Shown: positions 1-33,603 of the stretch, one piece after another | Numbering within the stretch: the stretch's first letter is position 1 | Layout: each line of letters opens with the position of its first letter | DNA from: Chitinophaga pinensis | Lineage (GTDB): Bacteria; Bacteroidota; Bacteroidia; 2-12-FULL-35-15 | Assembly: GCA_945885475.1 (NCBI GenBank) | Contig: CAMCYR010000035.1 | Location: forward strand, 1-33,603 | DNA length: 33,603 nt | Reading direction: 5' to 3' | Position numbers and translations under genes: made by a program | Notes under the pieces: model-generated | Told to the model about the DNA's origin: nothing | The model's input: the letters and a program-made list of their open reading frames with translations, nothing else | The model's database searches: none

Positions 1-109
1 TTTGCCCCCACCATTAAATAGGTAAAATTACTTTGAAATTAGTATTTTTAGGTTCCCTTTTGCGGGGGCTGTTTTAAGCGGAATGGTGGGGTCTGAAAAA
101 TTGAAATTT
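1..109 (+). repeat. Repeat A, copy 1 (inverted-repeat-ended element)
   Basis: Nearly identical to 2683-2790, with only a few substitutions and indels. Its ends form an inverted repeat: GCCCCCACCATT at 4-15 matches the reverse complement of AATGGTGGGGTC at about 82-93 with one mismatch. The size (~90 bp) and terminal repeats resemble a MITE or an IS end. No transposase is recognisable, and the left flank is outside the window, so target duplication cannot be tested. Confidence 0.7.
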
Positions 110-271
110 CCAACAATTTCAAAAATATTAGAATATGATTTTTTTAGGCTTTATCTCTCATCAAATGTTGATGAAAGTAAAGAAATTGAGCGATTGCGAG
201 TAGAGAATGCCTTACTTCGTGAAGTAAATATGTTACTAAAAAAGAAATCCAAAAAACAGTCTTTACATTAG
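83..271 (+). CDS. Doubtful 62-aa ORF beginning inside repeat A
   Basis: I do not recognise this protein. Its start codon lies in the right terminal repeat of element A. The C-terminal half has leucine-zipper-like spacing (EIERLRVENALLREVNMLL), reminiscent of the coiled-coil part of IS3-type OrfA proteins, but this is too short to assign. It may be a remnant of a transposase reading frame or a chance ORF. The stretch from 272 to 462 after it contains nothing I can identify. Confidence 0.2.
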   Translation: MVGSEKLKFPTISKILEYDFFRLYLSSNVDESKEIERLRVENALLREVNMLLKKKSKKQSLH

Positions 272-462
272 TGATCATAACTTTAACTAGATTTGGTGAC
301 TAGCGACAGTTCTCAGCCTATTGTGGCTTAGTGCCTTATACTTATCAAAAAACGGGAAATATAGCCTAAAGATATTGCTTTTAAGCGACAGCCCCTCGTT
401 TAGAAGAGATGTATATAATTTCGGCTCTTCTGGAAGTGAAATTTCGACTTTAATAGCTGAGA

Positions 463-590
463 TTATATACTTCAAGTTTTTGAAAATCGAACATTTCTAT
501 ACTTTAAGAGTGAGAAACACAATGAGAATGAAAAAAAATCAGAGTGCGAAACTTCGCTCTCGCTCTGTTTCTCACTCTGATTTTGTACTC
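463..590 (-). repeat. Repeat B, copy 1: hairpin plus start of a four-helix-bundle gene
   Basis: On the minus strand this repeat reads: hairpin (584-535), a short leader, ATG at 494, then the ten codons MFDFQKLEVY. After these the frame diverges and stops within four codons. MFDFQKLEVY is a typical N-terminus of four-helix-bundle (23S rRNA intervening-sequence, IVP) proteins. The same block occurs at 2811-2929. The repeat begins with the 16 bp core TTATATACTTCAAGTT (463-478), also present at 965-980. It is therefore a separated 5' end of a gene whose body lies at 652-980. Confidence 0.75.
535..584 (-). terminator. Conserved 12-bp-stem hairpin within repeat B1
   Basis: Arms 535-546 (AAAATCAGAGTG) and 573-584 (CACTCTGATTTT) are perfectly complementary over 12 bp with a 26 nt loop. 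A-rich and T-rich ends give it the look of a bidirectional intrinsic terminator. The loop is itself partly self-complementary and can pair with AGAGTGAGAAACA at 507-519, giving an alternative fold. The same structure is at 2879-2928. Confidence 0.55.
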
Positions 591-651
591 TACGGGTTGG
601 ATTTATCGAACTTTTTGGATGGTTTTCAGAAACTTGAAATTCTTCTGTTCG

Positions 652-945
652 CTATGAAAGGTTTTTAATCATCGCATAAAGAATTCTTGAAAGCTCATCT
701 GCTTTAGCAATAAATGCAGCAAATTCTTCCTTTTGTAATATTCCCTGATCGCACAAAATATCCAAAACGGCTACACATTCAAATACTGATCCTCGAGCGG
801 TGGTGAAATAGTTTTTTCTATCTGCCTTGGAAAATTTCCCGGACCCTTCAGCAATATTTAATGCAATACTAAATGATGCTCGGCCTAATTGATCTTTAAC
901 ATGCGAATCCGGTTTAACTTTAACTATAAAGCTTTTGCAATCCAA
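652..945 (-). CDS. Four-helix-bundle protein (23S rRNA IVS/bAvd-like), start missing
   Basis: This is the four-helix-bundle family found in 23S rRNA intervening sequences and related to the Avd proteins of diversity-generating retroelements. The signature is the helix LGRASFSIALNIAEGSGKFS followed by ARGSVFECVAVLDIL, and a final helix ADELSRILYAMIKNL. The cellular role of stand-alone copies is unknown; binding of nucleic acid by the oligomeric barrel is the usual proposal. The only start here is TTG at 945. Family-like sequence continues upstream in frame to 980 (QLEVYKKAKVFH), but no ATG precedes the stop, so the native start has been lost. The missing start appears at 494-465. No 23S rRNA gene is in the window, so this is not an rRNA-embedded copy. 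Possibly untranslated as it stands. Confidence 0.7.
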   Translation of the reverse strand: MDCKSFIVKVKPDSHVKDQLGRASFSIALNIAEGSGKFSKADRKNYFTTARGSVFECVAVLDILCDQGILQKEEFAAFIAKADELSRILYAMIKNLS

Positions 946-1068
946 ATGAAAAACTTTTGCCTTTTTATATACTTCAAGTTGTTTTCGGTTGGGGGCTATA
1001 TTTTACAGACCAAAAAGATGATGATTTTAGTTGCATCGAAAATATAATACATGGTTCAATATAACAGC

Positions 1069-2442
1069 TTATTGATTTCCACAGTCCTGTGCACATGTCT
1101 TTTTACAATATTTTATACTTGAGCTTACACCGCCACTGTCATGAAAGCCCATTGATTTTAATAACGGGCCATATACATCAAATGTTGGTTTTTGGTTGCT
1201 GTAAGCGCCATTGTAATCATAACCCCATCCATATTGTGGGTTGAAAAAAGATCCACAACATACACATTGTCTTTGCCCGCCTCCTGAACTTACTGTCTCT
1301 TGTTTTCTAACTTCTTCTTTTTCTTTTATAGCTAAATCCACCCCTTTATCAGCAGCTAGGTTAAGCTTTTCTTTGTATGTAGAATTGCTTGCAACTACGC
1401 CGAAACCGCGCTTATAGCATAATGCAAGCGGGTAAATAGCTTCAACAGAACCCTTCTCAGCCGCTTGTGAATAATTAACGAAAGCATTGTTAGGATCGAT
1501 AGTAGTACCCCTGCCGTTTTCATAAGCCAAACCCAGCAAATAGATTCCATAGGGGGAGCCCAACTCTGCGGATTTTGACGCATAATTAAAAAAAAGTTTA
1601 TCATCTGCTTTACAACCCTCACCATTAATGGTCATATAGGCCAAAGATCCATAAACTATTGCAAGCAAGTCTTTTCTATCAAAATCACTATTTATTACTT
1701 TCTGATAGTAAGTGTATTTATCATTTTTATCATCCGTAGTTTTAGCATAGTAGAACATTGAGTATGAACTGCCTTCATCAGCAGCCTTCTTATAAAGTAG
1801 CAAAGCGCTGTTTTTATCATATTCATAACCGTTAAACTTCCTAATCAGGAATACAGCCTTCATTTGACACCAAAACCAGTCCTCTTTACTAACTTCTTCT
1901 TCAAGTCCTTTCTGCACAACATTAATCTGATTCGTTTCATTAAAAAATTGGTTGGAGAGGGCTATTACTCTCCAATCGGATGAATTCCTAAGTGTAATAA
2001 ATATATTGTTAGCTGCTAAAGAATCGGCATCTCTAAAATATGAATAACCCAAAAGCGCAGCTGAATATTCACTTGAAAGATTTCTAGCATTTTCTAAACT
2101 CTCATTGTCGAAATGGCCTGTGCTTTTAAATTGGGTTAAAGCTTTCTCAATAAGGGAATTACGATATAAAAAAACACCTGTTATGCCAGCAAAGAGAAGG
2201 GTAGCTAGAGAGAGACAAACTAATACTACCTTTTTATATTTGCGAATCTTTTTAGAGATGTTCGGCATTGCGGAAGGTGCTTTTTTCAACTTATGTACTT
2301 CCGCCTCTATAAACATATCCAACTCATCAACATCTTGCCCTAAAGCTATTCCCTTGCGATGAAGTATTTCTTTGTCTTTTTCGGTGATTTCCCCTTTTTG
2401 AATAGCGAAATCAAGAAGTTGTTTTAATTCTTGGTGTATCAT
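1069..2442 (-). CDS. Sel1-repeat membrane protein with Cys-rich C-terminus
   Basis: 457 aa. Residues 1-52 form a charged helical module (LLDFAIQKGEITEKDKEIL) common at the N-terminus of Bacteroidota membrane proteins. A single membrane segment lies at about 70-93. It is followed by Sel1/TPR-like repeats, clearest as AYMTINGEGCKADDKLFFNY, LGLAYENGRGTTIDPNNAF and LALCYKRGFGV, which usually build protein-binding solenoids. The last ~65 residues hold CVCC and a CxxxCxxxC-type cluster rich in Gly, Tyr and Asn; metal binding or disulfides are possible but unproven. It stands alone, with its own promoter at 2555-2584 and repeats on both sides. Precise function unknown. Confidence 0.75.
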   Translation of the reverse strand: MIHQELKQLLDFAIQKGEITEKDKEILHRKGIALGQDVDELDMFIEAEVHKLKKAPSAMPNISKKIRKYKKVVLVCLSLATLLFAGITGVFLYRNSLIEKALTQFKSTGHFDNESLENARNLSSEYSAALLGYSYFRDADSLAANNIFITLRNSSDWRVIALSNQFFNETNQINVVQKGLEEEVSKEDWFWCQMKAVFLIRKFNGYEYDKNSALLLYKKAADEGSSYSMFYYAKTTDDKNDKYTYYQKVINSDFDRKDLLAIVYGSLAYMTINGEGCKADDKLFFNYASKSAELGSPYGIYLLGLAYENGRGTTIDPNNAFVNYSQAAEKGSVEAIYPLALCYKRGFGVVASNSTYKEKLNLAADKGVDLAIKEKEEVRKQETVSSGGGQRQCVCCGSFFNPQYGWGYDYNGAYSNQKPTFDVYGPLLKSMGFHDSGGVSSSIKYCKKTCAQDCGNQ

Positions 2443-2554
2443 ATTTAGTAAAATAATTTAAATTATTTGATTTTATTTATACCTTTTAAACATTATATAT
2501 TATCTATCTAATAAAGTTATAAAGAAGTATAGGTGAATTAATTTGTATACTAAA

Positions 2555-2584
2555 CAAATATATAACAATTATTAGTAATACAAA
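2555..2584 (-). promoter_or_regulatory. Bacteroidota-type promoter for the Sel1 gene
   Basis: On the minus strand TTTG (2584-2581) is followed after 18 nt by TATATTTG (2562-2555), matching the TTTG/TAnnTTTG pattern. The predicted leader to the ATG at 2442 is about 105 nt and very AT-rich. Apart from this and repeat A2, the 2443-2682 gap shows nothing else. Confidence 0.55.
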
Positions 2585-2682
2585 ATTGACATCAATTCAA
2601 TATGTTGCAAATTTGTCCAAGAGAATAAATTCGTTACCTTACTAGAAATTCCGCACCGAGAGCCCCCACTTGACCACCAATT

Positions 2683-2790
2683 TTTGCCCCCACCATTAAA
2701 TAGGGAAAATTACTTTGAAATTAGTATTTTTAGGTTCCCTTTTGCGGGGGCTGTTTTAAGCGAAATGGTGGGTCTGAAAAAATGAAATTT
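2683..2790 (+). repeat. Repeat A, copy 2
   Basis: Near-identical to 1-109, with inverted ends CCCACCATT and AATGGTGGG. Similarity fades after about 2796. A separate GAGCCCCCAC just upstream (about 2660) echoes the internal GCGGGGGCT of the element. Here only ~20 bp separate A from repeat B, against ~350 bp at the first locus. Confidence 0.7.
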
Positions 2791-2810
2791 ACAACTAAGA
2801 GAGCTTATGA

Positions 2811-2929
2811 ATACTTCAAGTTTTTGAAAATCGAACATTTCTATAATTTAAGAGCGAGAAACAGAATGAGAATGAAGAAAAATCAGAGTGCAAAACTTCG
2901 CTCTCGCTCTGTTTCTCACTCTGATTTTG
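2811..2929 (-). repeat. Repeat B, copy 2: hairpin plus truncated IVP gene start, next to tRNA-Leu
   Basis: On the minus strand, directly after the tRNA-Leu 3' end, come the hairpin (2928-2879), ATG at 2838 and MFDFQKLEV. The frame then runs on into unrelated sequence across repeat A2. No gene body follows. The block matches 463-590 closely, including the alternative pairing partner AGAGCGAGAAACAGA (2851-2865). Confidence 0.75.
2879..2928 (-). terminator. Hairpin downstream of tRNA-Leu (repeat B2)
   Basis: A perfect 12 bp stem (2879-2890 with 2917-2928), a 26 nt loop and a T-run on the minus strand. It starts two bases after the tRNA discriminator base and could terminate the tRNA transcript. 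The same hairpin exists at 535-584 without a tRNA, so the terminator role is probably borrowed from the repeat. Confidence 0.6.
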
Positions 2930-3009
2930 TACCCGGGACCGGAGTCGAACCGGTACGGTTTCCCACAGGTGTTTGAGACCAGCGCGTCTACCAATTCCGC
3001 CACCCGGGC
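2930..3009 (-). tRNA. tRNA-Leu (CAA)
   Basis: An 80 nt class II tRNA. Acceptor GCCCGGG pairs with CCCGGGT (one G-T), the D-arm contains GGTAGA, the anticodon loop is CTCAAAC with CAA at 2975-2973, the variable arm is about 11 nt, and the T-loop is TTCGACT. CCA is not encoded. The anticodon stem has one T-T mismatch. It decodes UUG. Confidence 0.95.
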
Positions 3010-3034
3010 ATTTGTTATTTGGGAAAGCGGGGTG

Positions 3035-3065
3035 CAAAACTACCCAAATGTTTTTGATTCACAAA
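3035..3065 (-). promoter_or_regulatory. Promoter of tRNA-Leu
   Basis: The minus strand has TTTG (3065-3062), 19 nt, then TAGTTTTG (3042-3035), a full match to the Bacteroidota consensus. Transcription would start roughly 15-20 nt before the mature tRNA 5' end at 3009. Confidence 0.7.
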
Positions 3066-3091
3066 AAATATTACTTAAAATCGTCCGTTTT

Positions 3092-3123
3092 TTTGCCAAA
3101 AACTACATTTTTCATTACATTTG
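3092..3123 (+). promoter_or_regulatory. Promoter of prs
   Basis: TTTG (3092-3095), 20 nt, TACATTTG (3116-3123). It is divergent from the tRNA-Leu promoter and 19 nt from the prs ATG, so the leader is about a dozen bases. Confidence 0.7.
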
Positions 3124-3142
3124 CGACCCTTATTTAAAGGCT

Positions 3143-4078
3143 ATGAACTATAAAGTAAAATTGTTTTCGGGTTCCACGACACGAACTTTAGCTGAAAAAA
3201 TCAGCAAAAGCTACGGTCAGGAATTAGGCAAGGTATCTCTGCTTCGCTTTAGCGATGGGGAAATACAAACTTCTTATGAAGAAACAGTGCGTGGTAGCGA
3301 CGTGTTCATTATCCAATCAACTATGCCTCCTACCGACAATTTATTTGAGCTTTTATTGATGATCGATGCCGCTAAACGCGCTTCAGCTCATCAAATTATT
3401 GCTGTACTGCCTTATTTTGGTTATGCGCGTCAAGATCGTAAAGATCAACCACGTGTTGCTATCGGAGCAAAAATGGTTGCGAACTTATTATCTGCTGCAG
3501 GTGCTACACGCATCGTTACCATGGACTTACACGCTGATCAGATTCAAGGATTTTTTGATTTTCCTGTTGATCATCTATACGCCTCTTCTATCTTTTTACC
3601 CTATATCCAGAGTTTAAATCTGCCAAACTTAACAATGGCAGCGCCGGATATGGGCGGATCAAAAAGAGCAAATGCTTATGCGAAGTTTCTGAAATCAGAT
3701 ATCGTTATTTGTTACAAACAACGTGCGAAGGCAAACGTAATTGAAAGCATGACCGTTATTGGTGATGTGGAAGGGAAAGACATTGTATTAGTTGACGATT
3801 TAATTGACACTGGCGGAACACTTACAAAAGCGGCAGACATGATGCTAGACAGAGGCGCTACTAGCGTTAGAGCTGTTTGTACGCACGCTGTTTTATCTGG
3901 TAAGGCTTACGAAAACATAGAAAAATCAAGAATTGTGGAATTGGTGGTTACGGATACCATTCCATTGACGCAAGAATCAAGCAAAATAAAAGTATTATCG
4001 GTTGCCGAACTTTTCGGAAAAGTATTGCACAGTGTGCACAGCTTCGAATCTATCAGCTCCAATTTTATTGTATCATAA
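3143..4078 (+). CDS. prs: Ribose-phosphate pyrophosphokinase
   Basis: Makes PRPP from ribose 5-phosphate and ATP in the cytosol, feeding purine, pyrimidine, His, Trp and NAD synthesis. 311 aa from ATG 3143, the usual family length. The open frame extends upstream through the tRNA, but those codons are not coding because the promoter lies inside that extension. Visible motifs are FSDGEIQTSYEETVRGSDVF near the N-terminus, the flexible-loop region YFGYARQDRK with the conserved Arg-Gln, the metal-binding MDLHADQIQGFF, and the PRPP-binding loop VLVDDLIDTGGTL. Followed at 80 bp by rplY, likely the same or a neighbouring transcript. Confidence 0.97.
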   Translation: MNYKVKLFSGSTTRTLAEKISKSYGQELGKVSLLRFSDGEIQTSYEETVRGSDVFIIQSTMPPTDNLFELLLMIDAAKRASAHQIIAVLPYFGYARQDRKDQPRVAIGAKMVANLLSAAGATRIVTMDLHADQIQGFFDFPVDHLYASSIFLPYIQSLNLPNLTMAAPDMGGSKRANAYAKFLKSDIVICYKQRAKANVIESMTVIGDVEGKDIVLVDDLIDTGGTLTKAADMMLDRGATSVRAVCTHAVLSGKAYENIEKSRIVELVVTDTIPLTQESSKIKVLSVAELFGKVLHSVHSFESISSNFIVS

Positions 4079-4093
4079 AATATATTTAAAATA

Positions 4094-4134
4094 TTGCGCC
4101 GAATACATTTATAAACGTTGGTTGGCTGGCGCAA
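4094..4134 (+). promoter_or_regulatory. Inverted repeat in the rplY leader
   Basis: TTGCGCC (4094-4100) and GGCGCAA (4128-4134) can pair around a 27 nt loop, just before the rplY start. There is no T-run, so it is not an obvious terminator. A role in L25 leader control is conceivable but unsupported. Confidence 0.3.
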
Positions 4135-4158
4135 CAACCGACAAAAAATAATAACAAA

Positions 4159-4776
4159 ATGAAATCAGTATCTATTAGCGGTTCGCCACGTGCGAACGTA
4201 GGGAAAACAGATGCATCTGCTTTAAGAAATTCAAAGCGAGTACCATGTGTACTTTATGGTGGTAATGATCAAGTTCACTTTTCTGTGTTAGAAGCGGACT
4301 TTAAAGATTTAATCTATACGCCACATGTAAGTACAGTGGACTTAGACGTGGATGGCAAAAAATTCAAAGCCATTATTCAGGAAGCTCAATTCCATTCAGT
4401 AAAAGACAATCTTTTGCATGTTGACTTTTTAGAAATTATTGCAGGAAAACCCGTTACAATGAATATCCCGGTTAGAACAACAGGAACTTCTCCAGGTGTT
4501 AGAAATGGTGGTAAATTGAACAAAAAATTAAAAACATTAAGAGTAAAAGGCTTGGTTGAAAAAATGCCTGATACGATTGATATCGCAATTAACACACTTG
4601 AAATTGGTCAAGGTGTTCGTGTTAGCGATATTTCTATCGAAGGGTTAACATTTTTAAATGCTGCAAACATTACTGTGGTAAGTGTTCAAACCACTCGCGC
4701 AGCTGTTGCTGAAGAAACCAAAGCTGCTGCTGCAGGAGCTAAAGGTGCTGCTGCTAAACCAGCTGCTAAAAAATAA
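4159..4776 (+). CDS. rplY: 50S ribosomal protein L25 / Ctc family
   Basis: 205 aa, the long two-domain Ctc form rather than the ~94-aa E. coli form. The N-terminal 5S rRNA-binding beta-barrel includes ALRNSKRVPCVLYGG and the later DFLEI. The C-terminal TL5/Ctc domain runs from about residue 95 (KPVTMNIPVRTTGTSPGVRNGG). It ends in a low-complexity Ala/Lys tail (about 180-205), common in this phylum. It binds 5S rRNA in the large subunit. The prs-rplY-pth order is a frequent bacterial arrangement, supporting the assignment. A strong terminator follows at 4794-4833. Confidence 0.95.
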   Translation: MKSVSISGSPRANVGKTDASALRNSKRVPCVLYGGNDQVHFSVLEADFKDLIYTPHVSTVDLDVDGKKFKAIIQEAQFHSVKDNLLHVDFLEIIAGKPVTMNIPVRTTGTSPGVRNGGKLNKKLKTLRVKGLVEKMPDTIDIAINTLEIGQGVRVSDISIEGLTFLNAANITVVSVQTTRAAVAEETKAAAAGAKGAAAKPAAKK

Positions 4777-4793
4777 TCAATTGTTTCATTTTT

Positions 4794-4833
4794 AAAAAAC
4801 CGCATCCGATGAATATCCGGATTGCGGTTTTTT
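4794..4833 (+). terminator. Intrinsic terminator after rplY
   Basis: CCGCATCCG (4800-4808) pairs with CGGATTGCGG (4818-4827) with a one-base bulge, preceded by six A and followed by a T-run. Confidence 0.85.
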
Positions 4834-4862
4834 ATTTATTTTTATCACTTGGCGGGATTTCG

Positions 4863-4870
4863 TACTTTTG
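4863..4870 (+). promoter_or_regulatory. -7 box of pth
   Basis: TACTTTTG sits only 4 nt before the pth ATG. No clear TTTG at -33. If used, the mRNA is leaderless or nearly so. Confidence 0.5.
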
Positions 4871-4874
4871 AAAC

Positions 4875-5441
4875 ATGAGTAAATTTTTAATTGTCGGGTT
4901 GGGAAACATTGGAGACGAGTATGAGAATACACGGCACAATATCGGTTTTACAATTATAGATACACTCGCCAAAGAGAATAACATTAAATTTACAACCGAC
5001 AAACTTGCATCGGTTGCAAACTATAAATTTAAAGGGAAAACACTGATTTTGATAAAGCCCTCTACCTATATGAATTTGAGTGGAAAGGCGGTTAATTATT
5101 GGATGCAGGCGGAAAAAATACAGAAAGAAAATATTCTTGTACTTACAGATGACTTAGCATTACCTTTCGGGGCAGTGAGGATGAAAGGAAAAGGCAGTGA
5201 TGGAGGTCATAATGGATTAAAGAATATCCAAGAAACATTGGTAACGTCCGAATATGCACGGTTAAGATTCGGAGTAGGCAGCGAATTCTCCAAAGGCCGG
5301 CAAGTAGATTACGTGCTTGGGAAATGGTCGGAGGAAGAAAACAAAACACTTGAACCAAGATTAAAATTGGCAATTGAAATGGTGCAAAATTTTGCTACAA
5401 TAGGATTACAACGAACAATGAGTGCATATAATAACAAATAA
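4875..5441 (+). CDS. pth: Peptidyl-tRNA hydrolase
   Basis: Releases tRNA from peptidyl-tRNAs that drop off the ribosome. 188 aa, standard length. The N-terminus SKFLIVGLGNIGDEYENTRH carries the family's early Gly-rich motif and the catalytic His (H21). YMNLSG and DDLALPFG supply the conserved Asn and Asp, and GSDGGHNGLKNI the later conserved block. Separated from rplY by a terminator, with its own -7 box. The next gene starts 15 nt downstream. Confidence 0.97.
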   Translation: MSKFLIVGLGNIGDEYENTRHNIGFTIIDTLAKENNIKFTTDKLASVANYKFKGKTLILIKPSTYMNLSGKAVNYWMQAEKIQKENILVLTDDLALPFGAVRMKGKGSDGGHNGLKNIQETLVTSEYARLRFGVGSEFSKGRQVDYVLGKWSEEENKTLEPRLKLAIEMVQNFATIGLQRTMSAYNNK

Positions 5442-5456
5442 TTAAAATAAATTAAC

Positions 5457-6377
5457 ATGAAAAAAATTACTCTTCTCTTTCTTACTGTCATCACATCTTT
5501 TTGTGCAACTGCTCAAGCGCTGTACACGTTTGACAGTGTTAAAACAACGTCGGGTACAATTGATCCAAGTCCTGTTCCAATGTTTACCGGCATTACTTGT
5601 AGTGCTTTTTCGGCAACAGGTACTCCTCCAAATTCTTTAGCTGCGCTTCGATTCGATTTTTCTGATTGGTCGCTTGGCTCTGTGGGTGGTCCGGCCGATA
5701 CTCTCTTTTCAGGAATGACGGGAGTAATAAGTACCGCTGAATATTATGAGGTAACATTAACACCTCAGGCAGGATATTCCATTACAGGTGATTCAATAAA
5801 ATTCAGCTTCGAACGTTCGGGAACTGGCGTTAGAAGTTACGTTGTTCGTTCCAGCTTGGATGGATTTACAGCAAACTTAAACGCAGTGTATGCTGCTCCG
5901 AATATAAATGTAGCTGTTCAAGCGGGAAATGTTTTTTTCCTAAAAAAGGATATTGTAACAAATCAAAACAGAAACATCATTGTACTTGATGCTTCTTTCG
6001 CAAATTTAGTTGCGCCAGTTACATTCCGCTTTTATGCATGGAATGCTGAAGCGCCTACTGGAACATTCAGCATCGATAATGTAAATTTTATCGGAAGCTC
6101 AACTCTTGCAACGGGTGTTTCTGAAAAAAACAACATGGATATTACAGTGTTTCCAAATCCATCGCAAAGCGGCTTGTTTACAATTGACTTGAATAATCTT
6201 TCAGGTAAAACAACCATTCGTATATATGATATTATTGGAAATATCATCTACTCAACGGAAACAAGATCAATCGCAAAACAAACGATAGATCTGTCAAACG
6301 TTGCAAATGGAACTTATTTTGTTTCAATCACAAACAACAATGGTACAACAACAAAAAAGATTGTCGTAAGTAAATAA
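5457..6377 (+). CDS. Secreted protein with T9SS type A C-terminal sorting domain
   Basis: 306 aa. The signal peptide MKKITLLFLTVITSFCATAQ is probably cleaved after AQ. The mature region is rich in beta-strand (YEVTLTPQAGYSITGDSIKF, FRFYAWNAEAPTGTFSIDNV) and looks like a lectin/jelly-roll type extracellular domain I cannot name. Residues about 228-306 are a Por_Secre_tail: VFPNPSQSGLFTIDL, IRIYDIIGNIIY, LSNVANGTYFVSI, ending KKIVVSK. This tail sends cargo through the type IX secretion system to the surface or medium. It is 15 nt after pth and followed by a terminator. Ligand or activity unknown. Confidence 0.88.
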   Translation: MKKITLLFLTVITSFCATAQALYTFDSVKTTSGTIDPSPVPMFTGITCSAFSATGTPPNSLAALRFDFSDWSLGSVGGPADTLFSGMTGVISTAEYYEVTLTPQAGYSITGDSIKFSFERSGTGVRSYVVRSSLDGFTANLNAVYAAPNINVAVQAGNVFFLKKDIVTNQNRNIIVLDASFANLVAPVTFRFYAWNAEAPTGTFSIDNVNFIGSSTLATGVSEKNNMDITVFPNPSQSGLFTIDLNNLSGKTTIRIYDIIGNIIYSTETRSIAKQTIDLSNVANGTYFVSITNNNGTTTKKIVVSK

Positions 6378-6393
6378 TTGTTGCCCTTATTAT

Positions 6394-6433
6394 AAAACGT
6401 CCTCTCGCGAATATTCGTGGGAGGACGTTTTTG
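6394..6433 (+). terminator. Intrinsic terminator after the T9SS cargo gene
   Basis: AAAACGTCCTC and GAGGACGTTTT form an 11 bp stem around a partly paired loop (TCGCGAATATTCGTG), with a T-rich tail. Confidence 0.85.
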
Positions 6434-6437
6434 TTTT

Positions 6438-6445
6438 TATCTTTG
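6438..6445 (+). promoter_or_regulatory. -7 box of uvrC
   Basis: TATCTTTG lies right after the preceding terminator's T-run and 8 nt before the uvrC ATG. No -33 element is evident. Confidence 0.45.
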
Positions 6446-6453
6446 TAGTACGA

Positions 6454-8262
6454 ATGGAAAAATCCGAACACATCGCAGGTATTGTAAAATCACTTCCCGA
6501 CAATCCGGGAGTATATCAGTATTATGATGTTGAGGGAACCATAATATACGTTGGGAAAGCAAAGAATTTAAAAAAAAGAGTTTCCTCTTATTTCAATAAA
6601 GATCAATCAGAAAATGGTAAAACAGCAATTCTGGTTAAAAAGATCGTTGACATTAAATTCATAATTGTTGATACAGAACTAGACGCGCTGCTGCTCGAAA
6701 ACAATCTCATTAAAAAGTACCAGCCCCGCTATAATGTTCTATTAAAAGATGACAAAACCTATCCCTGGATCTGTATCAAAAACGAACGCTTCCCACGTAT
6801 ATTTACAACTCGCTATGTTTTAAAAGATGGCTCCTCGTACTTTGGTCCATACGCCTCTGTTAAAGTAATGTATACAGTTTTAGAACTGGTGAAACAATTA
6901 TTCAAACTACGCAATTGCAATTTGAATCTATCGGAAGCGAACATCAAGTCAAAGAAATTTAAAGTTTGTCTGGAATACCATATCGGAAATTGCAAAGGAC
7001 CCTGTGTTGGCAATGAAAGTGATGAAGACTATAATCAAACTATTGCAAATATAAAAGAGATCTTAAAGGGAAATATTAGTACGGTATCGAAACATCTGAA
7101 AAACATTTTACAACAGCATATTGAAAAGTTAGAATTTGAAAAGGCACACTTTATCAAAGAAAAAATTGATGTACTAGAAAAATTTCAAAGCAGATCAACT
7201 GTCGTTAGTCCCACCATTACGAATGTGGATGTTTTTTCAATCACATCTGATGAAAAAACGGCCTATGTTAATTTTTTAAAAGTCGTGAATGGCTCGATCA
7301 TTCAGGGGCATACCATCGAAATAAAAAAGAAGCTGGATGAAAGCAATGAGGAACTCTTAACCCTTTCAATTGCAGAATTACGAGAACGGTTTCACAGCGA
7401 TGCGAAAGAAGTAATTGTTCCTTTTGAAATTGAAACAGAATTCCCTGGTATCGAATTTATAATGCCACAACGTGGAGATAAAAAACACTTGCTCGACCTT
7501 TCTGAAAGGAATGTTGACTATTACAAACGAGAAAAGATAAAACAAGAAAGTTTAGTTGATCCGGAGAGACATACAAAAAGGATCTTAGAGCAAATGAAAA
7601 AAGATCTTCGCCTTATTGAAGAACCAAGACACATTGAATGTTTCGACAATTCAAATTTTCAAGGCGCATATCCGGTTGCTGCGATGACCGTTTTCAAAGA
7701 TTGTAAAGCAAGCAAAAAAGACTACCGACATTTCAATATTAAAACAGTGGAAGGTCCTGATGATTTTGCATCTATGGAAGAAATCATTTACAGAAGATAC
7801 AAGCGTGTTCAGGAAGAAAACCAATCTATGCCACAATTAATTGTTATTGATGGCGGGAAAGGACAATTGAGCGCGGCATTACAGAGTCTTGATAAATTAG
7901 GGCTAAGGGGAAAAGTTGCAATAATAGGCATTGCTAAAAGATTAGAAGAAATCTATTTTCCGGGAGATTCAATTCCTTTGTATCTCGACAAAAGAAGTGA
8001 GACGTTAAAAATTATACAACAAATAAGAGATGAAGCGCATCGCTTTGGAATTACGCACCATCGAAGCAAACGGGATAAAGGAACGCTGAAAACAGAACTT
8101 ACGGAGATAAAAGGAATAAGCGACACAACATCTCAGAAATTATTATCTCATTTTAAATCCGTAAAAAAAGTAAAGGAAGCTACGGAGCAGGAGCTTATAG
8201 CTAACATTGGTAAAGCGAAAGGAAAACTGGTCTATGATTATTACAAAAATTTAAATGCATAA
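6454..8262 (+). CDS. uvrC: Excinuclease ABC subunit C
   Basis: The nuclease of nucleotide excision repair, which cuts on both sides of a UvrAB-marked lesion. 602 aa, normal length. In order: GIY-YIG nuclease domain (about 17-95; GVYQYY and IYVGKAKNLKKRV); a four-cysteine Fe-S-type cluster (C155, C172, C180, C184); UVR helical domain (about 205-245, LEFEKAHFIKEKID), which binds UvrB; RNase-H-like endonuclease half (IECFDNSNFQG with the catalytic Asp, VIDGGKGQL); C-terminal helix-hairpin-helix (ELTEIKGISDTTSQKLLSHF). Convergent with the glycosyltransferase gene, which ends 52 bp away. A photolyase gene is also present at 18152. Confidence 0.97.
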   Translation: MEKSEHIAGIVKSLPDNPGVYQYYDVEGTIIYVGKAKNLKKRVSSYFNKDQSENGKTAILVKKIVDIKFIIVDTELDALLLENNLIKKYQPRYNVLLKDDKTYPWICIKNERFPRIFTTRYVLKDGSSYFGPYASVKVMYTVLELVKQLFKLRNCNLNLSEANIKSKKFKVCLEYHIGNCKGPCVGNESDEDYNQTIANIKEILKGNISTVSKHLKNILQQHIEKLEFEKAHFIKEKIDVLEKFQSRSTVVSPTITNVDVFSITSDEKTAYVNFLKVVNGSIIQGHTIEIKKKLDESNEELLTLSIAELRERFHSDAKEVIVPFEIETEFPGIEFIMPQRGDKKHLLDLSERNVDYYKREKIKQESLVDPERHTKRILEQMKKDLRLIEEPRHIECFDNSNFQGAYPVAAMTVFKDCKASKKDYRHFNIKTVEGPDDFASMEEIIYRRYKRVQEENQSMPQLIVIDGGKGQLSAALQSLDKLGLRGKVAIIGIAKRLEEIYFPGDSIPLYLDKRSETLKIIQQIRDEAHRFGITHHRSKRDKGTLKTELTEIKGISDTTSQKLLSHFKSVKKVKEATEQELIANIGKAKGKLVYDYYKNLNA

Positions 8263-8314
8263 AAAAAGGCTTTGAAATAATGCGTACAAAGGAGCACTAC
8301 TTATTTCTGCTAAT

Positions 8315-10258
8315 TTACTTATAAACGATAACCTCCCAATTACTGTACTCGAAATTTATCTTTCCGGGATTCCATAAATATATTTTTAATTCATCATCCG
8401 GAGTTTCAAATGCTGGAAGTACAAACTGAAATTCCATCTTTTGTTTGCCGGTCGACTTTTTAAAATAGTCGCTCAAAAAGAAGTTTTGGTAATAAACTGT
8501 TTTATCTTTATTTGTGATTGCTGCAACGACTTGTAGTTTGTCGAGCAACTGATCACCTTCAAAATCAGCAACGACAAGCGCCTTCAGATCCTTTTCATTT
8601 TTCAATTCTGCTGCTTTTACAGAAATAGTGAGTCCGTATTCTATATCTGGATTAAATTTAAATAAAATAGAATCTGTCTTGCCGGAATTAAAAAAAGTCG
8701 TCTCCTTGGATATTCCTAAAAATAACTTCAACGATTTTAGTCTCATTTTGTCACTTTTTTTATAAAATGAAACCTTCCCATTTCCACCAATTCTTTCGAG
8801 CATAGAAGTAATAATCGGATATGATTTAATCACATCCGAGACCAAATAAATATCTTGTATTGCAACATAATCCCAATCAGACCAAAACAAAGACGTAGAA
8901 ATATTTTTTGCTGTTGTTCCCAAAACTGTATAACCCTTTCTGTTCATCAGAATCAATGGAACATTTGTGGTATAAGCATCAATAACCAGAATTTTCGCAT
9001 CTTTGGAAATACCTCTACCATCTAAATACGTTTCCGTACCGACAAAATTTTGACGGGTAATTTCTGCACGATCCCAAGGACCTGAATAGTAGCGTTCTGC
9101 TTGAATTTTTTGTGAGAAAACATAAAATAAAACAACCTGAATTACAAATATACCTGTCCACAGAAATTTCTGAAACGTTGTTTGCATTTTAATGCTGTTT
9201 ACAGAAAACACAAGCAATAAAATTACAGGAACAAAAAAGGAATCTAAAAAATAATAATCATGAGCAAAGTACTGACGAGCCATCAGTAAAAAATACAATC
9301 CAGTACCGCAAAAAACGATGAGTAGTTGAAACCATTGTCTTTTTTCTTCCACCAATAAGAATCTACGTTTTAAAAACAGAATTACGGTAGCACTAATAGA
9401 AACAAACAAAAGGGCATAATGAGAGAACGTAAAATAATGAAGTCCCCAATGATGTATCATTTCAGAGATAATTTCTTTAAGTTCCCTGAAGTTTTTTGCA
9501 GGCAATAAAAAATCGAGAAACATATTTCCATAGATCCTTCCCAAATGAACATTATAGAGATAGTATCCGACAAATACCGCAAAGGCAACTGAGAAAGAAA
9601 TTACTTCAATACGCTTTATTTTTTTATCCTTCAAAGCCATAAATAGTTGCTGAAGCAGTATTGCAAGCAAAAAGATGACGAACGGAAAACGCATAAGTGC
9701 TGCTAGCAAAAAGAAGGCAATGGCAAACAAAAAATGTTTTTTCTGTTCAGATTCTTTATAAGAAAAAAAATAGTAGTAGCCGGCAAAGGTGCAGGAGATT
9801 GCAGGTATACTGGGAAGAAATCCAATTTGATAGTAAAAATAAATAGGAGAAAAAAAGACAAACAGGACAACCAATCCGGATTTTATTTCAGATGATGTAA
9901 TTTTCTTTGCAAACAGATACAGATAGACCAAGCCTATTATACTTATAAAGAGTGTATAAACTCTAAAAATAAATGGAGCGGTTGATCCAAAAATTTTCAT
10001 ACTGATTGCAACAATAAATTCGTTTATTGGAAAATCAACACGTGTAATTCCTTCAAGTGTTTGTAGATTAAATGTTGCAGGATGAAAGAAATCAAAACCG
10101 TTATCTAAAAACCTGAGCGCAATGGCATACCGATCGCTTTGTGTCCAGGCATGAATAAAGGATGGAAATAAATTTATTGTTGATTCGTACAACAAAACAC
10201 TTAGTCCGAGCAATAACAATACAATTATGAGTATCGATTTTTTGTCAGAACTATTCAT
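8315..10258 (-). CDS. GT39/PMT-like integral membrane glycosyltransferase
   Basis: 647 aa with about ten hydrophobic helices, then a soluble C-terminal domain from roughly residue 410. The first loop after TM1 has the AWTQSDRYAIALRFLDNGFD motif, where GT-C enzymes place a catalytic acid, followed by HPATFNLQ and RVDFPINEF. GT-C enzymes use polyprenyl-phosphate sugars at the outer face of the inner membrane; the acceptor here is unknown. The C-terminal domain ends in beta-rich sequence (IYLWNPGKINFEYSNWEV). It starts 11 nt after gpsA on the same strand, so the two are probably cotranscribed. No typical partner cell-envelope genes are nearby. Confidence 0.75.
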   Translation of the reverse strand: MNSSDKKSILIIVLLLLGLSVLLYESTINLFPSFIHAWTQSDRYAIALRFLDNGFDFFHPATFNLQTLEGITRVDFPINEFIVAISMKIFGSTAPFIFRVYTLFISIIGLVYLYLFAKKITSSEIKSGLVVLFVFFSPIYFYYQIGFLPSIPAISCTFAGYYYFFSYKESEQKKHFLFAIAFFLLAALMRFPFVIFLLAILLQQLFMALKDKKIKRIEVISFSVAFAVFVGYYLYNVHLGRIYGNMFLDFLLPAKNFRELKEIISEMIHHWGLHYFTFSHYALLFVSISATVILFLKRRFLLVEEKRQWFQLLIVFCGTGLYFLLMARQYFAHDYYFLDSFFVPVILLLVFSVNSIKMQTTFQKFLWTGIFVIQVVLFYVFSQKIQAERYYSGPWDRAEITRQNFVGTETYLDGRGISKDAKILVIDAYTTNVPLILMNRKGYTVLGTTAKNISTSLFWSDWDYVAIQDIYLVSDVIKSYPIITSMLERIGGNGKVSFYKKSDKMRLKSLKLFLGISKETTFFNSGKTDSILFKFNPDIEYGLTISVKAAELKNEKDLKALVVADFEGDQLLDKLQVVAAITNKDKTVYYQNFFLSDYFKKSTGKQKMEFQFVLPAFETPDDELKIYLWNPGKINFEYSNWEVIVYK

Positions 10259-10269
10259 TGAAAATAAAA

Positions 10270-11268
10270 TTAAGATAATTTATCGGTAAGCAATTTCATT
10301 TCGATAGCCGGCGAAATCTTTTCATAAACAATGTTATAAACGGCATCAGTAATGGGCATATTTACTTTGAATTTTTTATTGATTTCATGGATGCATTTAA
10401 CACCGTAATAACCTTCGGCAACCATATTCATTTCTAATTGAGCATAACGAACAGAGTACCCTTTCCCGATCATGTTTCCAAACATGCGGTTTCTACTAAA
10501 TTGTGAATATGCCGTAACCAGCAGATCTCCCAGATAAGCTGAACTTTTTATATCTCTGTCAATTGGATGAACCACATCTACAAAGGCCATTATTTCCTGA
10601 ATTGCATTGGAGATCAATACAGCCTGAAAATTATCTCCATAACCGATTCCATGGCAAATCCCGCTAGCAATAGCAAATACATTTTTTAAAACAGCCGAAT
10701 ATTCAGTACCAAAAATATCATCTGAAACAGTTGTTTTAATGTAACGGCAATTCAACTGCGAAGCAACGAAATTAGCATTTTCTGTATTCTGCGATGCAAT
10801 TGTCAAATAGGAAAGCTTTTCCATTGCTACCTCTTCGGCGTGGCAAGGACCAGTAATAACGCCAATATTTTCGAGAGGAATATTATACTGGGTATTAAAA
10901 AATTCACCAACAATAAGGTTGTGCTCAGGAACAATGCCCTTGATTGCAGAAAATACTTTTTTATTTTTGAAATCTTCTACTGTCAATTCTTTTAAAGCAT
11001 CTTTTAAAAAGGCTGAGGGAACAGCCATAATTAATATGTCAGCTTTTGAAACAACCTCTTTTAAATCGGCACTTAATAAAAGTTTAGTGGTGTCAAACTC
11101 AACAGATGTCAGATAATTTGGATTGTGTTTATATTTTTTGATATGATCCAAAACCGTTTGGTTGCGAACCCACCAATGCACTTCTTTCGAATTATTACAG
11201 AGCATTTTTACAATGGCTGTTGCCCAACTGCCTCCTCCTATTACCGCTATTTGTGATCCCGAATTCAT
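10270..11268 (-). CDS. gpsA: Glycerol-3-phosphate dehydrogenase (NAD(P)+)
   Basis: Reduces dihydroxyacetone phosphate to sn-glycerol 3-phosphate for phospholipid synthesis. 332 aa. N-terminal Rossmann motif IAVIGGGSWATAI (7-19), then AVPSAFLKDAL, KGIVPEH, ITGPCHAEEVA, the catalytic Lys in YSAVLKNVFAIASGI, and the substrate-binding SRNRMFGNMIGKG. All are standard. It lies upstream of the membrane glycosyltransferase with an 11 nt gap. Confidence 0.96.
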   Translation of the reverse strand: MNSGSQIAVIGGGSWATAIVKMLCNNSKEVHWWVRNQTVLDHIKKYKHNPNYLTSVEFDTTKLLLSADLKEVVSKADILIMAVPSAFLKDALKELTVEDFKNKKVFSAIKGIVPEHNLIVGEFFNTQYNIPLENIGVITGPCHAEEVAMEKLSYLTIASQNTENANFVASQLNCRYIKTTVSDDIFGTEYSAVLKNVFAIASGICHGIGYGDNFQAVLISNAIQEIMAFVDVVHPIDRDIKSSAYLGDLLVTAYSQFSRNRMFGNMIGKGYSVRYAQLEMNMVAEGYYGVKCIHEINKKFKVNMPITDAVYNIVYEKISPAIEMKLLTDKLS

Positions 11269-11311
11269 TTTATTTCTTAATTTCTAGCACTTAAATTACA
11301 CAATTTTTCTA

Positions 11312-11533
11312 TTAACGCAAAACAACTCCAAGCGGTGTAGCATCTGAACTAACATAATCCAGTTGTTGAGCATCTATTTCTGAAAACAAATTTAACAAGG
11401 CCTTTTTTACTGCAACATGAACTTCATCAACTGTTATCTTTTTCATACACTGGTTATCTCCTTTGCATGTTGGTATCATAAATTCATGAACACAAGGACC
11501 GTTGCTTTGTTTGGTGCTTTTTCTCCGCAGCAA
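11312..11533 (-). CDS. Small hypothetical ORF between lysS and gpsA
   Basis: 73 aa, not recognised. The more protein-like part begins at an internal Met (MKKITVDEVHVAVKKALLNL), giving a 44-aa product with an amphipathic helix; the first 29 residues contain three Cys and may not be translated. The upstream codons overlap a small hairpin (CTCCGCA/TGCGGAG, about 11522-11539). No -7 box is visible. The rest of the 11534-11736 gap shows nothing further. It could be a real small protein or a chance frame. Confidence 0.3.
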   Translation of the reverse strand: MLRRKSTKQSNGPCVHEFMIPTCKGDNQCMKKITVDEVHVAVKKALLNLFSEIDAQQLDYVSSDATPLGVVLR

Positions 11534-11736
11534 TGCGGAGGTATGGGCCGATCAATTTCAGTATACAAAAATGTTTAGTGCAGTGTTAGTGCATATATAC
11601 CAACCAAAGTGAAAAGAAAACAGCCACAAAGAGGAAGCTGCCGTAATTCTTACTAACGAATTCTAAAAACTGTCTGTATGTTTTCAATGTCTTTCTTCTT
11701 TGTTAAAAAACCAAACTAATTTTGTTGCTCCCCTAA

Positions 11737-13446
11737 CTAATTATTTAATTGAAAAACAGGTCCTTCTCTTTTAACAACATTTTTTTCGGATAAAGAAGTC
11801 AGTATTTTATTCAATTGGTTTTTTGAGATTCCTGTTGCTTCACTGATACTTAAAACAGTTGACTGATTTTGATTTTTTACTACGTCCAACACTTTTTGTT
11901 CCTCTGCAGTCAAAACAACAAGCGCTTTCTTCACCTCTTCAGGCCTCATTTGAGGAAAGAATAACACATCTTGTATAGAAACATTGTTTGTCATGATCAT
12001 CGCCAAACGATCGATACCGATTCCAATTCCTGATGTTGGTGGCATACCATATTCCAATGCGCGTAAAAAATCATGATCGATGAACATTGCTTCATCATCA
12101 CCGCGCTCCATTAATTGTGCTTGCTCTTCAAAACGCTCGCGTTGATCGATTGGATCGTTTAACTCAGAATAGGCATTTGCCAGCTCTTTCCCGTTCACCA
12201 TCAACTCAAAACGCTCTACCAAACCCGGTTTACTGCGGTGCTTTTTTGTAAGCGGACTCATCTCCACGGGATAATCTGTAATGAATGTTGGCTGGATATA
12301 GTTGCCTTCACATTTCGCTCCGAAAATCTCATCGATCAATTTTCCTTTGCCGATATTGTCTGCTACCTCGATGTGTAATTGCTTACAGGTTGCCCGCAGC
12401 TGTGTCTCATCCATAGTGCTGATATCAACTCCGGTAAATTCTTTAATAGAATCGAACATGGTAATGCGCTTGAAGGGGCGTTTGAAATCAATCATTTTTT
12501 CACCAACAGGAACGGCTGTTGTACCATTCACATTGAGTGCAATTTTTTCTAGCAACTCTTCTGTTATATCCATCATCCAATTATAATCTTTGTATGCAAC
12601 ATAAAGCTCCATTACCGTAAATTCAGGATTGTGTGTTCTGTCCATTCCTTCGTTACGGAAATTGCGGGAGAACTCATAAACACCATCAAATCCACCAACA
12701 ATGAGTCGTTTCAGGTATAGCTCATTCGCAATACGCATATACATGGGGATGTTCAAGGAATTATGATGTGTCACAAACGGACGCGCAGATGCACCACCGG
12801 GAATTGCCTGCAAAACAGGCGTATCAACTTCCAAATAACCTCTCTCGTTATAAAAATCACGAATGGTATTCACCATTTTCGTGCGCTTGATAAACGTTTC
12901 TTTCACATTGGGATTTACAATCAGGTCTACATACCGCTGGCGGTAACGGAATTCAGGATCTGTTACCTCATCAAATACATTTCCTTCGTCATCGCGTTTA
13001 ACCGTTGGCAATGGTCGCAACGACTTACTTAACATTTTAAAAGACGTGGCATGTATAGAAATTTCGCCCACCTTAGTAACAAAAACAAAGCCGGTGATTC
13101 CAACAATATCTCCAAGGTCGGTATTCTTTTTGAATAATAAATCGAAGATACTTTTGTCATCGCCAGGGCAGATATCGTCTCGACGAATATAGATCTGGAT
13201 ACGTCCGCTAGCATCCTGCAAACTGACAAAGCAAGCCTTTCCCATATCACGATTACTCATAATACGCCCAGCAATGGATATGTTTTTATATTCTTCTTCC
13301 TTTCCCGGAGTAAAATTTTCTAAAATATCTTTTGCTGTAGCATTGATTTCAACCAATGCAGCGGGATAAGCATCAATCCCCATTTTGGTGATCTCTTCTA
13401 ATTTTGCTCTGCGCAATAATTCCTGTTCGTTTAATTCAGTGCTCAT
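11737..13446 (-). CDS. lysS: Lysyl-tRNA synthetase (class II) with C-terminal extension
   Basis: Charges tRNA-Lys. Residues 1-~145 carry the OB-fold anticodon-binding domain (ISIAGRIMSNRDMGKACFVS). The class II core follows with motif 2 FRNEGMDRTHNPEFT and motif 3 GIGIGIDRLAMI. 569 aa is about 65 longer than the usual ~505: after FFPQMRPEE comes a helical module (VLDVVKNQNQSTVLSISEAT, GISKNQLNKILTSLSEKNVV) resembling a winged helix-turn-helix. Similar long forms are, to my recollection, common in this phylum. A -7 box TATATTTG lies at 13483-13476, about 29 nt upstream. Divergent from the isomerase gene. Confidence 0.95.
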   Translation of the reverse strand: MSTELNEQELLRRAKLEEITKMGIDAYPAALVEINATAKDILENFTPGKEEEYKNISIAGRIMSNRDMGKACFVSLQDASGRIQIYIRRDDICPGDDKSIFDLLFKKNTDLGDIVGITGFVFVTKVGEISIHATSFKMLSKSLRPLPTVKRDDEGNVFDEVTDPEFRYRQRYVDLIVNPNVKETFIKRTKMVNTIRDFYNERGYLEVDTPVLQAIPGGASARPFVTHHNSLNIPMYMRIANELYLKRLIVGGFDGVYEFSRNFRNEGMDRTHNPEFTVMELYVAYKDYNWMMDITEELLEKIALNVNGTTAVPVGEKMIDFKRPFKRITMFDSIKEFTGVDISTMDETQLRATCKQLHIEVADNIGKGKLIDEIFGAKCEGNYIQPTFITDYPVEMSPLTKKHRSKPGLVERFELMVNGKELANAYSELNDPIDQRERFEEQAQLMERGDDEAMFIDHDFLRALEYGMPPTSGIGIGIDRLAMIMTNNVSIQDVLFFPQMRPEEVKKALVVLTAEEQKVLDVVKNQNQSTVLSISEATGISKNQLNKILTSLSEKNVVKREGPVFQLNN

Positions 13447-13475
13447 TTTCAGTTTCTCTTGTTTTTTAATATTTG

Positions 13476-13483
13476 CAAATATA
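13476..13483 (-). promoter_or_regulatory. -7 box of lysS
   Basis: TATATTTG on the minus strand, 29 nt before the lysS ATG. No well-placed -33 TTTG, so this is tentative. Confidence 0.35.
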
Positions 13484-13577
13484 CATGCTATGAGGCTTTT
13501 ATAGTCATGTTATTTGCCCTTTTTAAGTGTTTATTTCAAAAAAATCGTATTTTTACAAGCCTTTAGATATTTACAAT

Positions 13578-13613
13578 ATGAAACAAGTATGTTTCTTAAA
13601 ATTTAACGTGTGA
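13578..13613 (+). CDS. 11-codon upstream ORF overlapping the isomerase start
   Basis: ATG at 13578 opens MKQVCFLKFNV and stops at TGA 13611-13613, whose last A is the first base of the isomerase ATG (TGATG). This geometry would allow translational coupling. No repeat of one amino acid is present, so it is not an obvious attenuator peptide. It may be chance. Confidence 0.3.
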   Translation: MKQVCFLKFNV

Positions 13614-14596
13614 TGAAAACATTAGTAGCGAATTTTTCTAAACAATTGACAGAAGCAATTGCCATTGGCAGCAGTGCGAAACTGACACATTCCCAGCATA
13701 AAATTTCAAACGTATTGATCTGCGGATTAGGTGGTTCCGGGATAGGCGGAAGCATCGTTTCTGAACTTGTAATCGGAAACGCAAACGTGCCTGTCAATAT
13801 TACAAAAGGTTATTTTATTCCCGCATATGTTAATGAAAGTACACTCGTGATCATTTCATCTTATTCCGGAAACACGGAGGAAACGCTCAATTGTATGAAT
13901 CTGGCGATTGCAAAAAATGCAAAAATTGTTGCGATCACTTCCGGAGGAAAAGTATTAGAAACATCTAAAACAATTGGATTCGACTGCATCGTTGTTCCGG
14001 GTGGAATGCCACCCCGCTCTTGTCTTGGATATTCTTTGACACAATTGTTTTTTATTCTCGGATACAATAAGATCATCAACAACAACTATCAAGCAGAACT
14101 GGAAGCAGCTGTAAAACTAATTGATTCGGAAGAGAACACTATTATTGCAGAGGCAAGCAGCATAGCAAAAAAACTGATTGGAAAAATTCCCGTGATCTAT
14201 GCTACAACCTATAATGAAGGTGTCGCCATACGCTTCCGTCAACAACTGAACGAGAATTCGAAGATCCTTTGCTGGCATCATATCGTTCCTGAAATGAATC
14301 ACAATGAATTAGTTGGCTGGACTGAAAAAAATCACAACTTAAGTGTCTTGTTTTTTTTAGATAAAGATGACTATTCCAGAAATCTGGCCCGCGTTCAGAT
14401 CAATAAAGATGTAATGGAAAAATATGCGGCTGAAATCACTGAAGTATATTCAAAAGGTACCTCTGTCATTGAAAAGGCAATCTATTTCATTCATTTGGGC
14501 GATTGGATTTCAATTGCACTCGGAGAATTACGCGGTGCGGATCTAATGGAGGTGAATGTTATTAATCACTTGAAATCAAAACTTTCGGAGCTCTAG
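13613..14596 (+). CDS. Bifunctional phosphoglucose/phosphomannose isomerase family (SIS domains)
   Basis: 327 aa from ATG 13613; a GTG one codon earlier is less likely. First SIS domain: VLICGLGGSGIGGSIVSELV (about 32-51) and SSYSGNTEETL, the sugar-phosphate Ser/Thr loop. GMPPRSCLGYSL, then a second SIS domain with YATTYNEGVAIRFRQQLNENS and PEMNHNELVGW, which carries the conserved Glu and His of this isomerase family. It interconverts glucose 6-P, mannose 6-P and fructose 6-P. Ends with the family's ALGELRGADLMEVNVINHLK. Head-to-head with lysS; lipB follows 84 nt later. Confidence 0.92.
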   Translation: MKTLVANFSKQLTEAIAIGSSAKLTHSQHKISNVLICGLGGSGIGGSIVSELVIGNANVPVNITKGYFIPAYVNESTLVIISSYSGNTEETLNCMNLAIAKNAKIVAITSGGKVLETSKTIGFDCIVVPGGMPPRSCLGYSLTQLFFILGYNKIINNNYQAELEAAVKLIDSEENTIIAEASSIAKKLIGKIPVIYATTYNEGVAIRFRQQLNENSKILCWHHIVPEMNHNELVGWTEKNHNLSVLFFLDKDDYSRNLARVQINKDVMEKYAAEITEVYSKGTSVIEKAIYFIHLGDWISIALGELRGADLMEVNVINHLKSKLSEL

Positions 14597-14680
14597 GTTG
14601 TATCCCGATCTCTCCACCTTTATTCTTGACGTATCGCATAAAAGAGTTAACCGCACAAACAACGATTCGAAATTTATAGA

Positions 14681-15382
14681 ATGCAAAAAGTAAAATTAAT
14701 TGATCTGGGCCTCATCGACTACAAGGAAGCTTGGGATTATCAGGAAAAACTTTTTGCAGAAGTGGTTGATACCAAAGTTGCAAACCGCACGCTGCCCGAA
14801 AATCAACAACAAACAACCAATAATTTTCTTTTATTTTGCGAACACCCTCATGTGTATACACTGGGTAATACGGGAGACAAAGAGCATTTGCTCATCAGCG
14901 AAAATCAACTCAAAGAAAAAAACGCGAGCTATTATAAGATAAACCGTGGCGGAGACATTACATATCACGGACCCGGACAAATTGTTGGGTATCCGATTCT
15001 TGATTTGGATAATTTTTTTACTGATATCCATAAATACCTGCGTTTTTTAGAGGAAATGGTTATCCGTACATTAGCGGAATATAGTTTAACTGCCGAAAGA
15101 AGTGCCGGAGAAACGGGTGTTTGGCTGGATGCTTCAAATCCGACAAAAGCCAGAAAAATTTGTGCGCTTGGCGTTAGAGCAAGCCGCTGGGTAACAATGC
15201 ATGGTTTTGCATTAAATGTAAATGTCGATCTGAATTATTTTGGAAATATTATTCCTTGTGGAATTGTTGATAAAGCTGTAACATCACTGGACAAAGAATT
15301 GGGGCGAAAAGTAGACGAACAAGAAGTGAAGCAAAAATTAAAAAAACATTTTTCAGAATTGTTTTTAGCTCAATTTATTTAA
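14681..15382 (+). CDS. lipB: Octanoyl-[ACP]:protein N-octanoyltransferase
   Basis: Transfers octanoate from acyl carrier protein to lipoyl domains, the first step of lipoate synthesis. 233 aa. Motifs: RGGDITYHGPGQIVGYPILD (89-108), the catalytic Lys in ARKICALGVRAS (K159), MHGFALNVN, and the catalytic Cys in IIPCGIVDKAVTSL (C193). All active-site residues are present. No lipA in the window. Followed at 12 nt by the cupin gene, probably an operon. Confidence 0.96.
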   Translation: MQKVKLIDLGLIDYKEAWDYQEKLFAEVVDTKVANRTLPENQQQTTNNFLLFCEHPHVYTLGNTGDKEHLLISENQLKEKNASYYKINRGGDITYHGPGQIVGYPILDLDNFFTDIHKYLRFLEEMVIRTLAEYSLTAERSAGETGVWLDASNPTKARKICALGVRASRWVTMHGFALNVNVDLNYFGNIIPCGIVDKAVTSLDKELGRKVDEQEVKQKLKKHFSELFLAQFI

Positions 15383-15394
15383 TCTTCAAAATCA

Positions 15395-16462
15395 ATGTAT
15401 GCCTTCAGAAGAAACATCAAACCCGCGCAACGCTTCGAATACGGCATTTATCAAATCTTAGATCATTTTTTCGGGAGAGCACGGGTATTTAAGATAGTAG
15501 GCAAACGCAGGCGCACTTTTTACAAAAACGTACATGCGACACTTAAAGCAAGCGGCGAAGGTAAAATAATCCCGATCGAGCGGAGAACCGATCTTTCTTT
15601 AAAAGAATTTAAAGATCACTATGTAAAAAAAGGTATTCCGGTAATACTTGAAGGTGCAGCAAAAAATTGGGACTGTGCTAACAAATGGTCACTCGGTTAT
15701 TTTAAAGATTTGCATGGGAAGGATGAGATCTTACTTGTAAATCAAGAAATTGTGGGATACCCCTACGAAAAAACAACGCTTGGAGATGTTATTGACAATA
15801 TCCGCGCAGGTGGTAAAAAATATTACCGTTTCTACCCATTGTTAGACAAACATCCGGAACATATTAATGACTTTGATTACAAATGGCTTTTGGAAAGATG
15901 TGATAAAATAAAAACATTCGAATCGTTTCAGCTTTTTATCGGAGGAAAAAACACGATTACCTCTTTTCACAATGCAGCCAGCAGTAATTTATTTGTTCAG
16001 GCGTATGGAGAAAAAAAATGGGTGCTCTATTCCCATTATTATTCCATGATTTTTGACCCCGATCCGGTACGGAATATTTACAGACATGGACCACATAAAA
16101 CTGAAAAAGGGCCTTACGATCCATTTAACCCAAATTATGATTATCCTTACACACTTTTTAAATATATTGATGGCTATGAAGTACATCTGAAGCCGGGCGA
16201 TGTTTTATGGAATCCCCCATTCTACTGGCATGCAGTTAAAAATCAAACGGATTCAATCGGAGTAGGGTTTCGTTGGTTTGCTCCTTTTAATGCGCTCAAA
16301 ATTGCGCCGCTGTATATGTGTCTCGACTTTTTTGCACGTAATCCGCCAATATGGAAAGGCTATAAATTGGCAAACAAAGATTTCAATTTGGTAAATTTAG
16401 CAGAAACAGGAAAACTGCAAGAATTTTTAAAAGAGAGAAACAATCACCCGAATACAATTTAA
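15395..16462 (+). CDS. JmjC/cupin-8-like protein with an HxA motif
   Basis: 355 aa. The N-terminal ~60 residues are basic. Then comes the cupin-8 entry GIPVILEGAAKNW, strands, FIGGKNTITSFHNAASSNLF, VQAYGEKKWVLY, and LKPGDVLWNPPFYWHAVKN. This is the fold of FIH-like Fe(II)/2-oxoglutarate oxygenases. Aligned by eye to FIH, Thr189, His192, Lys207 and His279 match the 2-oxoglutarate and iron ligands, but the Asp of HxD is Ala194. The protein is therefore either not a normal hydroxylase or uses a two-His iron site as Fe/2OG halogenases do. Twelve nt after lipB; 57 nt before the MerR gene. Substrate unknown. Confidence 0.8.
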   Translation: MYAFRRNIKPAQRFEYGIYQILDHFFGRARVFKIVGKRRRTFYKNVHATLKASGEGKIIPIERRTDLSLKEFKDHYVKKGIPVILEGAAKNWDCANKWSLGYFKDLHGKDEILLVNQEIVGYPYEKTTLGDVIDNIRAGGKKYYRFYPLLDKHPEHINDFDYKWLLERCDKIKTFESFQLFIGGKNTITSFHNAASSNLFVQAYGEKKWVLYSHYYSMIFDPDPVRNIYRHGPHKTEKGPYDPFNPNYDYPYTLFKYIDGYEVHLKPGDVLWNPPFYWHAVKNQTDSIGVGFRWFAPFNALKIAPLYMCLDFFARNPPIWKGYKLANKDFNLVNLAETGKLQEFLKERNNHPNTI

Positions 16463-16487
16463 TAACTTGAACAAAAAGCATGATCTG

Positions 16488-16495
16488 TTGTTTAA
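16488..16495 (+). promoter_or_regulatory. Possible regulator half-site ahead of the MerR gene
   Basis: TTGTTTAA, 24 nt before the MerR-B12 start, equals the left arm of both operator modules before the sigma gene. A single arm in AT-rich DNA may be chance; autoregulation is an inference. Confidence 0.3.
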
Positions 16496-16519
16496 CACTC
16501 AAAATCCCCATTACTCTAA

Positions 16520-17392
16520 ATGATTTGTAAATTTTCAATAAAGGATATAGAAAAGCTTTCAGGAATAAAAGCGCATACGCTGCGGATTTGGGAACAGCGC
16601 TATGGCATACTGAAGCCGAATCGTACAGACACAAACATACGCTGGTATGACAACGATGAATTAAAAAACATTTTAAATGTAAGTCTGTTAAATAATCACG
16701 GATACAAAATTTCTAAGATTGCTGGACTCAGCAAAGAGGAGATAGCATCAGAAGTAACGAAGATTGTTGATTCTACCTCTAAGGAATGTGAACAAATAAG
16801 CAGTCTAATCATTTCAATGGTTGAAATGGATGAACGACGATTCGAACAGATTATTTCCAATCAGATTTTAAGAAATGGTTTTTCTTATACAATAGAAGAA
16901 GTAATCTATCCCTTTCTTCATAAGATCGGAGTAATGTGGCACACAGGAAGCATCAATCCTGCTCAGGAACATTTTATTACGCATTTAATTCGTCAAAAAT
17001 TAATTGTAGCAATCGACGGTCAGATAGTAATAGAAAAAAATCAGTCAAAAAAATTTATTTTGTACCTGCCTGAAAATGAATTACACGAGCTAAGCCTACT
17101 CTATTTCACTTATTTATTAAAATCGAATGGGCATTTTGTAACTTACCTCGGACAATCTATTCCGATGATAGATGTCGAACGTGTTGCAGAAATAAAAAAC
17201 TCAGATTACATCGTGTCGGTATTTACGCACAAAATGGACTCTATACAAGATTACTTGAATCAACTTGCGGTTAGTTTTCCCCATAAAAGACTTTTGTTAT
17301 CCGGCTATGAGCTTGTAAAAGAAGGGGTAAAATTACCAGAGAACGCTAAATTATTTAAAACACCTGCCGATTTCTTGGCGCTTATTCCCTAA
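16520..17392 (+). CDS. CarH/LitR-type MerR regulator with cobalamin-binding domain
   Basis: 290 aa. MerR winged-helix domain (about 4-72: FSIKDIEKLSGIKAHTLRIW, EQRYGILKPNRT, RWYDNDELKNI). Four-helix cap (about 90-165) with the Wx9EH motif (W140, E150, H151), which in CarH packs over the upper face of adenosylcobalamin. Rossmann-like B12 domain with ExH (E187, H189), H189 aligning with the lower cobalt ligand, followed by a YLG turn. In known members AdoB12 holds a DNA-bound tetramer in the dark and light disrupts it, derepressing carotenoid or photolyase genes. Residue match and the sigma-photolyase neighbours support a photoreceptor repressor. No B12 synthesis genes in view. Confidence 0.88.
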   Translation: MICKFSIKDIEKLSGIKAHTLRIWEQRYGILKPNRTDTNIRWYDNDELKNILNVSLLNNHGYKISKIAGLSKEEIASEVTKIVDSTSKECEQISSLIISMVEMDERRFEQIISNQILRNGFSYTIEEVIYPFLHKIGVMWHTGSINPAQEHFITHLIRQKLIVAIDGQIVIEKNQSKKFILYLPENELHELSLLYFTYLLKSNGHFVTYLGQSIPMIDVERVAEIKNSDYIVSVFTHKMDSIQDYLNQLAVSFPHKRLLLSGYELVKEGVKLPENAKLFKTPADFLALIP

Positions 17393-17507
17393 TTCCTTTT
17401 TTTCTGCTTTTTCTTTCGACAATTTCCAAGTTCCTTTCATAAATAACAAGGGCTTTGGTTTGTCATATAGTGCTGATTATCAAAACATTGACATTAATTC
17501 AATTAAA

Positions 17508-17582
17508 TTGTTTAAGCTTTGAAGAAAAAAGTTAAACATTTTTCTTTGTCTTGTTTAATCTTTTTGTAGTTTTGTTAAACAA
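17508..17582 (+). promoter_or_regulatory. Tandem operator modules over the sigma-photolyase promoter
   Basis: Two 32 bp inverted repeats: TTGTTTAA (17508-17515), 16 nt, TTAAACAT (17532-17539), then TTGTTTAA (17551-17558), 16 nt, TTAAACAA (17575-17582). The modules are 43 bp apart start to start, close to four helical turns. The second contains the -7 box, and the first ends just before the -33 element. This is the placement expected for a multimeric repressor such as the adjacent CarH-type protein. Confidence 0.55.
17545..17574 (+). promoter_or_regulatory. Promoter of the ECF sigma / photolyase unit
   Basis: TTTG (17545-17548), 18 nt, TAGTTTTG (17567-17574), leader of about 27 nt to ATG 17607. 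It matches the housekeeping consensus rather than an unusual ECF promoter. The rest of 17393-17507 holds only AT-rich sequence. Confidence 0.65.
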
Positions 17583-17606
17583 TAATAAAACTAAAAGACA
17601 AATAAT

Positions 17607-18113
17607 ATGACAGCAATCGAATTCAATCAGCAGCTGGTGAACCAAAGAACTCCATTAAAAAACTTTGCATATAGTTTAACCTTGAATAGCGAAGAGGCTC
17701 AGGATCTGGTTCAGGAAACATTTTTAAAAGCATTAAAATACCGCGACAAGTTTGCGGATGCATCCAATTTAAAAGCATGGTTGTATACGATCATGAAAAA
17801 CACCTTTATAAATACCTACAGACGATCCATTAAAACGCGCCAGATTATTAGCCAAACAGAGGATCTTTCCTTAGTGAAACCGTTGAACGGAAGTAATAGT
17901 CCGGATGCTAATTCTCAGATTAACTTAAAACACATCACGAAAGCAATCGATGCCTTGGAAGACGAATATAAAATTCCATTTACTCGCTACAACGATGGGT
18001 TTAAATACAAGGAAATTGCAGACGAGCTAGAATTGCCAATCGGCACTGTAAAAAGCAGAATCTTTTTAGCTAGAAAACGTCTGATGCAAGAATTAAAAGA
18101 ATTTGCATTTTAA
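17607..18113 (+). CDS. ECF-type RNA polymerase sigma factor
   Basis: 168 aa. Sigma region 2 (about 10-75: FAYSLTLNSEEAQDLVQETF, LKAWLYTIMKNTFINTYRR) recognises the -10-type element. Region 4 (about 110-165: ALEDEYKIPFTRYNDGFKYK, EIADELELPIGTVKSRIFLA) is a helix-turn-helix for the upstream element. No region 1 or 3, as expected for ECF factors. No anti-sigma gene follows. It sits between the B12 regulator and photolyase; ECF factors beside MerR-B12 genes are known in light-induced carotenoid clusters, so it probably relays the light signal to further promoters. Confidence 0.92.
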   Translation: MTAIEFNQQLVNQRTPLKNFAYSLTLNSEEAQDLVQETFLKALKYRDKFADASNLKAWLYTIMKNTFINTYRRSIKTRQIISQTEDLSLVKPLNGSNSPDANSQINLKHITKAIDALEDEYKIPFTRYNDGFKYKEIADELELPIGTVKSRIFLARKRLMQELKEFAF

Positions 18114-18151
18114 CAGATTTACTTAAATCAATTACACTTAAATTACACGAA

Positions 18152-19465
18152 ATGACTTCTAAGCAAGAAATAAGCATTTTTTGGTTCAGAAGAGATTTAC
18201 GAATAGATGATAATGCGGGCCTATATCATTCATTAAAGAATAATGAGAATGTATTACCACTTTTTATTTTTGACACGGATATTCTAGACCGACTAGAAAA
18301 TAAAAAAGACAAAAGGGTTGAATTTATTCACCTTGCTTTGCTCGAGTTACAGAAAACAATCAGTGAAAGTGGCAGTTCTCTGCTGGTATTAAAAGGAAAT
18401 ACACTTGAAATATTCAGCGATCTGATCAAAAAATACACTGTAAAAAACATCTATACAAATACAGATTATGAGCCTTCAGCACTAGAACGCGATTTTAAAA
18501 TAGATGCCTTGGCAAAAAAAAACGACATCGCTTTTTATTCATTTAAGGATCAGGTAATTTTTGAAAAAGCTGAAATATTAAAAGATGACGGCCTGCCGTA
18601 TACGGTCTTCACGCCTTTTATGAGAAAATGGAAAGCCAAACTAACTTCAAATTACCTAAAACCATACCCAACTAAAAAATACATTTCGCACTTCTTTAAG
18701 ACGAACTTAATCCCAATTCCAACCTTAAAAGAAATTGGATTTAACCAAACAGGAATAAAATTTTCTTTGCCGGCTGTTAACGAAAAATTAATTTCCGGCT
18801 ACCATGAAACAAGAAACTTTCCAGCCACGGAAGGCACCAGCCGCTTAAGTGTGCATTTAAGATTTGGCACAATCAGTATCCGTCAACTTGCTTCAACAGC
18901 TCAATCATTAAATGATCAATGGCTGAACGAATTGATCTGGCGTGAATTCTACATGGTGATCCTTTTCCATTTTCCGCATGTCGTTACTGGTTCTTTCAAA
19001 AAACAATACGACAATATAAAGTGGCTCAATAATGAGGAACAGTTTGAACGCTGGTGCAAAGGAGAAACCGGATATCCGATCGTTGATGCGGGTATGAGGG
19101 AACTTAATGCTACCGGATTTATGCATAACCGCGTGCGCATGATCACTGCGAGTTTTTTAGTAAAACATCTCCTCATCGACTGGAGGTGGGGTGAAGCTTA
19201 TTTTGCAGAAAAACTAATGGACTATGATCTATCAGCAAATAATGGAGGATGGCAATGGGCTGCAAGTTCGGGCTGTGATGCTGCTCCCTACTTCAGGGTG
19301 TTTAGCCCGGATGCACAAACCCTCCGCTTCGATTCCAAATTTGAATACATCCGCAAGTGGGTTCCGGAATTCGAAGAATTAACCTACCCACAACCAATAG
19401 TAGACCATAAATTTGCACGCGAACGCGTACTTGCTACTTTTAAAAAAGCTCTTGAAAAAAAATAA
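18152..19465 (+). CDS. phrB: Deoxyribodipyrimidine photolyase (class I cryptochrome/photolyase)
   Basis: Repairs UV pyrimidine dimers using blue light. 437 aa. N-terminal antenna-binding Rossmann domain (ISIFWFRRDLRIDDNAGLYH). The C-terminal FAD domain has TSRLSVHLRFGTIS, IWREFYMVILFHFP, the family signature GYPIVDAGMRELNATGFMHN with NRVRMITASFLVKHLLIDW, and NNGGWQWAASSGCDAAPYFR. Class I CPD photolyase is most likely, though a (6-4) or cryptochrome role cannot be excluded by eye. Start is 38 nt after the sigma gene, with no terminator between, so the two are likely cotranscribed from the 17545 promoter. Confidence 0.95.
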   Translation: MTSKQEISIFWFRRDLRIDDNAGLYHSLKNNENVLPLFIFDTDILDRLENKKDKRVEFIHLALLELQKTISESGSSLLVLKGNTLEIFSDLIKKYTVKNIYTNTDYEPSALERDFKIDALAKKNDIAFYSFKDQVIFEKAEILKDDGLPYTVFTPFMRKWKAKLTSNYLKPYPTKKYISHFFKTNLIPIPTLKEIGFNQTGIKFSLPAVNEKLISGYHETRNFPATEGTSRLSVHLRFGTISIRQLASTAQSLNDQWLNELIWREFYMVILFHFPHVVTGSFKKQYDNIKWLNNEEQFERWCKGETGYPIVDAGMRELNATGFMHNRVRMITASFLVKHLLIDWRWGEAYFAEKLMDYDLSANNGGWQWAASSGCDAAPYFRVFSPDAQTLRFDSKFEYIRKWVPEFEELTYPQPIVDHKFARERVLATFKKALEKK

Positions 19466-19487
19466 ATTTTAGACCTTTCGAAAAACT

Positions 19488-19517
19488 CTTTCCATGTTCA
19501 GTTGTTAACTTGGAAAG
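19488..19517. repeat. Imperfect intergenic inverted repeat
   Basis: CTTTCCA (19488-19494) and TGGAAAG (19511-19517), followed by GAGCAAAGGATG. The repeat at 32011-32040 has the same order of words (CTCTCC, TGGAAAG, AGCAAAGGGTG), so both look like decayed copies of one REP-like palindrome. It could act as a 3' stem after the photolyase, but it lacks a T-run. Confidence 0.35.
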
Positions 19518-19607
19518 ATTGGATAGAGCAAAGGATGTGCTTGCATATTAAATGCTCGAGACAAAGGAATAGAAGAAATAAAATCAAAAAAGGGTAGTTC
19601 TATTATT

Positions 19608-19615
19608 TACCTTTG
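19608..19615 (+). promoter_or_regulatory. -7 box of the ABC operon
   Basis: TACCTTTG, 9 nt before ATG 19625. An in-frame TTG (19613) falls inside this box, which argues for ATG 19625 as the start. No clear -33 element. Confidence 0.45.
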
Positions 19616-19624
19616 TATAAGAAA

Positions 19625-20542
19625 ATGAACGCGCAGGAAAAAATTGTTGAAGTAAAACATCTTGTTAAACACTTTGGAAAATTTCATGCTGTTGAGGATG
19701 TAAGTTTTGATGTTTACCGAGGGGATGTTTTTGGATTCCTCGGTCCGAATGGAGCCGGTAAAAGCACGACTATCCGAACCATGCTGTCGCTCATCAAACC
19801 AACAAGTGGAGAACTTCAACTGTTCGGAAAGGATCTGACGAAGAACCGAAACTACATTCTCAGCAAAATTGGCTGCATCGTAGAAAAACCTGATTTTTAT
19901 AAATATCTTTCCGCAGAAAAAAATATTGAAATTTTTGCACGACTTTCCGGGGTACCTATTAAAAAAAATAAAATTCATGAGATGATTGAATTTGTTGGTC
20001 TAAAAGGTAGAGAGAAGGATAAGGTAAACGGATTTTCACATGGGATGAAACAGCGTTTAGGAATTGCCCAAACACTGATCCATGATCCTGAATTAATTAT
20101 TTTAGATGAACCGACAACCGGTTTAGATCCTCAGGGAATCATTGATATTAGAAATTTAATCCTACAATTAAGAAACGAACAAAACAAAACCATCCTATTG
20201 TCTTCACACATTTTATCTGAAATTGAATTAATTGCCAACAGGATGGTGATTATTAATAAGGGTAGAACTATTATCCAAGGAAGCGTATCGGATTTGTTAA
20301 ACGGACAAGAATTAATTGTTTCCTTCAAAGTTGATGATATGGAAAAAGCGAAACAAGTAGTATTAAAGAACAACATTCCATTATCGGAAGAAAGTCTTGA
20401 TGGCAATAATTTATTATTACAGATCAGCGAAGAAAAAATTTCTTTTATTAATAAAGAATTCTGTGAAAACAATATCAAGGTTTTTTCAATTGAACCAAAA
20501 AGAAAATTAGAAGATTACTTTTTAAAACTGATCAACCACTAA
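19625..20542 (+). CDS. ABC transporter ATP-binding protein
   Basis: 305 aa from ATG 19625. Walker A GPNGAGKSTT, Q-loop region KIGCIVEKPDFYKYLS, signature FSHGMKQRL (in place of LSGGQ), Walker B LIILDEPTTGLDPQG, H-loop LSSHILSE. The last ~80 residues form a C-terminal domain typical of NatA/NosF-like exporters. The stop overlaps the permease start (TAATG), so the two are coupled. It belongs to the type that drives ABC-2 permeases for export of lipids, drugs or proteins; substrate not deducible. Confidence 0.93.
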   Translation: MNAQEKIVEVKHLVKHFGKFHAVEDVSFDVYRGDVFGFLGPNGAGKSTTIRTMLSLIKPTSGELQLFGKDLTKNRNYILSKIGCIVEKPDFYKYLSAEKNIEIFARLSGVPIKKNKIHEMIEFVGLKGREKDKVNGFSHGMKQRLGIAQTLIHDPELIILDEPTTGLDPQGIIDIRNLILQLRNEQNKTILLSSHILSEIELIANRMVIINKGRTIIQGSVSDLLNGQELIVSFKVDDMEKAKQVVLKNNIPLSEESLDGNNLLLQISEEKISFINKEFCENNIKVFSIEPKRKLEDYFLKLINH

Positions 20543-21384
20543 TGATCTGGGAAAGCACGTATAATGAGTTCATAAAGATTGCTGCGAAACCACGGAGCTA
20601 TATTGGCATTGGAGCAATAACACTTATTGTCGGGATTATATTAATGGCCATGAAACTCGATGGAATGATGTATATTTCATTCATCACCGGACCATTTGAA
20701 CAATCTCTTTCATTTGAAGGAAATATTTTGAATGGCAACCTGATGGCTTTCATTGTTCTCCAAATGCTGATCATTCATGTGCCATTATTAATTGCATTTG
20801 TTACCGGCGATCTGATATCCGGTGAAGGCGCAATGGGTACTATCCGACTGTTGCTTACTAAACCTGTTTCTCGGACAAGCATCCTTTTATCAAAATACCT
20901 GGCCGGCAGCGCCTATACATTTATCGTATTGCTGTGGATGGCTTTCATGGCTATTGTTATAGGAAAATTGCTTTTTGGAACGGGCGATCTGATGGTTTTA
21001 AAAAGCGATGGACTAGTAATTTTGCAGGAACAAGATGTTGCCTGGAGATTTTTTTATGGCTTTCTTGTCGCTTACCTGGCCTTGGTAATGATCGCAACGC
21101 TCGCCTTGACTTTGTCCTGCTTTTCAGAAAACTCTATCGGACCGATAGTTTCCACAATGGGAATTATCATTTTATTCACCATAATAGGAACGTTGGATGT
21201 TCCTGTTTTCGATTCGATCCGCCCCTTTTTATTTACCACACACATGGCTGCATGGCGCAGTTTTTTTGAAGATCCTTTACCCAAAGCAGACATATGGAAT
21301 TCCATTATCATTTTGGTAATACATATTATTGGTTTACTCGGAATTGCAATTTATAAATTCAATAAAAAAGACATATTATCATGA
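20542..21384 (+). CDS. ABC-2 type permease
   Basis: 280 aa with about six membrane segments: around 20-37, 65-85, then GDLISGEGAMGTIRLLLTKP (the conserved coupling region of NosY/ABC-2 permeases, with SRTSILLSKYLAG), and further helices to the C-terminus (IIILVIHIIGLLGIAIYKF). It overlaps the ATPase by one base and the next gene by four (ATGA). Partner of the preceding ATPase in the inner membrane. Confidence 0.9.
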   Translation: MIWESTYNEFIKIAAKPRSYIGIGAITLIVGIILMAMKLDGMMYISFITGPFEQSLSFEGNILNGNLMAFIVLQMLIIHVPLLIAFVTGDLISGEGAMGTIRLLLTKPVSRTSILLSKYLAGSAYTFIVLLWMAFMAIVIGKLLFGTGDLMVLKSDGLVILQEQDVAWRFFYGFLVAYLALVMIATLALTLSCFSENSIGPIVSTMGIIILFTIIGTLDVPVFDSIRPFLFTTHMAAWRSFFEDPLPKADIWNSIIILVIHIIGLLGIAIYKFNKKDILS

Positions 21385-22085
21385 GAAATGTGATTCGTAC
21401 ACTCGCATTTATCGGATTGTTAAGCCTGTCAAACAATCTCCTGTCACAAACAAAAAATGCCAAACAAGTATTAAATGGTGTTTATGCTAAAATGATGACA
21501 GCAAAAGACTATACCGTGATGGCGAACATTAAGGTAGATCTTCCTTTTGTAAAAATGTTTCCCGTGAATGCGAAAATCTATTTTAAACAAAAGGATAAAT
21601 TTAAGGTTGAATCAAAAAGTATTGCAATTATTCCAAGACAAGGCTTTGATCAAATTACAAAAATGCTCACCGACACCACCTCTTTTGATGCACTCATTTC
21701 AGGAAATGAAAAGATTGGCGCGAACTCGGCAATCATTATTAATGTAATCCCTTCTTCTGATACAAGTGATCTGATCCTCGGAAAATTATGGATCGACAAC
21801 AAACGAAATATTGTTCTTAAATCGCAGTTAACCACTAAATCTAACGGAACAATTCTGACAGAATACAACTATGGCAAACAGGAAATATATGGCTTACCCG
21901 ACAACGTAACCTTTACTGTTGATGTAAAGAAATTTAAAATACCAAAAAGTGTTGCTGCCGACATCAATAATTCGAAAAGCAAAACCGTTGACAAAACAAA
22001 AAATGATAAAAAAGGTAAAATATATCTTAGCCTTTCTAATTATCAGATCAACAAAGGAATAGCAGATGCTACCTTTAAAAAATGA
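21381..22085 (+). CDS. Exported LolA-like protein
   Basis: 234 aa. Signal peptide at 1-22 (LAFIGLLSLSNNLLSQ). The mature region begins KNAKQVLNGVYAKMMTAKDY and continues as beta-strands (IYFKQKDKFKVESKS, LGKLWIDNKRNIVLKSQLTT, LTEYNYGKQEIYGLPDNVTF), the pattern of the LolA/LolB half-barrel fold that carries lipoproteins or lipids across the periplasm. The fold match is by eye. Translational overlap with an ABC exporter suggests a periplasmic acceptor or chaperone for what that exporter moves. Confidence 0.65.
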   Translation: MRNVIRTLAFIGLLSLSNNLLSQTKNAKQVLNGVYAKMMTAKDYTVMANIKVDLPFVKMFPVNAKIYFKQKDKFKVESKSIAIIPRQGFDQITKMLTDTTSFDALISGNEKIGANSAIIINVIPSSDTSDLILGKLWIDNKRNIVLKSQLTTKSNGTILTEYNYGKQEIYGLPDNVTFTVDVKKFKIPKSVAADINNSKSKTVDKTKNDKKGKIYLSLSNYQINKGIADATFKK

Positions 22086-22100
22086 TTCAAAATAATTTTC

Positions 22101-22108
22101 TACTTTTG
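22101..22108 (+). promoter_or_regulatory. -7 box of the pseudouridine synthase gene
   Basis: TACTTTTG, 9 nt before ATG 22118, another very short-leader arrangement. No -33 motif. Confidence 0.45.
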
Positions 22109-22117
22109 TAGCTCAAC

Positions 22118-22705
22118 ATGAACTACTACATCATTTACAAGCCGTATAAAATGATTTCGCAGTTCACTTCCTCTCATAAAAAGAAGTGTCTGGGTGAACT
22201 TGGGTTCAAATTCCCGAAAGATGTATATCCACTTGGAAGGCTTGATGAAAATAGTGAGGGCTTGCTGATCCTAACCAACGATAAAAACTTAAATTCCCGA
22301 CTTTTGAAACCCGAGTTTGAACACAGCAGGATCTACCTGGTTCAACTTCAAGGAATCGTTACTAATGAGGCGATAAAACAATTAGAAGCAGGCGTGACCA
22401 TTGCCTTAGATGCGGGACCATATCTTACAAAGTCTTGCAAGGCGAAACAAGTAAAAAAGCCGGAAAGTCTTCCTCCGCGTGGCCATCCGGTTAGTGATCG
22501 CTTACCAACATCCTGGATCGAACTTACATTAACTGAAGGGAAATTTCATCAAGTCCGTAAAATGACTGCAGGAGTTGGATTCCCCTGCCTTAGATTGATT
22601 AGAATTGCGATAGAGGACTTACGTTTGGAAACCATGCAGCCGGGTGATGTCAGAGAATTAAAACGAGATGCTGTTTATAAGCGACTCAGCATTGAGCAAC
22701 CTTAG
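22118..22705 (+). CDS. RluE/RsuA-family rRNA pseudouridine synthase
   Basis: 195 aa. The catalytic motif YPLGRLDENSEGLLILTND has the active-site Asp in GRLD. KPEFEHSRIYLVQLQG and EGKFHQVRKMTAGVGFPCLR are the other RsuA-family blocks. It starts directly with the catalytic domain (YYIIYKPYKMISQF) and has no N-terminal S4 domain, which resembles RluE, the enzyme for 23S rRNA U2457; which uridine is modified here cannot be read from sequence. Convergent with the next gene, stops one base apart. Confidence 0.9.
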   Translation: MNYYIIYKPYKMISQFTSSHKKKCLGELGFKFPKDVYPLGRLDENSEGLLILTNDKNLNSRLLKPEFEHSRIYLVQLQGIVTNEAIKQLEAGVTIALDAGPYLTKSCKAKQVKKPESLPPRGHPVSDRLPTSWIELTLTEGKFHQVRKMTAGVGFPCLRLIRIAIEDLRLETMQPGDVRELKRDAVYKRLSIEQP

Positions 22706-22706
22706 A

Positions 22707-23096
22707 TCATAACTTTTCTTTTTGATCCGTTATGCGTTTAATGATCAACTCTAAAATGCGTTTATTAATTTGTGTTTTATTGCGAACATAAAACGAAAAC
22801 TCATCCAAGGTAAAATGACCAGCAATCAAACCACGAAGTTCATTCTTTAAAGAAAGATCCTTTTTTAAATCCGTATGAATAATTTCCTCTTGTTTGTCGT
22901 CCCTGAGTGTTTTAAATTGAATCTTGTTTTCTTCTAAATGTTTGCTGAAAACGGCCAACAACAATTCGTTTTGAAATTTTAAGATTGGACGCAGCGTTTT
23001 ACTTTGAAAGATTTCAAGTTCGGAAGAGCTGTCTGTCTTCACTTTCACTTCGGGGCGGATACTTTCCAGCAGTTGAGTTCGGGTATTCATAGTCAA
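22707..23096 (-). CDS. Small cytosolic protein, conserved-type, function unknown
   Basis: 129 aa; ATG codons at 23096 and 23090 are both possible. Rich in charged residues and predicted helices, with FQSKTLRPILKFQNELLLAV near the middle and GLIAGHFTLDEFSFYV towards the end. It resembles proteins of this size in Flavobacteria that databases often label glyoxalase without clear support; I see no metal-binding pattern of that fold. A minus-strand -7 box TATATTTG lies at 23133-23126. Divergent from the coiled-coil gene. Confidence 0.7.
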   Translation of the reverse strand: MTMNTRTQLLESIRPEVKVKTDSSSELEIFQSKTLRPILKFQNELLLAVFSKHLEENKIQFKTLRDDKQEEIIHTDLKKDLSLKNELRGLIAGHFTLDEFSFYVRNKTQINKRILELIIKRITDQKEKL

Positions 23097-23193
23097 ATTA
23101 AAAACAAAGAATATACTAAGTTGTTCAAATATACTCTGCCATCTTGAAAAACAGTATAATTTTTTGTAACTTCGTTAACGATCAAAAACCTGT

Positions 23194-24534
23194 ATGCACT
23201 TTATAAATCGATCATTTACTTCTGCAAACAAACTTCCTTTTTACAGGACCGTTCTGCTGTGTATGATCTTTCTTGCTTTGAGCAATTCGGCAATTGCTCA
23301 GGCTCCAGGAATGCTCGAGTTGGAAGGTAAAACGCTGAAAGACGGAAAGCCATTATCCGGGGCAACTGTCACCGTTTACCGCGGAGGGAATGCCGAAATG
23401 GTGAAGATTAAAACCGGAAAGAATGGAAAGTTCGAACTTTCACTACCGTTTGGTGTCGATTATAAGGTTGCATTCACTTACCCGGGATGTGTCGAAATGC
23501 ACCTTATTGTATATACAAGCAAACTGCCGAAAGAAAAAAACAATATTTTTCCTCTTTACGTTACCGAAGTTCCTTTCTTTGAAAACACGAATACAACAGT
23601 GAAGCTTAGCAAATATAAAAACCCATTTACCAAAATAATTTACGATGGTAAAAAAGCGCTGATAGATGATGAAGCTTATTTGGCACAATTCACAAAGGAT
23701 CTACTTATAAATAAAGAAGAGCAAGACAAACTGCTTCTTGAAAAATTAGCAAAAGAGAAAGCAGAGAAAGACAAGCTGCTTGCGGAAGAAAAAGCAAAAA
23801 AAGAGGCCGAAGAAAAGTTGAAAACAGATGCTGAAGCAAAGCTAATGGCGGAAGAAAAAGCAAAAAAAGATGCAGCAGAACTGGCAAAGTTGAAAATAGA
23901 ATCAGCCGAAGAAAAAGAACCTGTCACTCAAACAATGGAAACAGAGGCCATCCGCCTTCAACGTGAAAAAGAAGCTAAAAATGTATTGGCTAAAAAAAAT
24001 AAAGAAATCAAAACAAATTATGAAAATGACCTGCTGAAAATGGTTGCCGACAATGAACGCATTGCTAAACAAAAGTCCTTTAATAGAGAAAAACAGATCG
24101 TTCGCTCCAATACCGTTATTACTCAAATGCGAAGAGAAGCGGATGTAAAAGCTAAATCTGATATATTAAGAGAAGAGCAAAAATTAAAGAAAAAAGAACT
24201 CTTGGTGAATCAACAGCAAAAGAATAACGAGATGCGAAAATTGTTTGAAGCCGCAGCTTTCGCTGAGCGATCAGTTAGAATAAGTAAGCAGAAAACATTG
24301 CCGGATGTAAAAGGATATGTTCAAAAGGAAATCCCTAATTTTACTGTTACGGTTGATTCCGGATTCATAAAAACAATCCGCACAACCACAGTCACGCAAG
24401 GAAAAAAATTGGACACCTACCGAAAGGAAACCTATTTCTGGGGTACAGTATTTTGCTATAAAAACAATGGTACGATTGACGAACTTACCTATAACACAGA
24501 GATCACTTTTTTCTCGGCTTATCAAAATAACTAA
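23194..24534 (+). CDS. Exported carboxypeptidase-regulatory-domain/coiled-coil protein
   Basis: 446 aa. Signal peptide ending about residue 36 (ALSNSAIAQ). A beta-sandwich like the carboxypeptidase regulatory domain (about 42-105: LELEGKTLKDGKPLSGATVT, GKNGKFELSLPFG). A long, highly charged Lys/Glu/Ala coiled coil (about 170-390), broken near 250 by EPVTQTME. A C-terminal 60-residue domain with beta-strands (FTVTVDSGFIKTIRTTTVTQ, ETYFWGTVFCYKNNGTIDEL). Its stop overlaps the start of the sensor/phosphatase gene (TAATG), so both are made together. It may be a periplasmic or surface input partner for that sensor; this is inference. Confidence 0.75.
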   Translation: MHFINRSFTSANKLPFYRTVLLCMIFLALSNSAIAQAPGMLELEGKTLKDGKPLSGATVTVYRGGNAEMVKIKTGKNGKFELSLPFGVDYKVAFTYPGCVEMHLIVYTSKLPKEKNNIFPLYVTEVPFFENTNTTVKLSKYKNPFTKIIYDGKKALIDDEAYLAQFTKDLLINKEEQDKLLLEKLAKEKAEKDKLLAEEKAKKEAEEKLKTDAEAKLMAEEKAKKDAAELAKLKIESAEEKEPVTQTMETEAIRLQREKEAKNVLAKKNKEIKTNYENDLLKMVADNERIAKQKSFNREKQIVRSNTVITQMRREADVKAKSDILREEQKLKKKELLVNQQQKNNEMRKLFEAAAFAERSVRISKQKTLPDVKGYVQKEIPNFTVTVDSGFIKTIRTTTVTQGKKLDTYRKETYFWGTVFCYKNNGTIDELTYNTEITFFSAYQNN

Positions 24535-27500
24535 TGGGACAGATAAAAAAATATTATATCGTATACTTTGTGTTGCTGCTGCAATGCCTGATGCTTTATA
24601 TCAAGCCGTTGCATTCACAAACAACTAGCTTCATTTATTATGGAGTAGAACAAGGTTTGTCGCAATCGCAAGTGCAAGATCTTGTACAAGATGATGATGG
24701 GAACTTATGGATCGGAACACTTTCCGGTCTAACAAAATACAACGGGCAAGAATTCAAAACCTTTTCGAGGAAAGATTCATTAGCAGAAGACTGGATCACA
24801 GCAATGTGTAAAGATGTTAAAGGAAACATATGGCTGGGACATTGGGCAGGCGGTGTATCAATGTATAATTATAAAACAAAAAAAATCGAGAATTTAAATC
24901 TGGAAGAATATACACGGTTTAAAACCGTTACCACCATCTTACAAGATGCCAATAATCGTTTTTGGATCGGAACCGAGGGTGCAGGAATTTTTGTTTACGA
25001 CCCCGATAAAAAAACAATGATTTCCTTAAATAAAAAGGATGGTCTCAGCAGTGATAATATATATGACATCTGTATGGATCAAAGGGGGAATGTATGGATT
25101 GCAACTGACATCGGAATCACTATTTATGGTGTTGGAAAAGAGCTCAGTTCTTCATCTTCTTATAGTATTTTAAATACTGGAAACGGCTTACACAGCAATA
25201 GAATTACAACACTTGCATTTGTAAATAATAACGAGATTTGGGCAGGGAGTGCCGATGCCGGAGTGATGCCGCTTCTTGTAAAAGATGATTTCAACAGTAA
25301 ACTTCCTACAAGAGTAATTGAAAATTCAGGCAATCGTTTTGATATGAAAAATGGATTAGTAGCCGATTTCATAAATTGTATTTTCGAAGACAAATCTCAC
25401 AATGTATGGATTGGAACTACGGGTGGCGGCGCTGCTAAAGTAAGTCCGTTTCCTTCAAAAGATCGTAAGGAAGCTGTTTCAAAAGCTGTCGTTTATAATT
25501 ACAATACAAAACAAGGTCTGAACTATTATAATGTAAATGCAGTTTTTCAGGATCGCGAAGGGGCTGTTTGGATTGCTACCGACATTGGCTTGAACCAATA
25601 CCATGGTGAACGTTTTCAAATATATGATGAGTCCGATCTCATTGTAAATAATCTTGTTTGGACAACACTTTGCGATAAAGAAGGAACTATCTGGCTGGGA
25701 ACTAATGATGGGATTTCAAAGATCTCTTTCAGCTATTCTGAACTGAATAAAAAAGAAAATCATACGATAAAAAATTATACAACCAAAGATGGATTATCAA
25801 GCAATGTTGTGCTATCTTCTTTTGAGGACAAAGAAGGAAACCTCTGGTTTGGAACGGGCTTTGGCGGAGTATGTAAATTCAATAGATTAACTGAACGTTT
25901 TGATTCATATACAAAAGAAGATGGACTGGCAGGCGATGTAGTTTATGCAATAAGCGATGACAACAAAGGAAATTTGTGGTTTGGAACGAAAGAGGGTGCA
26001 TCAAAATTTGAGCTGTCGACAAAAACTTTCCGCAATTATTCAATCGCTGACGGACTCGGGGGTAATAATGTTTACAGGATCTTTAAAGATTCGAAAGGAA
26101 ACCTTTGGTTTGGAGCGTTAGGTGGTAGCTTGTCAATGTTTAACGGTTCCAGTTTTAAAACTTTTGATAAACAAGACGGAATGAATCATCGTTTTATTTT
26201 ATGTATCAATGAAGACAAAAACCACAATCTTTGGTTTGGTGCATACGGTGGAGGTCTTTATAAATATGACGGAAATAAATTTACAAACTTTACAGTAAAA
26301 GAAGGATTGACAACCGATTCTCCATATTCAATCATTGCGGATAATGAAAATCATATCTGGATCGGAAGTAGCAGAGGAATCGATCGCTTTGAGGAAAAAA
26401 CCAAAACGTTTATTCACTATGGAAAAGCAGATGGTTTTCTGGGTGTTGAAACAAATCCGAATGCCGTTTGTATGGATAAAGGAGGAAATCTTTGGTATGG
26501 AACCATTATGGGCGTTGTAAAATACAGCCCAAAAGAAGATAAAACAAATTCCATCGAGCCAAAAACATTTATCACTGGATTAAAATTATTCATGAAAGAT
26601 TTTGATTTTCCTGATGATGCACGTTTCAGATACAATGAAAATCATTTAACATTTAATTTTGTCGGGGTGAGTTTAAATAACCCGCAAAAAGTAAGCTATC
26701 AATACAAATTAGAAGGATTTGATAAAGATTGGCTGCCCGGAATGACCAAGGCAAGTGAAGCCGTTTATTCGAATCTTCCTCCCGGAACATATACCTTTTT
26801 AGTCCGCGCGTTCAATAATAACGGAGCAGGAAACACAAGGGCAACAGAATACAAATTTTATATTGCTCCTCCATTCTGGCAAACTGCCGTATTCTATGTT
26901 TTTGTCTTTTTGTTTGCGATCTTCGGATTGTATGTTTTTGATAAAATGCGAACAAAAAAATTAAAAACTGCCAAAAAAATACTGGAAGAAAAAGTAGAGG
27001 AACGTACAGAAGAACTAGCCATAAAAAATGCTGAATTAGCGGAAAAGAACAAAGACATCACTGATAGTATTCGATATGCAAAACGAATACAAGAAGCTAT
27101 TCTTCCGCCTGAAAATGTGATGAAAAATATTTTTCCTGATTCTTTTGTTTTTGCTAAACCGAAAGACATTGTCAGTGGTGACTTTTACTGGCTAGATAAA
27201 AAAGGAGATGAAATTTTGTTTGCTGCAGTAGATTGCACTGGACATGGTGTTCCTGGTGCATTCATGAGTATTGTCGGTTCAACAATTTTAAACCAGGCTG
27301 TAAATGAAAACAGTGCAATCATCCCATCAAAACTTCTGGATAAATTAAATAGGGGTGTGAGCGAAACCCTAAATCAAACATCAGAGGGTACAAAATTCAG
27401 AGATGGAATGGACATAGCACTTTGCGCAGTAAACATTAAAACAATGGAATTACAATATGCTGGCGCATACAACCCACTATTTATTGTTCGCGGTAAAGAA

Positions 27501-27809
27501 TTAATTGAATTAAAAGCAGATAATCTGGCCATTGGAAGTTATACGGAATCACACCAACAACAGTATACAAATCACATTGTTCAATTACAAAAAGGTGATA
27601 CAATTTATGTATTCTCGGATGGTTATTCCGACCAATTTGGCGGACCTGATGGCAAGAAATTTAAATTAGCGCAACTTAAAACCATGCTTTTGAATTTAAA
27701 TGGCGTAACAATGGAACAACAAAGAATAGCCTTAGATCGCTCTATAGAAGAATGGAGAGGTGTGCTACAACAAGTTGACGATATGCTTGTGATCGGGATA
27801 AAGATTTGA
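24534..27809 (+). CDS. Two-component-type reg-propeller sensor fused to SpoIIE/PP2C phosphatase
   Basis: 1091 aa. Signal/anchor at 1-29. Then about a dozen reg_prop repeats (DDDGNLWIGTLSGLTKYNG, DKEGNLWFGTGFGG, DSKGNLWFGALGG) forming two periplasmic beta-propellers; a Y_Y_Y domain (about 700-770, VSYQYKLEGFDKDWLPG); one membrane helix (about 780-802); a cytosolic coiled coil (LEEKVEERTEELAIKNAELA); and a SpoIIE-type PP2C phosphatase (about 865-1091) with DCTGHGVPGAFMS, FSDGYSDQFGG and DDMLVIGIK carrying the metal-binding Asp residues. It replaces the histidine kinase of classic hybrid systems with a phosphatase, likely acting on an anti-sigma antagonist elsewhere. No such partner is in the window. 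Confidence 0.93.
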   Translation: MGQIKKYYIVYFVLLLQCLMLYIKPLHSQTTSFIYYGVEQGLSQSQVQDLVQDDDGNLWIGTLSGLTKYNGQEFKTFSRKDSLAEDWITAMCKDVKGNIWLGHWAGGVSMYNYKTKKIENLNLEEYTRFKTVTTILQDANNRFWIGTEGAGIFVYDPDKKTMISLNKKDGLSSDNIYDICMDQRGNVWIATDIGITIYGVGKELSSSSSYSILNTGNGLHSNRITTLAFVNNNEIWAGSADAGVMPLLVKDDFNSKLPTRVIENSGNRFDMKNGLVADFINCIFEDKSHNVWIGTTGGGAAKVSPFPSKDRKEAVSKAVVYNYNTKQGLNYYNVNAVFQDREGAVWIATDIGLNQYHGERFQIYDESDLIVNNLVWTTLCDKEGTIWLGTNDGISKISFSYSELNKKENHTIKNYTTKDGLSSNVVLSSFEDKEGNLWFGTGFGGVCKFNRLTERFDSYTKEDGLAGDVVYAISDDNKGNLWFGTKEGASKFELSTKTFRNYSIADGLGGNNVYRIFKDSKGNLWFGALGGSLSMFNGSSFKTFDKQDGMNHRFILCINEDKNHNLWFGAYGGGLYKYDGNKFTNFTVKEGLTTDSPYSIIADNENHIWIGSSRGIDRFEEKTKTFIHYGKADGFLGVETNPNAVCMDKGGNLWYGTIMGVVKYSPKEDKTNSIEPKTFITGLKLFMKDFDFPDDARFRYNENHLTFNFVGVSLNNPQKVSYQYKLEGFDKDWLPGMTKASEAVYSNLPPGTYTFLVRAFNNNGAGNTRATEYKFYIAPPFWQTAVFYVFVFLFAIFGLYVFDKMRTKKLKTAKKILEEKVEERTEELAIKNAELAEKNKDITDSIRYAKRIQEAILPPENVMKNIFPDSFVFAKPKDIVSGDFYWLDKKGDEILFAAVDCTGHGVPGAFMSIVGSTILNQAVNENSAIIPSKLLDKLNRGVSETLNQTSEGTKFRDGMDIALCAVNIKTMELQYAGAYNPLFIVRGKELIELKADNLAIGSYTESHQQQYTNHIVQLQKGDTIYVFSDGYSDQFGGPDGKKFKLAQLKTMLLNLNGVTMEQQRIALDRSIEEWRGVLQQVDDMLVIGIKI

Positions 27810-27974
27810 TGAGCAAATACTAGTATTCTATTTCGGTTTTGGATATTGAACAGCAAGTTCCTGTTATATTTACCAAAAATAGTTTCGTAAAGTATTAAAT
27901 TAATGTTGCCGCTAATATGTGATTGATTACTGCTGATAATCTAACAGAATTCAGAACTAGCTTTCAAGAAATAG

Positions 27975-30482
27975 TTACATCCCCATATCACCGCCACCGC
28001 CTTCAAATCCACCACTGTTCTGCTTTTCGGAGCGCGATTTTTTATTGTCCGACATTTTACCGAAGCGGTAACTAAACGTTAGTGTGGCGATACGTGATTC
28101 TCTTTTCCTATTCATCTCCTGATAAAATGTCGGGTCATTATTGGCAATAATTTGCATTTTACGTGCATCCGTAATATCTGAAACATTCAAACTCAAACTC
28201 GCATTTTTAAAGATCTCCTTTTTTAATCCAAGATCAATAGTGAACATTGATTTTACTTCTCCTTGCAAGGTTGCTGTTGGCCCCATATAATTTGCGGTAA
28301 ATTGAATGTCCATGTTTTTCCACACACGCATATTCGATAAAAGTTTAATGATGTAACTCAGATTTTCATTTTGTAAATCGGCCTGAGCACCACCATCTAT
28401 AACTGTTTGAAAACCATTTGCACTAAACGTAATGTTCCACCATTTTGTAAGATCCGCTTTTACGATTAGTTCTAATCCGTACGATTGAGACTTATCAAGA
28501 TTAATGAACGTGATAAAAGATCTTGTGCTATCTGAGATCGTTTTATATCGCTGAATTACGCCATCTGTCTGACGATAATATGCCGTTGCAGTAAGAACAC
28601 CCTTTTTAAAATATTTCATATAACTCAACTCGTAGGAATTAATGTATTCCGGTCGTAAATACGGATTACCATAGCGGATATTATACGGGTCAGAATAATC
28701 TTTATACGGATTTAAATTTCTTGTATTCGGCCTATTAATTCTTCTACTGTAACTCAACTGAAACTCTTGTTCCTTCTGCAGTTTTTGGGATAAGTGGACG
28801 GAAGGAAATAAATTAAAATAATTATAAGTAAAAGTTTCAGCTGCTGTAATTTGTTCAGAGCTTGTGTTTGCTTCTTCTGCGCGTAAACCCAACTGATATC
28901 CGAAATTTTTAATAGTACCAGAAAAAGTTGTATAAGCCGCATAAATATTTTCTTTATATAGGAAATTATTGCTCAGGTTGGTATCCATTACAAAAGCAGA
29001 TGCTGCATAATCGTATACGTTCGATGTAAAATCATTTCCAATTTTTCTTAAGGTTGTTTTTCCACCCAACTCCCACTTCATTCCGTTTTTTAAGGGCTGT
29101 ACATAATCTACCTGCGCTGAAATAATAGTGTTTTTTGCTTCTGTTTCCGTATTTTGTTTGAAAGGGTATGTGTTTTTTGGCTCATATTTTAACGTATAAT
29201 CTCTTTCTGTATATCTTTCGTTTCTCAGGCCATTTGCATCCGAATACGTAGCGTCAACGACTAATTCTTGTTTTGGCTTCGTAAATGTTTTCCTATAATT
29301 TAGATTGTAGTCCATATTGGTTGGAACATCGTCTGTTGCAATATCTCGTGCGTAACTTGCAGAAGTGATATTGCTACTGTTCGCTTCGAAGTAATTTACA
29401 ACTTCATTACTGCTTTCACTTCCAGTATTGTATAAAATAGAAGCTCCGAAAGTGTTTTTATCATTCAGATAAAAATCGATTCCTCCTTTAATGTTATGGG
29501 AAATGTTCCTATTTAATGAATTGAAATCCTGACTCAGATAAAAGGTGGTATCCCTTAAGAAATTTTGGCGAAACGTAGATCCGTTTCCGGTTCTGTTATT
29601 GGAGCGGAATCCATAATTTGCATACACATTGATTTTTGAATTCCGATAACTGATATTAGCTGCAGCGTTGTATTTATCCCCGGTTCCTGCGCCAACACTA
29701 ACAGATCCATTAAATCCGTTTAATTTGTTTTTTTTCATGATCACATTAATGATCCCGGACATACCATCCGGATCGTATTTGGCAGAAGGGTTCGTGATCA
29801 ATTCGATACTTTCAATACTGCTAGCTGGAATTTGCTGCAGAATGGCCGCCCGACTGGAACCTGTTAGTCCAGAAGGCTTACCGTCAATCAATACTGTTAC
29901 ATTTCCACTTCCACGCATACTGATATTCCCATCAATATCAACTGAAACACTAGGAATACTTTGTAGAACATCAGAAGCAGAACCTCCCTCACTCACAATA
30001 CTTTTTTCAACATTAAAGATCTTTCTGTCGATCCCCAGTTGAAGTGTACTTTTTTCACTGCTTACCTCAATTTCCTCTAATTGCTCTGTATTACTTTTTA
30101 ATTTTATCTGTCCTAAATTTATTTCCGGAGAAGCGGGGCGAATCTTGATAGAATCGAGAACAAGCTGTTTGTAACCAATAAAATTTATTTTCATGAAATA
30201 ACGACCGTAGGGTATTTCTAAAAGTTGAAAATCACCCTTGACTCCAGCAACAACACCGTTCACTAATGTAGAGTCTTTTAATTTATAGAGCGCAATGGTT
30301 GCGAATTCAACCATTTGTTTGGTTGTATTGTCGACAACAACTCCTTTTATTTTACCAATAGCCTGAGCGCCTTCCTCCATCTTGAATTGCTTGTTCTGGG
30401 CTACTGCACAGATAGAAAGTAAACAGATAAAAAGAAGTAGGATTATTTTTTTTTCAGACACAAGGATAAATTTATTGAGCAT
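27975..30482 (-). CDS. Outer-membrane beta-barrel protein (CarboxypepD_reg + plug + OMP_b-brl_3)
   Basis: 835 aa from ATG 30482; an upstream GTG (30506) lies before the -7 box and is rejected. Signal peptide ends near ICAVAQ. A regulatory-like beta-sandwich follows (GVVDNTTKQMVEFATIALYK), then a TonB plug domain (SDVLQSIPSVSVDIDGNISM, RGSGNVTVLIDGKPSG, YDPDGMSGIINVIMKK) and a ~550-residue barrel of alternating strands. The barrel ends ATLTFSYRFGKM, followed by a Gly-rich tail (GGFEGGGGDMGM) beyond the usual aromatic terminus. No TonB box, SusD or metabolic partner is adjacent, so the substrate is unknown. Confidence 0.9.
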   Translation of the reverse strand: MLNKFILVSEKKIILLLFICLLSICAVAQNKQFKMEEGAQAIGKIKGVVVDNTTKQMVEFATIALYKLKDSTLVNGVVAGVKGDFQLLEIPYGRYFMKINFIGYKQLVLDSIKIRPASPEINLGQIKLKSNTEQLEEIEVSSEKSTLQLGIDRKIFNVEKSIVSEGGSASDVLQSIPSVSVDIDGNISMRGSGNVTVLIDGKPSGLTGSSRAAILQQIPASSIESIELITNPSAKYDPDGMSGIINVIMKKNKLNGFNGSVSVGAGTGDKYNAAANISYRNSKINVYANYGFRSNNRTGNGSTFRQNFLRDTTFYLSQDFNSLNRNISHNIKGGIDFYLNDKNTFGASILYNTGSESSNEVVNYFEANSSNITSASYARDIATDDVPTNMDYNLNYRKTFTKPKQELVVDATYSDANGLRNERYTERDYTLKYEPKNTYPFKQNTETEAKNTIISAQVDYVQPLKNGMKWELGGKTTLRKIGNDFTSNVYDYAASAFVMDTNLSNNFLYKENIYAAYTTFSGTIKNFGYQLGLRAEEANTSSEQITAAETFTYNYFNLFPSVHLSQKLQKEQEFQLSYSRRINRPNTRNLNPYKDYSDPYNIRYGNPYLRPEYINSYELSYMKYFKKGVLTATAYYRQTDGVIQRYKTISDSTRSFITFINLDKSQSYGLELIVKADLTKWWNITFSANGFQTVIDGGAQADLQNENLSYIIKLLSNMRVWKNMDIQFTANYMGPTATLQGEVKSMFTIDLGLKKEIFKNASLSLNVSDITDARKMQIIANNDPTFYQEMNRKRESRIATLTFSYRFGKMSDNKKSRSEKQNSGGFEGGGGDMGM

Positions 30483-30491
30483 GTAAAAATA

Positions 30492-30499
30492 CAAATTTA
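30492..30499 (-). promoter_or_regulatory. -7 box of the outer-membrane gene
   Basis: TAAATTTG on the minus strand, 9 nt before ATG 30482. No well-spaced -33 TTTG. Confidence 0.4.
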
Positions 30500-30584
30500 T
30501 ACACACGTTGACTCCCCCATTCGACCAATGAATGTTAAAAAGGTTTAAAACAAACTTATCAGATATGTATCTATATAAGAAGAA

Positions 30585-30592
30585 TACCTTTG
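30585..30592 (+). promoter_or_regulatory. -7 box of a tiny transcription unit
   Basis: TACCTTTG, 3 nt before an ATG at 30596. A hairpin follows at 30690-30712. No -33 motif seen. Confidence 0.4.
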
Positions 30593-30595
30593 TTT

Positions 30596-30691
30596 ATGAA
30601 AAGACGCCAAGTAAACCTTTTCATTCAACTGAAGCAAACCATATCCCTTAGCTGGCAATGCATATATACGTGGGCATTTTCGTGGAGGTAA
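30596..30691 (+). CDS. Possible 31-aa protein
   Basis: Encodes MKRRQVNLFIQLKQTISLSW plus eleven residues rich in Trp and aromatic side chains (CIYTWAFSWR): a basic start, then an amphipathic/aromatic stretch that could sit at a membrane. It lies exactly between a -7 box (30585-30592) and a hairpin (30690-30712). I recognise no family. It could instead be a short non-coding RNA of about 110-120 nt. Confidence 0.3.
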   Translation: MKRRQVNLFIQLKQTISLSWQCIYTWAFSWR

Positions 30692-30712
30692 AATTACTTA
30701 AGAAGTAATTTT
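30690..30712. terminator. AT-rich hairpin after the tiny ORF
   Basis: AAAATTACTT and AAGTAATTTT, 10 bp arms with a 3 nt loop and A/T-rich flanks, placed between two convergent frames. It could terminate from either side; the stem is weak because it has few G-C pairs. Confidence 0.45.
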
Positions 30713-30724
30713 ATTATCGTATCA

Positions 30725-31063
30725 TTAAATGGCACAAAGAAATAATTTATTATCTCTCTTATTAAATATGTTGAATAAAGAATTAAATTTTACATTCGTA
30801 ATTATATAGTTTGTATGTGTCAATTTATATTCTTCTTCGATCGATAAAATATCCACATCTTTCAGTTCTTCTCTGTTTTGAAAACGAATATATAACTTGA
30901 TCGAGAAATCGTATTCAATTTGTTTAATACCTTCTTCTATTTTAGGGTTTCCATCCAATACCTTTTTTAATTTTTTGTAGGCATATTTATAGTCGTATGT
31001 AAGCGCTGATATATCTGATAATACGGCGCTTCCAGTCGGATGGCTTCCGGCACCTTTCACCAT
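30725..31063 (-). pseudogene. C-terminal remnant of homoserine dehydrogenase
   Basis: About 112 residues from Met 31063. VKGAGSHPTGSAVLSDISAL followed by TYDYKYAYKKL matches, from memory, the conserved end of the catalytic domain of Bacteroidota homoserine dehydrogenases. The rest (IKLYIRFQNREELKDVDILS, YIITNVKFNSLFNIF) resembles their ACT-like tail. The NAD-binding and most of the catalytic domain are missing; the frame upstream (to 31270) runs through repeat-like palindromic DNA and looks non-coding. A full enzyme is about 400 aa, so this piece cannot be active. No stop codon interrupts it, which suggests a fairly recent truncation. Confidence 0.6.
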
Positions 31064-31232
31064 AGTAGACTTTTTTAATGTTGAAAATATATAATTGAAC
31101 AATGATTTATTGATAAGTTTTGAATAAGCGCTAAAAGGTAATTGGAGGATATACGTTCTTTGCTGAAAGATTTTTATTTGAAGGGAATAGTTGCATTGAA
31201 CCAATCCCCCTTCCATCGCTTTTGCAAACACT

Positions 31233-31254
31233 TTCCCCCTTTGAAAAGGGGGAA
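31233..31254. repeat. Perfect palindrome upstream of cvpA
   Basis: TTCCCCCTTT and AAAGGGGGAA, 10 bp arms with a 2 nt loop, 15 nt before the CvpA start. An additional CCCCCTT lies at 31206. Such G/C-tract palindromes are common intergenic repeats; the transcript would carry a very stable stem next to the start codon. Confidence 0.55.
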
Positions 31255-31268
31255 TAAAAAAATAAAAC

Positions 31269-31868
31269 ATGAACTATATAGATATCCTTCTTTGCATTCC
31301 ACTTGTCTGGGGCCTTTATAAAGGCTTTACAAAAGGACTTATTATTCAAGCGGCTACACTTGTTGCGTTTAGCCTCGGTGTATGGGGTGGAATTACCTTT
31401 TCGGATTTCATCGCACAGAAAATAAAAGAAAGTTTTGATTGGAATTCACCCTATCTGCCAATCATCTCTTTTGCAATAACCTTTCTGGCAATTATCGCAT
31501 TTGTTTTTCTTGTTGCCAAGCTGATTCAAAAGATGGTGGAAGGTGTTGCGCTGAGTGCCGTCAATAAGATTGGTGGTGCCGTATTCGGAACCTTAAAATA
31601 TGCGTTGGTGATGAGTGTCGTGATCTTTATGATCGATGCGGTAGAAGAAAGTTATCCGATGGTTTCGTTTAAAACAAAAGAAAAGTCACTCTTATATCGT
31701 CCGGTAGGAAAAATTGCACCCGCGCTTATTCCAGCGCTGAATAAAAGTAAGGTCGCAGCCATGATGCCAAAAGCGGAGGATATGAAAGTAGAAATTGAAC
31801 TGGATCCTGCTAGTTTAATCGATACCGCTAAAGTGGATGTGAATATTAAACTCAAGGATAAAGAGTGA
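31269..31868 (+). CDS. cvpA: CvpA family membrane protein
   Basis: 199 aa. Four hydrophobic segments (about 3-20, 25-45, 62-85, 103-122) with the family's start MNYIDILLCIPLVWGLYKGF, where the Gly-x-x-Lys-Gly after TM1 is typical. TM4 is LKYALVMSVVIFMIDAVEE. The C-terminal ~75 residues are soluble. The E. coli homologue is needed for colicin V production and affects envelope and purine-related phenotypes; the biochemical role is unsettled. No promoter box is visible upstream; a strong palindrome is. Confidence 0.85.
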   Translation: MNYIDILLCIPLVWGLYKGFTKGLIIQAATLVAFSLGVWGGITFSDFIAQKIKESFDWNSPYLPIISFAITFLAIIAFVFLVAKLIQKMVEGVALSAVNKIGGAVFGTLKYALVMSVVIFMIDAVEESYPMVSFKTKEKSLLYRPVGKIAPALIPALNKSKVAAMMPKAEDMKVEIELDPASLIDTAKVDVNIKLKDKE

Positions 31869-31879
31869 TTCGCGTCATC

Positions 31880-31935
31880 CCCCTGCCCCACCTCATCCGT
31901 CCTGCGGACACCATCTCCAATAGGAGAAGGAAGTG
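31880..31935. repeat. REP-like intergenic sequence after cvpA
   Basis: Contains GTCCTGCGGAC (a short palindrome) and CATCTCCAATAGGAGAAGG (an imperfect palindrome). The word order resembles the CTCTCC-loop-GGAGAG intergenic repeats seen in many genomes. Non-coding. Confidence 0.4.
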
Positions 31936-31972
31936 AAGGTGTCTGAAAGTTAAGTTTATTGTTGACGATAAT

Positions 31973-32007
31973 AAAAAAGCTCCGAAATTATTTTCGGAGC
32001 TTTTTTT
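31973..32007. terminator. Bidirectional terminator between cvpA and atpG
   Basis: AAAAAAGCTCCGAAA pairs with TTTCGGAGCTTTTTT around a 5 nt loop. A- and T-runs on both sides suit the convergent genes. Confidence 0.9.
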
Positions 32008-32010
32008 ATT

Positions 32011-32040
32011 CCTCTCCATTTGGAAAGAGCAAAGGGTGAG
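32011..32040. repeat. Decayed REP-like palindrome
   Basis: CCTCTCCATTTGGAAAGAG followed by CAAAGGGTGAG, two bases before the atpG stop. It shares word order with 19488-19535. Confidence 0.35.
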
Positions 32041-32042
32041 TT

Positions 32043-32921
32043 TTATCCAGCCAACGCTTCTGCTCCACCAACGATCTCTAAAATTTCGTTTGTAATAGCT
32101 GCTTGACGAGCTTTATTGTATGTCAATTTCAATTCTTTGATCAACGCTCCTGCATTATCAGTTGCTTTGTGCATGGATGTCATACGCGCGCCGTGCTCAG
32201 CAGCGTGAGAATCTAATAATGCTTTAAACAATTGTGTTTTTAAGGAGCGTGGAATTAAATCAGCAACGATAAATTCTTTACTTGGTTCAAAAATATACTC
32301 CCCAACTTTTTTATTTTCAGTAACAGGAGGCGCCTGAACGGGCAAGTATTGTTCTGTTGTAGTTATTTGAACTGCAGCATTTTTAAATTGATTGTAGATC
32401 AATTCTACTTTATCAAATTGTAAGTCAACAAAAACCTGCATAATTTTTTCAGCAACCGGAGCAACATTCAAGAATGTTAATTCATCAAACAATTCGTTTA
32501 AGCCACGTGGCATATCCGAACCAATGATTCCGTATTCTGTTTTCTTAAAATAATCTGATGCTTTTTTACCGATACACAATACGCTTACATTGTTTCCTTT
32601 GTAATCTTCGCGCGCCAATTTACTGGCTGCCTTCAAAACATTTGCATTAAATCCGCCACACAATCCACGGTTAGAAGTAATCACCACTAACAAAACATTT
32701 TTTACAGGACGTTGTTTCGAATATTGTCCATCTGAACTGTCCAAACTTGCGCTTAAGTTCTCTAAAATGTCTTTCAGTTTACTTGCATACGGACGCATTT
32801 GAGTAATTGCATCCTGAGCCCTGCGCAACTTAGCAGCACTCACCATTTTCATGGCACTCGTAATTTGCTGTGTAGAACTTACGGATACTATTCGGTTACG
32901 AACCTCTTTTAAATTTGCCAT
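32043..32921 (-). CDS. atpG: ATP synthase F1 subunit gamma
   Basis: The central rotor stalk of F1, linking the c-ring to the alpha3beta3 head. 292 aa. The N-terminal helix MANLKEVRNRIVSVSSTQQI with TSAMKMVSAAKLRRAQ is the classic gamma start. VITSNRGLCGGFN follows, and the C-terminal helix ASMHKATDNAGALI-type sequence (here RMTSMHKATDNAGALIKELK) with NKARQAAITNEILEIVGGAE completes the coiled coil. 73 nt after atpA on the same strand. Confidence 0.98.
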   Translation of the reverse strand: MANLKEVRNRIVSVSSTQQITSAMKMVSAAKLRRAQDAITQMRPYASKLKDILENLSASLDSSDGQYSKQRPVKNVLLVVITSNRGLCGGFNANVLKAASKLAREDYKGNNVSVLCIGKKASDYFKKTEYGIIGSDMPRGLNELFDELTFLNVAPVAEKIMQVFVDLQFDKVELIYNQFKNAAVQITTTEQYLPVQAPPVTENKKVGEYIFEPSKEFIVADLIPRSLKTQLFKALLDSHAAEHGARMTSMHKATDNAGALIKELKLTYNKARQAAITNEILEIVGGAEALAG

Positions 32922-32947
32922 TTTATTAGATGTTAGACCAAAGATGT

Positions 32948-32975
32948 GAGATGTGAGATAATGGTCTCACGTCTC
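32948..32975. repeat. Hairpin between atpA and atpG
   Basis: GAGATGTGAGA (32948-32958) and TCTCACGTCTC (32965-32975) make an 11 bp stem with one G-U and a 6 nt loop; GATGTGA is also tandemly doubled. There is no T-run, so it may adjust mRNA stability or subunit stoichiometry, or be an inserted palindromic repeat. Confidence 0.6.
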
Positions 32976-32994
32976 AAATCTATTGTCTCAATTC

Positions 32995-33603
32995 TTATTT
33001 ATAATTTGCAGATAAATCTTTTGCTACTGCTTCCAAAACGTTTGTGATCTCGTCAGTAAATTTTCCTGCTTTCAAGTCATTTAAAACATTCTTGTGTTTC
33101 GCTTCTAGGAAAGAAATATATTCTGCCTCAAATTCTTTTACTTTATTAATTGGAATATTACGCAATAAACCTTTTGTACCACAATAAATAATTGCAATTT
33201 GTTGCTCAACACGAGCAGGAGAAAACTGAGCTTGTTTCAAGATCTCCACGTTACGTGCACCTTTATCAAGAACCGATTTTGTTGCTGCATCTAGGTCAGA
33301 ACCGAATTTAGAGAATGCCTCTAACTCACGGTATTGTGCCTGATCCAACTTCAAAGTACCAGCTACTTTCTTCATTGATTTGATTTGAGCGTTACCACCC
33401 ACACGTGATACAGAGATACCAACGTTAATTGCCGGACGAACACCGGCGTTGAACAGGTTCAACTCCAAGAAAATCTGACCATCCGTAATAGAAATTACGT
33501 TTGTTGGAATGTATGCAGAAACGTCACCCGCTTGTGTTTCAATGATTGGTAAAGCTGTTAATGATCCACCACCTTTAACGATATCCTTGATAGAATCCGG
33601 TAA
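32995..33603 (-). CDS. atpA: ATP synthase F1 subunit alpha, C-terminal part
   Basis: Partial: the frame is open to the right edge, so only the last ~202 residues are seen. The visible part begins [20 protein letters not shown], then [26 protein letters not shown], and [20 protein letters not shown], the conserved end of the nucleotide-binding domain with the Arg finger region (SVSRVGG). The C-terminal helical bundle ends KDLSANYK. Alpha subunits carry non-catalytic ATP sites in the F1 head. Confidence 0.98.

Follow-up and report, generated by a model that had tools for sequence, protein, structure and literature searches.

The window, that is, the whole stretch of 33,603 nucleotides that was analysed, contains a tRNA-Leu gene and pieces of a small four-helix-bundle gene, the body of which lacks a start codon. 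The features of this locus, ordered along the minus strand, are listed below.

2929..3009, minus strand: tRNA-Leu (CAA) gene, anchor of the element (ARAGORN; Rfam RF00005, 51 bits)
2839..2928, minus strand: copy B leader, terminator-like hairpin that begins at the tRNA end and can fold in a second way (96% identity with copy A; L115 alignment)
2811..2838, minus strand: putative original start of the split gene, ATG 2838-2836, MFDFQKLEV (L115 2819-3028 matches window 3019-2811)
2811..2822, no strand: 12-bp duplication ATACTTCAAGTT, tRNA side of the insert (sequence; third member of repeat family D3)
981..2810, no strand: segment of 1,830 bp, most likely inserted, which splits the gene (absent from the intact relative L115)
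969..980, no strand: 12-bp duplication ATACTTCAAGTT, body side of the insert (sequence)
652..978, minus strand: body of the four-helix-bundle gene (23S_rRNA_IVP), start codon lacking (PF05635, TIGR02436; 97% amino-acid identity to L115)
585..611, minus strand: tRNA-3'-end-like stretch GTTCGATAAATCCAACCCGTAGAGTAC before the second hairpin (sequence; similar stretches before or behind the unit at other loci)
495..584, minus strand: copy A leader, the second hairpin (inverted repeats I4 and I7)
463..494, minus strand: second-copy start MFDFQKLEVY, broken off after ten codons (variants common to the G031 copies)
366..429, minus strand: stretch also found behind the gene in L115 (86% identity), which supports the in-line order

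The sequence TTATATACTTCAAGTT is present at 463-478 and 965-980 in the same orientation, at a spacing of 502 bp. On the minus strand, 494-465 is translated as MFDFQKLEVY and continues with NLSY and a stop codon, and 978-652 gives LEVYKKAKVFH followed by the 97-residue body. Ahead of 978, the body frame contains no ATG, GTG or TTG and is open only until a stop; a complete reading frame with a start codon is lacking, and the start lies at 2838-2811, past the insert. The first-pass annotation, made from the sequence alone, had correctly placed the 16-bp repeats and both coding pieces, and had also recognized that the body has no start of its own and that a matching hairpin-led start lies 3' of it in the same phase.

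From base composition, about 0.4 pairs of 16-bp repeats are expected in the whole window, and the repeat by itself would be weak evidence. Its meaning comes from the identical codon phase within a recognized protein family. Since the body matches both PF05635 (23S_rRNA_IVP; E 5e-23, 81.7 bits, curated cut-off 33.8) and TIGR02436 (E 1.5e-21, 76.7 bits, curated cut-off 24), the in-phase pieces reflect real homology. The LEV-coding stretch is present in three copies: in copy A (463), in the body (965) and in copy B (2807). The gene start belonging to the third of these, at 2811-2838, had been missed in the first-pass annotation. A stretch of 122 bp comprising hairpin, ATG and nine codons (467-588) recurs with 96% identity at 2811-2932, where copy B starts directly at the 3' end of tRNA-Leu, and once more at the end of contig C23. 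The spacing of 502 bp is the length of one unit of hairpin plus gene, and the direct repeat exists because a second hairpin and a ten-codon start stand behind the body.

An uninterrupted relative and the 1,830-bp segment

The partner of the window body in the tree is L115 (contig CAMAVS010000002.1); its protein is 97% identical in amino acids and four residues (ALNI) shorter, in frame. In L115, tRNA-Leu, hairpin, ATG and complete gene stand uninterrupted in line. L115 2819-3028 matches window 3019-2811, L115 3014-3332 matches window 984-653, and L115 3554-3617 matches window 429-366; with 981-2810 removed, the window has the same order and strand. The same kind of tRNA lies upstream in L115, but the genes upstream of it are different, and copy A is absent.

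This collinearity makes it most likely that the window gene was once contiguous and that 1,830 bp then split it at codons 9-10. The original order on the minus strand would have been tRNA-Leu, hairpin B, ATG and complete gene. The segment would have entered at codons 9-10, together with a 12-bp duplication, leaving the start with the tRNA and moving the body 1.8 kb off; behind the body follow the tRNA-3'-end-like stretch, the second hairpin and a further copy of the gene, broken off after ten codons. The segment contains a Sel1-repeat gene (1069-2442, minus strand), which, among 36 genomes of the group, was found at full length in no other, and a MITE-like repeat at about 2642-2795. Neither recognized ends nor clear inverted ends are present, and at its left end the segment is single copy.

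The first-pass annotation had proposed that the gene is assembled only on circularization, as a 502-bp element that is intact only in a circle joined across the two 16-bp repeats. The repeats are indeed in phase, and such a circle would hold one complete frame of 114 codons plus its leader; moreover, some relatives carry the tRNA end and the hairpin on both sides of the gene and could recombine. However, the whole gene is linear in relatives, the missing start is present at 2811-2838, copy A differs in lineage from the body, and the unit contains no recombinase. We rejected circular assembly on the intact in-line gene of L115 and regard it as highly improbable. The search for full-length hairpin-led copies, which the same annotation had suggested, found them intact in L115 and in most other relatives, where the gene is uninterrupted and linear.

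Origin of the second leader and start

Copy B shares its leader variants with L115, and copy A shares its own with the two copies in the sister species G031. By its place in the tree, the body is of the L115 lineage, and so, by these variants, is copy B; copy A falls into the G031 lineage. This makes it most likely that copy A began a separate copy of the unit and does not represent the missing start of the body. In G031, the same hairpin stands at the same tRNA-Leu (L026) and an unbroken MFDFQKLEVYKKAKVFHLDFKSFIVK start is also present (L017); a G031 contig ends within the hairpin copy. We compared the orthologous tRNA-Leu across 15 genomes, and in 13 other congeners it is followed by a different sequence, mostly an ordinary terminator. 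In another congener (L035), a GIY-YIG endonuclease-like frame, read by eye only, lies soon after the same tRNA-Leu.

Truncated or repeated units are also found behind the gene in other relatives. L108 carries a hairpin and 14 codons in this position, L135 a tRNA end, a hairpin and 6-7 codons, and L074 is a tandem array of three units. A second hairpin behind the gene is present in L062, L065, L067, L071, L078, L085, L104 and L117, and the repeat clearly takes in the last nucleotides of the tRNA in L078, L082, L104 and L135. In a strict test, the tRNA end was repeated behind the gene in 4 of 47 loci with at least 20 of 24 matches, compared with 0.1% in controls. The tRNA-end repeat behind the gene is real, in a minority of loci.

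The tandem array in L074 and the truncated second units in L108 and L135 would also agree with two full tandem units in the window that were reduced by deletions, the first gene losing its start and the second most of its length, with no insertion involved. Against this speak the start of the first gene, which survives 1.8 kb away at the tRNA together with a 12-bp duplication, and the lineage-specific variants in which copies A and B differ, and we consider such a history unlikely. The first-pass annotation had offered a related alternative, a tandem duplication that lost both outer halves. As a description of 463-588 (copy A) as the remains of a repeated unit this comes close, but it fails for the rest of the locus, where the start of the body survives at 2811-2838.

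MITE-like repeats with GAGAGCCCCCACTTGACC-type ends were observed at window positions 1-114 and 2642-2795, at the end of C23 (L003) and in L023. The end of C23 repeats the junction of copy B, with the MITE-like repeat fused to the start of the four-helix-bundle gene; at the equivalent site of G031 (L023), the MITE-like repeat stands alone. The second occurrence of this junction in C23 is unexplained by a single simple insertion, and either recombination between repeats or assembly must have contributed to it.

An artifact of assembly or strain mixing, in which a MAG contig joins pieces of different copies, would likewise account for the arrangement in the window. The assembly consists of 84 contigs, and contigs end at these repeats in C23 and C35, as does C75 of the G031 assembly. 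Yet 463-3009 lies within one contig, copies A and B can be told apart by their own variants, and the order is the same as in L115, all of which makes an artifact very unlikely. An insertion into a once contiguous gene remains our preferred reading of the window locus.

A subfamily behind tRNA and tmRNA genes

A scan of GTDB genomes yielded 80 loci of this 23S_rRNA_IVP (S23p) subfamily, a number that includes near-duplicates and orthologues and does not stand for 80 independent events. A tRNA or tmRNA gene on the same strand ends 37-510 bp upstream in 53 of these 80 genes (Leu 29, Arg 10, Ser 7, tmRNA 4, Glu 2, Gln 1). In L075, L084 and L102, an upstream tRNA or tmRNA escaped the program or was truncated by a contig end but was recognized by eye; a few further loci have a tRNA-end-like stretch. 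By comparison, we examined 36 further family members, of which 29 were PF05635 genes from the genus and 7 came from this genome, and none had a tRNA in the flanking sequence retrieved, which extended to at most 1.5 kb. The window element has the same layout as the subfamily, with a tRNA on the same strand at most ~500 bp upstream and a hairpin between tRNA and ATG. On the tree, the target isotype clusters yet switches repeatedly (27 changes compared with 38.5 in shuffles), as expected if the units occasionally move between tRNA genes.

Several loci show arrangements of their own. CP058707.1 carries two tmRNA genes on one chromosome with an element behind each (L126 and L137), and the two 1.16-kb regions are 96.6% identical. 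Tandem hairpin stretches upstream of the gene, resembling a small minisatellite, are present in L105, L107, L070, L076 and L097. In L125, L127, L131, L136, L110 and L124, two neighbouring tRNA genes of a single cluster (Ser-Pro, Arg-His, Arg-Lys) flank the gene; insertion inside tRNA operons is likely for genes placed in this way.

Three candidate explanations for the spread of the units were discarded. Help from a reverse transcriptase was rejected because such enzymes are not enriched in carriers (14 of 28, compared with 17 of 36 in the genus) and G000, the genome of the window, contains no PF00078 match. Phage or plasmid carriage was rejected since no relatives were found in viral contigs (IMG/VR) or in a phage set, and plasmids gave one distant match (36%). 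Transfer across phyla, suggested by L077 in a record titled Glaciecola amylolytica (CP034120.1), was dropped because L077 matches Flavobacteriales contigs at 77-85% DNA identity, in the unit as well as in its flanks; the organism name of this record looks doubtful, and it may be misnamed.

In most tRNA-linked loci, a strong hairpin stands just past the tRNA and is followed by a T run. The 5' arm of this hairpin can also pair with a stretch directly ahead of the ATG; in copy A of the window, the terminator arms are 567-584/535-552 and the alternative arms 553-578/507-532. Compared with dinucleotide shuffles, the alternative helix was better (p<=0.05) in 23 of 44 leaders. Copies A and B, L115 and G031 are among these, and the helix of copy B exceeded 200 of 200 shuffles. 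In an Rfam scan of window 1-3200, which returned tRNA only, the leader matched no family. From these pairings, it looks like an attenuator that would be fed from the tRNA promoter.

Relation to known elements

S23p/IVP proteins are known from 23S rRNA intervening sequences of Coxiella and Leptospira, with no known function (PMC4990558), and from rRNA insertions of CPR bacteria (PMC11270868). They are relatives of Avd, which has a related four-helix-bundle fold (PMC10053308). In the open-access literature (subscription journals were outside the search), we found nothing on tRNA-linked members of 23S_rRNA_IVP.

The units described here share with 23S rRNA intervening sequences the protein family, a size of ~0.4-0.6 kb, the tie to a stable RNA gene, a scattered distribution and a protein without known function. 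They differ in that the unit stands behind the 3' end of a tRNA or tmRNA, not inside an rRNA, and in the terminator-like hairpin between RNA gene and ATG; the Rfam scan of 1-3200 detected no rRNA gene around the window element. Unlike Avd of diversity-generating retroelements, the window element resides in a genome in which no reverse transcriptase was detected. Integrative elements with attachment sites at tRNA 3' ends resemble the units in their position at tRNA and tmRNA 3' ends and in the repetition of the tRNA end behind the gene at some loci. In contrast to them, the unit measures only ~0.5 kb, the tRNA-end repeat is clear in a minority only, and the four-helix-bundle frame is the sole content, with no integrase in the unit. 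Transcription attenuators likewise combine a terminator hairpin with an overlapping alternative helix in the leader, but here the transcript would begin at the tRNA promoter, and the leader belongs to no Rfam family.

Taken together, the locus is quite probably a disrupted hairpin-led 23S_rRNA_IVP unit behind tRNA-Leu, split by an insertion of 1,830 bp and with the start of a second copy behind its body. It is a broken member of a tRNA-anchored variant, apparently undescribed so far, of a known family of proteins and elements. Most likely, the copy in the window is dead. In its intact relatives, transcription would run out of the tRNA gene and usually halt at the terminator hairpin, and the alternative leader fold would let it reach the gene. 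We also infer that the unit is mobile. More tentatively, S23p-type proteins might be general parasites of rRNA and tRNA genes: mobile units of ~0.5 kb would take up positions at the 3' ends of tRNA genes (Leu, Ser, Arg) and of tmRNA genes, be transcribed from the tRNA through a terminator that can be switched, and take the tRNA end along, which we regard as possible rather than probable.

The window copy is a broken gene, and its relatives matter more. The strong tie of the subfamily to tRNA and tmRNA 3' ends, together with the terminator-like leader, opens a testable route to what these proteins bind and to how S23p/IVP genes spread and get switched on.
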